Part shown: one piece after another, positions 1 through 64,000 of the stretch
How positions within the stretch are numbered: the first letter of the stretch is position 1
Layout of the letters: each line of letters begins with the position of its first letter
DNA from: Lachnospiraceae bacterium 3-1
GTDB lineage: Bacteria > Bacillota > Clostridia > Lachnospirales > Lachnospiraceae
Reading direction: 5' to 3'
NCBI GenBank assembly: GCA_000403255.2
Contig: KE159597.1
Location: 1-64,000, forward strand
Length of the DNA stretch: 64,000 bases
Notes under the pieces: generated by a model
Databases searched by the model: none
What the model was told of the DNA's origin: nothing
The model's input: only the letters and a program-made list of their open reading frames with translations
Program-made: the position numbers and the translations under genes

Positions 1-190
1 AATCGGAGCAATTAACTATGGAGATTATTATGGAGCAACAGTAAATTGTGGAGCAAATTTGATTGTTAGTGAGAACTATGTAGAAACTTTAACTGTAAAA
101 CCGTTTATTTTAAGTGTGAATGTCAGATATGAACAGTCTTACGAAGCAGAAACGGAAAAAGAAATAAAAAATATTGTTAAAACAAGTTTA
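1..190 (+). pseudogene. ABC transporter permease (FtsX-like), 5' portion, split by IS and cut by window edge
   Basis: An open frame enters from the left edge (codons start at position 2) and runs to the insertion point of the IS. It encodes an extracytoplasmic-type stretch with no hydrophobic segment. Beyond the IS, from 1668, the same frame continues into an FtsX-type membrane domain. Removing the IS and one copy of the 9-bp duplication joins the two halves in frame, so this is one permease gene knocked out by insertion. The TAG at 194-196 lies inside the IS end and is not the native stop. The cognate ATPase would lie to the left and is not visible. Confidence 0.8.
182..190. repeat. Target site duplication, left copy
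   Basis: ACAAGTTTA, directly repeated at 1659-1667 on the other side of the IS. Nine base pairs is within the range usual for IS4-type transposition. Confidence 0.93.
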
Positions 191-1658
191 CAGTAGTTTA
201 CAATTTTTGAACCTTTCCAATCCAAGACTGAATATGGCGTTCTAATAACTTTACCAACGCACGGGCTTTTTTGACAGTTTCAAGCGATTCCACGAAACTG
301 TTGAATATTATGCTGGCCTGAATCTGCTGTCCAATCTCAAATCGAGTCTCCTGAGCGCTGAAAGACTGATAAGACGAAAATGTCTCGTCACTATAAGGAA
401 GCAGTGTCATGGCACTATAAGAAACAGCCAGAAGGTTGATAAGGCGCTCTATCCCTTCACGGCTTCTTATGCGGTATTCTTCCAGTGACCAGAAAGTCTT
501 TCCTTCGTAATAAGAGACTTCGATGTTCCAGCGCAGCTGATAACAGGCCAGAGGAAGATAGTTGATATCCTCTTCCCCGTATTTCCGGATATGCTCGTCT
601 GCGCACAGGCTGTAATCGAGGGTGATCTCATCCGGCTTTTTTGTACAGAAGAACAGCCTGCGGCTGTTCCCTCCCTTTTTGGAGGCAGTAACAAAGGCAT
701 AGACTACCCGTTCACCCCAAAGCCTTGTCAGCACAGGGAGCACTCCTATCTTCCAGTCACCGCTTTGGGGTGTCAACAGCTCAAAATCTTCCAGGTGGAT
801 GCGCTTCCCGTATTTCCTGGGACGGCCGCGCTTCCCGGCAGGGGCAGGGGGAAGCTCATACATGGCAGTGTCCACGCGGGCATTGCAGATGATGTCAAGG
901 TTTCCAAACTCATTGATGAGCCCTGCCACTTCGGCTTTCGGGTACCAGCTGTCACACAGCAGGAATACCTGCCTTGAGGAGCCAATCACCCCCATCGCCT
1001 GCCGGACCATTTCAGCGGCGATTTCCAGTTTGCTTTTGTCCTTATCCCAGAGCCGGTATCCCAGGGGAACCGACAGGTACTGGATCTGTCCGTCCTTTAA
1101 AACCGGGAAGGACAGCAGGATGCTTACCATACAATGGCCGTTGAGGTAATTGGAGCCATTATGTGCGGCATGGTCAAAGAGCTTTGAGCAGAGTTCAAAC
1201 TTTTTGCCGAACTTCTCTACCATGGTGTCATCAATGGACAGGAACAGCGGCTGAGTTTCAAGAGAATCTGGAACCACTTTGACCGCTTTTGAAACAGTGG
1301 TATCACTCCAGCGGGAATGGTCACAGCTATCCGTCCTGAGTGTATAATAATACGCATTTAATGATGTACCTGCAATTTTGGACAGCACATGGCTATGCGC
1401 AAACCTAACGGACCGGAAGGTATCCAGCGTCAGTATTGTTATGACCAAAAGGAACAGGTTCCTTGCGGTCGGTTTTGTAGCGTCAGAAAAATATTCACAA
1501 AAGTAAGTATTCAGTCTATTCAAAATGGAGTTTTTCAAGTATAATAAGCGGTAGATACAAACTCATCTCTTTTCGTATGTTTTTTTGTTTGACGCTTAAA
1601 TTATACTACAAGAGATTGAGTTTGTATTTTTATTTTTCAAAAAAGTTGTAAACTGCTG
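191..1658 (-). mobile_element. Complete IS element of the IS4 superfamily, 1468 bp, with 9-bp target duplication
   Basis: The element is bounded by imperfect inverted repeats: left end CAGTAGTTTACAATTTTT at 191, right end (reverse complement) CAGCAGTTTACAACTTTTT finishing at 1658. The sequence ACAAGTTTA occurs immediately outside both ends (182-190 and 1659-1667), a perfect 9-bp target duplication. It carries one transposase gene on the minus strand. The intact duplication and open transposase indicate a recent insertion. The IS is visibly richer in G+C than the AT-rich permease gene it interrupts. Confidence 0.93.
198..1538 (-). CDS. IS4-superfamily DDE transposase
   Basis: A 446-residue transposase that cuts and joins the IS ends. 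The first catalytic Asp lies in LFLSIDDTMVEKFG and the second in VFLLCDSWYP. The Glu sits in YQLRWNIEVSYYEGK, which fits the Y-(2)-R-(3)-E-(6)-K signature of the IS4 group exactly. Length is normal and there is no internal stop, so it is probably active. The predicted start is TTG at 1538 with no obvious Shine-Dalgarno. The second Asp region also resembles the DDE_5 / IS701 branch, so the exact subfamily is not settled. Confidence 0.9.
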   Translation of the reverse strand: MKNSILNRLNTYFCEYFSDATKPTARNLFLLVITILTLDTFRSVRFAHSHVLSKIAGTSLNAYYYTLRTDSCDHSRWSDTTVSKAVKVVPDSLETQPLFLSIDDTMVEKFGKKFELCSKLFDHAAHNGSNYLNGHCMVSILLSFPVLKDGQIQYLSVPLGYRLWDKDKSKLEIAAEMVRQAMGVIGSSRQVFLLCDSWYPKAEVAGLINEFGNLDIICNARVDTAMYELPPAPAGKRGRPRKYGKRIHLEDFELLTPQSGDWKIGVLPVLTRLWGERVVYAFVTASKKGGNSRRLFFCTKKPDEITLDYSLCADEHIRKYGEEDINYLPLACYQLRWNIEVSYYEGKTFWSLEEYRIRSREGIERLINLLAVSYSAMTLLPYSDETFSSYQSFSAQETRFEIGQQIQASIIFNSFVESLETVKKARALVKLLERHIQSWIGKVQKL

Positions 1659-1667
1659 ACAAGTTTA
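1659..1667. repeat. Target site duplication, right copy
   Basis: ACAAGTTTA, identical to 182-190. Confidence 0.93.
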
Positions 1668-2135
1668 TATAGCAGCAATTTACTTTATATTTCAAAATAT
1701 GATGATATGAAAACAATTCAAGATTCACAAAGTGGTATGTTTGAAATAGGTACAGTAATCTCACTTCTTTTATTATTCGTTGGTATGTTAAATTATTTCA
1801 ATACAATGGTAAGTAGTATACAGAACAGAAAATTAAATTTTTCAATTATGGAAAGTGTCGGTATGTCTCGGAGACAAATAAGAAAATTATTGATTTATGA
1901 GGGGATTTTATATGCTGGCGGATCTGTTTTTCTTACACTGACAATCGGGATGGGGATTACCTATTTTGTTTTTCAATCCATGAATTATATGAAAATACCA
2001 TTTGCTATTCCTGTATTAACGCTAATATATGCAATTCTGCTTATAATGATATTATGTATTTTCACGCCAATTATTACGCATAAGAAGATAGTAAAAAACC
2101 GTTCTATCGTTGAACGATTAAGGGAATATGAATAA
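1668..2135 (+). pseudogene. ABC transporter permease (FtsX-like), 3' portion
   Basis: This continues the frame of the fragment ending at 190. The first in-frame ATG is at 1707 and would give a 142-residue stub, but the reading frame is open from the IS junction. It contains three hydrophobic segments (about residues 13-35, 67-90 and 95-118 from the ATG) and the motif ESVGMSRRQIRKLLIYEG. That motif is typical of the cytoplasmic loop of FtsX/MacB/BceB-type permeases, where it contacts the ATPase. It lacks the N-terminal membrane segment, so a product from 1707 should not work as a transporter. Confidence 0.8.
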
Positions 2136-2254
2136 GTAATTAATTTGAGATTATCATACATGCTGGATTCAAATTCAGGGTGCGCTCCGGCTTGGTTTTT
2201 CGATTCCTCTCAAATTCCCATTTTATTGCCACTTTTAAAAATTTTCTCATAATA

Positions 2255-2281
2255 TTAGCACTCACCTATTGACAGTGCTAA
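2255..2281 (+). promoter_or_regulatory. CIRCE operator (HrcA-binding) upstream of clpB
   Basis: TTAGCACTC, a 9-bp spacer, then CAGTGCTAA: the CIRCE inverted repeat with one mismatch in the right half (C for the usual G). It overlaps the -35 box of the clpB promoter, the normal place for HrcA repression. This implies heat-inducible clpB expression. Confidence 0.9.
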
Positions 2282-2297
2282 CAACAAGTGTTATTGT
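2269..2297 (+). promoter_or_regulatory. Sigma-A type promoter of clpB
   Basis: -35 TTGACA at 2269-2274, 17-bp spacer, -10 TATTGT at 2292-2297. The -35 lies inside the CIRCE repeat. The leader to the clpB ATG is about 155 nt and contains GGAAGGAGG just before the start. Nothing else is recognisable in 2136-2460. Confidence 0.75.
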
Positions 2298-2460
2298 TAT
2301 ATCAGACATAGAACAAAAAAGAAAAATATTGCTTGAATGGCAAAACAGTTATTTACCAATCATATAGGTAGATGACAAGGCCGCCAGCTTTTTGGCAGGT
2401 GGTCCATGAAAGTTATCACAAGGAGCCATATCAGCGAGCAGAAGGGAAGGAGGAACCCTT

Positions 2461-5046
2461 ATGAACATTCAGAAATTTACACAAAAATCAATAGAAGCGA
2501 TAAACGGCTGTGAAAAGCTGGCATACGAATACGGTAATCAGGAGATTGAGCAGGAGCATCTTTTGGTTTCCCTGCTGTTTCAAGAGGATGGTCTGATTCC
2601 AAAATTAATTGAAAAAATGGAAATCAATCTGGAGCATTTTACTGAAAATGCAAAGAATCATCTTTCCAAACGGGTGAAGGTGTCTGGCGGACAGGTCTAC
2701 ATGGGCCAGAACTTGAATAAAGTGTTGGTTAGCGCCGAGGATGAGGCAAAGAAAATGGGAGACGAGTATGTATCCGTGGAGCATTTGTTTTTGACGCTGT
2801 TGAAATACCCCAATCAGGGATTGAAAGAAATTTTCAAAGAATACGGCATTACAAGAGAACGTTTTTTGCAAGCTCTTGCCACGGTACGGGGGAATCAGAG
2901 GGTAGTTTCTGACAATCCAGAAGCGACCTATGACACTCTGGAAAAGTATGGATATGATATGGTGGAGCGTGCCAGAGAGCAGAAGATAGACCCAGTTATT
3001 GGCCGGGATAATGAGATTCGCAATGCGGTCCGTATCTTGTCCCGGAAAACCAAGAACAATCCAGTTTTGATTGGAGAGCCTGGAGTGGGAAAAACAGCAG
3101 TGGTGGAAGGACTTGCCCAGAGAATTGTTCGGGGGGACGTGCCGGAAGGACTCAAAGACAAGCGTTTGTTTGCGTTGGATATGGGCGCATTGGTAGCAGG
3201 AGCCAAATACCGAGGCGAATTTGAAGAGCGTCTAAAGGCAGTTTTGGATGAAATCAAAAGCAGTGACGGTCAGATTATTCTTTTTATTGATGAGCTGCAT
3301 ACGATTGTAGGTGCAGGAAAGACAGATGGAGCCATGGATGCAGGCCAGTTGTTAAAGCCTATGCTTGCGCGGGGCGAGCTGCACTGTATAGGCGCTACTA
3401 CCCTGGATGAATATCGGGAATATATTGAAAAGGATGCGGCTCTAGAGCGAAGATTTCAGCCTGTGTTGGTAGCAGAGCCTACGGTGGAAGATACAATTTC
3501 TATTTTAAGAGGCTTGAAGGAACGGTATGAGGTGTTCCATGGAGTAAAAATTACAGATGCTGCCCTGGTATCAGCGGCGGTGCTGTCCAACCGTTATATC
3601 AGTGACCGGTTCTTGCCAGATAAAGCAATTGATTTGGTAGATGAGGCATGTGCCTTGATTAAAACAGAACTGGATTCCATGCCTACGGAATTAGATGAGC
3701 TGCAACGACGGGTGATGCAGATGGAGATTGAAGAGGCAGCATTGAAAAAAGAAGAAGATCGTTTAAGCAAGGACCGTCTTAAGGTTCTGCAAAAAGAGCT
3801 GGCAGATTTGAAAAATGATTTTCAATCCCGAAAGGCTCAGTGGGACAATGAGAAAAGCTCTGTGGAGAAGGTACAGAGGCTTAGAGAAGAACTGGAAGCG
3901 CTGAATAAAGAAATTGCCATGGCACAGCAGAATTATGACCTGGAAAAGGCAGCAGAGCTGCAATATGGAAAGAAGCCAGATTTGCAGCGTCAGTTGGAAA
4001 TGGAAGAAGAACAGGTAAAGAAGAAAGATTTAAGCCTGGTGCATGAAAATGTCAGTGAGGAGGAAATTGCTAAAATTATTTCCCGATGGACAGGAATTCC
4101 GGTGGCAAAGCTGACAGAGAGCGAACGGAACAAGACGCTGCACCTGGACGAAGAATTACACAAGCGTGTGATTGGCCAGGAAGAAGGCGTAACCAAAGTG
4201 ACAGAGGCTATTATTCGTTCAAAGGCGGGCATCAAAGATCCCACTAAGCCCATTGGTTCTTTCTTGTTCCTGGGGCCTACCGGAGTGGGAAAAACAGAAC
4301 TTGCCAAGGCTCTTGCAGCCAGCTTGTTTGATGATGAAAACAATATGGTAAGGCTTGACATGAGTGAATATATGGAGAAGTATTCTGTTTCCCGTTTGAT
4401 TGGGGCGCCTCCCGGATATGTAGGCTATGAGGAGGGCGGCCAGTTGACGGAAGCAGTCCGCAGAAAACCATATTCTGTGGTATTGTTTGACGAGGTAGAA
4501 AAAGCTCATCCAGATGTATTTCATGTTTTGCTCCAGGTATTGGATGACGGTCGTATTACGGATTCTCAGGGACGCACCGTGGATTTCAAAAACACTATTT
4601 TGATTATGACCTCTAATCTTGGTTCCTCTTATTTATTGGAAGGCATTGAGGATAACGGAGAGATTAAACCGGAGTGTGAAGCAGCGGTTATGGGAGAGCT
4701 GCAAAATAATTTCCGGCCGGAATTTCTAAATCGGTTGGATGAAATTATCCTGTTTAAGCCGTTGAATAAAAATGACATTGGAGCTATCATTCATTTATTG
4801 ATGGCAGACTTAAACAAACGTCTCGTAGACAGGGAGGTGTCTGTGGAATTGACCCAGGAGGCCCAGGAATTTGCAGTGGAACACGGTTATGACCCAGTGT
4901 ATGGAGCGAGACCTTTAAAACGATATTTGCAAAAAACAGTGGAGACTCTAGCGGCAAAATTGATTTTGGCCAATGAGGTGGGCGCAGGAGATACGATTTT
5001 AATTGATGTGAAGAATGGAAGCTTGGCGGCGGAATGCAAAAAATAA
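2461..5046 (+). CDS. clpB: ATP-dependent chaperone ClpB
   Basis: An 861-residue cytoplasmic disaggregase that, with DnaK, rescues aggregated proteins after heat stress. Order of domains: Clp N-domain (about 1-145), first AAA+ module with Walker A GEPGVGKT at 205-212, a long coiled-coil middle domain (about 400-530, rich in Glu/Lys/Leu), and second AAA+ module with Walker A GPTGVGKT at 605-612, followed by the C-terminal D2-small domain. The middle domain separates ClpB from ClpA and ClpC. Length is normal. The start is fixed by GGAAGGAGG a few bases upstream. It stands alone between a CIRCE-controlled promoter and a strong terminator. Confidence 0.97.
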
Positions 5047-5076
5047 AATATTGTTCTATGTAAAACCAATGATGGA

Positions 5077-5123
5077 AACATCTCTGGTATCAAAGTGTAT
5101 TTTTTGGTACCAGGGATGTTTTA
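5077..5123 (+). terminator. Rho-independent terminator after clpB
   Basis: Stem AACATCTCTGGTATCAAA paired with TTTGGTACCAGGGATGTT, allowing G-U pairs, followed by a short T-rich tract, 31 nt after the clpB stop. Confidence 0.85.
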
Positions 5124-5333
5124 TTCTCTTATAGGAAAGACCGTGCTGCTATAAAGTGTTAAAGTCTGTGACTTTCCTATAAGAGAAAAATATGGATGCG
5201 CACTCGTGCGAATAGAAGATGTCACTGCGTGACCGCACTCGGCGCAGCAAAGTGTTCAAGCCCCTCATGATTGAGGGGTAGGGGAGCCACAGTGGGCTTG
5301 CCCACTTTGTTCTCCTATAGGAAAGACCTTGTC
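5124..5333. repeat. Composite interspersed hairpin repeat (module A + module B + half A)
   Basis: Module A (5124-5187) is a hairpin, TTCTCTTATAGGAAAG pairing with CTTTCCTATAAGAGAA. Module B (5191-5311) contains the smaller hairpins CCCTCATGATTGAGGG and AGTGGGCTTGCCCACTT. The left half of another module A (CTATAGGAAAGACCTTGTC) follows at once. The same A-B order recurs at 62227-62410, with other pieces at 15474, 20714, 25417, 34359 and 50955. No coding potential. The rest of the gap to 5562 is AT-rich with nothing I recognise except the next gene's Shine-Dalgarno. Confidence 0.85.
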
Positions 5334-5562
5334 CGTTTTGTTTTAATCCTAACATAATTGTAAGATAAGTGTAAGGCAAAGACAATGCAGAGTTAAGGAA
5401 AATAGGATAGGATATACCTGTAACCATAAAGTTATTTGGGCTGTTATTTGCACTGGCAGCGGACTTTGTGTGATTCTTAAAAGAATATTAAGAATTTTTA
5501 TGAAGAAATATCAAGAATATTTTCGTTAAATAGGATAGAAACAGAAAACAGGAGAGAAAATT

Positions 5563-6585
5563 ATGAGAGATATTACATTTACAGTACCTTGTTACAATTC
5601 AAAGGATTATATGGAGCGGTGTATTGACAGTCTGCTCAGTGGAGAGGAACATGTGGAAATTATCATTGTAGACGATGGGTCCACGGATGGTACAGGGGAA
5701 ATTGCAGATAACTATGCCAGGAATTATCCAGAGATTGTGCGGGTGGTGCATCAGGAAAACGGCGGTCATGGTGCAGGGGTTAATGCAGGACTTTCCCTTG
5801 CAACAGGCAGATATTTTAAAGTGGTGGATTCAGACGATTGGCTGGATGAGGAGGAGCTGCAGAAACTTCTTAGGAAAATCAGGCAGTGGGAGAAAAGTAA
5901 TGTGACTGTGGATTTGGTGATTTGCAATTACATCTATGATCATTTTTATGAGAATAAAACCAAGCGGATGGGCTACAAAAATGTATTAAAGGAAAATCAA
6001 GTCTGCGGATGGAATGATATCGGGTGGTTTCGACCTTCCCAGTATCTGGTAATGCACTCCTTATTTTTCCGGACAGAAGTGCTAAGAGAGTCAGGGGTAA
6101 AACTTCCCAAGCATACGTTTTATGTGGATAATATTTTTGCCAACCAGCCATTGCCGTATGTAAGAACTTTGTGCTATTTGAATCTCGATATGTACCATTA
6201 TTTTTTGGGCCGGGAGGACCAGTCTGTGAATGAAAAGGTTCTGATGAAGCGGATTGACCAGCAGATTCGTGTGACAAAATTAGTTTCCGGCTGTACAGAT
6301 TTGGAGAAAGTGGAGATGGAATATCCCAAATTGGCGGATTATCTGATCCGTAATATTTCTATCATGATGGCAATTTCCTCCATTCATCTTTTACTGATTG
6401 GAACGCCGGAATCCTGGGAAAAGCGAGAAATGCTCTGGAACTATGTAAAAAACCACAATCACAAATTATACCATAAATTACGCTATCATACCCTTAGTGG
6501 ATTTACGTTTCTGCCAGGAAAAGTGGGGGCAGGACTTACCTTGGCAGGGTACAAGGCAGCACAGAAATTGTATCAATTTAATTAA
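5563..6585 (+). CDS. Glycosyltransferase family 2
   Basis: A 340-residue GT-A fold glycosyltransferase. The N-terminal 110 residues carry the family marks: VPCYNSKDY, the nucleotide-binding IIIVDDGS (Asp37-Asp38), ENGGHGAGVN, and the metal-binding VDSDDW near residue 93. There is no signal peptide and no clear membrane anchor, so it should act at the cytoplasmic face on a nucleotide sugar. The acceptor cannot be told. It is followed closely by a papain-like hydrolase and a flippase-like membrane protein on the same strand, suggesting an envelope glycan or glycolipid role. The start is supported by AGGAGAG 9 nt upstream. Confidence 0.9.
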   Translation: MRDITFTVPCYNSKDYMERCIDSLLSGEEHVEIIIVDDGSTDGTGEIADNYARNYPEIVRVVHQENGGHGAGVNAGLSLATGRYFKVVDSDDWLDEEELQKLLRKIRQWEKSNVTVDLVICNYIYDHFYENKTKRMGYKNVLKENQVCGWNDIGWFRPSQYLVMHSLFFRTEVLRESGVKLPKHTFYVDNIFANQPLPYVRTLCYLNLDMYHYFLGREDQSVNEKVLMKRIDQQIRVTKLVSGCTDLEKVEMEYPKLADYLIRNISIMMAISSIHLLLIGTPESWEKREMLWNYVKNHNHKLYHKLRYHTLSGFTFLPGKVGAGLTLAGYKAAQKLYQFN

Positions 6586-6654
6586 GCAGCAGGAACAGAA
6601 GGGGATAAAAGGGAACACAAGGAATAGAGTACAGGAAGAAAAGAGGCTGATCGT

Positions 6655-7263
6655 ATGGAAAAATTATATTTGGCATTGGTAGATACTCCCGGATTTTTTG
6701 CAACTGTGATACGCAAAGTAATTGGCATCGACTACATACATGTGGTTCTTTCCATGGATGAAGAACTGAATGAAGCATACAGTGTTGGAAGACGCAACCC
6801 ATTCATACCAATTTTGGCGGGATTTGAGAAAGAAGATGCAAGAAAAATTGAACAGGCGTTTCCAACGGCAAAATACAAGATTGTAAGTATGGAGTGTACG
6901 AAAGAACAGAAGGAGAATATTTCAAGAAAACTGCAGGAATGTTTTGCAGAAAGATTTCATTATCATTATTGTGTCCTGGGGCTTCCCATGTTATTATGTA
7001 ATATACCCTTTTACCAGAAGAACCACTATACCTGTTCTTCCTTTGTCGCAAATATTTTAAAGGAGAATGGAATAGAGTTGTTTGAAAAACATTTTTCGCT
7101 GGTTACTCCAAGAGATTTTTATGAGCTTGAGAATACCAGCCTGGTATTTGAAGGGTCACTGCAGGAATTTAACGGAAGCTGTCTGCGTTATCCCAAAGAG
7201 CGCCCAGGTATCTTTCGGCAGGCAATGCAGAAACTATCTTATGTAATGAATGGAGCAGTATAA
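6655..7263 (+). CDS. Permuted papain-like (YiiX/NlpC-P60 superfamily) cysteine hydrolase
   Basis: A 202-residue protein with the circularly permuted papain layout: a His early (IDYIHVVLS, His29) and the Cys late, in NHYTCSSFVANIL (Cys127). This order is typical of YiiX/YycO-like members of the NlpC/P60 superfamily, which cleave amide or thioester bonds in lipids or peptides. No signal peptide is seen. It lies 69 nt after the glycosyltransferase and ends 3 nt before the flippase-like gene, so the three are probably one operon. The substrate is unknown. The His/Cys assignment is by pattern only. Confidence 0.65.
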   Translation: MEKLYLALVDTPGFFATVIRKVIGIDYIHVVLSMDEELNEAYSVGRRNPFIPILAGFEKEDARKIEQAFPTAKYKIVSMECTKEQKENISRKLQECFAERFHYHYCVLGLPMLLCNIPFYQKNHYTCSSFVANILKENGIELFEKHFSLVTPRDFYELENTSLVFEGSLQEFNGSCLRYPKERPGIFRQAMQKLSYVMNGAV

Positions 7264-7266
7264 TTT

Positions 7267-8304
7267 ATGAATCGGAAAAATTTGATTAGTGCAGGGGTTC
7301 TTGTATTATTGGTGGCGTTGACCGTCAGTGCGATTATGAAAGGAAATGATATGGCGGCAGTTTTTGCAGCAATGAGGAAGCTGCATCCAGCATATTTATG
7401 TGCCGCCGCTGCAACGGCAATCTTTTTTGTATCTGCGGAAGGGATTATGATTTGTTATCTCCTTCGGTCACTGGATTATAAGACAAGTGTGATGACCTGT
7501 GTAAAATATTCTTTTGTGGGATTTTTCTTTTCTGGCATTACGCCTTCGGCTACTGGGGGTCAGCCCATGCAGCTTTATTATATGCAAAAAGAAGGACATA
7601 AGGTTTCAGACAGCACAGTGGTGCTTATGACAGTGGCAGTTATTTACAAGTTCGTACTGGTGGTCATGGGCGTTGGCATTCTGATTTTTTATCATGAACC
7701 CTTGTCTGTTTATCTGAAAGAGTATCTCTATTTATATTATTTGGGATTGTTTTTAAATACGGCTTTGGTTATTATTTTACTTTTCATTATGATAAGCCCC
7801 AAATGCTTCAAAGGCATTGTGGTTATTGGGGAAAAGGTTTTGAAGAAGGTTCATCTGCTAAAATCCTCCAGGGAACGGACGGAGAAATTGATTGAGATGG
7901 CAGACCAGTATCATGAAGCAGTGCTTTTTTTTCTGAAACATAAGAGTAAGATGGCGGCTGTCATAGCATTTACGGTGGTGCAAAGGTGCAGTGTGTTTAT
8001 CCTTACCTGGTTGATTTATCGGGGATTAGGGTTGGAAGGAACCAGCGCTTTTACGGTGATGAGCCTGCAGGCGTCTATTTACATTGCAGTAGATATGTTA
8101 CCGTTGCCAGGCGCCCAGGGAATTACAGAGATGATGTATAAAACGGCGTTTTCCTTGATTTTTCCGGGAGCGTTCCTTACAGCATCCATGTGCGTGACGC
8201 GGGGGCTGAATTTTTATATGGTGCTGATGATTAGTGCAATGGTGTCACTCTGGTGTTATTTCCGTTCCAGGAGGTCTGAGAGGATAATAGCGGAAATCTC
8301 ATAA
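7267..8304 (+). CDS. Flippase-like integral membrane protein (LPG synthase transmembrane family)
   Basis: A 345-residue polytopic membrane protein with about eight hydrophobic segments. The stretch FFFSGITPSATGGQPMQLYYM near residue 90 and DMLPLPGAQGITEMMY near residue 277 are the conserved loops of the UPF0104 / lysylphosphatidylglycerol synthase transmembrane family (PF03706). This protein has only the membrane part and lacks the C-terminal aminoacyl transferase domain of MprF. Such stand-alone members are annotated as flippase-like. It starts 3 nt after the preceding stop, so it is translationally linked to it. A role in moving a lipid made by the neighbouring glycosyltransferase is inference. 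Confidence 0.85.
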   Translation: MNRKNLISAGVLVLLVALTVSAIMKGNDMAAVFAAMRKLHPAYLCAAAATAIFFVSAEGIMICYLLRSLDYKTSVMTCVKYSFVGFFFSGITPSATGGQPMQLYYMQKEGHKVSDSTVVLMTVAVIYKFVLVVMGVGILIFYHEPLSVYLKEYLYLYYLGLFLNTALVIILLFIMISPKCFKGIVVIGEKVLKKVHLLKSSRERTEKLIEMADQYHEAVLFFLKHKSKMAAVIAFTVVQRCSVFILTWLIYRGLGLEGTSAFTVMSLQASIYIAVDMLPLPGAQGITEMMYKTAFSLIFPGAFLTASMCVTRGLNFYMVLMISAMVSLWCYFRSRRSERIIAEIS

Positions 8305-8385
8305 TGGTTAAAGCTAAAATAACTGTGTGAAACTTCTAAGTTGTTCTAATCAAATTTGAAGATGACGGAAGGAGTGTGGAAAGAG

Positions 8386-10080
8386 ATGGAGGTGAGAAAG
8401 AAGAAACTTCCGATCGGGATTGAAAATTTTGAAAAACTTCGTTCCGAGGATTTTTACTATATTGATAAAACAGGGCTAATCAGAGAACTTCTTAATAACT
8501 GGGGAGAAGTGAATTTGTTTACCCGTCCCAGAAGATTTGGGAAAACCCTGAATATGAGTATGCTGGAACAATTTTTCTCACTGAATGGTGATAAAAGCGT
8601 TTTTGACGGGTTGGATATTTCAAAGGAAACTGCCTTTTGTGAGGAATATATGGGGAAGTATCCGGTTGTATCCATTTCCCTGAAAGGAATTGATGCCATT
8701 AATTATGAAACGGCGTTTCGGATGGGAGCCAGGGCTGTCAGGCGGGCAGCGTCAAAAGTCCAGTATCTTTTGGAAAGCGGTGCATTAAGTGAAAGTGACA
8801 AACTGGAATATCAGAGTCTTTTGGATAGCAACATGGATGAAGCAACGTTTTGTGACAGCTTGAGAATACTGTCAGAAATGCTAGAGAAGCACCATAACAG
8901 CAAGGTTATTCTGCTGATTGATGAATATGATGTCCCATTGGCAAAGGCTCATGTGAACGGATACTATGATCAGATGATTTTCCTGATCCGAAGCCTGCTT
9001 GGGGAGGCATTGAAGACGAACAACAGCCTGAAGTTAGCGGTGTTGACAGGATGCCTTCGAATTTCAAAGGAAAGTGTTTTTACAGGGCTTAATAACCTGA
9101 AGGTGTTGACAATTGCGGATGAGCGTTTTGATGAATACTTTGGTTTTACAGATAAGGAGGTAAGAGAACTTCTGGAATATTATGACATAGGGGATCATTA
9201 TGAGGAAATAAAAATATGGTATGATGGTTACCAGTTTGGAAATGCACAAGTGTATTGTCCATGGGATGTATTGAACCATTGCGACAGAATCAGAAGTGAG
9301 CCTCATGCACAGCCGGAAAACTACTGGATTAACACCAGCAGCAATGATGCAGTGAAACGGTTTATAGAAGCATCGGCCAATGCTACGACTAAACGGGAGA
9401 TTGAGCGTTTGGTGGCAGGGGAAGTCATTACAAAGGAAATCCATCAGGAACTTACGTATGGGGAAATTTACCAGACCATTGATAATATCTGGAGCTTGCT
9501 TTTTACCACAGGGTATTTAACTCAGCGTGGAAAAGCGGAAGGAAGGCAGATGAAACTGACCATTCCCAATCTGGAAATCCGGGATATTTTTGAGACGCAG
9601 ATTATGGAATTCTTTCGGGAGAATGTCAGAGAAGACGCAGATATGCTGAACCGTTTTTGTGATGCATTGCAAAATGGGGATGCGGAAAATGTGGAGAAGA
9701 TTTTCACGGAATATTTAAGGAAGACCATCAGTATCCGGGATACAGCCATAAGGACAGGGATGAAAGAAAATTTCTATCATGGAGTTTTACTTGGAATTTT
9801 AGGAGTGAAAACCCAGTGGGGGATTTCATCCAACCGAGAAATGGGTGAAGGCTATGCAGATATCCTTGCAGAACCAGATACCGGAGATATGGGGATTATC
9901 ATCGAAGTGAAATATGCACATGACGGAAATTTGGACGGGGCATGTAAGGAGGCATTAAAGCAGATGAAATCTACAAAGTATGGAGATGACCTTGAAGATG
10001 ACGGAGTAGAGAACATTTTGAAATATGGGATTGCCTGTTATAAAAAGCGGTGCAGGGTCATGCTCGCAAAACATAATTAA
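8386..10080 (+). CDS. AAA-ATPase-like protein with C-terminal PD-(D/E)XK nuclease domain (copy 1)
   Basis: A 564-residue protein of the AAA-ATPase_like (PF09820) plus PDDEXK_9 (PF08011) architecture. The N-terminus has the family opening LPIGIENFEKL and the P-loop variant TRPRRFGKT at 46-54. Walker B is [11 protein letters not shown]. The C-terminus keeps a nuclease-type core, Asp492 in YADILAE and Glu507-x-Lys509 in IIEVKYA. Family members are common in multiple copies in gut Clostridia and Bacteroides; their function is not established. An upstream TTG (8356) and ATG (8362) are in frame, but the ATG at 8386 has GGAAGGAG before it and matches the usual family start. A close paralogue lies at 57484-59187. 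Confidence 0.9.
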   Translation: MEVRKKKLPIGIENFEKLRSEDFYYIDKTGLIRELLNNWGEVNLFTRPRRFGKTLNMSMLEQFFSLNGDKSVFDGLDISKETAFCEEYMGKYPVVSISLKGIDAINYETAFRMGARAVRRAASKVQYLLESGALSESDKLEYQSLLDSNMDEATFCDSLRILSEMLEKHHNSKVILLIDEYDVPLAKAHVNGYYDQMIFLIRSLLGEALKTNNSLKLAVLTGCLRISKESVFTGLNNLKVLTIADERFDEYFGFTDKEVRELLEYYDIGDHYEEIKIWYDGYQFGNAQVYCPWDVLNHCDRIRSEPHAQPENYWINTSSNDAVKRFIEASANATTKREIERLVAGEVITKEIHQELTYGEIYQTIDNIWSLLFTTGYLTQRGKAEGRQMKLTIPNLEIRDIFETQIMEFFRENVREDADMLNRFCDALQNGDAENVEKIFTEYLRKTISIRDTAIRTGMKENFYHGVLLGILGVKTQWGISSNREMGEGYADILAEPDTGDMGIIIEVKYAHDGNLDGACKEALKQMKSTKYGDDLEDDGVENILKYGIACYKKRCRVMLAKHN

Positions 10081-10095
10081 AAATAGAGGCAAATG

Positions 10096-10133
10096 AAAGC
10101 TCTGGAACAGATATGTTTCAGGGCTTTTTTTAT
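10096..10133 (+). terminator. Rho-independent terminator
   Basis: Stem AAAGCTCTGGAAC with GTTTCAGGGCTTT, loop AGATAT, then a T7 run; 15 nt after the preceding stop. Confidence 0.9.
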
Positions 10134-10251
10134 TTGGAAGTATCTGTCAATGAATGGGAGGAAATTTAGAAAATTTTTAGAAAAATAAAACTTTTTTCCA
10201 GAAAGATACGTTATATTAATATAAGATGCCATAGAAAAGGAGCGTCCAAAG

Positions 10252-10806
10252 GTGAACGACAGAGAAATGATCCGTGAAATCCAAAAAGGAAAAAAAGAAT
10301 ATCTGAATGATATAGCAGAAAAATATTATGATGATATTTACCGTTTCTGCTGTTATCAGACAGGAAATTGCCAGGATGCCGGGGATTTAACCCAAGAGAC
10401 ATTTTTGAAGTTTATCCGGTCTGTGGAGCATTACCGTTACCGGAACCTGAAAGGATACCTGCTTACCATTGCCAGGAATGTGTGCGTGGATTATTTTAGA
10501 AGCTGCAAACGGAGGAAGGAGAATGAAGAAGATTTTCAGGAGGAAGTGGAATACAAAAGAGAAGAGAATGTCCAGGGAGCTAGAACGAAACAGGAAGAAT
10601 TTCTGATTACCATGTCACAATTAACAGATAATCTTCCCGAAATGCAGCGGGAGGCAATGGTACTCTATTATGGATATGGGATGAAATATAGGGAGATTGC
10701 ACAAATAACCGGAACGGGGATTGCAACGGTGAAATCCCGGATACGCCAGGGAACAGAAAAAATAAAGAAAAGTGTGACACGGGATGATTGTGCTAATTTC
10801 ATGTGA
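10252..10806 (+). CDS. RNA polymerase sigma factor, ECF-like (sigma-70 family)
   Basis: A 184-residue sigma factor with only regions 2 and 4. Region 2 (about 20-95) shows DLTQETFLKFIRSV and the DNA-binding RNLKGYLLTIARNVCVDYFRS. Region 4 (about 125-175) shows MQREAMVLYYGYGMKYREIAQITGTGIATVKSRIRQG, a helix-turn-helix that reads the -35 element. The two regions are joined by a charged linker. The start is GTG at 10252 with AAAGGAGCG upstream. It heads a run of four + strand genes ending in an ABC exporter, so it probably controls that operon. Confidence 0.92.
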   Translation: MNDREMIREIQKGKKEYLNDIAEKYYDDIYRFCCYQTGNCQDAGDLTQETFLKFIRSVEHYRYRNLKGYLLTIARNVCVDYFRSCKRRKENEEDFQEEVEYKREENVQGARTKQEEFLITMSQLTDNLPEMQREAMVLYYGYGMKYREIAQITGTGIATVKSRIRQGTEKIKKSVTRDDCANFM

Positions 10807-10865
10807 AATTGATGGCTTTATGAGTTTCGCAATGATTACGTGATAGAGGAGTGAAAGGAGAAAAA

Positions 10866-11618
10866 ATGGGAAATAAAGATAAATTCATATTGAAAGAGGT
10901 TTCGATAGACGCCAGGCAAAAGCAGAAGATTCTTAAGAAAATTTCAGAGGCAGTAGAAGAAAAACGATACCTCTACCATCCTTCTCTCTGGGAAATATTT
11001 CGTGGGCAGTTAAAGTATATTTCTGGTTTCTGTTTGGGAGGGCAGATATTATGTTTTGTTTTTTTTGTGATTCTGCTTGGGTATTTTCAGAGACAGGGGG
11101 GAGATATGACAGAATTTCTAGGAATAGGTTCTGGGGTTTCAGCAGGTATAGGAGTTTTTTTGATGGTAGAATTGAGCCGCAGCAGAGATTACGGTGTAGC
11201 AGAATTAGAGCAGGTCTGTTATTTGAATCTCAAACAGGTATGGTGTGTAAAAATGATATTGTTTGGCAGTCTGGATATTTTGATGCTCACGGCTATGGCC
11301 TTTGGGATTGCAGGCAATACTTCTTTGGAGCTGATAAGGATTATTGTGTATCTTCTGGCGCCTTTTGTAATGTCAAATGTATTACAGCTTTTCGTATTCA
11401 CGCTACTTAGAAGCAGAAAAGGAGAATATCTGCAAATAGGTGCAGCAGCAGTGTCTAGCGGATTGTCGTTGCTGCCCCTGAGTGACCCAGGTTGGTACAC
11501 GGCTGCTTATTTTGGCGTATGGGTGTGTGTTCTGGCAGCAGCTCTTCTATTTTTAGTAAGGGAGATTATACAGGTGTATCATAATCTGGAGGAAGGAGAA
11601 GGAATATGCTGGAATTGA
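10866..11618 (+). CDS. Predicted membrane protein in sigma factor-ABC transporter operon
   Basis: A 250-residue protein: a basic cytoplasmic N-terminal segment of about 60 residues containing ISEAVEEK and HPSLWEIFRGQLKYI, then six hydrophobic segments. I do not recognise a named family. Position directly after an ECF-like sigma factor and before an ABC ATPase is where anti-sigma or transporter accessory proteins usually lie, so either role is possible. The GTG at 10851 is in frame, but the ATG at 10866 is preceded by AAAGGAG at good distance and is preferred. Its 3' end overlaps the next gene by 13 bp, implying coupled translation. Confidence 0.7.
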   Translation: MGNKDKFILKEVSIDARQKQKILKKISEAVEEKRYLYHPSLWEIFRGQLKYISGFCLGGQILCFVFFVILLGYFQRQGGDMTEFLGIGSGVSAGIGVFLMVELSRSRDYGVAELEQVCYLNLKQVWCVKMILFGSLDILMLTAMAFGIAGNTSLELIRIIVYLLAPFVMSNVLQLFVFTLLRSRKGEYLQIGAAAVSSGLSLLPLSDPGWYTAAYFGVWVCVLAAALLFLVREIIQVYHNLEEGEGICWN

Positions 11619-12481
11619 AACTGGATCGGGTAAGCAAGCATTATAAACAGAAAATTGTGGCGGACCGCCTGGAATTTACATTTCAAAAAGGGATTTACGG
11701 ACTGTTGGGGGAAAATGGCGCTGGGAAAACCACACTGTTACGCATGATTGTGGGGGTATTGAAGCCCACTGCTGGAGAGATCTTATGCAACCAGCGGGAA
11801 ATTGGGAAACTGGGGGGAGCCTATCGCATGAAGCTTGGGTATCTGCCTCAGAAATTCGGTTATTATCCTAATTTTACTGTTTGGCGTTATTTGGAGTATT
11901 TGACGGAATTAAAGGCGGTGCCGCTGGAGACAGCAGGGGACAGGATGGAAAAGCTTTTGGAACAGACTGGACTTTTGCATGTGAAAACAGAGAAAATTAA
12001 GACTCTTTCTGGAGGTATGGTGCGTCGGCTGGGGATTGCACAGGCCTTGTTAAATGATCCAGAGATATTAATTTTGGACGAGCCTACCGCAGGGCTTGAT
12101 CCCAAGGAGCGTATTCGGTTCCGAAATTTACTTGGTTCCCTGGGGAGAGACAGGATTGTGCTTCTATCCTCCCATATTGTGTCAGATATTGAATTTATTG
12201 CGGATGAAATCCTGATTATGAAGTCAGGAAAATTTATCGAAACAGGAAATCAAGAAAAAATGTTGAAAACGGTAGAGGGAAAAGTGTGGGAATGCTTGGA
12301 AATGCCAGAGAATTTGGAGGGCCTCAACCGCAAGTTTCCAGTGAGCAGTATGAAAAATCTGAAAAATGGCAAAGTTGAAGTAAGGATTGTTTCAGAGATT
12401 CGGCCTTCGGAGCATGCGGTGCAGGCTGCCCCTAATCTGGAGGATGTGTACTTATATCAAACAGGAGGGAGGAAAGGATGA
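11606..12481 (+). CDS. ABC transporter ATP-binding protein
   Basis: A 291-residue ATPase that powers an ABC-2 type exporter. Walker A is GENGAGKTT (about 36-44), the Q-loop lies in LPQKFGYYP, the signature is LSGGMVRRLGIAQALL, Walker B is ILILDEPTAGLDP, and the switch His lies in LLSSHIVSDIE. The C-terminal 70 residues form the extra domain seen in bacitracin- and lantibiotic-type exporter ATPases. It overlaps the previous gene by 13 bp and the permease by 4 bp (ATGA), so the three are translationally coupled. The substrate cannot be inferred. Confidence 0.93.
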   Translation: MLELKLDRVSKHYKQKIVADRLEFTFQKGIYGLLGENGAGKTTLLRMIVGVLKPTAGEILCNQREIGKLGGAYRMKLGYLPQKFGYYPNFTVWRYLEYLTELKAVPLETAGDRMEKLLEQTGLLHVKTEKIKTLSGGMVRRLGIAQALLNDPEILILDEPTAGLDPKERIRFRNLLGSLGRDRIVLLSSHIVSDIEFIADEILIMKSGKFIETGNQEKMLKTVEGKVWECLEMPENLEGLNRKFPVSSMKNLKNGKVEVRIVSEIRPSEHAVQAAPNLEDVYLYQTGGRKG

Positions 12482-13623
12482 GACTTTGGAAAATGGAATT
12501 TTATAAAATTACTGCAAGGCCGATGCTGAACCTAGGATTTTTGCTGCTGGTAGGTTTCTTTCTGTTGGTATTCTGGCAGGAAGCAGACGGAACTAGAACA
12601 GAAATTGACGGAAAGGTGTATCAGGGATTAGAAGCGGTGAAAAAAGACCGTGAGCTTGCGAAGGAATATGAAGGTATTTTTACCATGAAAAAGGCAGAGG
12701 AGATTGTGGAGCGTTTTGGATTTTCCGGTTATGTTGGAAATGAAAAAGAAGAATTTCGCAAAGTTCGGGAAGGAAATTTCTGCAGTCGGTTTGTGACAGA
12801 TAAAATGACAGATTTTTTACAGACAGGAGAGCGGCCGCCTGGCTTTTCTAAGGGGGAGGCATGGGAAAATTATGGAAAAAGGTATGTGGAGGAGAATATT
12901 TCCTTCGGGTATACCCAAGGATGGGAAAGTCTGCAAAAGGTATGGTATATGGCAATGATGTCCCTGCATATATGGCTGGTGCTTATGGTAGCTCCCGTAT
13001 TTTCAGAGGAATACAGTCGGAATGTAACAGGGGTACTATTGTCTACCACTTTGGGAAAATCCAGGGGTATATTTAGAAAAATAGAAGCAGCTATGGGATT
13101 TGGCATTTTGGCATACGTATTGCTCTGTGTGTTGCTTTTTGGAATAACGGTTGTAATTTACGGTGGAGATGGACTTTGGGCAAGCGCTGGAATGAATAGT
13201 ATTTTTCTTATGTTTTCGGGAAGAGGAAATTGGAGTATAGCATTTTTTTTCTTACTTTTGTTTTTGTTAGGAATGGCGGCCGTTTTGTTAAATGTGGGTA
13301 TTACCCTGTTTGTATCCTCAAAATGCAAGGGGCCAGTATCAGCAGTCACAGTTGGGGTACTGCTTTATTTACTTCCTTTTGGCCTCAATCAGATTTTGTT
13401 TGATTTATTTTTGGATATGGGGGTTGCAGGCAGTCAATTGGGATGGAGGCTGATGGATGTGATACGGATGTTCTGTTTTTCCATGCCTATGTATTTGTCT
13501 CATCCTGATATTTTTTATCTCCCATTACGTTGGGCAAGGTATATTCCTCTGATTGTAGTTGGTGTAATGATAGGGTGCATTTTGCGCGGATATAAGAATT
13601 ACAGAGAGTATGAGGGAATTTAA
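12478..13623 (+). CDS. ABC-2 type transporter permease
   Basis: A 381-residue membrane subunit partnering the ATPase just upstream (4-bp ATGA overlap). It has one N-terminal membrane segment (about 17-35), an extracytoplasmic domain of about 120 residues, then five or six hydrophobic segments. MMSLHIWLVLMVAPVFSEEYSR matches the characteristic FxxEyxrgt loop of ABC-2 permeases. The stop codon at 13621-13623 is one base away from the terminus of a 701-bp palindrome, so transcripts of this operon run straight into it. Confidence 0.88.
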   Translation: MRLWKMEFYKITARPMLNLGFLLLVGFFLLVFWQEADGTRTEIDGKVYQGLEAVKKDRELAKEYEGIFTMKKAEEIVERFGFSGYVGNEKEEFRKVREGNFCSRFVTDKMTDFLQTGERPPGFSKGEAWENYGKRYVEENISFGYTQGWESLQKVWYMAMMSLHIWLVLMVAPVFSEEYSRNVTGVLLSTTLGKSRGIFRKIEAAMGFGILAYVLLCVLLFGITVVIYGGDGLWASAGMNSIFLMFSGRGNWSIAFFFLLLFLLGMAAVLLNVGITLFVSSKCKGPVSAVTVGVLLYLLPFGLNQILFDLFLDMGVAGSQLGWRLMDVIRMFCFSMPMYLSHPDIFYLPLRWARYIPLIVVGVMIGCILRGYKNYREYEGI

Positions 13624-13624
13624 T

Positions 13625-14325
13625 GTAACAGTTCAGCCCTTTCAGCTCTGAAATAGAGCTTTATTCAAAGGATTTTCATACTGACAGTATAAAAATATGG
13701 ATGGGTATTTCCATATTTGAAACAAATTTTCCTGCTTTCACTTCCAAGAAAGGAAACATTCGGTGCATTTCGTGTATTTCCTGCTTCCAGGGATGGAAGA
13801 AGTGTATTCCCTCCAATTTCACTGTTAGAGGTTTTCCGCCGCGTGGGAAATTATCAAGGGGCGGGGCTGTTTTTCTTCACGGACAGCCCTTCTGGTTTTC
13901 CTAACAGCGCCAAAAGCCCCTTCGATTTGGGTATGCCGCTGAAACTCAGGACTGCCCCATAGAATAGAAAAGACTCAAAAGGCTTGGCGCAGCAGTCCTT
14001 CAAACAGGTCAGCCCGGCATACCCATTGGGGCTTCTCTGCCGCTGGCAAGGAAAACATACGAAGGACTTCCGAATCTCAGAAAAACAGCCCCGCCCCTCG
14101 ATATCCTCCCACCGGCTGGTAAACCGAGTTTGAATTGGAGGGAATTAATAGCATCCTTCCATCCCTGGAACTGGAAATACTAGAAATCCAGCCGCGTTTC
14201 CTTGTGGAAGTAAAAGCAGGAAAATTTGTAAAAAACAATAGAAGCTCCCATCCATATTTTTATTCTTTCATCGAAGAATCCTTTCAATAAAGCAATGTAG
14301 AAAGCTGAAAGGGCTGAACTGTTAC
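13625..14325. repeat. 701-bp imperfect palindrome (ladder-like long hairpin element)
   Basis: The two ends are a perfect 23-bp inverted repeat beginning GTAACAGTTCAGCCC (13625-13647 / 14303-14325). Moving inward, further paired blocks alternate with unpaired blocks of nearly equal length on the two sides. The main pairs are 13658-13674/14277-14293, 13689-13705/14247-14263 (17 of 17), 13722-13746/14205-14229 (24 of 25), 13785-13799/14156-14170 (15 of 15), 13806-13818/14133-14145, 13854-13876/14079-14101 (22 of 23), 13929-13938/14015-14024 and 13948-13955/13992-13999. The apical loop is about 36 nt. No convincing gene lies inside. Flanks AATTTAAT and AATTCAAG match at 6 of 8 positions and could be a worn 8-bp target duplication. 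Confidence 0.9.
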
Positions 14326-14418
14326 AATTCAAGAAAAGCGGCAAAAATAGCTAGATTTTTTTCTGTAAGATGTTTATAATGAATATATACTATGATTAAT
14401 TGTGCAGGAGGGCAGAAA

Positions 14419-15447
14419 ATGGAAAATAATCTGTTATTTATCAACCAGAATAAAGATATTATCCAGGAGTTTCTAGCTGCCATGGAAGGAAAAGAGGTTC
14501 CTTTGGAGATAGATACGGCTGACAGTGGATTGGATGCAGCGCTTCTTTTAAATAAGAAATTGTATAAAGTAGTGGTTACAGGTTTGGATTTGCCTACCTA
14601 TGACGGAACTAAAATTGTTGAGTATTTGAATCAGAATTATCCCGAGACGGTATGCATTGTTTATACCTGGAGGCTGGAATTGGCGCATTTGAAGCTGTTA
14701 ATCAATGAGCGCAGGGTATTTCGGATTTTTCAGCGGCCCATGGACTATGGACAGATGTATGAAGCCATTGTGGATGGAATTGTTTTGCATGATAAGAACG
14801 AAATTAATGCCTTGGATAGAAAGGATTTAGAACGGAATTTAAAGACGGCTTCCTTGCAGGCAGCAGGGATAAAGCAGGCGTTGAAAGGGCATTCAGGAGA
14901 AAAGAATGCATTGGTCAAATTATTGTGGTCGTTGCTGGGGATATATCTTGGCGATATTAAGTCAGATATGTCTGATAAGGAAAAAAGGAAGCTTGTGCGC
15001 TTTGAAAAGAAGTTAATGTTTGAGATTTTAAATGACAAAGAGAACTCCCTAAACAGTTTGGATGAGCTTCAGGAGAAGATTTATGGACATTTCCATCGGC
15101 CCGAGCAGAGGCGGATTGTTAAAATTGAAATTGAGAATGTCCCAGAAACAGTAGAGACGGATTTTTATATCAAATCCCATTTTGTCATTTGGCTTCTTCT
15201 CACCAGATTTGCCATGATGTCTTCAGAATATGAAGTTCAGGTGACATTGATTCTTGTGAATCAGAGAAGATTTCGTGTAAGAGTGGAAGGGGTATTTCCA
15301 GAGGAACGGTGGGGCCTTGTCCATGAAGATGAAACGGCTCGGATGATCACAAGTGTGACACAGACTGTTTTGGAATGCTTTTCCGATCGGTTTACCCAGA
15401 GTATTGGGGATGAACGAGTAGTTTATTATATGGAAATCCAGAATTAG
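14419..15447 (+). CDS. Response-regulator-like protein with degenerate receiver domain
   Basis: A 342-residue protein. Residues 1-120 look like a CheY-type receiver (NNLLFINQNKDIIQEFLAA at the start, then KVVVTGLDLPTYDG). The position four residues before the conserved Pro, normally the phosphorylated Asp, is Gly here (GLDLP), so normal phosphorylation is doubtful. The remaining 220 residues are mostly helical and charged, with no DNA-binding motif I recognise. An in-frame ATG at 14392 exists, but the ATG at 14419 has AGGAGGG directly upstream and is chosen. It is monocistronic, between the palindrome and a hairpin. A partner kinase is not nearby. Confidence 0.65.
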   Translation: MENNLLFINQNKDIIQEFLAAMEGKEVPLEIDTADSGLDAALLLNKKLYKVVVTGLDLPTYDGTKIVEYLNQNYPETVCIVYTWRLELAHLKLLINERRVFRIFQRPMDYGQMYEAIVDGIVLHDKNEINALDRKDLERNLKTASLQAAGIKQALKGHSGEKNALVKLLWSLLGIYLGDIKSDMSDKEKRKLVRFEKKLMFEILNDKENSLNSLDELQEKIYGHFHRPEQRRIVKIEIENVPETVETDFYIKSHFVIWLLLTRFAMMSSEYEVQVTLILVNQRRFRVRVEGVFPEERWGLVHEDETARMITSVTQTVLECFSDRFTQSIGDERVVYYMEIQN

Positions 15448-15473
15448 GCATTTCACTGTAAGAGTAATCAGAG

Positions 15474-15562
15474 CAAAGTGGGCAAGCCCGTATCAGCTCC
15501 ATGAGTATCTCAATCCTTAGGGATTGTAGGGATGGGGAGTTCTTGTGGGTTTGCCCGCTTTG
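15474..15562. terminator. Hairpin between convergent genes, repeat-related; possible two-way terminator
   Basis: Outer arms CAAAGTGGGCAAGCCC (15474-15489) and GGGTTTGCCCGCTTTG (15547-15562) pair over 16 bp with one or two wobbles. An inner hairpin, CAATCCTTAGGGATTG, lies between them. The outer arm resembles the CCCACTTTG end of repeat module B at 5124-5333. It separates the receiver-like gene from the oppositely oriented penicillin-binding protein gene. Confidence 0.6.
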
Positions 15563-15579
15563 TTTGATGCTGTTATCTA

Positions 15580-18303
15580 TCAGGGGGAGTCATCCGATGG
15601 TTCAGGAGAATCATCGTTGCCTCCTTCTGGTTCATTTTCTGCGTTAGGTTTTTCAGGCTTATTGGCATTATCATCTTCATCATCCTGTTTATCATCAATC
15701 GTATCATCCGTTTTGTTTTCCTCGTTTGATGGCTGGTCTAAGTTATCCTCGCTAATGCTAGGAGGGTTAATTTCAGGTATTTCTGGGATGACAGAAACCG
15801 CAGTGTGAACGGTACAATAATTTTCTTGGCTCAGGGAATCAGACAGCAAGTAAGGGCCATCTTCTGTATCTGGGGAGCCGCCGACGATATACACGCCGCC
15901 TTGCCTGTTTTCTGGTGGACAGAATTCATTTGCAAGCATACCAGAAGCCGTACAGATGGTAGCGCTCACATGATGGTCACAATATTCGGTAGGAACGGTT
16001 CCAGCAGCGAAATATTCCGTCTCTACCATACTGCCTCTAGGATCGATGTCGCATAGACCTTCCACTGCAAGTTTTCCAGATTTTTTGCATACGACAGCAG
16101 TAGTTATTCCTTCAGGCTGGGTAAAATCTTTGTATTCCAAATTTTCATGGAGCCTTCCCATAATATTTTTCCACAATGTTTTGGGATTGGCGGTTAAGAC
16201 GCTGTCTTGGGGACTGTTGTCGTCGTAACCACACCACACAGAACAGGTATAATATGGCGTAAAGCCTGCAAACAATGCATCTCTGTTTTTGGTTGTGGTT
16301 CCTGTTTTTCCGGCAATGGGCATGGTTCCAAAATTGACGGCGCCGCCAGTTCCTACATTTACTACATCCTGCATGGCGGAAGTCAGGAGGAAGGCAGTGC
16401 TTTCTTTTAATACCGTATGGGTTTCTTGGGTATTGTCGATGAGCACATTTCCACTGTGATCCAGAATTCTAGTGTAAAATCTTGGCTTTGTGTAGGTTCC
16501 GCCATCTGCAATTGTGGCGTAGGCAGCAGTCAGCTCCAAATTGGTTACGCCTTTGGTAATTCCGCCAAGGGACAGGGATTCTACAATATCTTCCTGGGTC
16601 AGTGTGGTAAAACCAAAATTTTGCAGATAATCATAGCCTGTCTGAGGAGAGATATCTGCTAAGGTTTTGACGGTTACCACATTGATGGATTTGGTAATGG
16701 CGTATCGGATGGTGGTAAATCCCCGATAACTGTTGTCATAGTTACGCAGGGAGGTTCCATTGGAATAGGAAAAAGGAGCATCATCCTGAACTGTGGCCAG
16801 TGTCATTCCAGCGGTGTCCAACGCAGGGGCATAGGCAGCCAGAACCTTAAAGGTTGATCCAGGCTGTCTGGTGGTATCAGTGGCGCGGTTCAAGGTCCGG
16901 CTTCCGGTTTTGTCTCCCCTTCCGCCCACAATTGCCTTTACATCTCCCGTATATTGATCCATAATGGTAACTGCTGCCTGGGGTTGCAGGGTAAATACCA
17001 CAGACTCCCCATTCTCTACGATGGCGTCACCAGGTTCCAGGATTTCTGCTTTGTAAGCGTCGATCGCTGCCTGTGCTTCCTCCTGACTGGAAAAATTCAG
17101 GGAGTACTCCGGTGTAGATGCGCTATAATAAGAAATCATAGTTTGCTCACTGTAATTTTTTATTGTGCCGTCCTTTTTTTCAACGGTAAGACGGTAGGAG
17201 AAGGAGTACTGAGGGGCAGTGGAATAATTTTCAAGATTGTTGACTTCTTCATCACAAATCTTTTGAATTGACATATCCTGTGTGGATTCGATGGTCAGCC
17301 CGCTATTGTAAATAGCCTTGTAAGCCTGGGTGTCTGTGTATCCTTTCTTTTCCACTAAATCCTGGACAACCTGATCAATGGTAGCATCTACAAAATATGA
17401 GTTTGGATTGTCTACGGCGTATTCAATATTGACCTGTTGAATTCGAGAGTAGACGTCATCCTTTAATGCTTCCTCGTACTGGCTCTCAGAGATATATCCC
17501 TGGTCCTTCATATTTTTTAGAACTTGTTTCTGCCGCTTCTTGTTTTCCTCTGGATGACTGACTGGGTTGTATGCCGAGGGATTTTTGGTGATTCCTGCAA
17601 TTACTGCGCCTTCAGAAAGAGTTAATTCGGAAACATCCTTGCCAAAATAACGTCGGGAGGCAGATTGTACGCCAAGGGTATTTTGCCCCAGGTTGATGGT
17701 GTTTAGATAATTTTCCAGTATCCAATCTTTGGATTTTACTTTGCTTAGCTCCACCGCAAGATACTGTTCCTGGATTTTACGCTTTACTTTGTCCATACCA
17801 GTTTGGTTGGTCCAGCCTTCAAACACGTTATTTTTTAATAGCTGCTGGGTGATGGTGCTGGCTCCCTGACTGAAATGAAATCCATTGGCAATGCCAGTAA
17901 AGCCAGCACGGATGATACCCTTTAGGTCGATGCCGTTGTGTTCATAGAAACGTTCATCCTCAATAGCAACAAAAGCGTGCTGTAGGTCTTTGGGAATCTC
18001 ATCCAATGTTACATAGACCCGGTTAGAGCCGGAAGCTACCAGTTTTGCAGTTTGATTTCCCTGGTTGTCCAACACCACAGAAAGGTAACCAGTAGGAGTT
18101 GGATCGATGTCAGAAATATCAGGAGCAGAATCAATGATGCCTTTGAAGATTCCAATCCCAGCACAGCCGCCGACTACAATAACAGCTATAAAGCAGATGA
18201 GCAGTGTTTTAAAAAAAATAACTGAAAATTTTTTTCGCACCAGCGAAGCGGTGGAAGTAATTTTCTTTTCTTTCCGGGACACGTTTTTCTTTCCATATTT
18301 CAT
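15580..18303 (-). CDS. Class A penicillin-binding protein (PBP1A-type transglycosylase/transpeptidase)
   Basis: A 907-residue bifunctional peptidoglycan synthase. After a basic cytoplasmic tail there is one membrane anchor (about 30-55). The GT51 glycosyltransferase domain follows, with catalytic Glu115 in AIEDERFYEHNG and QGASTITQQLLKN. The transpeptidase domain has Ser483 in PGSTFK, then SIN in ITKSINVVTV and KTGTT in AGKTGTTTKN. The last 60 residues are a low-complexity acidic tail rich in Asp, Glu, Pro and Asn, probably lying in the wall. The start follows AAAGGAGG. It is transcribed alone, against its neighbours. Confidence 0.95.
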   Translation of the reverse strand: MKYGKKNVSRKEKKITSTASLVRKKFSVIFFKTLLICFIAVIVVGGCAGIGIFKGIIDSAPDISDIDPTPTGYLSVVLDNQGNQTAKLVASGSNRVYVTLDEIPKDLQHAFVAIEDERFYEHNGIDLKGIIRAGFTGIANGFHFSQGASTITQQLLKNNVFEGWTNQTGMDKVKRKIQEQYLAVELSKVKSKDWILENYLNTINLGQNTLGVQSASRRYFGKDVSELTLSEGAVIAGITKNPSAYNPVSHPEENKKRQKQVLKNMKDQGYISESQYEEALKDDVYSRIQQVNIEYAVDNPNSYFVDATIDQVVQDLVEKKGYTDTQAYKAIYNSGLTIESTQDMSIQKICDEEVNNLENYSTAPQYSFSYRLTVEKKDGTIKNYSEQTMISYYSASTPEYSLNFSSQEEAQAAIDAYKAEILEPGDAIVENGESVVFTLQPQAAVTIMDQYTGDVKAIVGGRGDKTGSRTLNRATDTTRQPGSTFKVLAAYAPALDTAGMTLATVQDDAPFSYSNGTSLRNYDNSYRGFTTIRYAITKSINVVTVKTLADISPQTGYDYLQNFGFTTLTQEDIVESLSLGGITKGVTNLELTAAYATIADGGTYTKPRFYTRILDHSGNVLIDNTQETHTVLKESTAFLLTSAMQDVVNVGTGGAVNFGTMPIAGKTGTTTKNRDALFAGFTPYYTCSVWCGYDDNSPQDSVLTANPKTLWKNIMGRLHENLEYKDFTQPEGITTAVVCKKSGKLAVEGLCDIDPRGSMVETEYFAAGTVPTEYCDHHVSATICTASGMLANEFCPPENRQGGVYIVGGSPDTEDGPYLLSDSLSQENYCTVHTAVSVIPEIPEINPPSISEDNLDQPSNEENKTDDTIDDKQDDEDDNANKPEKPNAENEPEGGNDDSPEPSDDSP

Positions 18304-18572
18304 AGTGAGCCTCCTTTACAAAGAAAATACGTGGTGAATGCGCTGTGCACATTCTTTTTTCTATAAAAAATAGAGCAGATATTATTTCTTAGTATCTGAT
18401 TTATCACAGTATTATAACAAAAAAGAGCTGTTAAATAAAGAAAAAATTTTCCAGAAAGGAGAATAGCAGTAAAAATCAACGGTTCTGTATGCTGATGTGC
18501 CAGGGGCAGCAATGTATTGATATGGATACCTTATTTCAAATAGAAAAATAATCGGAAAGCCTGAGGATTGAA

Positions 18573-18601
18573 TTGAAAAATCTTTCTTACAATGTTATAC
18601 T
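18573..18601 (+). promoter_or_regulatory. Sigma-A type promoter of the alcohol dehydrogenase gene
   Basis: -35 TTGAAA at 18573-18578, 17-bp spacer, -10 TATACT at 18596-18601. The 5' leader is short, about 25 nt, and contains AAAAGGAG. The divergent gap 18304-18631 otherwise holds only the Shine-Dalgarno of the penicillin-binding protein gene on the minus strand. Confidence 0.75.
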
Positions 18602-18631
18602 ATAATGAAAAAAGAAAAGGAGAAGAATATT

Positions 18632-19813
18632 ATGGCAAGATTCACTTTACCAAGAGATATCTATCATGGAAAGGGATGTTTGGAGGAGCTGAAAAACTTA
18701 AAAGGAAAAAAAGCAATCCTTGTAGTTGGTGGAGGTTCTATGAAACGCCAGGGTTTCCTGGACAAGGCAGTGGACTATCTGAAAGAAGCAGGTATGGAGG
18801 TAGAGCTTTTTGAAGGAGTAGAGCCAGATCCTTCCGTTGAGACTGTAATGAAGGGTGCAGAAGCTATGCGGGCGTTTGAGCCTGATTGGATTGTTTCCAT
18901 GGGTGGTGGTTCCCCGATTGACGCTGCTAAGGCTATGTGGGCATTTTATGAGTACCCAGATACCACGTTTGAAGATTTGTGCATTCCTTTTAATTTCCCA
19001 GAGCTGAGACAGAAAGCAAAATTCTGCGCAATTCCTACCACATCAGGAACAGCAACAGAAGTTACTGCTTTTTCTGTTATTACAAATTATCAGACAGGTG
19101 TCAAATATCCATTGGCTGATTTTAATATTACACCAGATGTTGCAATTGTAGATCCTGACCTTGTAGCAGGTCTTCCAGCAAAGCAGGTTGCTTACACAGG
19201 AATGGACGCACTGACCCATGCAATTGAAGCATATGTTTCCACATTGAACTGCTCATTTACAGATCCCCTTGCATTGCAGGCAATTGAGATGGTTCTGGAT
19301 TATCTGCCAGCATCTTACGATAACGACATGACAGCAAGGGAAGAGATGCATTATGCACAGTGTCTGGCTGGAATGGCATTTTCCAATGCATTGTTAGGGA
19401 TCGTGCATTCCATGGCTCATAAGACAGGCGCAGCATTCTCAACAGGACATATTCCACATGGATGTGCGAATGCAATTTATCTGCCATATGTGATTAAATA
19501 TAATGCAAAGGATCCAGTAGCTGCAAAACGGTATGCTGAAATTGCACGCAGAATGGGACTTCCTGGTACTTCTGAGAAAGCTCTGATCAATAGCCTTTGT
19601 GCAAAAATTGATGCTTTCAATGTAAAACTCAATATTCCAAAGACACTGAAAGAATTTGGAATCAATGAGGATGAGTTCAAGGAGAAAGTTTCTGGTATTG
19701 CAGAACGTGCAGTTGGAGATGCATGTACAGGCTCCAATCCAAGAGAAATTGATCCAGCAGTTATGGAAAAATTGTTTACTTGTACATATTATGGAACAGA
19801 GGTTGATTTCTAA
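18632..19813 (+). CDS. Iron-containing alcohol dehydrogenase
   Basis: A 393-residue cytoplasmic group III dehydrogenase that interconverts alcohols and aldehydes with NAD(P)H. The N-terminal half binds the cofactor (VSMGGGSPIDAAKAMW). The helical C-terminal half holds the metal. Asp192, His196, His259 and His273 (in MDALTHAIEAY and HSMAHKTGAAFSTGHIPHG) are placed as in the FucO/AdhB metal site. The in-frame ATG at 18605 lies at the -10 element; the ATG at 18632 has AAAAGGAG at proper distance. It is monocistronic behind its own promoter. Substrate is unknown; butanol or ethanol formation is usual for this family. Confidence 0.93.
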   Translation: MARFTLPRDIYHGKGCLEELKNLKGKKAILVVGGGSMKRQGFLDKAVDYLKEAGMEVELFEGVEPDPSVETVMKGAEAMRAFEPDWIVSMGGGSPIDAAKAMWAFYEYPDTTFEDLCIPFNFPELRQKAKFCAIPTTSGTATEVTAFSVITNYQTGVKYPLADFNITPDVAIVDPDLVAGLPAKQVAYTGMDALTHAIEAYVSTLNCSFTDPLALQAIEMVLDYLPASYDNDMTAREEMHYAQCLAGMAFSNALLGIVHSMAHKTGAAFSTGHIPHGCANAIYLPYVIKYNAKDPVAAKRYAEIARRMGLPGTSEKALINSLCAKIDAFNVKLNIPKTLKEFGINEDEFKEKVSGIAERAVGDACTGSNPREIDPAVMEKLFTCTYYGTEVDF

Positions 19814-19906
19814 ATTTTCATAAAGGATCGTTCATTGCGAAGCTTATATATTTAGAAGTTTCGCAATGGACGAATGATATCACTCCAGAAAGAGGATGTA
19901 AAAAAT

Positions 19907-20551
19907 ATGTCAATAAAAGCATTATACCAGGGGAAAACGGGAGAGATTGTGGAAAAAAAATCCCGGTTTATCGCCAACTTAAAAGAAATTGAATCAGAAG
20001 AGGAAGCCCTCGCATTTATTGGGGAAATGAAAAAGCAGTATTGGGACGCACGGCATAACTGCTATGCGTTTGTAGCTGGGGAAAATCATAATCTGCAACG
20101 ATGCAGCGATGATGGTGAACCTGCTGGGACAGCCGGGAGGCCCATGTTGGATGTGCTTTTAAAAGAAGATATTCATAATGTAGTAGTGGTGGTAACCCGG
20201 TATTTTGGAGGAACGCTTTTAGGAACCGGCGGATTGGTGCGGGCGTATCAGAAAGCAGTTCAGGAAGGGCTTCGCAACAGCATTGTGATTGAAAAAATGC
20301 AGGGACGTTCCCTTAAGATTGACAGTGATTATACTGGAATTGGAAAAATTCAATATATTCTGGCCCAGAATCAGATGACAGTAATGGATACCAGTTACAC
20401 CGATAAAGTAGTAACAGAGGTTATGGCGCCAGTAGAGAAGCTGGAATCCTTGAAACAGGATATTACGGAAGGAACCAATGGAACAGCGGGGTTTCAGGTG
20501 GGAGATTTGGTGGAATTTGCATTGATTGAGGGAAAAGTAAAAATTTTTTAA
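19907..20551 (+). CDS. YigZ family protein (UPF0029/IMPACT)
   Basis: A 214-residue protein of the YigZ/IMPACT family. The N-terminal UPF0029 domain (about 15-120) shows EKKSRFIANL, WDARHNCYAF, RCSDDGEPAGTAGRPMLDVL and the very conserved VVVTRYFGGTLLGTGGLVRAYQ. The C-terminal part is the DUF1949-type ferredoxin-like domain. Its role in bacteria is uncertain; related proteins touch translation control. An in-frame ATG at 19874 exists, but MSIKALYQG at 19907 fits the family start and follows AGAGGA. Confidence 0.9.
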   Translation: MSIKALYQGKTGEIVEKKSRFIANLKEIESEEEALAFIGEMKKQYWDARHNCYAFVAGENHNLQRCSDDGEPAGTAGRPMLDVLLKEDIHNVVVVVTRYFGGTLLGTGGLVRAYQKAVQEGLRNSIVIEKMQGRSLKIDSDYTGIGKIQYILAQNQMTVMDTSYTDKVVTEVMAPVEKLESLKQDITEGTNGTAGFQVGDLVEFALIEGKVKIF

Positions 20552-20559
20552 AAAAGTAC

Positions 20560-20588
20560 TTGCAATTATGATGAAACTCGTATATAAT
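20560..20588 (+). promoter_or_regulatory. Promoter of tRNA-Gln
   Basis: -35 TTGCAA at 20560-20565, 17-bp spacer, -10 TATAAT at 20583-20588, 18 nt before the tRNA. It begins right after the YigZ stop codon. Confidence 0.75.
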
Positions 20589-20606
20589 ACATTTTGTTGA
20601 GAACAA

Positions 20607-20678
20607 TGGCCCATCGCCAAACGGTAAGGCAACGGACTCTGACTCCGTCATTTCAAGGTTCGAATCCTTGTGGGCCAG
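20607..20678 (+). tRNA. tRNA-Gln (anticodon CTG)
   Basis: 72 nt. The acceptor stem TGGCCCA pairs with TGGGCCA, followed by discriminator G. The D arm is CGCC/GGC(A) around AAACGGTAA. The anticodon stem ACGGA/TCCGT holds loop CTCTGAC, so the anticodon is CTG. The T arm is CAAGG-TTCGAAT-CCTTG. CCA is not encoded. It has its own promoter and terminator. Gln-accepting tRNAs reading CAG alone are secondary to the TTG type, so another copy should exist elsewhere. Confidence 0.95.
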
Positions 20679-20683
20679 CTCGG

Positions 20684-20712
20684 AACCCATCACAATGCGT
20701 GATGGGTTTTTT
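20684..20712 (+). terminator. Terminator of tRNA-Gln
   Basis: AACCCATCAC, loop AATGC, GTGATGGGTT, then a T run. A perfect 10-bp stem five bases after the tRNA. Confidence 0.92.
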
Positions 20713-20713
20713 A

Positions 20714-20758
20714 TTCTATAGGAAAGACCTTGTCATGTAAAAGTGTCTTTCGATGGAA
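20714..20758. repeat. Interspersed hairpin repeat, module A
   Basis: TTCTATAGGAAAGAC pairs with GTGTCTTTCGATGGAA across TGTCATGTAAAA; the same module as at 34359 and 62227. It directly follows the tRNA terminator. The following 70 bp (20760-20830, containing CCCAGCGAAGCGAGGGTACT) is not module B and is unassigned. Confidence 0.85.
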
Positions 20759-20845
20759 TAAAAATAATATGGCGGGGTCTGTCCCAGCGAAGCGAGGGTA
20801 CTCGCACAAGGGGCAAAGGGTTGCTTCGCAGTTATGGAGGAAGAT

Positions 20846-21565
20846 ATGTACAGTTTTGAAAGCAGAGTACGTTATAGTGAAGTGGATAGTGAAGGATATA
20901 TGACATTAAATTCCGTACTAGATTATTTTCAGGACTGCAGTACTTTCCAGTCGGAAGAACTGGGAGTAGGGCTGGAATTTTTGATGGCGCGGAATCTGGC
21001 ATGGGTATTGACTTCTTGGCAAGTGGAAATCAAGCGGTATCCGGTCTATGGAGAGAACATTACTGTTAGTACATGGCCTTATGATTTTAAAGGATTTTTC
21101 GGTTATCGTAATTTTCTCATAAAAGGAAAAGAGGAAGAGATCTGTGCATATGCCAATTCTATTTGGGTGCTGCTTGACTTGTCCAGCGGCAAGCCTGCAA
21201 GGATCTTACAGAAGATGATAGATGCATATGAGTTTTTGCCGCAGTTTCCCATGGAGGCGTCCTCCAGGAAAATTCTTTTGCCCAAAAATATGGAGGCAAA
21301 GGAGCCATTTCCGGTGCATAAGTATCATATTGATACAAACCGTCATGTGAATAATGGAAAGTATGTGAGTATGGCCCAGGAATATCTGCCCCAGGAAGTT
21401 CAGGTAGGAAAAATGAGAGCGGAATACCGCAAGGCGGCTGTCTATGGAGATATGGTGTATCCTTTTGCCATACCGGAAGAAGAAAAGATGATAGTGAATT
21501 TGGCGGATGGGGAGGGAAAGCCTTATGCAGTCATAGAATTGGAGGAGAAGAGATCATGCAGTTAG
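20846..21565 (+). CDS. Acyl-ACP thioesterase (FatA/FatB-like)
   Basis: A 239-residue double hot-dog protein of the acyl-ACP thioesterase family (PF01643), which releases free fatty acids from acyl carrier protein. Seen: RVRYSEVDSEGYMTLNSVLDYFQDCS at the start, DFKGFFGYRNFLI, and the second hot-dog with IDTNRHVNNGKYVSMAQEYLP, the HVNN-type catalytic loop. It is first in a three-gene run with cvfB (10-bp overlap) and a CPBP protease. The upstream in-frame ATG at 20834 is possible, but the ATG at 20846 has GGAGG five bases before it. Confidence 0.9.
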   Translation: MYSFESRVRYSEVDSEGYMTLNSVLDYFQDCSTFQSEELGVGLEFLMARNLAWVLTSWQVEIKRYPVYGENITVSTWPYDFKGFFGYRNFLIKGKEEEICAYANSIWVLLDLSSGKPARILQKMIDAYEFLPQFPMEASSRKILLPKNMEAKEPFPVHKYHIDTNRHVNNGKYVSMAQEYLPQEVQVGKMRAEYRKAAVYGDMVYPFAIPEEEKMIVNLADGEGKPYAVIELEEKRSCS

Positions 21566-22389
21566 GAGAAAAACAAAAACTTATTGTAGTAAAAGAGGTG
21601 GAATTCGGTGTTTATCTGGCAGAGCGCAAGGAGGATGAGACCAGAGTGCTGCTTCCAGCAAAGCAGGTGCCTCAGGGAATGGAACTGGGAGATGAAATAG
21701 AGGTTTTTTTGTATCGGGATTCCAAAGACCGTATTATTTCAACCACACAGGAGCCGAAATTGAAAATGGGGGAGGTAAAGCCTCTGAAAATAATATCTGT
21801 TCAGAAAATCGGGGCGTTTTTAGATTGGGGCTTGGAAAAGGATTTGTTTCTTCCTTATAAAGAACAGATTGGGAAGGTACGAGAGGAAGATGAGATACTG
21901 GTAAGGCTTTATATTGATAAAAGCGGGCGTCTTTGTGCAAGTATGAAAGGAATCTATGAAATATTGGAAACAGATTCTCCTTACCGGATTGGAGATATGG
22001 TAAAAGGGCGCATCTATGAGTTTAGTGATAATTTTGGCGCTTTTGTGGCTGTAGATGATCGATTCTCAGGATTGATTCCTCGCCATGAGGATCATAGTTT
22101 TCTTCGGATTGGAGATGCGGTAGAGGTCAGGGTAACAGGGGTGAAGCCAGATGGGAAACTAGATTTGACCCTTCGCCAAAAGGCTTATTTACAAATGGAT
22201 CAGGATGCATTGCGGGTGATGGAGCTCCTTGAGGAATATGATGGAGAGCTTCCTTTTAATGATAAGGCATCCCCAGAAGTTATCATGCAGGAAACAAAAA
22301 TGAGTAAAAATGCATTTAAACGTGCAGTAGGGCATTTATACAAAGAGAGAAAGATTGTAATTACAGGCAAAAGTATCCGAAAGATATAG
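21556..22389 (+). CDS. cvfB: CvfB-like S1 RNA-binding protein
   Basis: A 277-residue protein with the CvfB layout: three S1-like OB-fold segments (about 1-60, 65-135, 140-210) and a C-terminal winged helix (about 220-277, containing MSKNAFKRAVGHLYKERKI). KIGAFLDWGLEKDLFLPYKEQ and NFGAFVAVDDRFSGLIPRHE are typical S1 strands. In Staphylococcus and Streptococcus CvfB binds RNA and affects virulence gene expression. It overlaps the thioesterase gene by 10 bp, so it is translated from the same mRNA. The link to fatty acid release is unexplained. Confidence 0.88.
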   Translation: MQLGEKQKLIVVKEVEFGVYLAERKEDETRVLLPAKQVPQGMELGDEIEVFLYRDSKDRIISTTQEPKLKMGEVKPLKIISVQKIGAFLDWGLEKDLFLPYKEQIGKVREEDEILVRLYIDKSGRLCASMKGIYEILETDSPYRIGDMVKGRIYEFSDNFGAFVAVDDRFSGLIPRHEDHSFLRIGDAVEVRVTGVKPDGKLDLTLRQKAYLQMDQDALRVMELLEEYDGELPFNDKASPEVIMQETKMSKNAFKRAVGHLYKERKIVITGKSIRKI

Positions 22390-22401
22390 GAGGGACTTTC
22401 C

Positions 22402-23364
22402 ATGTCCGAGAATAAAAGAGTAAATCGTGTGTTTTTGATAACCATTCTGCTTTATGTGGGAACAAGCCTGGGAATGAGCTTGTTGGCACCCTATATTCCA
22501 GCTTTGGCGGGAATGTCTAATTATGCGTCTATTTTCTTGTCTCAGGCGTTGATTTTTCTGCCAGGCTTTCTTTATTGTAAAAGGAAAGAGACAGGGATTC
22601 GGGAGTTTCTTCCCTATCGAAAGATCAATATTGCGTCGGTGGTTTTGGTGATCATATGTACCTATTTGATGTATCCATTGATTATTGTGTTAAATGCCAT
22701 TTCTATGATTTTTACCACTTCAGGATCAACAGCAGTCATGGATATGATGCAGGGGCAAAGCTTTATCTTAAGCTTGTTGTTTACTGCGGCGCTTCCAGCA
22801 TGTGTGGAAGAATTTATATTTCGGGGCGTTTTATTCCAGACTTATAAAAAAAGCAGAATGTTTCCAGCCATTTTGCTCAGCGGATTTTTATTTGGATGCG
22901 CCCATATGAACTTGAACCAGTTCGTCTATGCATTTGCTCTTGGTATCTATCTGGCATTTCTAGTGGAAGCTACCGGAAGCATATTTAGCTCTATGGTTGC
23001 CCACTTTACATTAAATGCTACCAGTGTAGCAATGACATTCTTTTTGCCCATACTCTATGGTCAGTTGGGAATTGAGCAGGAGATGTCAGTTCAGGCAGGC
23101 GGTTTTGCAGCGAATATGGAGAATAGTGAATTGCTCCTGTTTCTCATGGGTATTACAATCTGGGGAATTATTGCAGTGGGTACTACCTGTGCCGCAGTAG
23201 GGATCTATATTGCCATTTGTAAAATTAATCATCGGTGGGATTATGTAAAGCATATGTTTTCTGGAGGAACTAGGGAGAAAATAATTACGGTTCCAGTGAT
23301 TTTGGCTATATTGGTTTCTTTTGCGATGATGGGAATGCATATTTATCTAGAGCGAGCAGTGTAA
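22402..23364 (+). CDS. CPBP family intramembrane glutamic endopeptidase
   Basis: A 320-residue polytopic membrane protein with about eight hydrophobic segments. The ABI/CPBP motifs are present: EEFIFRGVLFQ (Glu136-Glu137, Arg141), FGCAHMNLNQF and HFTLNA. These make up the glutamate/histidine active site of Rce1-type proteases (PF02517). Possible roles include processing of peptides or anti-sigma factors within the membrane; the substrate is unknown. It lies 12 nt after cvfB with GGAGGG before the ATG, as the last gene of the thioesterase-cvfB operon. Confidence 0.9.
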   Translation: MSENKRVNRVFLITILLYVGTSLGMSLLAPYIPALAGMSNYASIFLSQALIFLPGFLYCKRKETGIREFLPYRKINIASVVLVIICTYLMYPLIIVLNAISMIFTTSGSTAVMDMMQGQSFILSLLFTAALPACVEEFIFRGVLFQTYKKSRMFPAILLSGFLFGCAHMNLNQFVYAFALGIYLAFLVEATGSIFSSMVAHFTLNATSVAMTFFLPILYGQLGIEQEMSVQAGGFAANMENSELLLFLMGITIWGIIAVGTTCAAVGIYIAICKINHRWDYVKHMFSGGTREKIITVPVILAILVSFAMMGMHIYLERAV

Positions 23365-23369
23365 GGGAT

Positions 23370-23415
23370 AAAGGGATAGAATCCTGCTATCGGTGAGGCG
23401 GGATTCTATCCCTTT
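23370..23415. terminator. Two-way terminator between convergent genes
   Basis: AAAGGGATAGAATCC (23370-23384) and GGATTCTATCCCTTT (23401-23415) form a perfect 15-bp stem, with a T-rich end on the + side and an A-rich start for the minus side. It separates the CPBP gene from the YjfB-like gene. Confidence 0.88.
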
Positions 23416-23424
23416 GTTGGAGTA

Positions 23425-23601
23425 TTAGATGGAAATGTCAATGTTTCCGCCGATGTGGGGATTTACAGACTGTTCCATAAGCTTTAACATGGAATCGCCC
23501 ATAGTTTCCATCGTATCCAATTGTTTACTTAGCATGATGGCGCCAAAATCATTGGCTACGCTAGTCATGCTTAAAGCAGTTGATAAAGAAGCAATATCCA
23601 T
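23425..23601 (-). CDS. YjfB family small protein (putative motility protein)
   Basis: A 58-residue protein starting MDIASLSTALSMTSVANDFG and ending IGGNIDISI. The pattern of a short helical protein with an N-terminal MDIA(S/A)LS and a Met-rich middle fits the YjfB_motility family (PF14070) of Clostridia and Bacilli. Many members lie in sigma-D/motility regulons. It has a good ribosome site, AGGAGG, 8 nt before the ATG on the minus strand. It is transcribed alone towards the shared terminator. No flagellar genes are in the window, but four chemoreceptor-type genes or partners are. Confidence 0.82.
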   Translation of the reverse strand: MDIASLSTALSMTSVANDFGAIMLSKQLDTMETMGDSMLKLMEQSVNPHIGGNIDISI

Positions 23602-23729
23602 AACAGTGCCTCCTTTCTGTGAGAATTATCACGTGTTTATTATGGCATGAAGGAGGGGAAAAATCAATACAGAATGCAATAATGACAAGATTCGAGAGAA
23701 TATCGTAATATTTTTGTAAAACTTTACAG

Positions 23730-23758
23730 TTGACATAAAGCCTTCCCCTTGTTATAAT
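23730..23758 (+). promoter_or_regulatory. Strong promoter of the NlpC/P60 hydrolase gene
   Basis: -35 TTGACA (23730-23735), 17-bp spacer, -10 TATAAT (23753-23758): a full consensus promoter. The leader of about 115 nt contains AAGGCTTTC-type repeats but no riboswitch I recognise. Confidence 0.85.
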
Positions 23759-23883
23759 AAATCCCGTAATAAATTCGTAATAAATGAAGAATCCGCGAAG
23801 GGCTTTCAAAAGATATGGAAGTCGCAGACTTCATTAAGAAAGAATAATGAGAATAAAAATGGAATTAAGGTATGGAGGGTCAT

Positions 23884-25104
23884 ATGAATAGAAATTCAAT
23901 CAGAAGGGCAACAACATGTTGTTTAACAGCAGCAGTCGTACTTACAAGCAGTTCTTTTATCTCACACGCATCTGTAAGCGCTGGAGCAGGAGATTTACTT
24001 TCCTCAGCACAGGAAGTACAGACAGAGGATAATCAAGAAGGTTCTGTAACCGCAGGTGTAACTGAGATTTTTGCTAATTCTCTTGCACCGAAGCAGGAAG
24101 CAATTGATACTTCTGGAAATGAAGATAGCAAGGATGGAGAAGGCGCTGCAAAGACAGAATACGATGATATCGCAATTGCCCAGGTTGATAATTATGTAAA
24201 TGTTCGTTCTGTTGCCGGAGAAGACGGAGAAGTTCTTGGGAAATTATATAACAATTCCGCATGTACCGTATTGGGAACAGAAGGCGATTGGTATAAGATT
24301 CATTCTGGTAATGTAGAAGGGTACATAAAGGCAGAATTTCTTGTTCTTGGTAATGCAGAGCTTGCGAAATCTGTTGGGTATAGAGTTGCAGATGTGACAA
24401 CCGATAATTTGAATGTTCGTTCTGATTCTAGTACAGAGTCAGAGGTTTTAGGACAAGTTCCTCAGGGTGAGAAGCTCAGCGTAGTAGAAGAGAAAGACGG
24501 CTGGGTGAAGGTAGCAATTGAAGAAGGAGATGGCTGGGTATCCGGTGAATTCGTAAATTGCAGCACAAATTATGTAGTAGCAGAATCTAAAGAAGAAGAA
24601 GAAGCTCGTTTGAAGAAAGAGGAAGAAGAGCGTAGAGCTGCAGAAGAAGCTGCAAGAAGAGCAACAAGGTCTTCTAGCTCCAGTAGTTCCTCAGGATCTT
24701 CCTCCTCATCCTCTTCATCCTCTTCAGGAGAAAGCAGAAGCTATGCTCCCCCAAGTGGTGGAAGTGGACAGGCAGTTGCAGATTATGCATGTCAGTTTGT
24801 AGGTAATCCTTATGTTTATGGTGGAACAAGTCTTACAAACGGCGCAGATTGTTCTGGATTCGTAATGAGTGTATATGCAGCATTTGGTGTAGGTCTTCCT
24901 CATTCCTCCAGTGCACTGGCAGGTGTAGGATATGGTGTGAGCGCAGACGCTATGCAGCCAGGTGACATTGTATGTTATAGTGGACACGTTGGAATCTATG
25001 TTGGCGGGAATACAATTGTACATGCAAGTACAGAAGCTACAGGTATCAAGTATACCTCTCCAGCTAACTATAGAACGATTGTAGCAGTAAGAAGAATTTT
25101 CTAA
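23884..25104 (+). CDS. Secreted SH3b-NlpC/P60 peptidoglycan hydrolase
   Basis: A 406-residue exported cell-wall hydrolase. Signal peptide at 1-30 (RRATTCCLTAAVVLTSSSF, cleavage near SHA-SV). Two bacterial SH3 domains (about 97-156 and 165-224), each with the VNVRS/LNVRS motif, bind wall peptides. A Glu/Arg-rich helical linker (about 235-260) and a run of about 20 Ser residues follow. The C-terminal NlpC/P60 domain (about 295-406) has catalytic Cys in NGADCSGFVMS and His in SGHVGIYVG and IVHAST. It should cut the D-Glu-diamino acid bond. The start at 23884 follows GGAGGG; the upstream ATG at 23872 is in the ribosome site. Confidence 0.94.
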   Translation: MNRNSIRRATTCCLTAAVVLTSSSFISHASVSAGAGDLLSSAQEVQTEDNQEGSVTAGVTEIFANSLAPKQEAIDTSGNEDSKDGEGAAKTEYDDIAIAQVDNYVNVRSVAGEDGEVLGKLYNNSACTVLGTEGDWYKIHSGNVEGYIKAEFLVLGNAELAKSVGYRVADVTTDNLNVRSDSSTESEVLGQVPQGEKLSVVEEKDGWVKVAIEEGDGWVSGEFVNCSTNYVVAESKEEEEARLKKEEEERRAAEEAARRATRSSSSSSSSGSSSSSSSSSSGESRSYAPPSGGSGQAVADYACQFVGNPYVYGGTSLTNGADCSGFVMSVYAAFGVGLPHSSSALAGVGYGVSADAMQPGDIVCYSGHVGIYVGGNTIVHASTEATGIKYTSPANYRTIVAVRRIF

Positions 25105-25117
25105 GAAAATCATACAT

Positions 25118-25157
25118 AAAGGGGCTGTCGCACTAAGCAATTAGTGCGCAGCTCCTT
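25118..25157 (+). terminator. Terminator of the NlpC/P60 gene
   Basis: AAAGGGGCTGTCGCACTAA, loop GCAA, TTAGTGCGCAGCTCCTTTT, ending in a T run, 13 nt after the stop. Confidence 0.88.
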
Positions 25158-25218
25158 TTCTGTGTAAAAAAATACAGCCGGACTTCGCAAAATCCGGCCG
25201 CTGGTGTAAAATATAAGT

Positions 25219-25422
25219 ATGCAAACTCTTATATCATTACACAAGAATTATACTTTGAACGGGGAAGGATATCAACTAAAACTTCCTTTAAATTTAGAAA
25301 CAATCATTCCAGCAGATGATTCTGTGCGGTTGCTCAGTCAGTTTGTGGAGGCCATGGATTTAACTGACTTATATTCTACTTACTCGGAAGTTGAAGTGCA
25401 CTTGTCTGCTTTATTTCTATAG
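25219..25422 (+). pseudogene. IS1182-family transposase, N-terminal remnant
   Basis: 67 codons, of which about 55 match the start of IS1182-type transposases (LPLNLETIIPADDSVRLLSQFVEAMDLTDLY). The usual continuation into the DDE core is absent. The frame changes at about 25395 into sequence that resembles the end of repeat module B (GCACTTGTCTGCTTT) and then CTATAGGAAAGACCTTGTC. Upstream, GCCGGACTTCGCAAAATCCGGC (25177-25198) is a hairpin that may be part of the old IS end. The element is dead. Confidence 0.8.
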
Positions 25423-25437
25423 GAAAGACCTTGTCAC
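25395..25437. repeat. Partial interspersed repeat joined to the IS1182 remnant
   Basis: GTGCACTTGTCTGCTTT resembles the GGACTTGTCCGCTTTG end of module B at 62390, followed by TTCTATAGGAAAGACC and TTGTCAC of module A. The right arm of the A hairpin is missing. Confidence 0.7.
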
Positions 25438-25564
25438 ATGAAATGGTGAAAATTTCTATTATATTGAGGAAATGTCTCACAATTGTTGTTATTTTCTAAA
25501 ATAGATTTTTCATGAAAACAGGGTAAGGGGATGCTAATTTTACATTGAAAAAAAGTGCACAAAA

Positions 25565-25683
25565 TTATCCAATCGCAGATAAAATTATCCAAAAGTTATC
25601 CACATAAAAAGACAGCGAAAAATCCAAAAATCTGAGTTATACACGGAGTTATCCACATTATCCACAAATATTCATGTGAATAA
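25565..25683. other. DnaA-box cluster
   Basis: Four 9-mers match the DnaA box TTATNCACA: 25596-25604, 25649-25657 and 25658-25666 on the + strand (TTATCCACA), and 25675-25683 on the minus strand (TTATTCACA). Near matches are at 25565 (TTATCCAAT), 25585 (TTATCCAAA) and 25637 (TTATACACG). AT-rich sequence with A tracts follows to about 25810. No dnaA, dnaN or rpmH is nearby and coding orientation does not switch, so this is more likely a DnaA-binding regulatory or titration site than the chromosomal origin. The gap 25438-25984 has no gene. Confidence 0.75.
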
Positions 25684-25889
25684 CCTGGTTTACATAGGAA
25701 AAGAAAGAAACATTTGTTTTGTGAAGTTGTAATAAAGTTGATGATTTTGAGAAAAAATAGAAAAAAGCATTGACTTTTTAAAAAACAAAAAAAATGTATT
25801 TTACAGCAAAAATGTCAGTCAATTTTAAACGTGATTGGTGATCAGCTTTTCTATGGGACAAAAGCTGTAGAGGAATAGTAAAAGGATAG

Positions 25890-25918
25890 TTGAAAAATTT
25901 TCCTTCATTTGGTATACT
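25890..25918 (+). promoter_or_regulatory. Promoter of the TagA-like gene
   Basis: -35 TTGAAA (25890-25895), 17-bp spacer, -10 TATACT (25913-25918), 67 nt before the ATG. Confidence 0.7.
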
Positions 25919-25984
25919 TCTAAAGTACTTTCCAAACACCTACGCCAGAACTTTTGGCGGACCATAAACAGAAGCAGGTGCTAT

Positions 25985-26662
25985 ATGATTAAAAAGATAG
26001 AGATACTAGGAATGACTCTGGATAATTATACGGTAAAAGAAGCAATGCTCCAAGTTGAGGGATTTTTGAATAATTCAGTGATGAACACGATAGAGACTAT
26101 TTCCATGGAAACGCTGGTGAAAGCCCAGGAAGACAAAGAATTAAAAGAATGTATTGAAAGTCTTGATTTGACCATAATCAGTGATAAAGAAATCTTAAAG
26201 GCTGCAGAAGAGAATTCTACCCAGCGTATACAGGAAACTTCGGAAAATCTGTTTCTGGAGGAGTTTATGAAACGGGCGGCTCGTAATAACAGGACAGTTT
26301 ATTTGTTAGGAGATACCAGTGAACAGTTACTGGCATTGGAGGAATTTTTAAAAGAGAATTACGATAGAATCAAGGTGTCGGGGAGTTATGCTTTGTCTGA
26401 TTGCATTGGGGATTATGATACGGTAATTAACGAAATCAACATTGCAGAACCAGATGTGCTCATCTCTGTGTTATCTACGCCATGTCAGGAGTATTTTTTA
26501 AAGGCCAACAGGGAAAAATTTAATGTGAAGATCTGGTATGGGCTTGGAAATCAGTATGCGGTGAAAAAGGGTGTATCCGAGGTAGCAGGATTTGCAAAAA
26601 AGCTAATTCAAAAGGGTATGATGCACAGTATGTTGGTACGTTATCACAAAAAAGATGAGTGA
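25985..26662 (+). CDS. WecG/TagA/CpsF-type glycosyltransferase-like protein (divergent)
   Basis: A 225-residue protein with the outline of the GT26 family: ILGMTLDNYTVKEAM at the start, VYLLGDTSEQLLALEEFLKENYDRIKVSGSYA in the middle, and IAEPDVLISVLSTPCQEYFLKANREK before the end. The usual catalytic stretch with Asp-Gly (PDG-G-pv) is replaced by TIISDKEILKA; an Asp is kept but its setting is changed. Active TagA-type enzymes add N-acetylmannosamine to a lipid carrier. This copy may be altered or non-catalytic. It has AGCAGGTG before the ATG and is followed 9 nt later by a YitT gene. Confidence 0.7.
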   Translation: MIKKIEILGMTLDNYTVKEAMLQVEGFLNNSVMNTIETISMETLVKAQEDKELKECIESLDLTIISDKEILKAAEENSTQRIQETSENLFLEEFMKRAARNNRTVYLLGDTSEQLLALEEFLKENYDRIKVSGSYALSDCIGDYDTVINEINIAEPDVLISVLSTPCQEYFLKANREKFNVKIWYGLGNQYAVKKGVSEVAGFAKKLIQKGMMHSMLVRYHKKDE

Positions 26663-26671
26663 GGGAATAGA

Positions 26672-27553
26672 ATGGAGAGATTTTTTTCTTATAAGCGGAA
26701 ACCGCTGTTTATATATTTGGTAATTGTTGCAGGAACAGGCTTGCTGGCATTTGCCATCAAATGTATTTTTGATCAGATTAGTATGGTAACCGGAGGGTTT
26801 ACAGGGCTTTCTATCCTGTTAAAGGAACTAACAGGATTCTTTTATGAAGGCGGCATTCCTCTTTGGTTTGCCAATCTTGCGCTGAATATACCTGTGTTTC
26901 TCCTTGCATGGAAAATCAAAGGAAAGCAGTTTATTGGACGAACGGCGATTGCTACTGCTCTGCTTTCTCTTTGGTTGTATATTCTCCCAGAGCTTGACTT
27001 TGTAGGTGGGGACTATATTCTGGCAACCGTATTTGGCGGCGTTCTTTCTGGCGTATCCATGGGAATGATTCTTTGGGCGAATGCTACTACAGGCGGAACG
27101 GAAATGGTAGCCTCTTTGGTTCAGTGTAAGCTGAAGCATTATTCTGTGGCGCAGATTATGCAGGTGCTGGATGGAATGGTTGTGCTGGTAGGGCTGTATG
27201 TGTTTGGACTACGTCCCTCTATGTATGCCATTGTGACCATTTTTATTTCATCAAAGGTGACAGATACGATTTTGGAGGGTATGAAATTTTCCAAAGCGGC
27301 TTATATTATTACAGATAAATATGAAGAGATAGCCAAAAGAATCATGGAGACACTAGACCGGGGAGTCACGGGATTGGAAGGCAGAGGGATGTACTCTGGA
27401 GAAAGAAAGTGTATGCTTTACTGCGTAGTGTCAAAGAAACAGATTGTCCTTTTGAAAGAATTGGTACACCAGATAGATAGAAATGCCTTTGTCATTGTGG
27501 GAGATGTAAGAGAAGTATTGGGAGAAGGATTTATTGAGTCTAGTGAGCATTGA
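26672..27553 (+). CDS. YitT family membrane protein (DUF161 + DUF2179)
   Basis: A 293-residue membrane protein with five or six hydrophobic segments (about 15-190) followed by a C-terminal soluble DUF2179 domain (about 205-290, with GVTGLEGRGMYSGERKCMLYCVV and NAFVIVGDVREVLGEGF). Repeated GGFTGLSILL and TGGTEMVASL motifs mark the YitT_membrane family. The cargo is not established. It begins 9 nt after the TagA-like gene and they probably share a transcript. Confidence 0.92.
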   Translation: MERFFSYKRKPLFIYLVIVAGTGLLAFAIKCIFDQISMVTGGFTGLSILLKELTGFFYEGGIPLWFANLALNIPVFLLAWKIKGKQFIGRTAIATALLSLWLYILPELDFVGGDYILATVFGGVLSGVSMGMILWANATTGGTEMVASLVQCKLKHYSVAQIMQVLDGMVVLVGLYVFGLRPSMYAIVTIFISSKVTDTILEGMKFSKAAYIITDKYEEIAKRIMETLDRGVTGLEGRGMYSGERKCMLYCVVSKKQIVLLKELVHQIDRNAFVIVGDVREVLGEGFIESSEH

Positions 27554-27606
27554 AAAAGATTTGTGTACTATGACTAGGGAAAAAAGGGCAATATTTAGAA
27601 AAAATT

Positions 27607-27651
27607 GAGGAAATGCATAAAAAAATATGGATTTCCTCTTTCTTTTTTTGT
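27607..27651 (+). terminator. Rho-independent terminator
   Basis: GAGGAAAT (27607-27614) with ATTTCCTC (27631-27638), followed by TTTCTTTTTTT. Confidence 0.75.
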
Positions 27652-27682
27652 GTTATTGCATTAAAATACATATGGAGTTGGT

Positions 27683-27711
27683 TTGTTTTCCTAAAATACA
27701 TGAGATATAAT
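27683..27711 (+). promoter_or_regulatory. Promoter of the CdaR-like regulator
   Basis: -35 TTGTTT (27683-27688), 17-bp spacer, -10 TATAAT (27706-27711). Confidence 0.6.
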
Positions 27712-27815
27712 TGTGAAAGTTGACTGAAAATTATGCACAAAAAGCAAAAAGCAGAAATCAAAAATTGCTGGAAAAGGAACTGTAGGTAAGATAGAAGGGA
27801 AAAGGAGTGAAGCAA

Positions 27816-28904
27816 ATGATTTCGAATCAAATACTTCAAAGTACGATTGATGGATTAAAAGGAATTACGAGAACTGATTTATGTATTATTGATACGGAAG
27901 GCAAAGTATTGGCAACAACTTTTCAGGATACAGAGAATTATACGGCGGCGGCGCTTGCCTTTGTGGAGTCTCCGGCAGATAGTCAGGTATTCCTTGGATG
28001 CCAATTTTTTAAGGTGTTTGATGAGCATCAGCTAGAGTATATTCTTCTTGCAAATGGCGATAGTGAGGATGTTTATATGGTGGGGAAAATTGCCAGTTTT
28101 CAGATACAGAATCTTCTGATTGCCTATAAGGAACGATTTGATAAAGATAATTTTGTAAAAAACCTGCTTTTGGATAATCTGCTTCTGGTGGATATTTATA
28201 ACCGTGCAAAGAAGCTGCATATTGATACAGAAGCCAGGCGTGTGGTATTCATTATAGAGACAAACCGGGAAAAAGAAGGGAATGAGCTGGAGAAGGTTCG
28301 AAGCATTCTGGGGGGAAAGTCCAGAGATTTTGTGACGGCAGTAGACGAGAAAAATATCATTGTTGTAAAAGAAGTCATGGAGAATGAAGGACATGAGGAA
28401 TTGAATAAAACGGCAGAGATGATTTTGAGTCTGTTCTATACAGGGGATGATATGGAAATTCACATCGCTTATGGAACCGTTGTAAATGAGATCAAAGAAG
28501 TCTCCCGCTCTTACAAGGAGGCAAGGATGGCCTTGGATGTGGGAAAGATTTTCTTTGAAGAACGTCATGTAGTTGCATATTCGACCCTTGGAATTGGCCG
28601 CTTAATTTACCAGCTTCCAATTCCTCTGTGCAAAATGTTTATCAAAGAGATTTTTGATGGGAAATCTCCCGATGAGTTTGATGAAGAGACCTTGACTACA
28701 ATCAATAAATTTTTCGAAAATAGCTTGAATGTTTCAGAGACCTCCAGACAGTTGTATATTCACCGGAACACGCTGGTGTATCGGCTGGATAAGCTGCAAA
28801 AAAGTACAGGGCTGGATCTTAGGGTATTTGAGGATGCCATTACTTTTAAGATTGCATTGATGGTGGTGAAATACATGAAATATATGGAATCATTGGATTA
28901 TTAG
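27816..28904 (+). CDS. CdaR/PucR-type transcriptional regulator
   Basis: A 362-residue regulator. The N-terminal part (about 1-130) resembles the sugar-acid sensing domain of CdaR (ISNQILQSTIDGLKG, DTEGKVLATT). The C-terminus (about 300-362) is the PucR HTH_30 domain, FFENSLNVSETSRQLYIHRNTLVYRLDKLQKSTGLDLR. Such proteins usually activate sugar-acid or purine pathways, but none is adjacent; the next genes are ftsEX. The GTG at 27807 is in frame, but the ATG at 27816 has AAAAGGAG at the right distance. It may be first gene of the ftsE operon (26-nt gap). Confidence 0.88.
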   Translation: MISNQILQSTIDGLKGITRTDLCIIDTEGKVLATTFQDTENYTAAALAFVESPADSQVFLGCQFFKVFDEHQLEYILLANGDSEDVYMVGKIASFQIQNLLIAYKERFDKDNFVKNLLLDNLLLVDIYNRAKKLHIDTEARRVVFIIETNREKEGNELEKVRSILGGKSRDFVTAVDEKNIIVVKEVMENEGHEELNKTAEMILSLFYTGDDMEIHIAYGTVVNEIKEVSRSYKEARMALDVGKIFFEERHVVAYSTLGIGRLIYQLPIPLCKMFIKEIFDGKSPDEFDEETLTTINKFFENSLNVSETSRQLYIHRNTLVYRLDKLQKSTGLDLRVFEDAITFKIALMVVKYMKYMESLDY

Positions 28905-28930
28905 GCGTAAGGCCCAGAATGGAGGTATCT

Positions 28931-29614
28931 ATGATAAAACTTGAAAATGTCAGCAAGGCTTACTCCGCGGGAATTCCGGCATTAAATGATGTGAGCCTGC
29001 ATATTGAGCCTGGAGAATTTGTTTTTGTGGTGGGCGATAGCGGCTCCGGGAAATCTACGCTGATCAAATTACTGTTAAAAGAATTAGAGCCAACAAAAGG
29101 AAGCATTACCATCAATAATCAGAAGCTGGGGAATATCCGCCATAGAGATATTCCCAGGTTTCGAAGGAACATCGGCGTAGTATTTCAGGATTTCAGGTTG
29201 TTAAAGGACCGGAATGTTTATGAAAATGTTGCTTTTGCCCAAAGAGCCATTGGAATGCCGGTAAAGACCATGCGCCGGAAGGTTCCAGCCGTGTTGTCTA
29301 TGGTGGGACTTGCAGCAAAATATAAATCTTACCCCAAGGAAATTTCTGGTGGAGAGCAACAGAGGGTGGCGATTGCCAGAGCATTGGTGAATGAACCAAA
29401 GCTGCTCCTTGCCGACGAGCCTACCGGAAATTTAGACACTCACAATGCTTGGGAGATTATGAAGCTGCTGGATGAAATTAACCAGAGAGGCACCACGGTA
29501 CTGGTGGTGACTCACAATCTTGAGATTGTCAAGGCAATGAGAAAGCGTGTGATTACGATGAAAAAGGGTGTTGTCATTGAGGATGAGCGGGTAGGTGATT
29601 TTTATGAGGATTAG
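28931..29614 (+). CDS. ftsE: Cell division ATP-binding protein FtsE
   Basis: A 227-residue ABC ATPase that binds FtsX at the septal membrane and activates wall hydrolases. Walker A GDSGSGKST, Q-loop VVFQDFRLL, signature ISGGEQQRVAIARAL, Walker B LLADEPTGNLD, and His in VVVTHNLEIV. FtsE-specific marks include DRNVYENVAFAQRAIG. The ATG at 28919 lies in the ribosome site; the ATG at 28931 is preceded by GGAGG. It overlaps ftsX by 11 bp. Confidence 0.95.
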   Translation: MIKLENVSKAYSAGIPALNDVSLHIEPGEFVFVVGDSGSGKSTLIKLLLKELEPTKGSITINNQKLGNIRHRDIPRFRRNIGVVFQDFRLLKDRNVYENVAFAQRAIGMPVKTMRRKVPAVLSMVGLAAKYKSYPKEISGGEQQRVAIARALVNEPKLLLADEPTGNLDTHNAWEIMKLLDEINQRGTTVLVVTHNLEIVKAMRKRVITMKKGVVIEDERVGDFYED

Positions 29615-30512
29615 TACATTTTGGTATACGTTAAGGCAGGGAGCAAAGAATATTTGGAAGAATAAAATGTTCTCTCTGGCATCGATTGCGACTATGTCGG
29701 CATGTATTTTTCTTTTTGGGGTTTTCTACTCTGTGGTAGTAAATTTCCAGAGTGTAGTCCGGGAAGTGGAATCTGGGGTTGCAGTTACGGTTTTCTTTGT
29801 AGAAGGAGCCACACAAGAACAGATGGATGCTATCGGAGAGCAGATTGGAAAACGTGTTGAGGTATCAGAACGAAAATTTGTTTCTGCTGAGGAAGCATGG
29901 GAGAATTTTCAGAAAATATATTTTAAAGGGGCAGAGGATATGGCGGAAGGCTTTGCAGAAGATAACCCCCTGGCCAATTCAGCCCATTATGAAGTTTATA
30001 TGAATGATATTTCCATGCAGCAGTCACTGGTAACCTTTATCCAATCGTTAGATGGGGTGAAGGAAGTAAAAAGCTCAGATTTGGCAGCAAATACCCTGAC
30101 AGACTTTAACCGGCTGATTGGGTATGTGTCGGCAGGAATTATTTTGATTTTGCTGTGTGTGGCAGTGTTTTTGATTAGTAATACAGTTACCATTGGTATT
30201 GCAGTCCGTCGGGAAGAAATTGCGATTATGAAATTAATTGGAGCTACGGATTATTTTGTGCGGGCGCCGTTTATTGTAGAAGGCATTCTGATTGGAATTA
30301 TTGGTTCCGGGCTTCCCCTTTTGTTACTTTACCAAATGTACCGGAGGATTATTGTTTATGTAGGAGAAAAATTTCTCTGGTTAAATAATATGATGGAATT
30401 CCTTCCAGTGAATAAAGTGTTTTCCACTCTGGTTCCAGTAGGATTGATACTGGGGGTTGGCATTGGCTTTTTGGGAAGCCGGATGACGATACGAAAGCAT
30501 TTGAAAGTTTAG
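29604..30512 (+). CDS. ftsX: Cell division protein FtsX
   Basis: A 302-residue, four-segment membrane protein. A short cytoplasmic N-terminus is followed by the first membrane segment (about 22-45), an extracellular domain of about 120 residues, then three segments near 170-195, 220-245 and 270-292. VAVRREEIAIMKLIGATDYFVRAPFIVEG is the conserved cytoplasmic loop contacting FtsE. The ATG at 29604 lies inside the ftsE 3' end; a GTG at 29595 is also in frame. The S41 protease next door is the usual neighbour, as in ftsEX-ctpB of Bacillus. Confidence 0.94.
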   Translation: MRISTFWYTLRQGAKNIWKNKMFSLASIATMSACIFLFGVFYSVVVNFQSVVREVESGVAVTVFFVEGATQEQMDAIGEQIGKRVEVSERKFVSAEEAWENFQKIYFKGAEDMAEGFAEDNPLANSAHYEVYMNDISMQQSLVTFIQSLDGVKEVKSSDLAANTLTDFNRLIGYVSAGIILILLCVAVFLISNTVTIGIAVRREEIAIMKLIGATDYFVRAPFIVEGILIGIIGSGLPLLLLYQMYRRIIVYVGEKFLWLNNMMEFLPVNKVFSTLVPVGLILGVGIGFLGSRMTIRKHLKV

Positions 30513-30522
30513 GAGGAATAAT

Positions 30523-31827
30523 ATGAATAACCAGGAAAATTTTGAACCAAATGATTTTGGAAGGCGAGATTTTAGCATGAGGAATTTTGAGCCTCAAAGG
30601 AAACAGAAATCAGAGTTTGGCAAAGGAATTGCAGTTGGAACCATTGCCACATTGCTGGTGGTTTCACTGATGGCTGGCGGAATTTGGCTGGGTGTTCGTG
30701 TAGGAAGCAGCAGACATCAGGTATCTGTAAAACGGGAAGATACTACGAAAGAAGCAGTGTTACAAAAGGATGTGGAGAAGAAATCAGGCGCTATTGCAGA
30801 TTTAATTGATCAATATTATTATGAAGATATTGACCAGAATGCATTGATCGAAGGAATGTATGCTGGGATGGTAAGTGGATTGGGAGATCCTTATTCGTCT
30901 TATTATACTGCAGAGGAATATGCATCCTTGATGGAAGGAACCTCAGGGACTTACTATGGCATAGGGGCAGTATTAACCCAGAATATCAATACAAAGATTG
31001 TTACAATCCTTCATGTCTATCCAGGAACTCCTGCAGAAGAGGCAGGGGTGAAGGATGGGGATTTGATCGTGAAGGTTGGAGATATTGATGGAGACAGTAT
31101 GGAGCTGTCGGAGTTAGTAACTTATATTAAGGGAGAAGAAGGAACGACGGTACATCTGGAATTGATGCGTGAAGGGGAAAAGGATAATATTGAATTGGAT
31201 GTGGAGCGGCGTAAGATTGAGGTTCCCACTGTTCAATATCAAATGCTGGAAGGGAATACCGGCTTGATTCAGATTACAGAATTTTCAGAGGCTACTCCAG
31301 AACAATTTTCTGATGCGATAAAGGATTTGCAGGGGCAGGGGATGACGTCTGTGATTATGGATTTGCGAGATAACCCAGGAGGTGTGCTCCAGTCTGTGTG
31401 TAAGATGCTGGATGAGCTTTTGCCGGAAGGGATTTTGGTGTATACAGAAGATAAGTATGGCAATCGTTCCGATTACAAATCAGATAAAAGCTGCATGGAT
31501 ATTCCCATGGCAGTATTGATTAATGGAAATAGCGCCAGTGCGTCAGAAATTTTTGCAGGGGCAATCAAAGATTATAAATATGGGACATTGATTGGAACCA
31601 CTTCTTTTGGAAAGGGAATTGTTCAGACCATTATTCCCATGGAAGATGGAAGCGCTGTGAAGGTTACCATGGCAAAATATTTTACACCAAATGGAAATTA
31701 TATTCATGATGCGGGAATTACGCCTGATATTGAATTGGAATATGAGTACCAGGGAGAGGATGAAACATACAATCCCATGCATGATAATCAAGTGGTGAAG
31801 GCTTTGGAGGTTTTAAAGGGTAATTAA
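30523..31827 (+). CDS. S41 family carboxyl-terminal processing protease
   Basis: A 434-residue exported serine protease. After a cytoplasmic tail there is one membrane anchor (about 38-60). A PDZ domain (about 140-220) includes YYGIGAVL and YPGTPAEEAGVKDGDLIVKVG. The S41 peptidase core (about 230-405) has the DLRDNPGG motif, the nucleophile motif NSASASEIF (337-342) and the base Lys in TTSFGKGIVQT. CtpA/CtpB-type enzymes process wall hydrolase regulators or sporulation proteins. It starts 10 nt after ftsX with AGGAGG, so it is in the ftsEX operon and probably works with it. Confidence 0.93.
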   Translation: MNNQENFEPNDFGRRDFSMRNFEPQRKQKSEFGKGIAVGTIATLLVVSLMAGGIWLGVRVGSSRHQVSVKREDTTKEAVLQKDVEKKSGAIADLIDQYYYEDIDQNALIEGMYAGMVSGLGDPYSSYYTAEEYASLMEGTSGTYYGIGAVLTQNINTKIVTILHVYPGTPAEEAGVKDGDLIVKVGDIDGDSMELSELVTYIKGEEGTTVHLELMREGEKDNIELDVERRKIEVPTVQYQMLEGNTGLIQITEFSEATPEQFSDAIKDLQGQGMTSVIMDLRDNPGGVLQSVCKMLDELLPEGILVYTEDKYGNRSDYKSDKSCMDIPMAVLINGNSASASEIFAGAIKDYKYGTLIGTTSFGKGIVQTIIPMEDGSAVKVTMAKYFTPNGNYIHDAGITPDIELEYEYQGEDETYNPMHDNQVVKALEVLKGN

Positions 31828-31828
31828 C

Positions 31829-31857
31829 TTGACCTTCTGCTTGGCATACGGTAAGAT
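31829..31857 (+). promoter_or_regulatory. Promoter of the FIST-chemoreceptor pair
   Basis: -35 TTGACC (31829-31834), 17-bp spacer, -10 TAAGAT (31852-31857). Confidence 0.55.
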
Positions 31858-31950
31858 ATAAGAAATAATGTATAAAAATGGAACAGAAAAGGTTTCAATT
31901 AAGATAGGGTGCGTTTCGGTATCCCTAATGTGGAAGTGAGGTACAATAGA

Positions 31951-33006
31951 GTGAAACAATTTTTTGGTATGAGCCAAAGCGGAGATTTGAAAAAAGCGGT
32001 TCAGGGACTGAAAAATCCCCAGGCAATTCTGTTAATGTCCAATGAAAAGCAGTTTGAATCTCACGTAGAGGAATTAGAGCAGCTTTTTCCTGGTATTCCA
32101 AGTATTGGATGTATTGGGATGAGTTATGATGTCAGGATGGTAGAAAATGGCGTAGGAGTTGTAGCATATTATGATGGAGTTACAGCAGCGGCAAATGTGC
32201 TGGAGAAAGTATCGACTATGCCAGTAAAGTATATCAGACGTTTGAAAAAGGATGTAGAGACGGTAAAGTCCTCTGGAAATAATACTGTTTGCATTGATTT
32301 TTGTTCTGGAAATGATGCATGTGTGCTGACTACAATATACAGTGTGTTAAAACATGAGAATATTCCTTTGGTAGGCGGAACGGGTGATGCAGGGAAAGTG
32401 TCTGCCAATGGGAAGGTGTATCAGGATGCAGTCGCTTATGTGTTGGTAAAAAATCATGGGGGAAAAGTAAAAGCCTACAAGGAAAATATTTATCGGGAAA
32501 TGGAAAACTACCGCTTTATTGCTTCCAAAACCGATAAAGCCAAATATGTAATTGGTGAGTTGAATGGGAAGCCTGCAAAGCAGGTATACCAGAATATTTT
32601 GCATGTAACAGAACAGGAAATTACCACACAGACGTTTAAGAATCCCTTTGGGCGTATCAGCGGGGATGATACTTGTATTATTTCCATCAAAGAGGTGGAT
32701 GGAAATGCACTGGCATGTTTCCGGCAGGTCAATGATTCTGATGTTCTGGTTCTGTTGGAGCTGGGAGATTATAAGAAAATTGTAAGGGATACCATGCAGG
32801 AGATTCGCAATGATTTCTCCAGAATTTCGGCGGTATTCTCTGTGAATTGTCTGTTTCGGTATCTGATGTTTAGTGAGAATAATTATATGCTGGAATATTT
32901 GCAGGAGATGGGAACGCTTGGAAATCATGCGGGTCTTGTAGGATATGGGGAGCACTATAACAACCGATTTGTAAACCAGTCCATGACATGTGTGGTTTTT
33001 GAGTAA
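31951..33006 (+). CDS. FIST domain sensory protein
   Basis: A 351-residue soluble protein made of a FIST N domain (about 20-190, with GIPSIGCIGMSYDVRM and LVGGTGDAGKVSANGKVYQD) and a FIST C domain (about 200-345, with NPFGRISGDDTCIISIKEVDG and NCLFRYLMFSENN). FIST modules are predicted to bind small ligands such as amino acids and are normally coupled to signalling domains. Here the signalling partner is the separate chemoreceptor gene 12 nt downstream. The start is uncertain: GTG at 31951 with GAGGT upstream is chosen over an in-frame GTG at 31909. Confidence 0.88.
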   Translation: MKQFFGMSQSGDLKKAVQGLKNPQAILLMSNEKQFESHVEELEQLFPGIPSIGCIGMSYDVRMVENGVGVVAYYDGVTAAANVLEKVSTMPVKYIRRLKKDVETVKSSGNNTVCIDFCSGNDACVLTTIYSVLKHENIPLVGGTGDAGKVSANGKVYQDAVAYVLVKNHGGKVKAYKENIYREMENYRFIASKTDKAKYVIGELNGKPAKQVYQNILHVTEQEITTQTFKNPFGRISGDDTCIISIKEVDGNALACFRQVNDSDVLVLLELGDYKKIVRDTMQEIRNDFSRISAVFSVNCLFRYLMFSENNYMLEYLQEMGTLGNHAGLVGYGEHYNNRFVNQSMTCVVFE

Positions 33007-33018
33007 AGGGAGACGAAA

Positions 33019-33954
33019 ATGGGATATTGGAAAAAAGCAGAAAAAGAATTAAAGCGAGAAAAAAAAGATGGTCTTTATCCAGTGGTTTATGTGACGGAAA
33101 GCTTGAAAGACTATCAGCAGGAGCTAGTGGAGAAAGAAGTGGATTCCCTTCGGGAGTTGGATTTGGTAAACAGTTCTTTTCAAAATGTGTTAAGCAAGTC
33201 GGAGAGCTTCCAACAACAATTACAAAGCTTTGGGCAGATCTTTACAAATATTAATCAAGTTTCCAAGCAGTTTGAAGAAGTAAAGAGCGACATTTCTCAG
33301 TCGGTTAATCAGGCACAGGGCGGAGTGGAGGACCTGAAAAACAGTTCGAAGCAGGTGGAGTCACATTTTGTTGAAATAGAAGATACCTTTCAGGATTTCC
33401 TGGAGGCAGTTAGGAATATCAAGAATTGTACCCGTAAAATTATAACCATTGCAGATCAGACAAATATTCTTGCATTGAATGCAACCATAGAAGCAGCAAG
33501 AGCTGGGGAACAGGGAAAAGGATTTGCAGTGGTGGCTGTAGAGGTAAAGGCGCTGGCAGATGAGATCAAGAAATTGGTTGCAGAGGTCAATGACAGCATT
33601 GGTGATGTAGAAGAGGGAACGACAAAGCTCAGCGGCAGCATTGATTCTTCCCAGGCAGCGCTGGGGGAGAGTCTTGGCAAAGTTGATAATACATATGCGA
33701 TGTTTGATAAGATTACGGAAGCTGCGGAAGGGGCCACATCTGTTCAGGAAGAGATTTCCAGAACGATTATGGAATCCGATGAGGAGCTTCGTGCTTTGCA
33801 GGAATTTTTTGACCAGACACGAGAAAGGTATCGGGATGTTATGAAGCATATTAACGCTGCAAGTAAATTAGGCACCATGAAAAGCGCAATGTTTGAAGAT
33901 GTGGACAATATGTTATCTCAGATTGCGCCAATGATTGCAGATTATGATTCTTAA
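33019..33954 (+). CDS. Soluble methyl-accepting chemotaxis protein
   Basis: A 311-residue protein with no membrane segment and no input domain beyond a short N-terminal coiled coil. The signalling domain contains the hairpin tip [20 protein letters not shown], flanked by long heptad helices. It should sit in the cytoplasm and bind CheA/CheW. The 12-nt gap from the FIST gene and the lack of its own sensor suggest the two proteins form a split receptor; that is inference. The ATG follows AAGGGAG. Confidence 0.9.
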
Positions 33955-33968
33955 CATTTGAATGTTCT

Positions 33969-34180
33969 TAACATACTTTGAGTTTCCCCATTTTTTATAA
34001 TAGCCGATATTATAGAACCAAAAGGTCTTGCTGCCTTTGGCAGCATAGACATCTTGCACAAAAAGCCTCTGAAAAGCTAGCTTTCCAGAGTGCTTTTCTG
34101 TGCAAAGTGTTTCCATCACTTCGTGATGGAAACCTTTTGGTACTATGAATTGTAAAATGGGGAAACTCGAACTAACATAC
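33969..34180. mobile_element. MITE-like 196-bp palindromic element with 8-bp target duplication
   Basis: Direct repeats TAACATAC at 33969-33976 and 34173-34180 enclose a palindromic element. Its ends are TTTGAGTTTCCCCATTTT at 33977 and, in reverse complement, GTTCGAGTTTCCCCATTTT from 34172. Inside are CCAAAAGGT/ACCTTTTGG and the hairpins GCTGCCTTTGGCAGC, a GCACA...TGTGC hairpin centred on AAAGCTAGCTTT, and TTTCCATCACTTCGTGATGGAAA. No transposase is encoded. The right duplication ends 3 bp before the -35 box of the thiamine operon promoter. Confidence 0.8.
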
Positions 34181-34183
34181 TGG

Positions 34184-34212
34184 TTGACAAATCCGGTAAA
34201 ATCATATATCAT
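34184..34212 (+). promoter_or_regulatory. Promoter of the thiamine operon
   Basis: -35 TTGACA (34184-34189), 17-bp spacer, -10 TATCAT (34207-34212), about 16 nt before the TPP riboswitch. Confidence 0.78.
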
Positions 34213-34228
34213 TAGCACTGAAACAGAA

Positions 34229-34307
34229 CGCAGAGGGACTGCATTGCAGTTGAGAAGGTTAAAACCTGACTCTTTGAACCTGTCAGTTAATACTGTCGTA
34301 GGGAGCG
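34229..34307 (+). promoter_or_regulatory. TPP riboswitch (THI element)
   Basis: The conserved core is present in order: TTGAGA, AGGTTAAAACCT, TTTGAACCTGTCAGTTAATACTG, and CGTAGGGAGCG; P1 closes with CGC/GCG. These match the THI box elements CTGAGA, GAACCTGAT-TGGATAAT and CGTAGGGA. A terminator hairpin follows at 34328. Binding of thiamine pyrophosphate should cause termination before thiC. Confidence 0.95.
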
Positions 34308-34327
34308 GATGATATGTGACATATTTT

Positions 34328-34357
34328 AAGAGACGCTCATTTGGCGTCTCTTTTTTT
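34328..34357 (+). terminator. Expression-platform terminator of the TPP riboswitch
   Basis: AAGAGACGC with GCGTCTCTT, then T7. It lies between the aptamer and thiC and would stop transcription when TPP is bound. Confidence 0.9.
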
Positions 34358-34358
34358 G

Positions 34359-34411
34359 TTCTATAGGAAAGACCTTGTCACGCTAACGCGTGAAAGTGTC
34401 TTTCGATAGAA
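34359..34411. repeat. Interspersed hairpin repeat, module A, inside the thi leader
   Basis: TTCTATAGGAAAGAC pairs with GTCTTTCGATAGAA, with an inner TCACGC/GCGTGA stem. It is the same module as at 20714 and 62227. It lies between the riboswitch terminator and the thiC ribosome site, so it is part of the antiterminated mRNA. Confidence 0.88.
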
Positions 34412-34432
34412 TCAAAATGAAGGAGGAAAAGT

Positions 34433-35737
34433 ATGAGAGACTATGCAACACAGATGGAAGCAGCACGCAAAGGCATTGTAACAAAAGAGTTGAAAAAAGT
34501 GGCAGAAAAGGAACGAATGACGGTAGAAGAAATGATGCCTTTGGTGGCCGAGGGAAAGGTAGTTATTTGTGCAAATAAGAAACATGTCTGCATTGATCCC
34601 CAAGGGGTGGGAGCTATGCTGCGTACAAAAATAAATGTAAATCTTGGGGTTTCTCGGGATTGCAAAGATTATCGTGTGGAAATGGAAAAAGTGATGAAGG
34701 CGGTAAATCTTGGAGCTCATGCAATTATGGATTTGTCTTCTCATGGGGATACCATCCCATTTCGTAGAAAACTCACGTCAGAGTGTCCAGCTATGATTGG
34801 AACAGTGCCAGTATACGATTCCGTTATTCATTATCAGAGGGATTTGGCAACCTTGACAGCAAAAGATTTCATTGATGTGGTAAGACTGCATGCTGAGGAT
34901 GGGGTGGATTTTGTAACCCTTCATTGCGGAATCACCCGAAAAACCATTGAACAGGTGAAAAAGCACAAACGGAAAATGAATCTTGTATCTCGGGGTGGTT
35001 CCTTAGTATTTGCATGGATGTGTATGACAGGGGAGGAAAACCCATTTTATGAATATTTTGACGATATTCTGGAAATTTGTCGAGAATATGATGTGACAAT
35101 TTCTTTGGGGGATGCCTGTCGTCCTGGATGTCTGGCGGATGGATCTGACGTGTGCCAGATAGAGGAATTGGTACGCTTGGGAGAACTGACCAAACGAGCC
35201 TGGGAAAAAGATGTGCAGGTGATGGTGGAAGGGCCGGGACATATGCCTATGGATCAGATTCCAGCCAATATGAAAATACAGCAGACCATTTGTATGGGAG
35301 CGCCCTTTTATGTGTTGGGCCCTATTGTGACGGATATTGCACCAGGGTATGATCATATCACTTCTGCCATTGGTGGAGCAATTGCAGCCCAAAATGGAGC
35401 GGCTTTCCTGTGCTATGTCACTCCTGCGGAGCATTTGGCGCTGCCCAATGTGGATGATGTGAAGCAGGGGATTATAGCTGCTAAGATTGCAGCTCATGCA
35501 GCAGACATTGCAAAGGGAGTTCGGGGAGCCAGGGAAGTGGATGACCAGATGGCAGACGCCCGCAGAGCCTTGAATTGGGAGGCGCAATGGGAATGTGCCA
35601 TAGATCCAGAGACGGCCAAGAGAATTCGAAAGGAACGGAAACCGGAGCATGAGGATACCTGTTCCATGTGTGGAAAGTTCTGTGCAGTACGGAGCATGAA
35701 CAAGGCATTATCTGGAGAATATATTGATATTTTATAA
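34433..35737 (+). CDS. thiC: Phosphomethylpyrimidine synthase ThiC
   Basis: A 434-residue radical SAM enzyme converting aminoimidazole ribotide into HMP phosphate, the pyrimidine half of thiamine. It is of the short form usual in Firmicutes. Seen: [42 protein letters not shown], and the C-terminal iron-sulfur motif C-x2-C-x4-C at Cys410, Cys413 and Cys418 (CSMCGKFC). The ATG follows AAGGAGG. It is the first gene of a five-gene TPP-controlled operon. Confidence 0.97.
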
Positions 35738-35749
35738 GGAGGAAGTCAA

Positions 35750-36262
35750 ATGAGAGTAAATGTGAAGAAATTAGCAGTAGCAGGGATGATGACGGCGCTA
35801 GGGGTTTGTCTGTCCACTTTTTCGATTCCCGTGGGAGCATCCAGATGTTTTCCTATTCAGCATCTTTTGAATGTCTTGGCAGGAATTTTTCTGGGACCAG
35901 GATATGCTTTGGGGTTTGCGTTTTCCACCTCGCTGATTCGAAATCTTTTGGGAACTGGAAGCCTTTTGGCATTTCCAGGCAGTATGGTGGGAGCCCTTTT
36001 GGGTGCCTTGCTCTATCAGTATACTGGAAAAATGTGGACAGCTTTTCTAGGGGAAATCCTAGGTACAGGTCTCCTTGGAGGAATGCTCTGTTATCCTGTG
36101 GCGACCTTGCTTCTGGGAAATCAAAAAGCCGCTCTTTTCACCTATGTACTGCCATTTTCCATTAGCACAGTGGGAGGCTGCATGATGGCTGCAATACTTT
36201 TGACTGTTTTGAGTAAATCTGGCGCTGTCCATTATTTACAAGGAATGATCCAGGAAACGTAG
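35750..36262 (+). CDS. thiW: ThiW, thiazole-precursor ECF transporter S component
   Basis: A 170-residue membrane protein with five or six hydrophobic segments. The start, KLAVAGMMTALGVCLSTFSIPV, and GASRCFPIQHLLNVLAGIFLGPGY are typical of ThiW, the S component thought to bring hydroxyethylthiazole into the cell with the shared ECF module. It begins 12 nt after thiC with AAGGAGG. Its presence with thiM, and the lack of thiG/thiH/thiS here, suggests thiazole is salvaged. Confidence 0.92.
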   Translation: MRVNVKKLAVAGMMTALGVCLSTFSIPVGASRCFPIQHLLNVLAGIFLGPGYALGFAFSTSLIRNLLGTGSLLAFPGSMVGALLGALLYQYTGKMWTAFLGEILGTGLLGGMLCYPVATLLLGNQKAALFTYVLPFSISTVGGCMMAAILLTVLSKSGAVHYLQGMIQET

Positions 36263-36279
36263 AGAGAAGGAGCAGAAGA

Positions 36280-37176
36280 ATGAACCAAGAAGGCCAAACA
36301 GGAACAAGGAGCCATATGCCCCTTCATGCTCTCTGGGAGCAAGAGAAAGGGGGGATTCTGCCAGAGCAGGTGTCAGAGGTTTTTCAAAAGATTAGACAGA
36401 AAAAATATTTGATCCATATGCTTCCCAATGGCGTTTCTGCGGCTCTCTGTGGAGACGGGCTCTCTGCTTTGGGGGCTAGGCCGCTGATGGCGGTGGCTCC
36501 AGAGGAGATGGAAGAGATTGTCCCACAGGTGGATGGATGTGTGGTGAATCTGGGGCAATTGAACCAAGAAAAAATAAGGGCAGCGCGATTGGCAATGGAA
36601 TGTGCAGCCACAAAGGAAAAGCCTTTGGTGGTAGACCCAGTAGGATGTGGAGCATCTATCTTTCGTCTCCAGGCTGTGCAGGAATTGATGAAGATTCCTT
36701 GGAAGGGGATTATAAAAGGAAATCGTTCTGAAATTTATAGTATTCAGCAGGGAAAGCTGACAAAGGAAGGAATTGATTCATTTAAAAAGCATAGATTGAC
36801 GGATCAGCTTAGGCCAGGGAGTGTCTATTTCATCACAGGAGAACCAGATTGTATTTTGTGGGAAGGAGGAGGGGTTGTGATTTCCCATGAAAGCCCCATT
36901 CAACAGAATATTGTGGGAAGCGGCTGTCTGGCAGGAGCAGTAACCGGAGCATGCAGCAGCGCAGTATATGAAATACATGGCGTCGATGGGGAATGGATGA
37001 AGCTGGCAGCAGCTTCTGCTTCCCTTGGCATGGCCTTTGTGCTAGAGTACGCCAGGAGGAAAAAAGGTTATGGAGAAGTAAAAACGGCTCTCTTAGACGG
37101 TCTTTGTCTGTTGTCAGAAACATGTTTTCTGGATTGGTTGAAGGTGAAGGCAAATAGCAGCATGAAGGGTGTGTAG
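36280..37176 (+). CDS. thiM: Hydroxyethylthiazole kinase ThiM
   Basis: A 298-residue ribokinase-fold enzyme that phosphorylates hydroxyethylthiazole. It includes VVDPVGCGASIFR, IIKGNRSEI and the active-site loop NIVGSGCLAGAVTGA, where GSGC carries the catalytic Cys. It is slightly longer than usual (about 265-275) because of an N-terminal extension of about 20 residues. It starts 17 nt after thiW with AGAAGGAG. Confidence 0.93.
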   Translation: MNQEGQTGTRSHMPLHALWEQEKGGILPEQVSEVFQKIRQKKYLIHMLPNGVSAALCGDGLSALGARPLMAVAPEEMEEIVPQVDGCVVNLGQLNQEKIRAARLAMECAATKEKPLVVDPVGCGASIFRLQAVQELMKIPWKGIIKGNRSEIYSIQQGKLTKEGIDSFKKHRLTDQLRPGSVYFITGEPDCILWEGGGVVISHESPIQQNIVGSGCLAGAVTGACSSAVYEIHGVDGEWMKLAAASASLGMAFVLEYARRKKGYGEVKTALLDGLCLLSETCFLDWLKVKANSSMKGV

Positions 37177-37228
37177 CGGCTGTTTGCAGATTTGGGTGAT
37201 TGTGAAACTTTCAGGAAAGGAAAACTTT

Positions 37229-37837
37229 ATGAAAAAATGGTTGTATTTGATTGCAGATTTCTCGTATGGAGAAGAAAAAATAAAAGCAGCGCTGGATGCT
37301 TCTGTGGATTACATTCAACTTAGGGAAAAAGATATTTCTGCTAGGGAATATCTTCTGCGAGCCAAAAGACTGCGGGAAATCACTAAGTATTATCATACAA
37401 AATTGATCATCAATGACCGACTGGATATTGCGGCCTTAAGTGGTGCGGATGGGGTGCATTTGGGGCAGGAGGATATTCCGATTGGGGATGCGCGGGTATT
37501 TTTGGGGGCAGAAAAGATAATTGGAGCTACAGCCAAAACAGTGGATCAGGCGAAGGAGGCAGTGGAAGCTGGGGCAGATTATCTAGGCAGCGGCGCATGG
37601 TTTTCAACAATGACAAAGAAGGATGCAGTTCCGATTTCGGAAGTAGTGTATCAGAAGATTTTGAAAGAGGCTCCGATTCCAAATGTAGCAGTAGGAGGAA
37701 TTACCAGGGCAAATTGCGAAAAACCTCTTTCCTTGGGAGCTAGTGGGCTGGCAATTTCTGCTGGTATTTTAAAGGTACAGGATCCTTGGACAGAAACGGT
37801 AAAAATACGTCAGATTCTGGAACAATGGGAAAAATAG
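37229..37837 (+). CDS. thiE: Thiamine phosphate synthase ThiE
   Basis: A 202-residue TIM-barrel enzyme that joins HMP-PP and thiazole phosphate. Seen: YIQLREKDISAREYL, LIINDRLDIAALSGADGVHLGQEDIP, IIGATAKTVDQAKEAVEAGADYLGSGAWFST and VAVGGITRANCEKPLSLGASG. An earlier in-frame start at 37169 overlaps thiM and would add 20 unrelated residues; the ATG at 37229 follows AGGAAAGG and matches the family. Confidence 0.95.
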   Translation: MKKWLYLIADFSYGEEKIKAALDASVDYIQLREKDISAREYLLRAKRLREITKYYHTKLIINDRLDIAALSGADGVHLGQEDIPIGDARVFLGAEKIIGATAKTVDQAKEAVEAGADYLGSGAWFSTMTKKDAVPISEVVYQKILKEAPIPNVAVGGITRANCEKPLSLGASGLAISAGILKVQDPWTETVKIRQILEQWEK

Positions 37838-37856
37838 TAGAAAAAGGAGGAAGCGT

Positions 37857-38654
37857 GTGAAAATTGTGCTTACCATAGCAGGAAGTGACTGCAGCGGCGG
37901 CGCCGGAATACAGGCGGATTTGAAAACAATTGCGGCCCATGGGTTGTATGGAGAAAGCGTAATTACTGGGCTGACTGCACAAAATACCATGGGGGTAGCA
38001 AAGATTGTTCCAGTATCTCCAGAGTTTTTGGAACAACAATTAGAATGCGTCTTTACGGATATCAGACCAGATGCAGTAAAAATTGGTATGATTCCTGGCA
38101 TTGGCCAGATGGAGGTCATCAGAAAATGCCTCTTGCAGTATCAGGCAAATCATGTAGTAATGGACACAGTGATGGTGTCCACCAGTGGAAAAAATCTCAT
38201 GGAGCCCAATGCCCTGAATTTTTATAAGGAAAAATTGCTGCCTTTGGCAGATCTTTACACGCCAAATCTTCCTGAAGCGGAAATTTTGTTACAAACAACC
38301 ATAAAAACAAAAGAAGAAAGGGTTGCGGCAGTAAGGCAGTTTGCGTTACAATACAAGGGTATCGTTTATTTGAAAGGCGGACATGACGATTTTTCTGCAG
38401 ATGACTTATTGTTCTGTCAGGGGAAGCCCGTATGGATTTCTGGAGATCATATCGAAAGCGAAAATACCCATGGTACAGGATGTACCTTATCTTCGGCGAT
38501 TGCCTGTGGGCTGGCGGTGGGCCTGAGTGCAGAGGAGAGCGTAAGAAGGGCAAAGGATTACCTGACAGGAGCAATTTTGGATGGAATGAATCTGGGAAAA
38601 GGGAATGGACCGCTGAATCATATGTATAGGATAAATCCTACAAATTTAACGTAA
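37857..38654 (+). CDS. thiD: Hydroxymethylpyrimidine/phosphomethylpyrimidine kinase ThiD
   Basis: A 265-residue ribokinase-fold enzyme doing both HMP phosphorylations. Seen: LTIAGSDCSGGAGIQADLKT at the start, GESVITGLTAQNT, VVMDTVMVSTSG and the catalytic loop NTHGTGCTLSSAIACGLA. The start is GTG at 37857 with AAAAAGGAGG upstream. It is the last gene of the thi operon, followed 14 nt later by a lipoprotein gene that may be read through. Confidence 0.95.
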   Translation: MKIVLTIAGSDCSGGAGIQADLKTIAAHGLYGESVITGLTAQNTMGVAKIVPVSPEFLEQQLECVFTDIRPDAVKIGMIPGIGQMEVIRKCLLQYQANHVVMDTVMVSTSGKNLMEPNALNFYKEKLLPLADLYTPNLPEAEILLQTTIKTKEERVAAVRQFALQYKGIVYLKGGHDDFSADDLLFCQGKPVWISGDHIESENTHGTGCTLSSAIACGLAVGLSAEESVRRAKDYLTGAILDGMNLGKGNGPLNHMYRINPTNLT

Positions 38655-38668
38655 AGGGGATTCTGCAG

Positions 38669-39565
38669 ATGAAGAAGAAAATACTTTTGCTTGGATTAGG
38701 GATATGCTTGTTGTTTGCCGCTTGTTCCCAAAAGAAAGAGACAGAGAAAGGGAATCAGTCCAATACAAAGCAGGAAGAGGAAACAAAAGAAGAAACCAAA
38801 GAGGAGGATACTTCTAAAAAGACAGAAACACAAGAAGAGACTCCGGTTGACACAGAAAAGCCCGGAGAGGAGCTGAAACAGCCGCCAGAGGTGACTTTTA
38901 CGGATTATTCTCAGGATATCAAAGATGAAGAAACCGGCGTTATGCTGCTTTCTGTGATGGAGAACTGTCCGGTAGTTTCTATTCCAGAAAATGAGGTTGC
39001 CGCTGAAAAAATAAACATGGCATTTGAACAGAAGCATACGGAAATCCAGACGTATATTGAAGAGGATACGGAACTGGCGCGAACAGCTTACGAAGAACTT
39101 TCTGAGGAAGAGAAAAAGAACTGGACAGGATATGGATATGGCTCCACCTATAAAATGGTATATGCTTCCACCAGAATTTTAAGTATGGAGGTCCAGAGCT
39201 ATCAGTGGCAGGGCACACCCCATCCCAATACCTGGACATATTCTTATTGTTTTGACGCTACCACAGGAAAATTGCTGTCTTTGGCAGATATTTTTACGGA
39301 TAAAGGGAAAGCTGGGGAAATTGTGGAACAGCATATCTTGGATAAAATTACAAAAGATCCCTATAAGGATGCCTTGATGGAAGATTATGAGAGCTTTGTC
39401 TCTGATATTCTCACGGAAGATGTGTTTTACCTAAATGATAAGGGACTGGTGGTTATTTGCAATCCTTATCTGGTGACCTCTTATGCAGGCGGCGTTATTG
39501 AAATTGATGTGCCTTATGAAGCATTGGCGGAGGTTATGAACGAAGTTTATCTGCCCCAAAAGTAA
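38669..39565 (+). CDS. Lipoprotein with DUF4163/DUF3298-type domain
   Basis: A 298-residue exported lipoprotein. The signal peptide is KKKILLLGLGICLLFAAC with the lipobox at Cys19. A Lys/Glu/Thr-rich linker (about 20-75) follows, then a domain of about 200 residues with SYQWQGTPHPNTWTYSYCFD, ATTGKLLSLADIF and YLVTSYAGGVIEIDVPYE. This is the pattern of the DUF4163-DUF3298 pair found in RsiV and PdaC, which bind lysozyme or act on peptidoglycan. There is no anti-sigma part. Gap to thiD is 14 nt, so it could be in that transcript, but no metabolic link is evident. Confidence 0.85.
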   Translation: MKKKILLLGLGICLLFAACSQKKETEKGNQSNTKQEEETKEETKEEDTSKKTETQEETPVDTEKPGEELKQPPEVTFTDYSQDIKDEETGVMLLSVMENCPVVSIPENEVAAEKINMAFEQKHTEIQTYIEEDTELARTAYEELSEEEKKNWTGYGYGSTYKMVYASTRILSMEVQSYQWQGTPHPNTWTYSYCFDATTGKLLSLADIFTDKGKAGEIVEQHILDKITKDPYKDALMEDYESFVSDILTEDVFYLNDKGLVVICNPYLVTSYAGGVIEIDVPYEALAEVMNEVYLPQK

Positions 39566-39599
39566 CGAAAGAAGTTTACAAAAACCAGAGGAAATTTTT

Positions 39600-40673
39600 A
39601 TGGAAAAATCAGTTTTGACAACCTTGTGTTATATAGAAAAAGATGATAGCTACCTGATGCTTCATCGGGTGAAAAAGCAGCAGGATGTAAATAAGGACAA
39701 GTGGATTGGAATAGGCGGGCATTTTGAAAAAGGAGAAAGCCCCGAGGAATGTCTGTTTCGAGAGATAAAGGAGGAGACCGGTCTTGCGCTGACCGGTTTT
39801 TCTTTTCGTGGGCTTGTGACTTTTTCTGCGATAGGCTGGCCTACGGAATATATGTGTCTGTATACGGCAGACAGCTTTGAAGGAACCATTACGGACTGCG
39901 AAGAAGGGACTTTACAATGGGTCAAGAAAGAAGAGCTTATGTCTTTGAATCTGTGGGAGGGAGATAAGATATTTTTTAAATTGCTGCTGGAGGACGCCCC
40001 CTTTTTCTCCCTGAAATTAAGTTACAACGGTGATCGTTTGACAGAAGCAGTATTAAATGGAAAGCCTATGGAATTGCTGGAATTGCGCCGGGAGGATGGC
40101 AGCAGGACAGGGATCGTACGGGAACGCTCTTTCGTTCATGAAAATGGGGATTTGCATGGAACCTCCCATGTGTGGATTGTACGTCCAACAAAGGCAGGAG
40201 GTTTTGAACTGCTGCTGCAAAAAAGAAGCAGACAAAAGGATTCTTATCCAGGATGCTATGATATATCCTCCGCTGGGCACATACCTGCAGGAAGCGATTA
40301 TCTGGATTCTGCATTGCGAGAGATGGAAGAGGAGCTTGGAATTCGAGCACAGCCCAAGGATTTGCAGGAGGCTTTTTTGCATTTGGGGTATGCAGAAACA
40401 GAATTTTATGGGAAGCCTTTTAAGAATGCGGAGGTCAGCATGGTGTACCTTTATGATAAGCCCATAGAACTGGCAGATTTGAATCTTCAGGAAGAGGAAG
40501 TGGAGGAAGTGTGCTGGATGGAATATGAAAAAGTACTGGCAGAGGTACGGCTGGAGGCGGAGAGAGGGCAGGTGGAGAAATACTGCATTTTTCTGGATGA
40601 GCTGGAACGGGTAGGGGATGTTTTACAAGAACGGCAGAATCTTTTGTTCCCAATCTTCCACCAGGCGTTGTAA
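39600..40673 (+). CDS. Protein with two fused Nudix hydrolase domains
   Basis: A 357-residue protein. Domain 1 (about 1-150) is MutT/8-oxo-dGTPase-like with a full Nudix box, GHFEKGESPEECLFREIKEE (Gly40 to Leu62), and a DKWIGIGG lead-in. Domain 2 (about 160-345) resembles the IPP isomerase/YfcD subgroup (VHENGDLHGTSHVWIVRP, LLLQKRSRQKDSYPG) with box GHIPAGSDYLDSALREMEEE. In that second box the first Glu of GX5E is Ser, while REMEEELG is kept. It may hydrolyse two kinds of nucleotide substrate or use domain 2 for binding. Its 3' end overlaps the opposite DNA glycosylase gene by 51 bp. Confidence 0.88.
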   Translation: MEKSVLTTLCYIEKDDSYLMLHRVKKQQDVNKDKWIGIGGHFEKGESPEECLFREIKEETGLALTGFSFRGLVTFSAIGWPTEYMCLYTADSFEGTITDCEEGTLQWVKKEELMSLNLWEGDKIFFKLLLEDAPFFSLKLSYNGDRLTEAVLNGKPMELLELRREDGSRTGIVRERSFVHENGDLHGTSHVWIVRPTKAGGFELLLQKRSRQKDSYPGCYDISSAGHIPAGSDYLDSALREMEEELGIRAQPKDLQEAFLHLGYAETEFYGKPFKNAEVSMVYLYDKPIELADLNLQEEEVEEVCWMEYEKVLAEVRLEAERGQVEKYCIFLDELERVGDVLQERQNLLFPIFHQAL

Positions 40674-41162
40674 ATTCCAGGCTGCATTGGCTGGACTGGT
40701 GGATGGAAGTTTATGAATACAAGCCAGGGCTTCTGTCTTTTGCTGATTGTCAGAAAAGTCTGCCAAAAGCGTAGGGCGGGTATATGTTTCAAAAAGTTCA
40801 CAGGTTTTCCTTCCATTTCCAAAGACAGCACAAATGGAGGATTGCTTTAGCAATCCGGGGATATCGGCAGGAACCACATTGCGAATGCTGCTGTCAGAGG
40901 ATCCAATAATTTCACAGCTTTGAATTACGTCCCAGATGGCAATCCGGTGCTTGAGTAAAAGCTGCTTTTTTTCTGGGATATTGGCAGGAACAGGCTCTTT
41001 CATAATAGCAGCCAGGACTTTCCAGAAACGATTCTGGGGATGACCGTAATAAAAATGGTGTTCCCTGGATTTGACGGAAGGGAAAGTACCAAGAATCAAT
41101 ATTTTGGAATCATCATTGTATACAGGTTCAAATTCGTGGGTGAGGCGTTGGTAATCTGCCAT
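40623..41162 (-). CDS. DNA-deoxyinosine glycosylase (uracil-DNA glycosylase superfamily)
   Basis: A 179-residue base-excision enzyme. Seen: ILILGTFPSVKSREHHFYYGHPQNRFWKVL, with the GxFPS motif and the N-RFW signature of the TIGR04274 family, LLLKHRIAIWDVIQSCEIIGSSD, and the C-terminal LPSTSPANAAW that contacts DNA. Members remove hypoxanthine or uracil. Pairing with an 8-oxo-dGTPase-like Nudix gene in a tail-to-tail 51-bp overlap is notable, since both deal with damaged bases. The ATG follows AAAGGA. Confidence 0.9.
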   Translation of the reverse strand: MADYQRLTHEFEPVYNDDSKILILGTFPSVKSREHHFYYGHPQNRFWKVLAAIMKEPVPANIPEKKQLLLKHRIAIWDVIQSCEIIGSSDSSIRNVVPADIPGLLKQSSICAVFGNGRKTCELFETYTRPTLLADFSDNQQKTEALACIHKLPSTSPANAAWNLQRLVEDWEQKILPFL

Positions 41163-41341
41163 GATAATTGTCCTTTCTAACTAAGAAATATGTATGCTTA
41201 TGGGGATGCAAAGTCTAAAAGCTGTCGTAAGTGAAAAAAGTTCTACACAGCTACCATTATAAATGAATTTTTGGGGAATTTCCAGGAGATTTTAGCTCAC
41301 GCTGCTTGGTTGGTTCAGGTAGCAACAAATGGAGGAAATAT

Positions 41342-41779
41342 ATGACAATAGAAGAATTAAAAGGCAAAGGAGCCATTTATTTTGAACAGATTAAAACTGG
41401 ATTAACCCAGTACCAAAATGAAATTCAGGTGATGGACCAGGAACAGGCATATGAATTTTTTTGGAAAAAATGGAAGGAAGAATATCCTTGGGATACCTTT
41501 GTGGATTTCTATTACTTTTCTTTGCCAGAGGAGGCAAAGCAGAAGGTAAATGAGGTATTGACAGAAGAGGAAAGAGAATATCTAAAACAATTATTTCAAA
41601 GGGAAGACTCTAAAGGAGAAATCATTTTTCCTATGGAGGAAATGCTTCTTGGGATTGTAACAAAATTAAACCAGGGAGAAATATTGTTTTCCACGATTTA
41701 TTTTACAGGAGAGAGGGGAAAGCGGAGCGCCTGGTGGGGAAATTACAAGAAAGAATATGTGGTCTTTTGGGAGGAGTAA
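41342..41779 (+). CDS. Conserved hypothetical protein
   Basis: A 145-residue acidic, mostly helical protein with many aromatic residues (EFFWKKWKEEYPWDTFVDFYYFS) and a C-terminal strand-like end (ILFSTIYFTGERGKRSAWWGN). No signal peptide or membrane segment. I do not recognise the family. An in-frame ATG at 41306 exists, but the ATG at 41342 has TGGAGG at the right distance. It lies 3 nt before the AraC regulator and is probably cotranscribed with it. Confidence 0.6.
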   Translation: MTIEELKGKGAIYFEQIKTGLTQYQNEIQVMDQEQAYEFFWKKWKEEYPWDTFVDFYYFSLPEEAKQKVNEVLTEEEREYLKQLFQREDSKGEIIFPMEEMLLGIVTKLNQGEILFSTIYFTGERGKRSAWWGNYKKEYVVFWEE

Positions 41780-41782
41780 GAG

Positions 41783-42670
41783 ATGGAGGATGCATATGTA
41801 TTACAATTGACCAGGGCAAAATTCCAGGAATTATACCTGTGCTTTTGCGGAATGTCGGAATGCGAGCCGAATCATAGCTTTGGCCCGGCGGTACGGCCCA
41901 ATTACATCGTTCACTATATTTTATCTGGGAAGGGAATCTATCAGGTGGGAGAACATCGATATGAGCTGCAGCAGGGCCAGGGATTTCTGATTGAACCGGA
42001 GATGGTTACCTTTTATAAGGCAGATGAAGAGGAACCATGGTCCTATCTTTGGGTGGGATTTGCTGGGGAACAGGCTAAGAGCCATCTTGAAGATTTGGGG
42101 CTTAACACCAATCAATTGATTTTCCAGAGCAGTGAGGGAGATGATTTAAAGCGAATTGTGGTAAATATGTTGAAACATCATACCTCTACCCAGAGTAACC
42201 AGTATTATCTCCAAAGCCTTCTCTATGAATTTTTTGCAGTACTTACAAAGAATGCTCAGCTTAGGGCTGTGTCAAGGGAAACAAAAGAAAGCATCTACGT
42301 GCAGAAGGCCATCAATTTTATCCGCAATAATTATTCCGCAGGAATTGGAGTAAAGGACATTGCGGAGCATGTCTGTATCAGCCGGAGCTATCTGTATAAA
42401 TTGTTTGAAGAAACATTGCAGATGTCGCCGAAAGATTTCTTAACACAGTTTCAGATTTCCAGGTCCAAGGAGCTTTTGACTGTAACGGATTTATCCATTG
42501 AAGGAGTTGCATTGTCCTGTGGATATGGTGATGCACTGGTCTATTCTAAAACCTTTAAGAAAATCATAGGGACGCCCCCAAGCGTATACCGTAAGAGTCA
42601 CCGCAAAGAAGTGAAAGAGCGGCTAAAGTCTAAGGAACAGAAATTAGAGGAAATGATGGAAACATTTTGA
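41783..42670 (+). CDS. AraC family transcriptional regulator
   Basis: A 295-residue regulator. N-terminal cupin-like sugar-binding domain (about 10-150; VHYILSGKGIYQVGEHRYELQQGQGFLIEP) and C-terminal double helix-turn-helix (about 185-285; IAEHVCISRSYLYKLFEETLQMSPKDFL and GVALSCGYGDALVYSKTFKKIIGTPP). It resembles MsmR/RafR, which activate alpha-galactoside use. The alpha-galactosidase gene starts 116 nt downstream on the same strand, so it is the likely target. The ATG follows GGGAGGAG. Confidence 0.92.
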   Translation: MEDAYVLQLTRAKFQELYLCFCGMSECEPNHSFGPAVRPNYIVHYILSGKGIYQVGEHRYELQQGQGFLIEPEMVTFYKADEEEPWSYLWVGFAGEQAKSHLEDLGLNTNQLIFQSSEGDDLKRIVVNMLKHHTSTQSNQYYLQSLLYEFFAVLTKNAQLRAVSRETKESIYVQKAINFIRNNYSAGIGVKDIAEHVCISRSYLYKLFEETLQMSPKDFLTQFQISRSKELLTVTDLSIEGVALSCGYGDALVYSKTFKKIIGTPPSVYRKSHRKEVKERLKSKEQKLEEMMETF

Positions 42671-42786
42671 CTGATTTTAAGAACAAAACTTTCTAACGGG
42701 ATCTGGCAAAAAGTGTATATAATAAAATCATCTTAAGAAGATGTATGTGGGCATTATTTTCAAATAAAATTATTTGGAGGTAGAAA

Positions 42787-45015
42787 ATGAGTATTATTTT
42801 TCATGAAGAAACGAAAGTATTTCACTTGCAGAATGACGCCATCAGCTATATTATGATGGTTTTACCCAATGGAAAGATGGGACATCTTTATTTTGGAAAG
42901 AGAATCCATGACAGGGAAGATTTTGAGAACTTGCTAGAACTAGTTCCCCGGCCCATGTCCTCGGGAATTTTTGTAGGGGACAAATTTTTTTCCTCACAAC
43001 ATATTAAGCAAGAACTGCCGGATTACGGAACTGGGGATTACAGAAGTCCAGCAGTGGAAATTCTACAAAAGAACGGGAGCAGGATTTCAGATTTTCAGTA
43101 TCATTCCCATCATGTAGAAGCTGGAAAGCCGCTTCTTCCTGGTCTTCCGGCAACCTATACAGAAGACCAGAAAGAGGCGGAGACTCTTGTGCTGAATTTA
43201 GTTGATTCGGTGACAGGAATAGAAGCGGAATTATTTTATACCATATTTGCTCAAAGAGGAATCTTGGCCAGAAGCATTCGTTATCACAACAAAGGAAACC
43301 AGTCAGTGTACCTTGGCAGGGCCATGAGCTTATGTCTGGATCTTCCTGACTGTGAGTATGACTGGGTACAGTTGTCTGGCGCCTGGGGAAGAGAGCGTCA
43401 TGTGAAGACACGCAGACTTGCCACAGGTGTGCAGTCAATTGGCAGTATGCGGGGAAATTCCTCTCATGAACACAATCCTTTCTTGATTTTGAAACGTCCC
43501 CTGACCAGTGAACGGCAGGGGGAAGCCATTGGATTTAGCTTTGTGTACAGCGGAAATTTTCTGATGCAGGCGGAAGTGGATGCCCATGATAATACAAGGG
43601 TACTGGTGGGGCTTCACCCAGATACCTTTACGTGGCATTTGAAAGAGGGAGAGAGCTTTCAGACACCAGAAGCATTGATGGTGTATACAGATTCTGGACT
43701 GAATGATATGAGTCAGAGTTTCCATCAATTATTCCAGACGCGTTTGGCAAGGGGATATTGGCGTGACCGGGTACGGCCCATTTTAATCAATAATTGGGAG
43801 GCTACATATTTTAACTTTACCGAAGATAAGCTGGTACAGATTGCCGAAAAAGCGAAAGAATGTGGCGTAGAGTTATTTGTCTTGGATGACGGCTGGTTTG
43901 GCGCCAGAAATAATGATTTTGCAGGGCTGGGAGATTGGGTGGCCAACCCAGAGCGTTTGTCCGGTGGTATTACTGGGCTGGCAGAGCGTATTAGTCAGCT
44001 TGGCATGAAGTTTGGATTGTGGTTTGAGCCTGAAATGGTCAACAAGGATTCCGATTTGTACCGCAGCCATCCCGATTGGATTCTTGAGGCGCCAGGGAGA
44101 GAAAATTCTCAGGGCAGGAATCAGCATGTGCTGGATTTTTCCAGAAAAGAAGTGGTGGATTGCATGTTTGAAATGATGGCAAAGATTTTGCGGGAAGCAA
44201 AGGTATCCTATATCAAATGGGATATGAATCGAAGCATTACAGAGTGTTTCAGTAAATCATTTGCTCCAGAACAGCAGGGAGAAATTTTCCACCGATACAT
44301 ATTAGGAGTATATGATTTGTATGAGCGGCTGACCACAGAATTTCCAGAGGTCTTGTTTGAGTCCTGCGCCAGCGGTGGAGGCAGATTTGACCCAGGAATC
44401 TTGTATTATGCACCCCAGGGATGGGCAAGTGATAATTCAGATGCTGTGGAGCGCATGAAAATACAGTACGGAACTTCCATGTGTTATCCCATCAGCAGCA
44501 TAGGCAGTCATGTGTCTGTGATACCAAACCATCAGGTATACCGTAATACGCCTTTGCATACAAGGGCAAATGTGGCTTATTTTGGGACCTTTGGATATGA
44601 ACTGGATCTGAACAAGTTGTCGGAGAAAGAAATTGAAGAGGTGAAAGAGCAGATTGCATTTATGAAGGAATACAGAAGCTTGTTGCAGTTTGGCGCCTTC
44701 TATCGGTTGAAAAGTCCTTTTGAGGGAAATGAATTGGTATGGATGGTAGTCAGTGAGGACAAAAGAACCGCGCTTGTGGGCTGGTATCGTATACTGAATG
44801 TGGTGAATGACCGTTTTACACGGGTGAAGCTGCAAGGGCTGAACGAGGATTTCTGTTATGAAGTCAGCCAGGATGGTACGAAGCGCTATGGGGATGAGCT
44901 GATGAATCTTGGGCTGGTTACTTCGGATGCTACTGCAGGACAGACACCCCAGGATGAGATACCTTGTACCGATTTTGAGTCAAGAATTTATATTTTGAAA
45001 GCAGTGGAAGTATGA
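42787..45015 (+). CDS. Alpha-galactosidase, GH36
   Basis: A 742-residue enzyme that removes terminal alpha-1,6-galactose from melibiose, raffinose and stachyose. It has an N-terminal beta-sandwich (about 1-310), the (beta/alpha)8 barrel (about 320-640) and a C-terminal beta domain. The nucleophile Asp lies in YIKWDMNRSITE and the acid/base Asp in WASDNSDAVERM. LFVLDDGWFGARNNDFAGLGDW and LFESCASGGGRFDPG are further GH36 marks. No signal peptide, so it is cytoplasmic and needs sugar import; no transporter is adjacent. A TATAAT-like -10 (near 42718) is present with a weak -35, as expected for activator-dependent expression. Confidence 0.96.
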   Translation: MSIIFHEETKVFHLQNDAISYIMMVLPNGKMGHLYFGKRIHDREDFENLLELVPRPMSSGIFVGDKFFSSQHIKQELPDYGTGDYRSPAVEILQKNGSRISDFQYHSHHVEAGKPLLPGLPATYTEDQKEAETLVLNLVDSVTGIEAELFYTIFAQRGILARSIRYHNKGNQSVYLGRAMSLCLDLPDCEYDWVQLSGAWGRERHVKTRRLATGVQSIGSMRGNSSHEHNPFLILKRPLTSERQGEAIGFSFVYSGNFLMQAEVDAHDNTRVLVGLHPDTFTWHLKEGESFQTPEALMVYTDSGLNDMSQSFHQLFQTRLARGYWRDRVRPILINNWEATYFNFTEDKLVQIAEKAKECGVELFVLDDGWFGARNNDFAGLGDWVANPERLSGGITGLAERISQLGMKFGLWFEPEMVNKDSDLYRSHPDWILEAPGRENSQGRNQHVLDFSRKEVVDCMFEMMAKILREAKVSYIKWDMNRSITECFSKSFAPEQQGEIFHRYILGVYDLYERLTTEFPEVLFESCASGGGRFDPGILYYAPQGWASDNSDAVERMKIQYGTSMCYPISSIGSHVSVIPNHQVYRNTPLHTRANVAYFGTFGYELDLNKLSEKEIEEVKEQIAFMKEYRSLLQFGAFYRLKSPFEGNELVWMVVSEDKRTALVGWYRILNVVNDRFTRVKLQGLNEDFCYEVSQDGTKRYGDELMNLGLVTSDATAGQTPQDEIPCTDFESRIYILKAVEV

Positions 45016-45653
45016 GTACGAAAATGAAAAAATTTTGTTATATGTTGTTGGGAATTTTGTTGATTGGAATCTGTGTGGCATCCTTTCGCATGTCTGGATT
45101 TGGGGTGGATCCCTTTACCTGTATGAATTTGGGCATTAGCAAGTTTATACATATGGGATTTGGAACCTGGCAATTGATGGTAAATGCTGTATTGCTGATT
45201 CTGGTATTTTTTACCGTTCGTCATTGCATTGGTCTTGGAACAGTAGTGAATATGGTTGGCGTGGGCTACATTGCAGATTTTCTTTGCTGGGTGATGGAAG
45301 ATATTGTTCATCTGCAAATGAACTGGGGGCTTAGGATTGTAATGCTTGCCATTGGTCTTTTGTTTGCTTCTCTGGGGGCAGCCATGTATATGACTGCTGA
45401 CATGGGGATTGCACCCTATGACAGCGTGGCATTCATCATTGAAAAGTTTTCCAAGGGGAAGATAGCCTTTCAGTATGGAAGAGTTTGCTCAGATGTGATT
45501 GTGATGGCTGTGGGAGTAGGGTTTTGCGCTGCTTCTGGCAATTCTATCTTTCTGGTAGTGGGGCTTGGTACATTGCTGAATTCCATGTTTAATGGGCCTT
45601 TGATACAATTTTTCCGCAGCAGGATGGAAAAAAACATGGGAGAAGAGGCTTGA
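45012..45653 (+). CDS. YczE/YitT-type membrane protein
   Basis: A 213-residue integral membrane protein with five hydrophobic segments. FRMSGFGVDPFTCMNLGISKFI and TADMGIAPYDSVAFIIEKFS are repeated loop motifs of the YczE/YyaS family, related to YitT. The start ATGA overlaps the alpha-galactosidase stop by 4 bp, so the two are translationally coupled. Transport of a sugar or related compound is possible, but function of this family is not known. Confidence 0.85.
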   Translation: MSTKMKKFCYMLLGILLIGICVASFRMSGFGVDPFTCMNLGISKFIHMGFGTWQLMVNAVLLILVFFTVRHCIGLGTVVNMVGVGYIADFLCWVMEDIVHLQMNWGLRIVMLAIGLLFASLGAAMYMTADMGIAPYDSVAFIIEKFSKGKIAFQYGRVCSDVIVMAVGVGFCAASGNSIFLVVGLGTLLNSMFNGPLIQFFRSRMEKNMGEEA

Positions 45654-45720
45654 TGAACAGATGAAAATTAAAAGGAAAGGGATTGTTGGTTCATACCTAT
45701 TTTTAAGCTTTAAATCCTAA

Positions 45721-45783
45721 AATAAGAATCTCTCATAGAAATCAGTGTTTTTCATACCTGATATTCTGTGAGAGATTCTTATT
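45721..45783. terminator. Perfect 15-bp inverted repeat; probable terminator
   Basis: AATAAGAATCTCTCA (45721-45735) and TGAGAGATTCTTATT (45769-45783), loop of 33 nt, followed by GTTCTTTTTCT. It follows the YczE-like gene and marks the left edge of the accessory island. Confidence 0.6.
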
Positions 45784-45797
45784 GTTCTTTTTCTGTA

Positions 45798-45908
45798 CAT
45801 ATTCATAAAAGTGGCTTCTAAATCTGTTTTGGAATAGCTGTTCCTGTCCTTTCCCATAATCTCAAAGCACTCTTCGTATTCCATAAGGCGTTCGCCGTAA
45901 TTAAAATA
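45798..45908 (-). pseudogene. IS1182-family transposase, internal remnant
   Basis: A minus-strand fragment reading YGERLMEYEECFEI and DRNSYSKTDLEATFM, which matches the segment just before the second catalytic region of IS1182 transposases (typically SKTDPDATFMRMKEDHM). The reading frame runs on to 45717 and back to 46013 but similarity ends at both sides. The DDE core is missing. It is different in position along the transposase from the N-terminal remnant at 25219, so the two need not come from one event. Confidence 0.7.
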
Positions 45909-46057
45909 TTTTGAAAAAATCCCAAAAAAAGTGCCCAAGACTATCCGTTTGGATAGTGTACGAAACGGAAGAAGTGGCGTAAAATAAACTACAACTACAG
46001 ATGCACTCCGCAATGGCAGGGTGTGGCAATCTCAGATTTTTGAAGGGAGAAGGTCAT

Positions 46058-48439
46058 TTGGAGAAAGGATATATAGCGCCAGAGGCCGCATTAAAGAAAC
46101 TGCGTGCGGCAAAAAGGCTTGGGCAGACGGTCTATATCTATGGGGCAACCGGCTATGGGAAAACGGAACTGGTGAAGCAGTACCTGTCAAAGCGCAGGTA
46201 CCGTTATATTTCCTGCGCAGAGGATAACGCAGGGCTTTTGGAGACGGTGGCACAGGAGGCTGGGAAAGGAAAAGAGGCGGAAACCCGGACGGTGGTGACC
46301 GTGGATGACTTGCACCTGCTGAAAGACACAGAGGGACGCAGGGCTGTCCTTTCCATCATAAAACGGCGGGATGTATGGCTCATCCTGATCTGCCGCAGCT
46401 CCATCCCGGCTTGGCTGATGCCGCCCTATGTGGGCGGGGGATTACTCGTCATCACCGAGGATGATTTGCGGCTTAAGGAAAAAGAGATTGCCGCCTACAT
46501 GGAGTCTCAGGGGCTGGGCATCACGGAGAGGGAGCTGGCATTTGTAACGCAGAGAAGCCGAGGCTGCGCCTATATCGTGCGCCATGCTGCCCTTAAGATG
46601 CTGGAGGGTCTGCGTCCCGGCCCGGAGCTGGCTGAAGAGATCTTGGAGACTTTTGCGGGGTATCTGGAAAGCCACGTGATGGTACAGTGGGACAGCGACC
46701 TTCTGGAATTTCTGATGCAGGTGAGCGTTGAGGATGAATTTACCCTGCCCTTTGCGGAGATGGTCACGGGGAACTGTCATGCGCTGGAACTTCTGGAGCG
46801 GGCGGTGGAGACAGGGAATTTTCTTTCCTATAAGGACGGCGTATATCGCCTGCGGCCGCAGCTTGTCAGGGCGTTGCACAGACGGGCGGCAAAGGAGTAT
46901 AGCCTCCAGGAGAGGGCAGGGCATTTGTATAACGCGGGGCTGTATTATGAGATACAGGGGCAGATCGTGCCTGCCCTCGCCATGTTTGAACAGTGCGGCA
47001 ATAAGGAGCGGATCAGGGAGCTGCTCATCAGGAATGCACGGCTGAACCCCGGCAACGGCCATTACTTTGAACTACGCCATTATTATTTACAGATGGAAGA
47101 AAAGGAACTGGAGGAGAGTCCGGTGCTGATGGCTGGGATGAGCATGCTCTATTCCCTGCTGCTCCAGGAGAAGGAAAGCGAATACTGGTATAAAAAGCTG
47201 AAGGGTTTTGCATCCGCCGCGAAAGGTGGGTGCAGGCGAGAGGCTATAAGCCGCCTCGCCTATCTTGACATCGCCCTGCCCCACCGGGGGAGCGAAGACA
47301 TGATTGGGATCTTGAAGAAAATGCCCGCCCTGATTTTTGATAAGGGGATGAGCCTGCCGGAATTTTCGGTGACAGCCAATTACCCCAGCACCATGAACGG
47401 GGGTAAAGACTTCTGTCACTGGAGCAGGGAGGATCGGAAGCTGGCTGCAACCATCGGGAAACTGGTGGAGCGGGTGCTTGGACGGTACGGGAAAGGACTT
47501 GTGAAAGTGGCTTTAGGCGAGAGCCTCTATGAAAAAGGGGAGGACACCTACGAAGTCCTGACACTCCTCGCCCGTGCGAAAATGGAGGCGGAGGGCGGAG
47601 GCATGGTGGAGATTGCCTTTGCCGCCGTGGGACTGCAGGTGCGGCTTGACACCCTAAAGGGGCAGATACAGACAGCGGGGGAAGTCCTTGCCTCCTTTGA
47701 AAAAAGCGTCGTAGAGCAGGGGGCAGGGCAGCTTTTGCCCAACATAGCAGCTCTGCGGTGCCGCCTTGCCCTTTACCAGGGAGACAGGGAAGCGGTGCTG
47801 GCGTGGATGGGACAGGCCCCGGACGAGGACAGGGAGTTCTGTATCTTAGAGCGTTACCGTTACCTTACGAAAGTGCGCTGTTACCTTTCCCTTGGGGAAT
47901 ATTTAAAAGCACAGGCATTACTGGAAAAACTGCGCTATTATGCGGAGAAATGCAGACGCACCTATATCCGCATGGAAGTGTGCCTCCTTAGCTCCATAGC
48001 GAAATACCGAACAGGCGGGGAATGGAAGAAGGAGTTTTTTCCCACGCTGAAAGAAGCCTGCGGGTATCATTTTATACGCCTTGTCAGCGAGGAAGGGGCG
48101 GCAGCGCAGGAACTGTTTGCGGCGGCGGGAAAGAGTCTTCTGGAAAAGGAAGTGCCGGATAAGGCATGGCTGTTCCGGCTCATGGAAGAAACAGGGAAAG
48201 TGGCGGTGCGCTACCCGGCGTATTTAAAAGGCCGGCTTGCCAAAGCGCCGGATTTTTGTGAGGCGGCATTATCCATCCTGCGCCTGCAGGCGGAAGGGAA
48301 GAGCGTAGCGCAGATTGCAGGGGAGCTTTCCATGAAGGAAGCCACGGTCAAATACCATGTGAAGGAGAACTACCGGAAGCTAGGAGTCTGCGGCAAGGCG
48401 GATGCAGTGCTTACAGCCAGAAATTTGGGGATCTTATAA
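46058..48439 (+). CDS. MalT-like LuxR family regulator (STAND ATPase, tetratricopeptide-type repeats, HTH)
   Basis: A regulator of about 793 residues. N-terminal NTPase (about 20-280) with Walker A YGATGYGKTELV and Walker B VVTVDDLHLL. The long helical repeat region (about 290-700) is of TPR type. The C-terminal LuxR helix-turn-helix reads EGKSVAQIAGELSMKEATVKYHVKENYRKLGV. This is the MalT architecture: ligand binding to the repeats releases the ATPase and activates transcription. G+C and use of CGG, CCG, GGC and GCC codons are clearly higher than in neighbours, suggesting transfer. Start is uncertain: TTG at 46058 has GGGAGAAGG upstream; ATG at 46001 and 46013 are in frame. Confidence 0.88.
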   Translation: MEKGYIAPEAALKKLRAAKRLGQTVYIYGATGYGKTELVKQYLSKRRYRYISCAEDNAGLLETVAQEAGKGKEAETRTVVTVDDLHLLKDTEGRRAVLSIIKRRDVWLILICRSSIPAWLMPPYVGGGLLVITEDDLRLKEKEIAAYMESQGLGITERELAFVTQRSRGCAYIVRHAALKMLEGLRPGPELAEEILETFAGYLESHVMVQWDSDLLEFLMQVSVEDEFTLPFAEMVTGNCHALELLERAVETGNFLSYKDGVYRLRPQLVRALHRRAAKEYSLQERAGHLYNAGLYYEIQGQIVPALAMFEQCGNKERIRELLIRNARLNPGNGHYFELRHYYLQMEEKELEESPVLMAGMSMLYSLLLQEKESEYWYKKLKGFASAAKGGCRREAISRLAYLDIALPHRGSEDMIGILKKMPALIFDKGMSLPEFSVTANYPSTMNGGKDFCHWSREDRKLAATIGKLVERVLGRYGKGLVKVALGESLYEKGEDTYEVLTLLARAKMEAEGGGMVEIAFAAVGLQVRLDTLKGQIQTAGEVLASFEKSVVEQGAGQLLPNIAALRCRLALYQGDREAVLAWMGQAPDEDREFCILERYRYLTKVRCYLSLGEYLKAQALLEKLRYYAEKCRRTYIRMEVCLLSSIAKYRTGGEWKKEFFPTLKEACGYHFIRLVSEEGAAAQELFAAAGKSLLEKEVPDKAWLFRLMEETGKVAVRYPAYLKGRLAKAPDFCEAALSILRLQAEGKSVAQIAGELSMKEATVKYHVKENYRKLGVCGKADAVLTARNLGIL

Positions 48440-48504
48440 GAAGGGAGGCCCTTGTGCGGAACCTATATTTACACCGCGAATTGAAAGGAAAGGATATTGA
48501 AATT

Positions 48505-50589
48505 ATGAAAACATTAAAAACAAAATTGGTGGCATACCTGTTGTCATTTTTTATAATATTAGGATTTATGCCCATAAACGCATTGGCTGCTGAACTTAAT
48601 TTGTTTCATCTTTTGGTGAATGAAGTTGATATTGAGGAAGCAGCGAATAATACAATTGTATGCGGTAATGGAACGGCAAATTATGACTCAGTTACCAATA
48701 CGCTGACCTTAAATAATGCAACGATTAACAATGGGAATCCTGCCATTTGTTACACAGGCGGTTCTTTGACAATTAAGTTACAGGGAAATAATACGATTAC
48801 ATCTGCTGACCGTGGGATTTATATAATGTCCTCAGAGAATTCGGGCAAAACATTGCGTTTTGAAGGTGATGGCTCTCTTACGGTAAATGCCGAAGGCGAC
48901 GCAATCCAAGCTGATAACATAGATATCGTGATTGACGGATGTAATTTGAAAATATTCTCATCCTCTTTCTCTGGTATTAATAGTTGGGGCGGAATGCTTA
49001 CCGTTCAGAACGGTGCAGATGTTATGGTTAACAGCAGCTCGAGCGCTATTGTCGGAGAGAGAGGAATAGCAATTACAGGCAGTACGGTGGATGCTGCAGT
49101 ATCAAGTGGTGAAACAAATGCCTTTTATTCCTCAAATGGTGAAGTTACGATTAAAAATTCAATCGTCAATGCTAAGGCAGCCGCCGAAAACGCTTATCCA
49201 ACAATATGGGGACTCGGAATAAAGATTTCAGATAACAGTAATGTGACAACTGTAAGCCCCAACACCAATGCACTCTTTTCACCAAATGTAATAACTGTAT
49301 CCAATTCAACCTTAGAAGCTAAAAGTACAGCATGGGCGGTTTGGTGTAATGGTTCTATCGGCATTTCCGGCAGTACAGTAAAGGCATACGATACAGGTGG
49401 CTATACGGATGCTTGTATCCATGCGGGTACTGCACTTACTGTTTCAGACAACGCAGATGTTCTCGCTGACGGAGGGATTGAAGCGATTAACGGCATAACC
49501 GTGACACCTGCAAATGGGAAGTTGATTGAATATAAAGCAGGTACTCACGAAGGAGGCGAAAGCGGAACACAACATCGAGGAAATTCCCCTTATGATACAG
49601 CGTTTACCTTTGCCGCTGATGATATAGAACTGGGTTACGCTTATATTCATATCAAAGACCATATTCATGCTGGCGGCAGCGCAAGCTGTACGAACGAGGC
49701 AATCTGTGCAGATTGCGGAAAATCGTATGGCGGTATTAACTCAAACAACCACACAGGCGAGGTTGTTTGGAAAACGACAGAAACAACTCATTCCAGTGCA
49801 TATAATTGTTGTAATATGCCAGTCGTGACGGAAGAAGCTCACGAAGGCGGAACAACTACCTGCACAGAAAAAGCGGTCTGCGAAATCTGCAGCCAGAGGT
49901 ATGGGGAAGCCGATGCTTTCAATCACGCCAACCTTGTGAAAACTGAAGCAAAATCTGCAACGCATATAGCGGAAGGTAATACGGAATACTGGTACTGTGA
50001 TGGCTGTGATAAATATTTCGACGATGAAGCAGGAGCCAAAGAGATTAGTTTTGAAGATACTGTTGTTCCGAAATTGGCGGAGCATACCGTTGACGATACA
50101 GGCTGGCATTCCGATGCAACCAATCATTGGAATATCTGCGAATGCGGAGCGAAGCTGAATGAAGCTGTCCATAGTTTTAAGTGGGTAATTGACAAAAAAG
50201 CAACTACAACCGAAAAAGGTCAAAAGCATGAAGAGTGTTCTGTCTGTGGCTATATAGAAGCGCCGATGGAAATCCCTGCGACCGTTACAATGCGCAAACC
50301 CGACGATACAAAGAAACCGGCGGATACGACGAAGCCTGCTGTTACAATGGGAAAATCTGACGATACAAAGAAACCGGCGGATATGGAAAAGCCTGCTGTT
50401 ACAATGGGAAAATCCGACGATACAAAGAAACCGGCGGATATGGAAAAGCCTGCTGTTACAACGGATATCACAAGCCCTAAAACCGGTGATGACAGCAATT
50501 TCACCCTTTGGATTATGGTTATGATAGCTGCTAGTACGGCCCTGACTGTCACAGTTATTTGCAGCCGAAAGAAAAAGTATAATAGATAA
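48505..50589 (+). CDS. Sortase-anchored surface protein with beta-helix-like region
   Basis: A 694-residue exported protein. Signal peptide (about 1-29, KTLKTKLVAYLLSFFIILGF, cleavage after ALA). Residues 30-380 contain repeated short strands rich in Asn, Ser, Thr and Val (NTITSADRGIYI, SGSTVDAAV-type), as in right-handed beta-helices. Residues 390-590 hold Cys pairs (CTNEAICADCGKSYGG, CTEKAVCEICSQRYGE, YWYCDGCDKYFD). Three 19-residue Lys/Pro-rich repeats precede the sorting signal SPKTGD, a hydrophobic segment and a RKKKYNR tail. It is probably wall-bound. The start is ATG at 48505 after AAAGG. The LuxR gene just upstream is a candidate controller. Confidence 0.85.
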   Translation: MKTLKTKLVAYLLSFFIILGFMPINALAAELNLFHLLVNEVDIEEAANNTIVCGNGTANYDSVTNTLTLNNATINNGNPAICYTGGSLTIKLQGNNTITSADRGIYIMSSENSGKTLRFEGDGSLTVNAEGDAIQADNIDIVIDGCNLKIFSSSFSGINSWGGMLTVQNGADVMVNSSSSAIVGERGIAITGSTVDAAVSSGETNAFYSSNGEVTIKNSIVNAKAAAENAYPTIWGLGIKISDNSNVTTVSPNTNALFSPNVITVSNSTLEAKSTAWAVWCNGSIGISGSTVKAYDTGGYTDACIHAGTALTVSDNADVLADGGIEAINGITVTPANGKLIEYKAGTHEGGESGTQHRGNSPYDTAFTFAADDIELGYAYIHIKDHIHAGGSASCTNEAICADCGKSYGGINSNNHTGEVVWKTTETTHSSAYNCCNMPVVTEEAHEGGTTTCTEKAVCEICSQRYGEADAFNHANLVKTEAKSATHIAEGNTEYWYCDGCDKYFDDEAGAKEISFEDTVVPKLAEHTVDDTGWHSDATNHWNICECGAKLNEAVHSFKWVIDKKATTTEKGQKHEECSVCGYIEAPMEIPATVTMRKPDDTKKPADTTKPAVTMGKSDDTKKPADMEKPAVTMGKSDDTKKPADMEKPAVTTDITSPKTGDDSNFTLWIMVMIAASTALTVTVICSRKKKYNR
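50284..50454 (+). repeat. Three tandem 57-bp repeats in the surface protein gene
   Basis: GTTACAATG begins each unit at 50284, 50341 and 50398. Each encodes a 19-residue unit like VTMGKSDDTKKPADMEKPA. Units 2 and 3 are nearly identical; unit 1 differs in a few codons. The high identity suggests recent expansion by slippage or recombination. Confidence 0.92.
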
Positions 50590-50606
50590 TGAACCATAGT
50601 GTGAAC

Positions 50607-50648
50607 CTCCTTAAATTAGAATAAATTTTAGATATCTAATTTAAGGAG
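50607..50648. terminator. Perfect 14-bp inverted repeat after the surface protein gene
   Basis: CTCCTTAAATTAGA (50607-50620) and TCTAATTTAAGGAG (50635-50648). There is no T run on the + side, so it may be a poor terminator or the trace of a mobile element end. Confidence 0.45.
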
Positions 50649-50653
50649 CCGCC

Positions 50654-50970
50654 TACAGGTCGGTTTTGCCGGAGACGGGTTTACCAACATTTTGGAAGGC
50701 ATGGTTTCACAACTTCCCTTTACTGAGTAACTTCAGAATCACTTGATTACGGAACCTGCCAGTGGCGGCCGCTTCCGCGAATCACTAAAAGAAAGGAATT
50801 GCGTATCCAATCCGGATACTTACTCGTGATGAGCTGAAAGCAACGGAAACCAACAATACGCTGGAATTATCCTGGGTATAGAAGGGGAGAGCGATTATGG
50901 CAAATGGATATATATTACCCGACTGGCCCGTTTTTTTTGAGGGAGTAGAGGAGTTGATGTGGGGATTGCC
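50654..50970 (+). pseudogene. Decayed coding fragments, probably from a conjugative or mobilisable element
   Basis: Three short in-frame pieces look like ends of lost genes: VGFAGDGFTNILEGM to a stop near 50730, IAYPIRILTRDELKATETNN to the TAG at 50879-50881, and, from the ATG at 50897 with AGGGGAGAG upstream, MANGYILPDWPVFFEGVEEL. The last passes into GGGGATTGCCCACTTTG, a piece of repeat module B. I do not recognise the families. Gene order of such short pieces with good ribosome sites is what remains after deletion of an integrative element. Confidence 0.45.
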
Positions 50971-50980
50971 CACTTTGTTC

Positions 50981-51010
50981 TTGAAATTTTATGTGGTTTA
51001 CTGATATGAT
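50981..51010 (+). promoter_or_regulatory. Possible promoter of deoC
   Basis: TTGAAA (50981-50986), 18-bp spacer, TATGAT (51005-51010). It directly follows the repeat fragment CCCACTTTGTTC. Confidence 0.5.
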
Positions 51011-51092
51011 AGATAGGTAATGGCATATAAAATTGATATCATTTCGAAGATTCGTGATTACTTAGAGAAGGAAAGCAGTAGAAGGAGAGAAA

Positions 51093-51773
51093 ATGAAAAA
51101 CGATGAACGAGCAAAGAAAGATATTTTAAAGGTTGTTGACCATACCTTACTAAAACAGGATGCTACATGGGATGAGATTCGTGAGATTTTGGATGATGCC
51201 ATCTACTATGAGACGGCTTCAGCATGTATTCCAGCCTCTTATGTCAAGCAGGCTGTCCAATATGCAGCAGGCAGATTGCCAATCTGTACTGTCATTGGGT
51301 TTCCCAATGGATATAGCACAACGGCCGGAAAGGTTTTTGAGACAAAAGACGCGATTGCAAATGGGGCCAGGGAAATTGACATGGTAATCAATATGGGATA
51401 TCTAAAGGACAAAAGATATCAGGAGCTGGAAGAGGAAATCCGTCAAATTCATCAAGCCTGCGATGGAAACATATTGAAAGTAATTATTGAAGCATGCCTG
51501 CTTACAAAAGAGGAGAAAATAAAAATGTGTGAAATTGTCACCAATGCTGGGGCAGAGTACATTAAGACCTCTACTGGGTTTGCGTCTGGGGGAGCAACAT
51601 TTAGCGATGTAAAATTGATGAAGGAATCCATTGGAAAAAATGTGAAAATAAAAGCAGCAGGCGGAATTTCTTCTTTTGAGGATGCCAAAGAGTTTATGCG
51701 TCTTGGCGCAGATCGTCTAGGTACCAGCAGATTAATCAAAATAATGAAAGGTGAAGGAATCAAGAGACCATAA
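51093..51773 (+). CDS. deoC: Deoxyribose-phosphate aldolase DeoC
   Basis: A 226-residue class I aldolase splitting 2-deoxyribose 5-phosphate into acetaldehyde and glyceraldehyde 3-phosphate. Seen: [16 protein letters not shown], the substrate loop [37 protein letters not shown] with the active-site region, the Schiff-base Lys in [14 protein letters not shown], and IKAAGGI near the end. The ATG follows AGAAGGAG. It is not next to other deoxynucleoside genes. Confidence 0.95.
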
Positions 51774-51788
51774 AACATACAGGAAAGA

Positions 51789-52493
51789 ATGGGAGGAAGA
51801 AATGTTAAGATGGTAAGGAACAAAGGAAAACGTCTGAATCAGTTTGTGGGAGATTATGTGGTATTTGATTTAGAAACCACAGGAATCCGGCAGGATGTGG
51901 ACAGAATTATCGAAATATCTGCGTTGAAGGTCCGTGATCACAAGGTTACAGAACAATATACCACATTAGTGAACCCCCAAATGCATATTTCAAAGGCAGC
52001 AACAGCAGTCAATGGGATTACGGATGAAATGGTCAAAGATGCGCCTAAGATGGAAAAAGCTGTTCAGGGATTTTTGGATTTTGTGGAAAATGATATTTTA
52101 GTGGGCCATAATATACATACGTTTGATACAAATTTTATTTATGATGCAGCTATGGAAACCTGTGGGAATGGGGTAGGGAATGATTATATTGATACTTTGT
52201 ATCTGGCAAGAAAATATCTTCCTCAGCTTTCCCACCATAAGCTTTCTGATGTGTCAGAATATTTTCAGATCAGTACCGCAGGCGCTCACCGGGCATTGAA
52301 TGATTGTATCATGAACCAGAAGTGTTATGAAGAATTAGGAAAAATATTGGAAGAGACCAAGAGAACCCAGCCAGAGGTTCTTTGTCCCTTGTGCAAAGGA
52401 GAAATGGTTAAGCGTAAAGGGAAATATGGGGAATTCTATGGATGCAGTAATTTTCCCGGATGTCGGGGAACCAGGAAAGTGAGAGGTGTGTGA
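51789..52493 (+). CDS. 3'-5' exonuclease (DnaQ-like) fused to a topoisomerase-type zinc ribbon
   Basis: A 234-residue protein. The DEDDh exonuclease domain (about 15-180) has YVVFDLETTGI, VGHNIHTFDTNFIYD and AHRALNDCI, with the Asp/Glu pairs of the family. The C-terminal zinc ribbon (about 200-230) reads CPLCKGEMVKRKGKYGEFYG, then CSNFPGCRG, like those at the end of topoisomerases. The next but one gene is topB, which has its own zinc ribbons. Start is uncertain: ATG at 51789 or, in frame, 51810. It overlaps the next gene by 4 bp. Confidence 0.88.
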   Translation: MGGRNVKMVRNKGKRLNQFVGDYVVFDLETTGIRQDVDRIIEISALKVRDHKVTEQYTTLVNPQMHISKAATAVNGITDEMVKDAPKMEKAVQGFLDFVENDILVGHNIHTFDTNFIYDAAMETCGNGVGNDYIDTLYLARKYLPQLSHHKLSDVSEYFQISTAGAHRALNDCIMNQKCYEELGKILEETKRTQPEVLCPLCKGEMVKRKGKYGEFYGCSNFPGCRGTRKVRGV

Positions 52494-52720
52494 GGGTGTT
52501 TAAAAAGAGAAAAAACCATGCAATCATTCAGCCTTATAATTCTAAAACCCAGGAACCAGTCATCCGTGCCAGTATCTGTACAGGAGAGCAGGTAGCAGGA
52601 TTTAGGGATAAGGAAAGTGGGAAATTTGAAGAAGCTATGTTAATTCGAGGAGAAGGAGATTTGCAGGAATTTTGTTCTCGTTATGGGGTGAAACGGGAAA
52701 ATATTAAGAAAGTGTGGTAA
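52490..52720 (+). CDS. Small conserved hypothetical protein
   Basis: A 76-residue soluble protein (RVFKKRKNHAIIQPYNS at the start, RYGVKRENIKKVW at the end). It starts at GTG 52490, overlapping the exonuclease stop by 4 bp, and ends 4 nt before topB, so it is wedged in one operon. No known motif. The position suggests a helper to the exonuclease or topoisomerase, which is inference. The ATG at 52460 would lie deep in the exonuclease gene and is unlikely. Confidence 0.65.
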   Translation: MRVFKKRKNHAIIQPYNSKTQEPVIRASICTGEQVAGFRDKESGKFEEAMLIRGEGDLQEFCSRYGVKRENIKKVW

Positions 52721-52724
52721 AAAT

Positions 52725-54935
52725 ATGAAGTCATTAGTAATCGCGGAAAAGCCCAGCGTAGGAAGAGACATTGCCAGGGTGCTTGGGTGCAGCAAAGGGG
52801 GCAATGGGTTTCTGGAGGGAAAGGATTATATCGTAACCTGGGCTTTGGGACATCTGGTGGAGCTTTCTGATCCAGAGAGCTATGGGGAACAGTGGAAAAC
52901 ATGGAAAATGGAAACTTTGCCCATGCTGCCAGAAAAATTAGAAATTCAGGTGATTAAAAAGACTGGAAAACAGTATCAGACAGTGAAAACCCAAATGTAC
53001 CGAAAAGATGTGGGGGAGATTGTGATTGCAACAGATGCCGGCCGGGAGGGAGAGCTGGTAGCCCGCTGGATCATTCAGAAGGCAGGGGTTAGAAAACCCA
53101 TAAAACGGCTGTGGATTTCCTCAGTGACCGATAAAGCAATTCGCCAGGGATTTGAACATTTAAAGGATGCAAAGGAATATCAGAAATTGTATGAGGCAGC
53201 AGTAGCAAGGGCAGAAGCAGACTGGCTGGTGGGATTAAATGCAACCCGTGCATTGACGGTAAAGCATAATGCCCAGCTTTCCTGCGGTAGAGTTCAAACA
53301 CCCACCCTCGCTATGATTGCGAAACGGGAAGCACAGATTCGGGCGTTTTTGCCGAAGTCTTATTATGGTTTGAAAATAAAGGGGGATGGAATTGTTTGGA
53401 CCTGGAAATCCAAAGAGGAAGGCCCTACGACTTTTTCAGAAGAAAAGATACATCAAGTACAGCAAAGGGTTACAAATAGTACCGGAATCGTAGAAGAAGT
53501 CAAAAAGAAACAACAGAAATCTTATGCGCCTCAGCTATATGATTTGACTTCTTTGCAGCAGGATGCAAACCGGATGTTTGGATTCTCTGCAAAGCAGACG
53601 CTTGATTATATGCAGCGTCTTTATGAACGGTATAAGGTGGTAACTTATCCCAGAACCGATTCCAGGTATCTTACCCAGGATATTGTAGATACGCTGCCAG
53701 AGCGTGTCAAAGCCTGTCGGGGTGGAAGCTATGGCAACATATGCAGCAGGCTTTTAAAATCTCCAATGAAAGGAAATAAATCTTTTGTGGACGATAAAAA
53801 GGTATCTGACCATCACGCCATTATTCCTACAGAGCAGGGAATTAGCCTTAGCGAGCTGGAATATGGGGAGCGAAAGATTTATGAATTGGTTATTTCACGT
53901 TTTCTTTCTGTCTTGCTTCCTCCCTGTGAATACCAACAGACAGAAGTAACCTTGCTCTGCGAAGGAGAACGGTTTGTAGTGAAAGGTAAGAGGATAGAGC
54001 AGGCTGGATGGCAGGAAATCCGAAAAATTCAAGAGGATTCTGGAATCCTGTCAGAAGAGGAAGAGAGTGAAAAGTCTGTCCAGACAGGAGAGGTGGAGGG
54101 CAATCTTCCAGAATTCACCAAGGGGCAGAAAATTCTTTTCCAGGAAGGAAAGATAACGGAAGGCAAAACGAAACCGCCGTTGCCGTTTACTGAAGCTACT
54201 CTGCTTGCCGCAATGGAAAATCCCATCAAATATATGGAAAATTCAGATAAAGAACTGAAAAAAACATTAGGGGAAACTGGGGGATTGGGAACCGTCGCTA
54301 CTCGTGCAGATATTATTGAAAAGCTTTTTAACAGCTTTATGATAGAAAAGAAGGATAAATATATCCACCTGACCTCGAAAGGGAGGCAGGTGTTAGAGCT
54401 TGCGCCCCAGGGCTTGACTTCCCCAGAGCTGACTGCCCGGTGGGAGCAGCAGTTGGCAGATATCGCCAAGGGGAAGGCTAGAAAAAAAGATTTTGAGTCA
54501 AAAATCCGTTCTTATACGGTAGATATTGTCAAAGATATTGCAGCATCCTCAAAAACCTACCGCCATGATAATCTGACGGGAAAAAAATGCCCAGACTGTG
54601 GAAAATTACTTCTAGAAGTCAACCACAAAAATGGGCGAATGCTGGTATGTCAAGACCGGGCATGCGGTTACCGGAAAACCTTGTCCAAAGTGACTAATGC
54701 CCGCTGTCCCCAATGCCATAAGAAAATGGAGCTGGTAGGGGAAGGGGATGGTCAGCGTTTCACCTGTGTGTGCGGTTATCGAGAAAAGCTCTCCGCTTTC
54801 GAAAAACGCAAGAAAGAAAGCGGAGGAGGCGTTTCCAAGAAGGATGTTTCCAAATATATGAACAAGATGAAACAGGAGGCGAAAGAGCCGATCAACCATG
54901 CATTTGCGGATGCCTTTACAAAGCTGAAGCTTTAA
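52725..54935 (+). CDS. topB: DNA topoisomerase III
   Basis: A 736-residue type IA topoisomerase. The Toprim domain (about 1-150) has SLVIAEKPSVGRDIARVLG and the metal-binding TDAGREGELVARW. The catalytic Tyr308 lies in VVTYPRTDSRYL. The GLGTVATRADIIEKL segment is near residue 524. The C-terminus has two Cys4 zinc ribbons (CPDCGKLLLEV ... CQDRACGYRK and CPQCHKKMELV ... CVCGYREK). It can decatenate DNA. It is the last gene in an operon with the exonuclease-zinc ribbon protein. TopB of this type is common in the chromosome and in conjugative elements. Confidence 0.95.
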   Translation: MKSLVIAEKPSVGRDIARVLGCSKGGNGFLEGKDYIVTWALGHLVELSDPESYGEQWKTWKMETLPMLPEKLEIQVIKKTGKQYQTVKTQMYRKDVGEIVIATDAGREGELVARWIIQKAGVRKPIKRLWISSVTDKAIRQGFEHLKDAKEYQKLYEAAVARAEADWLVGLNATRALTVKHNAQLSCGRVQTPTLAMIAKREAQIRAFLPKSYYGLKIKGDGIVWTWKSKEEGPTTFSEEKIHQVQQRVTNSTGIVEEVKKKQQKSYAPQLYDLTSLQQDANRMFGFSAKQTLDYMQRLYERYKVVTYPRTDSRYLTQDIVDTLPERVKACRGGSYGNICSRLLKSPMKGNKSFVDDKKVSDHHAIIPTEQGISLSELEYGERKIYELVISRFLSVLLPPCEYQQTEVTLLCEGERFVVKGKRIEQAGWQEIRKIQEDSGILSEEEESEKSVQTGEVEGNLPEFTKGQKILFQEGKITEGKTKPPLPFTEATLLAAMENPIKYMENSDKELKKTLGETGGLGTVATRADIIEKLFNSFMIEKKDKYIHLTSKGRQVLELAPQGLTSPELTARWEQQLADIAKGKARKKDFESKIRSYTVDIVKDIAASSKTYRHDNLTGKKCPDCGKLLLEVNHKNGRMLVCQDRACGYRKTLSKVTNARCPQCHKKMELVGEGDGQRFTCVCGYREKLSAFEKRKKESGGGVSKKDVSKYMNKMKQEAKEPINHAFADAFTKLKL

Positions 54936-54949
54936 ACTTTACCTAAGAG

Positions 54950-56980
54950 CTAACTAAGCTCAAATTTTTGCACCATTTGGTTTAAAACTTCCGCCTGTGA
55001 AGCCAGTTCCTGTGAGGTGGCGGAGGTTTCCTGGGAGGCCGCGGAATTATCCTGGATTCCGTGCGCCATCTCTTCAATTCCTGCCCGGAGCTGGTTCATA
55101 TTTTCTGCTTGGATTGCTGCATTTTCAGCCGTTATCTGAATCATTCCATTTACATGGCTGATTGCATTTACAGATTCTTTCAAGGATTCCATAGCGCTAG
55201 CGGCAATATCATTTCCTTTTTGGATTTCATTCATAGAAATACTAATCAGCTCTTTTGTGGTGTTTGCCGCTTCAGAACTTTCCAACGCCAATTTCCCGAT
55301 TTCATCTGCAACGACTGCAAACCCTCGTCCGGCTTCTCCAGCACGGGCAGCTTCAATGGAAGCATTTAAGGAGAGAAGGTTCGTCTGTGACGCGATATCC
55401 TCAATGGTTTGGATGATTCCCACTACCTGCTGTGAGGTTTCATGGATGGTATTCATAGCGGTCATCATCTGTTTCATTTTTTCCTGGTTTTCCTCAATGA
55501 TTGCAGCAGCCTGAGAGGTTGCTTTGGCAGAATTCGCTGCTTCTTTGCGGCTGCTTTCCACCTGCTCTGCCACTGTGATGGTGGTTGCAGTAAGCTCCTC
55601 AATAGAGGCGGCCTGTTCTTCGGCGCCTTCAGCCAAGACCTGAGAAGCGCTTGCAAGTTCCGAAGCGCCTACGGATACATGCTGGGAGCTTTCGTTGATT
55701 CCCAGCATTACATCATTCATGGAATTGGAAATATTTAGTAATGCAGTTTTTATTTTCTGAAATTCACCCACATAATCTTGTTTTAAATCAACGCTCAGTT
55801 TTCCTTCTGCAATTTGTGCCAGTACTTCTGCTGTTTCATCAATGTATACGATATATTCTTTCAGACGGTCAACGGTTTTTTGAATGGAATTGCCCAGCTC
55901 CCCGATTTCATCCTGACTGGTAATTTTTAGGGTTACATCCAAATCCCCAGCGGCAAGCTGCTGGGCGGTCTGATTCAGCTCCAAAATAGGCTTTGTCAGC
56001 TTGGCAGAGCTTTTTCGTATGCTGACTGCAATTAGCAGAATCCCTGCTGCAAAGATGACAATCAGTGCAACAGCCATTCCAATCAGTGTGGAATAATACT
56101 CTGTGAGAGGCAGGCTGCTCAGTACGAGATATCCCGTATCTCCAGCTTGCTGGAGAGAACCATACCTTGTAGTTCCGACTGATTTGTATTTCAGGAATTT
56201 GCTGGTTTTGGATTCGATTGCCTGGACAACATTTTCGGAAATATCTACTTCGGTGACATTTTTTTCCATAAAGTCATTGTTGGGGTGATAGAGAAAGACG
56301 CCATTTTTAGACATCAGAATCATGTATCCTTTGCGGCCGATTTTGTATTCACTCATAATGGTCGTCATATGGTCCAGTGCGATATCCATACCCACTGCTC
56401 CAATGACATCTCCTGTGGCGTCGTCAAAGACCGGGGCCGCTGCGCTTAAAATTATTTTCCCAGTAGAAGAGTCCACATATGGCTCTGTCAGAATAGGCTG
56501 TTGTGTTTCAATACAACCGTACCATCCGCGCCCTGTAATATCCCAGTCATCATCGCTGACAAAGCTGTCGGATTGTATCAGTGTGCTGGTGTCTAAGTCA
56601 GAAACCCAGACTGCCATGACATTTTCTTTATCAGTTTTTGAAATGCCTACCAGATTCTTTAAAACGGTTTCCATGGTTTTGGCATGGATAAACTGTTTGT
56701 TTCCGGTTGTCTCCAGCATGGCAGATTTGATTTCCGGGTTGGCTGCCAGTTGTTCTACGCATTTGGTATACTGTTGCAAAAATCCGGTAAGCTGGTTTGC
56801 AGCCGCATTGGATTCCTGTATCAGCTCTGTTTTCTTTGAAGAGATGCTCAGCCATCCTACCATGCAGATTGAAATCACTGCAGTTAGCAGAAATACAAAA
56901 ATGACGCTCCCGCCGATTTGCTGCAGGATTTCGTCTGCAATTTTCTTTTTGGAATTAGTTATGTTCTTTTGTTTTTTCAT
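54950..56980 (-). CDS. Methyl-accepting chemotaxis protein with dCache sensor
   Basis: A 676-residue transmembrane chemoreceptor. First membrane segment (about 28-50), a periplasm-equivalent dCache domain (about 55-300; [21 protein letters not shown] and [19 protein letters not shown]), second membrane segment (about 305-328), HAMP (about 330-385) and the signalling domain with tip [20 protein letters not shown]. It ends in coiled coil with KFELS. The ATG follows GGGAGG. It is tail to tail with topB with 14 bp between stops and no terminator hairpin that I see. Confidence 0.95.
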
Positions 56981-57193
56981 TATAAACCTCCCTATGTACC
57001 TTTCCTTGTTTCATTATAGCCTGATTTTTGAGAGAGTACAATAAGAATTTCGTTGTTTTTGCTGAAATGGTAATGATTGGTTATTTTTCACACCTGCATA
57101 CAGGGAAAACAGGGGGGGAATGTTTGGAAGCATAGTCATAACCAAGGCAAATTCTTCATACATTATAAAAAAACAATATATGAGGGAATTTCG

Positions 57194-57334
57194 TTGAAAG
57201 GGTACATAGAGGAGAGGGCGATTAATATCGCTAATTATATAATTGAGGAAAATGCTACTGTAAGGCAGACTGCAAAAAAATTTGGAATTAGCAAAAGTAC
57301 GGTACATACGGTTGTAACAAAACAGAACGGTTGA
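57194..57334 (+). pseudogene. spoIIID: Truncated SpoIIID sporulation regulator
   Basis: A 46-codon frame from TTG 57194 (with GAGGG 8 nt upstream) reads KGYIEERAINIANYIIEENA and VRQTAKKFGISKSTVH, which is the well-known start of SpoIIID. After the recognition helix the normal KDVTERL continuation is replaced by TVVTKQNG and a stop. The C-terminal half of the usual 80-95 residue protein, needed for the second DNA contact, is missing. A terminator follows at once. It is either a decayed copy or a mini-protein; a full-length spoIIID should exist elsewhere. Confidence 0.75.
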
Positions 57335-57350
57335 TATGGAGTAATATAAT

Positions 57351-57393
57351 AAGCCATCTCTTAGAATATAAAAAGTATTCAAGGATGGCTTTA
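57351..57393 (+). terminator. Terminator after the SpoIIID fragment
   Basis: AAGCCATC (57351-57358) and GATGGCTT (57384-57391), with an inner AGAATA/TATTC stem, then TTATTG. Confidence 0.7.
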
Positions 57394-57483
57394 TTGCTGT
57401 CATATGGAAATTGATTGTGAAATAGAGGGGGATAGGGTATAATATGGCATGAGGAGGAACCAGCGAAGTAGGAGGCGGCAGTG

Positions 57484-59187
57484 ATGAAGAAACCATTACC
57501 AATAGGTGTTGATAATTTTGAAAAAATCGTAACAGACGGTTATTACTATATCGATAAAACTATGTTAATTAAGGAGTTACTGGATTTAAAGGGGGAAGTA
57601 AATTTGTTTACCCGTCCAAGGCGTTTTGGGAAGACGTTAAACTTGAGTATGCTCCGATATTTTTTTGAGGATACAGGGGATGAAAAAGCAAATGAACGGA
57701 ATAAAAGTCTTTTTCAGGGAATGAAGATTATGGAAGCCGGGGAAAGCTGCACCGATCAGATAGGAATGTATCCTGTGTTCGAACTCACATTGAAATCGGC
57801 GAAACAGGAAGACTACGATATGGCTGCATATATGATACAAAATGCGGTCAGCGTGGAATTTGAACGGCACAGACATATTGTAGAAGGAGAAAAAGAATAT
57901 CTTTCCGCTAGAGAGTATGAACAATATACCGTTATTGCGGAAGGAAAAGCAGAGGAAAAAACGCTAAGAAATTCTCTGCAGTTATTTTGTCAATGCATGT
58001 ATAAGATTACAGGTAAGAAGACGGTTATTCTGATTGATGAGTACGATGTACCGCTGGAAAGCGCATATTTCAGCGGCTTTTATGATAAAATGACTGGCTT
58101 TATCCGGTCGTTGTTTGAAGCGGCTTTAAAGTCGAATCAGTATTTACAGTTTGCAGTTATTACCGGATGTCTGCGGATCTCAAAGGAGAGTATATTTACG
58201 GGATTGAATCATCTGAAGATCATATCTATATTCGATCAGAGATATAGTGAGCATTTTGGCTTCACAGAAGCGGAAGTGCGGCAGATGATGGCTTACTATG
58301 GCGTAGAGAGCCGCTTTTCGGTTATGAAAGAATGGTATGATGGATATGCATTTGGCAATACAGAGGTTTATAATCCGTGGAGTGTGATCAATTTTATGTA
58401 TGATTTATATGCGGATGTTAATGCATTTCCCCGTCCTTATTGGATCAATACCAGTTCCAATGATATAATTAAGGCTCTGGTTGCAAGAGCCGACCGGGAA
58501 ATGAAAGGGCAGATTGAAACGCTTTTAAGCGGCGAAACCTTAGATATTCAGGTGCATGAAGAAGTTACCTATGAGGATATGCACAGTAATCAGGAGAGCC
58601 TGTGGAATTTTCTTTATTTTACAGGATATCTGACAAAAGAAAGAGAATATTTTAAAGGAAAATATACTTTTTTGAAGGTACGGGTTCCCAACATAGAAGT
58701 TATGACTATTTATGAAAATACGATAATGAATTGGATGAAAGATGCCATAAAGAAAGAAGATTTTCGTGATCTGTACCAAGCCATGGAAGACGGAAATGCC
58801 CAGAGGATGGAGGATATTTTGAATGGGCAGCTTTTTCGCACAATCAGCTTCTATGACAGTGCAGAAAACTTTTATCATGGATTCCTGGCAGGCATATTAA
58901 GCCAGAGTGAAAATTATCTGGTGAAATCTAACCGGGAATCCGGGAACGGGCGGTCAGATATTATGGTGAAAAGCCCGTCTCTCCGGGGGCGTTCCTTTGT
59001 TCTGGAGTTAAAGGTATCTGATTCCATTGATGATTTGGAGAATGATGCAGAGAAAGCCTTACAGCAGATTTATGATAAAAAATATATGGAAGAGCTTAAG
59101 GAAGAAGGATATCGGAACATAGATTGTTATGGGATATCGTTTTATCGGAAAGACTGTGAGGTAAGGTTTGGAAAACAGAGGAATTGA
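57484..59187 (+). CDS. AAA-ATPase-like protein with C-terminal PD-(D/E)XK nuclease domain (copy 2)
   Basis: A 567-residue paralogue of the protein at 8386-10080, alike from end to end: [20 protein letters not shown] at 43-51, [30 protein letters not shown] and YWINTSSND. The nuclease core is kept: Asp492 in RSDIMVK and Glu508-x-Lys510 in VLELKVS. The spacing of core residues is almost the same in both copies. GTG at 57481 is in frame, but the ATG at 57484 lies 8 nt after AGGAGG. It is transcribed alone. Confidence 0.9.
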
Positions 59188-59223
59188 TTGTAGGATAAGG
59201 GCTAAAATTGAGATGGTGAAGGG

Positions 59224-59259
59224 AATCCTCAGGAGAATTAGAATCCCCTGGGGATTTTT
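59224..59259 (+). terminator. Terminator after AAA/PD-(D/E)XK copy 2
   Basis: AATCCTCAGG with CCTGGGGATT, loop of 13 nt, then TTTTT. Confidence 0.8.
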
Positions 59260-59544
59260 CATGGAAAAGAGTGAAAGATGAGAGAAAGGATGCTATAATA
59301 GTTAAAGGCAGTATACTGGAGCAAAAGGCAGGGATATGGTTTGGAATATACCTGAATCCGTGAGCCTTGCCACAAATTATTTTCTGTAACCCCATATAAT
59401 TCCGGCACTTATACGTTATTTTACCGGATTGATTTTTTCACCCGCCAGGTGAAAAAATCAGAGCATTTTGTTTTGCTTATGGTATACTGGAATCAGAAAA
59501 ATATTTAGTTCCGGAGGTCACCATAAGAAAAAATTTTTCGCAAA

Positions 59545-59628
59545 AAAACCTCCCATTTTATGGGAAAATGCGAGATAATAGAATTAACCACAAAGCTATT
59601 TTTTCGCACACCCATAAAAGGAGGTTTT
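59545..59628. repeat. Inverted repeat enclosing a ribosome-binding site
   Basis: AAAACCTCCCATTTTATGGG (59545-59564) pairs with CCCATAAAAGGAGGTTTT (59611-59628), with a 2-nt bulge. The right arm contains AAAGGAGG, followed by ATGAAGCAAGAATAA, a four-codon frame. A folded transcript would hide the ribosome site. The gap 59188-59889 contains this, a terminator, a promoter and one more palindrome, but no gene that I can support. Confidence 0.65.
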
Positions 59629-59711
59629 ACAATGAAGCAAGAATAAAAATCACAAGAAAAGAAGCCAGGAATGGCTTTGTGAGACAGGGAAAAACGGGTA
59701 TGAGATAGAGG

Positions 59712-59741
59712 TTGACAATCAGGAATGGTAACTTTTATAAT
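59712..59741 (+). promoter_or_regulatory. Promoter of the chemoreceptor gene
   Basis: -35 TTGACA (59712-59717), 18-bp spacer, -10 TATAAT (59736-59741). Confidence 0.75.
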
Positions 59742-59774
59742 AGTTATGAAATAGCAAGAACGGTTGGATATGTG

Positions 59775-59824
59775 AATCCCAAATGATTCATACAGAGCTA
59801 TCACTGTATGAATCATTTGGGATT
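59775..59824. promoter_or_regulatory. Perfect 21-bp inverted repeat in the chemoreceptor leader
   Basis: The arms 59775-59795 and 59804-59824 are perfect reverse complements (core ATGATTCATACAG / CTGTATGAATCAT), with loop AGCTATCA. It lies between the promoter and the ATG at 59890. No T run follows, so it is more likely an operator or a leader stem than a terminator. Confidence 0.7.
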
Positions 59825-59889
59825 GGCTGAGTAGTTCATATTTTTGGCCGTGAAAGCAGGAGGGAACATTTAAGGAGGTAACATGTAAA

Positions 59890-61863
59890 ATGAAAAGCAT
59901 TCGAACTAAAATCACCGTATGTCTTATTTTGACTGTTATAATTGGATTGGTTGCATCTGGAGTTTCAAGTATTATGCTAAATTATAATAGTACCATGTCC
60001 ACAGTAGAGCAGATGATGAGCCAGACAGCAGTTTTGGCGGCAGGACGTGCGCAACAGGAGCTGGAAGTATATAAGAATGTTGTTATGGAGGTGGGATGCA
60101 TCCCAGAATTGTCCAATCCAGAAGTGTCGGTAGAAGAAAAACAGACCATTATCGATGGGCGTGTTTCCATGCATGATTTTCAGAGAGGAAATATTATTGG
60201 TGCAGACGGCATTAGTATTTTTGATGGAAATGATTATTCAGACCGTGAATATGTGCGTCAGGCTATGGAGGGAAATGTTTTTGTATCAGAACCGTTAATC
60301 AGTAAGGTTACGGGAGAATTGTCTATTATGGTAGCCGCGCCTTTGTATGCAGAAGGAAACTATGGGAAATCCATTGTGGGTGTTGTATATTTTGTTCCCC
60401 ATGAAACTTTTTTAAATGATATTGTATCAGCGATTCAGCTTGGTGAAAATAGCAGAGCTTATATGATTAATAAGTCGGGTGGAACGATTGCGGATATCAC
60501 CCTTGATACAATTACAGTTCAAAACATAGAAGAGGAGGCCAAGAGTGATTCTTCACTGAAGGAGCTGGCGGCGATTCATGCAAAGATGCGTCAGGGAGAA
60601 AATGGTTTTGGAAGCTATACAAAGGGAGAAGATAAAATGTTTGCGGCCTACGCTCCAGTATTGGGTACCGATGGCTGGAGTATTGCAGTGACTGCGCCAC
60701 AGATTAATTATCTGGCATCCACACGGGATGCAATGGTCATCAATATTGCTGTGATTTTGGCTTCGATCTTTATTTCTGTGATTGTTGCTTTATTACTGGC
60801 TATTAATATTGGCAGACCGATGCAGGCTTGTGTGAAACGGATGAAGCTTCTGGTGGATGGGGATTTAGATACGCCCATGCCTAAGGTTTCCAACAAGGAT
60901 GAAACAGGCGTGCTTGTCAGATCAACGGAGGCTCTGGTGGAAGGATTGCGCATTGTGATCAATGACATTAGTTATTTGTTGAACGAGATGGCAAATCAGA
61001 ACTTGGATGTTCATACAAAGCATGAAGATGTGTATGTTGGCAGTTTTCAGAATATTTTGGTTTCCATGCGCAATATGAGGATTGAATTGAGCAATGCTAT
61101 GCGTCAGGTCAATCATTCCGCAGAGGAAGTGGCCAATGCCAGCCATCAATTATCTTCAAGTGCGCAGACACTTAGCCAGGGGACTGCAGAGCAGGCAGGA
61201 TCAGTACAGGAATTGGCAACGCGGATCAGTGTCATTTCCGAGGAGGTGAAGGATACTGCAGACGGAGCGTTGGATGTCAGAAGTCAGACCCACCAGACTG
61301 GTAAAGAAGTTTTCTTGTGTAACCAGAAAATGCAGAATCTGATTGAGGCTATGGAGAAGATTCAGGCCAGTTCAGAAGAGATTGAAAAAATTCTTAAAAC
61401 CATAGATGATATTGCGTTCCAAACAAATATACTTGCCCTGAATGCGGCAGTGGAAGCGGCCAGAGCTGGCAGAGCTGGAAAGGGATTTGCTGTGGTTGCG
61501 GAGGAGGTTCGCAATTTAGCTGGAAAATCTGCACAGGCGGCGCAAAATACATCAGAGCTTATTGAGAATTCTACGGATGCAGTACATATGGGAACAGGAA
61601 TTGCAAAAAATACAGCAGATGTTCTGCTGGGTGTTGTAAATAGTATTCAGTCTGTGGTTGATGCCATTGACCATATTGCAATAGTCTCTAACGAGCAGTC
61701 ACAGTCGGTTGAGCAGGTTTCAGAGGGAATCAACCAGATTTCCGTTGTTGTACAGAGCAATAGCGCGACTGCGGAAGAAGGCGCCGCTGCAAGTGAACAG
61801 CTTTCCGCTCAGGCTGCTTGTTTGAAGGAATTGGTGGACCAGTTTACCTTAGCTTCAGAATAA
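59890..61863 (+). CDS. Methyl-accepting chemotaxis protein with dCache sensor
   Basis: A 657-residue transmembrane chemoreceptor. Membrane segments near 9-31 and 280-302 enclose a dCache domain (with [42 protein letters not shown] and [18 protein letters not shown], a lactate/amino acid-type Cache pattern). A HAMP domain (about 303-355) and the signalling domain follow, with tip [20 protein letters not shown]. The ATG follows AAGGAGG. It differs clearly in the sensor from the receptor at 54950-56980. Confidence 0.95.
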
Positions 61864-62000
61864 GTGCCATAGGGAATGGAAGGATATTTAACCGCCGGAG
61901 TAATAGAAGAAAAAAGAAAGTACAATTTATGAAAAAGCAGGAAAATTATTATGGAGAGAACAGGACTATTTTCTATTCTGCAATCATATGTTAGAGAAAC

Positions 62001-62216
62001 GTGAAAGAAAAGCAGAACGGGGAGGTGGTTCTGATTTCCAGAAATCAGAAATTGAATTTTCGTTTCCATAATCCAAATAAGCCCGAGGATACGGCTGATT
62101 ACATACTTAAGATTTTTATGGAGGTAAATCAGAAAAAATTTGACCAGATTTTGCAAGAGAGAAAATTAAAATGTACGAATAGAAAAGGACAGGAAAAGGA
62201 CCGCTGCATTGTGTAG
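62001..62216 (+). CDS. Small hypothetical protein
   Basis: 71 codons from GTG 62001 (ISRNQKLNFRFHNPNKPEDT, ADYILKIFMEVNQKKFDQIL). A 17-codon frame starting at ATG 61951 ends in GTGA overlapping the GTG, so coupled translation is possible. A GTG at 62025 preceded by GGGGAG is another start. Its stop lies within the hairpin of the following terminator, which is odd for a native end and suggests the C-terminus may be truncated. I do not recognise the family with confidence. It lies between a chemoreceptor and a recombinase. Confidence 0.5.
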   Translation: MKEKQNGEVVLISRNQKLNFRFHNPNKPEDTADYILKIFMEVNQKKFDQILQERKLKCTNRKGQEKDRCIV

Positions 62217-62226
62217 CGGTTTTTTA
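62200..62226 (+). terminator. Terminator overlapping the end of the small ORF
   Basis: ACCGCT, loop GCATTGTGT, AGCGGT, then a T6 run. It overlaps the stop codon of the small ORF. Confidence 0.75.
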
Positions 62227-62410
62227 TTCTATAGGAAAGACCTTGTCATGCTAATGCGTGAAAGTGTCTTCCTATAGAATAAAAAATAATATGCGCACTC
62301 GTGCAAATAGAAGATGTCACTGTGTGACCGCACTCGGCGCAGCAAATCGTCCAAGTCCCTCATGAATGAGGGATTTAGGGAGCCCCAGCGGACTTGTCCG
62401 CTTTGTTCTC
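62227..62410. repeat. Composite interspersed repeat (module A + module B)
   Basis: Module A (62227-62279): TTCTATAGGAAAGAC pairs with GTCTTCCTATAGAA, with inner TCATGC/GCGTGA. Module B (62290-62410) contains ATGCGCACTCGTGCAAATAG, GATGTCACTGTGTGACCGCA, CCCTCATGAATGAGGG and AGCGGACTTGTCCGCTTTG. It is nearly the same as 5191-5311 throughout; the differing bases in the last hairpin change on both sides (GTGGG/CCCAC there, GCGGA/TCCGC here), so pairing is kept. Confidence 0.88.
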
Positions 62411-62475
62411 TTAATGAGGCTAGGGTGTCAAAAGCACCCGAATCTTAATATCAAATAAACAGAAAGGAACAATCT

Positions 62476-64000
62476 ATGAATGTAGCAGCATATTGTCGAG
62501 TTTCTACCGATAAATCCGATCAGCTTAACAGTCTGGAAGCGCAAAAGAAATTTTTTACGGAATATACCGAAAAGAATGGACATAATCTTGTCCGTTTATA
62601 TGCAGATGAGGGAATATCTGGAACAAAAATCAAGAACCGAAAAGAATTTCTAAGACTTATGGGTGATGCACAGCAGGACTTATTTGATATGGTAGTGGTA
62701 AAGGATATTTCTAGATTTGCCAGAAACACAGTAGATTTGTTGCAAAGCATAAGGACTTTAAAGGCATTGGGAATAGAGACAACCTTTTTAACTGCAAATA
62801 TGACGGTTTTGGGACAGTCTGAATTTGTCCTGACGATATTCGGGGCTCTGGCACAGGAGGAAAGCGCCAACACCTCAAAACGTGTGAAATTCGGCAAGAA
62901 ACTGAATGCAGAAAAAGGACGTGTTCCTAATTTTGTGTATGGATATGACAAAACCAATGGAGATTATTTTAATCTTGAAATCAATCAGGAAGAAGCAAAA
63001 ATTGTTTGTCAAATATATGACTGGTATATCAGGGAGGGATACGGCGCATCTAAAATTGCCAATATGCTCAATGAGAAAGGTTTAAAAACTAAGCGCAACT
63101 GTAACTGGAGCCAGAATGCAATCTGCCGGATTCTTACCAATGAACTGTATACCGGAAAAATTATAAATGGAAAGCAGGAGGTTACAGATTTTCTTACCAG
63201 TAAGAGGGAAAATAAGGATGAATCAGAATGGATGGTGACAGAAAGAGAGGATTTGCGTATTATTGGGCCAAAACAGTTTGCCCGGGCACAGGAAATTTTG
63301 CATGGACGTCGCGCTGCATTTCAGGTAAAGCATGAACGTCAAAGCAATAAATATCTGTTCAGTACTTTAATCAAATGTAAGGAATGCGGATGGTCATTCC
63401 GGCGTACTGTCCGTACCTACCAAAACACATATATTCGATGGGTGTGTTCTGGACATAATGGAAAGGGTGCAAAAAGCTGTCCCAATGCAATAACCATGGA
63501 TGAAGATAAACTAATACAGGCATTGGAAGAATATTTCACTGAATTATTAAAGAAAAAGAAAAACGTAATCAATCGTGTGGTGAAAGAATTTACAAAGGTA
63601 TACAAAGCCAAGGACGATAATGAAAATTACGAAAAGGAATTAAACGCCCAGCTTGCTAAGATGAAAAAAATGCGTCAGAAATATATGGATATGTATACTG
63701 ACGATTTAATTAGCCGTCAGGAATTGAATGATAAAATTGGAGGTATGAAATCAGAAATAGAGCGGCTGGAGAATGATTTGAAATTGGTGGGAAACAATCT
63801 TGACAAAGGAGAACAGTTGGAAGAGCTTTTAAAGAAAACTTTTGGGACAATTGAGGATGTAACCTCCGTTGGTGACATGACAAATGAACAGCTCAAACAG
63901 ATTGTAAAGAAAATAGAAGTAGACAAGGAAGGAAACGTAGATATTTATTTGAGCCTGTTTGGGGAGTTAGGACTGGAGGAGTCTGTGCTGCTTGTAGAGT
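62476..64000 (+). CDS. Large serine recombinase (partial, runs off the right edge)
   Basis: At least 508 residues of a site-specific recombinase. The N-terminal resolvase domain (about 1-145) has the nucleophile Ser10 in AAYCRVSTDK, and VVKDISRFARNTVD, LTANMTVLGQSEFVLTIFGALAQEES. A recombinase domain (about 165-270; GYGASKIANMLNEKGLKTKR) and a zinc-ribbon domain with CKECGWSFRR and Cys further on (about 295-335) follow. Then comes a coiled coil (about 360-440). This is the phage/transposon integrase type. The ATG follows GAAAGGAAC. No stop is reached by 64000. It suggests an integrative element extending to the right. Confidence 0.93.
   Translation, partial: MNVAAYCRVSTDKSDQLNSLEAQKKFFTEYTEKNGHNLVRLYADEGISGTKIKNRKEFLRLMGDAQQDLFDMVVVKDISRFARNTVDLLQSIRTLKALGIETTFLTANMTVLGQSEFVLTIFGALAQEESANTSKRVKFGKKLNAEKGRVPNFVYGYDKTNGDYFNLEINQEEAKIVCQIYDWYIREGYGASKIANMLNEKGLKTKRNCNWSQNAICRILTNELYTGKIINGKQEVTDFLTSKRENKDESEWMVTEREDLRIIGPKQFARAQEILHGRRAAFQVKHERQSNKYLFSTLIKCKECGWSFRRTVRTYQNTYIRWVCSGHNGKGAKSCPNAITMDEDKLIQALEEYFTELLKKKKNVINRVVKEFTKVYKAKDDNENYEKELNAQLAKMKKMRQKYMDMYTDDLISRQELNDKIGGMKSEIERLENDLKLVGNNLDKGEQLEELLKKTFGTIEDVTSVGDMTNEQLKQIVKKIEVDKEGNVDIYLSLFGELGLEESVLLVE

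Follow-up and report, generated by a model that had tools for sequence, protein, structure and literature searches.

A 701-bp palindromic mobile unit with IS66-type ends and traces of copying between its arms in Lachnospiraceae bacterium 3-1

Insertion sequences of the IS66 family begin with GTAA, and the arms of fold-back transposons are composed of tandem repeats. The authors of ISDge4 assigned this element to ISBst12, a group within the IS66 family, and the part of its description that deals with its termini gives the ends GTAACTGCTCAGCA/GTGACTACTCAGCA together with an 8-bp repeat (PMC12898284). As set out in passages of two reports on quasipalindromes, template switching between inverted repeats yields both homogenization of the arms and inversion of the spacer (PMC8604942, PMC8794818). 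The element considered here lies in the window, the stretch of 64,000 nucleotides of Lachnospiraceae bacterium 3-1 DNA that was analysed. It is probably a non-autonomous fold-back element, that is, a long MITE, with ends of the IS66-type ISBst12 group, in which matched blocks are homogenized by template switching, diverged blocks escape this process, and copies collapse from the centre.

The sequence-only reading of this DNA had reported a palindrome of alternating matched and unmatched blocks, and the structure is real: its coordinates are exact, its arms and the order of its blocks are as claimed, and its terminal repeat is perfect over 23 bp within the element, or 24 bp with the flanking T/A (Table 1). 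The element also starts, as stated, 1 nt past the stop codon of a 381-aa permease gene. The near-equal length of unpaired blocks that face each other proves to be a general property, with 5' and 3' sizes correlated across 58 internal loops in seven sequences (Spearman 0.39, p 0.003) and differing by 2.0 nt on average. Among the block sizes offered as examples, 10/9 appears as such in the predicted fold, whereas 14/13 and 16/17 are split; the supposed 36-nt apical loop is replaced by pairing that, in the predicted fold, continues further inwards. Folding of positions 13600-14350 as RNA gives -361 kcal/mol versus a mean of -197 kcal/mol for 20 shuffles (z -23). The long inverted arms constitute most of the element, as in fold-back transposons. 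Arms built of tandem repeats were not found, the sole family of direct repeats in the element being a short one with two copies of 13 nt. The absence of a gene inside is likewise borne out: the internal open reading frames (ORFs) encode 67 and 81 aa, none is longer than 81 aa, and the longest ORFs of seven related elements vary in size, strand, and place; a hidden gene was rejected on this ground.

Table 1. Features of the 701-bp element and its immediate flanks, in positions of the window
Feature	Position	Strand	Remarks
Mobile hairpin unit, 701 bp	13625..14325		Begins GTAACAGTTCAGCCC and ends in its inverse; one of seven full-length genome copies
Left terminal inverted repeat, IS66/ISBst12-type GTAAC.GTTCAG	13625..13647	+	
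Right terminal inverted repeat	14303..14325	-	
AT-rich paired block TGACAGTATAAAAATATGGATGGG	13682..13705	+	Partner 14247-14270; adjacent to the inverted apical stretch found in e18 and e19
25-bp paired block (exchange block)	13722..13746	+	Partner 14205-14229
Partner of the 25-bp exchange block	14205..14229	-	
Unpaired stretch CTGAAACTC	13939..13947	+	Invariant in 7 sequences from 6 species
Left target-site duplication AATTTAAT	13617..13624	.	Includes the stop codon of the upstream permease; 6/8 identical to the right copy
Right target-site duplication AATTCAAG	14326..14333	.	

A correction is that the element is not unique: in the host genome (5.08 Mb in 27 contigs), it gives 103 BLAST matches. 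Once matches had been merged and flanks read, with one-ended fragments and short matches left out, 24 copies were compared. Seven of these are full-length (693-701 bp, one of them without 8 bp at one end) and 95.7-100% identical to the window copy, while the 17 shortened copies measure 67-591 bp. Copies open with GTAAC and close with the inverse, and the adjacent base outside them varies, so the ends of the element are fixed. It shares with MITEs the properties of being short, non-coding, multicopy, and bounded by terminal repeats and target duplications, although 701 bp is long for this class.

Of the 23 copies with both ends readable, 16 are flanked by perfect 8-bp target duplications; the imperfect ones agree at 7/8 positions in two copies, 6/8 in three (the window copy included), 5/8 in one, and 0/8 in one. 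The earlier account of the bases beside the window copy is amended accordingly, as they form a degenerate target duplication of 8 bp (AATTTAAT/AATTCAAG). An empty site exists in the congener G021, in which the permease ortholog (73% identical) runs into the conserved downstream leader and the element is absent. G024, another congener, has a small hairpin (L251; ends like ATAACAGTTCAGAG/CTCTGAACTGTTAT) directly after the ortholog of the same permease (12478-13623 in the window), in the place where the window has the 701-bp element.

Both the GTAAC..TTCAG-type terminal inverted repeats and the 8-bp target duplications are of the kind that ISBst12-group members of the IS66 family have, so the statement that no described class fits this element was wrong. 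An IS66-type element of 1813 bp in the congener G026 (L116) has GTAACTGTTCAGAACC ends, 8/8 duplications, and a single ORF, and the transposase of this element is 487-496 aa long. Related ends also lie near IS66-type proteins or their remnants in other genomes: G023 and G025 have both ends without a matching duplication, and G015 has one end. An IS66-type transposase is absent from the 701-bp element, in which no ORF exceeds 81 aa and none is consistent between species; the element is therefore not itself an insertion sequence. Of the outcome that was to speak against a structural role, namely that the element is only an IS derivative, half is borne out by the ends and duplications. The element is best called a non-autonomous mobile unit with ISBst12-type ends. 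A G026-like transposase is present in 5/29 genomes (E <= 1e-20), and none was detected at this threshold in the host genome or in G002, G005, G010, G012, and G017, some of these genomes being incomplete. Since no ISBst12-like transposase was found in these six genomes, it is the ends that point to the driver, an ISBst12-group transposase that would move the unit in trans and duplicate 8 bp of the target. An IS66 parent with identical ends in the host genome was rejected, as both IS66 kinds with located ends, partial copies aside, have ends other than those of the hairpin. Two IS66 elements of the host genome (L078 and L079, 99.7% over 3009 bp) carry TGTAAGCGATTAATAAC ends, unlike those of the hairpin. 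In addition, G002, G005, and G017 contain other elements of 163-281 bp (L087 and L091-L096) with the same kind of ends (GTAACAGTTCAGCCA/CCC) and different interiors. Their flanks, inspected by eye, show 8/8 duplications in 3/7 cases and 6-7/8 in the others, and they constitute further non-autonomous families sharing these ends.

When 61 genomes were searched with the window copy, six matched, and all belong to the same genus; a search with a congener's copy finds matches in 10 of the 29 genomes of the genus. Both counts include the own genome. Full-length relatives from five species measure 702 bp (G002), 700 and 698 bp (G005), 701 bp (G010), 694 bp (G012), and 698 bp (G017). They are 60-66% identical to the window copy and 59-66% to the host-genome copies, a 777-bp copy being left out of this comparison. 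The latter, found in G005 (L044:1258-2034), contains about 80 bp extra with small hairpins of its own in the right arm. Thirteen copies that were folded reach -330 to -386 kcal/mol on either strand. G026 has five regions with copies that lack clean ends; one of these folds at -151 kcal/mol and the others at -292 to -337 kcal/mol. Five places in G026 (L193-L197) match, at 87% identity, an inner stretch of 39 bp (positions 493-531 in L033, a copy from G005); the threshold that finds this stretch yields nothing there for the remainder of the element. The stretch is a possible functional core. A 460-bp member with GTAACCATTCAGCC ends (L198 and L199) has the same flanking bases in G018 and G028 and is apparently one insertion inherited by both. 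No match to the element was found in plasmid and phage records; in viral contigs, the exact 24-base end did not occur, and none of 12 stretches fitting a core pattern was similar to any element, so that spread via plasmids or phages was set aside. Within genome contigs, this pattern yielded 36 stretches, of which 10 are similar, all in Lachnospiraceae or Eubacterium MAGs and apparently from genomes already found. No published description of the element was found in a search whose scope lies outside most subscription journals.

Pairing in the matched blocks has been conserved over evolutionary time, as the sequence-only reading had supposed, and other species show it in corresponding positions. 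For seven sequences from six species, 221 pairs were predicted from both strands and evaluated with no phylogeny. Watson-Crick combinations fill 90.2% of their cells versus 75.1% in column shuffles (maximum 78.1%), and 101 of the 221 pairs show at least two Watson-Crick types, whereas partners shifted by 1-4 columns are Watson-Crick in 25-39% of cells and yield 17-31 pairs with at least two types. RNAalifold applied to nine sequences gives 213 pairs, 90 of them changed on both sides in at least one sequence. The paired state has a mean correlation of 0.535 between species, to which common ancestry contributes, as against at most 0.141 for 99 shifted versions. The companion suggestion, that pairing is actively avoided in the loops, is not shown, and failed homogenization in these stretches would give the same look. 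Invariant sites amount to 27% (unpaired) versus 47% (paired) in the inner part and to 14% versus 36% in the outer part, and column shuffles produce runs as long as the invariant nine at CTGAAACTC (mean 5.7, maximum 11).

Copies within the host genome bear direct traces of sequence passing from one arm to the other. In copy e31, the outer blocks of the right arm stand on the left and the left-arm version stands on the right, with the switch located inside the 25-bp block (98-122/581-605 in element positions). The same switch is present in e11, of which the left arm was read, and in e33, of which the right arm was read, on the single arm examined in each, and these three copies may share one flip. 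Copies e18 and e19 have an apical stretch, 20 bases long or more, whose sequence is present in full-length arms solely in reverse-complemented form. Linked complementary changes affect 4 of 11 doubly polymorphic partner pairs versus 11 of 1247 non-partner combinations (Fisher p 4e-6; arm-swapped e31 and e33 were left out of all polymorphism counts, and e26 was also left out of this test). Of these four linked pairs, two are each confined to a single copy, and the remaining two lie next to each other and may represent one event. Together, the arm swaps and the private complementary double changes show that sequence is exchanged between the arms.

Once inserted, the copies decay. Polymorphic sites make up 72/490 of the paired and 31/211 of the unpaired positions, an equal rate from which it follows that inserted copies are not individually guarded. 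Variable pairs number 55 of 245, of which 7 have two Watson-Crick types, and one-sided changes outnumber double ones, implying that homogenization is slow or takes place mainly in the transposing lineage. Scattered decay of paired blocks, the other outcome that was to count against a structural role, is thus seen within this genome, where the changes are mostly one-sided. The centre is missing in all 17 shortened copies. In raw counts, 15 of 18 deletion junctions share 1-8 bases and 10 share at least four. Among 22 copies compared for their nearest relatives (e26 and e33 left out), five couples have about the same breakpoints, and in all five neither member is the other's nearest relative; moreover, one copy of 118 bp agrees with a full-length copy at 118/118 sites. 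Both observations are better explained if collapse occurred repeatedly in place than if shortened forms transposed. A possible exception is the pair e18 and e19, which share one complex junction, differ at 10 of 160 sites, and may derive from one shortened copy that moved. Lack of a hairpin nuclease as the enabling condition for such palindromes was rejected in view of SbcCD-like genes in the host genome (G000): the SbcD cut-off is passed there, as in 25/29 genomes overall, and a 997-aa SbcC-like ORF adjoins the host SbcD, although the SbcC cut-off itself is passed in none of the 29 genomes. The hairpins therefore persist despite these genes.

The explanation judged probable above would account for the ladder as follows. 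The two arms would copy each other during DNA replication, which would allow the long hairpin to persist. Where the arms match, the nascent strand may switch template inside the hairpin, such that a mutation in one arm is either copied to the other or reversed, and blocks may flip between arms. Blocks past a divergence threshold would fail to anneal, evade correction, and drift, for the most part at nearly constant length, and the coexistence of corrected and escaping blocks would generate alternating perfect and unmatched rungs. Apart from this, decay of the inserted copies would be neutral, with the centre removed by deletions that often fall at short direct repeats.

A more doubtful explanation is that the hairpin itself is selected, in that spread or survival requires the unit to fold, be it as DNA (in a cruciform or a single-stranded hairpin) or as an RNA read from one side or the other, with selection fixing compensatory changes among transposing copies. 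The between-species correlation of the paired state is in line with this, as is a length of 694-702 bp in six species, the 777-bp copy with its insertion apart. In all 12 comparisons of G000, G002, and G010 with G017, G012, and G005, changes on both sides that preserve Watson-Crick pairing equal or exceed one-sided changes; within these groups, however, one-sided changes are more numerous in 7 of 9 comparisons, equal in one, and fewer in one. The equal polymorphism of paired and unpaired sites within the genome also speaks against selection on the hairpin, as do the private double changes, which look like one event in a single copy, and the existence of shortened copies with perfect target duplications. 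Plain homogenization, on the other hand, does not require the conservation between species of either the length of about 700 bp or parts of the inner core, and the unexplained constancy of this length in six species, together with the 39-bp core still recognizable in G026, leaves room for selection on the hairpin or on the core. It seems unlikely that the element represents a class of bacterial transposable units in which a 700-bp ladder-like DNA hairpin with a conserved inner core is the selected object and must fold as DNA to spread, for example as a single strand or by guarding itself from hairpin nucleases. If this were true, covariation that is usually taken as RNA structure would be a record of DNA folding.

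Of the two possibilities raised by the sequence-only reading, a structured RNA or a hairpin DNA element, the latter has held up. Folding alone favours wobbles, so that only pairs predicted on both strands offer a fair test: in single-strand folds, the ratio between the wobble of the folded strand and the opposite one of the two mispair types (G·T or A·C) is 68:51 and 67:45 for the hairpin and 222:6 for RNase P RNA, and it reaches 121:18 for RNase P RNA folded on the wrong strand. On pairs common to both strands, the hairpin has 40 G·T and 45 A·C mispairs, equally common types that give no sign of one-strand RNA selection, compared with 12 G·T versus 4 A·C in the RNase P control, which offers only 16 such cells from sequences that are much more alike (91%). 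This control consists of 18 of 23 congener sequences, five having been dropped for truncation or odd length; all 23 score below the gathering score of the model and are presumably RNase P RNA of the other class. Covariation is present in the element and wobble asymmetry is absent overall, a comparison limited by the small size of the control on pairs of this kind. The innermost part of the hairpin has 13 A·C and 3 G·T mispairs, as an RNA from the minus strand would give; both strands of the element fold about equally well, with alifold energies of -296.6 and -306.2. At the gathering threshold, Rfam has no match in the element and reports for the window only a TPP riboswitch (34222-34321, +) and a tRNA (20607-20678), both elsewhere; below the threshold, the element and six related loci give only hits far under the thresholds of the families concerned (best E 0.49). 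A large structured non-coding RNA made from one strand and carried by the transposable unit, for which the strong fold, the covariation, and conserved unpaired stretches such as CTGAAACTC could be cited, is therefore improbable, as it is opposed by the equal mispair counts, the similar folding of both strands, the Rfam results, and the lower conservation of unpaired sites relative to paired ones. The pairing fits DNA-level matching better than a one-strand RNA, and it may also agree with an RNA read from both sides.

The element is a naturally occurring example of extensive compensatory changes between paired bases, normally regarded as proof of RNA structure, that show no overall wobble asymmetry and are accompanied by direct traces of copying from one arm to the other. 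As such, it is a warning for covariation-based RNA discovery in repeats, for which a comparison of G·U and A·C counts on pairs predicted from both strands is suggested as a simple check. The copies also furnish multi-copy material on the upkeep, flipping, and loss of long palindromes in a bacterium with SbcCD-like genes.

Among known systems, the ISBst12 group of IS66, represented by the termini described for ISDge4 and by the G026 element (L116), resembles the hairpin element in its GTAAC..TTCAG-type terminal inverted repeats and 8-bp target duplications. The hairpin element differs in lacking a transposase gene, in consisting almost entirely of inverted repeat, and in having no matching autonomous copy among those found in its own genome. 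Bacterial MITEs such as Correia, Chunjie, QMITE, and others, as portrayed in the relevant parts of a review, likewise have no gene, bear terminal repeats and target duplications, and exist in many copies and size variants (PMC10969869). The hairpin element, by comparison, is about 700 bp long, is palindromic from end to end, and has kept its length and fold across species; a word search of the text of that review returned neither IS66 nor hairpin (PMC10969869). The fold-back transposon Tm1 shares very long inverted arms and a non-autonomous majority, but its arms comprise varying numbers of a short repeated motif (PMC3169594), whereas the rungs of the hairpin element differ from one another in sequence, and its host is a bacterium. 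Template switching at quasipalindromes accounts, in the cases presented in the passages cited at the outset, for arm homogenization and spacer inversion, and both signatures are present in the hairpin element; those cases concern short repeats, whereas a mobile hairpin of 701 bp appears to be maintained in this way here (PMC8604942, PMC8794818). The original observation is therefore correct and unusual: a very long, end-to-end palindromic, non-autonomous element of IS66 type with clear traces of copying from arm to arm.
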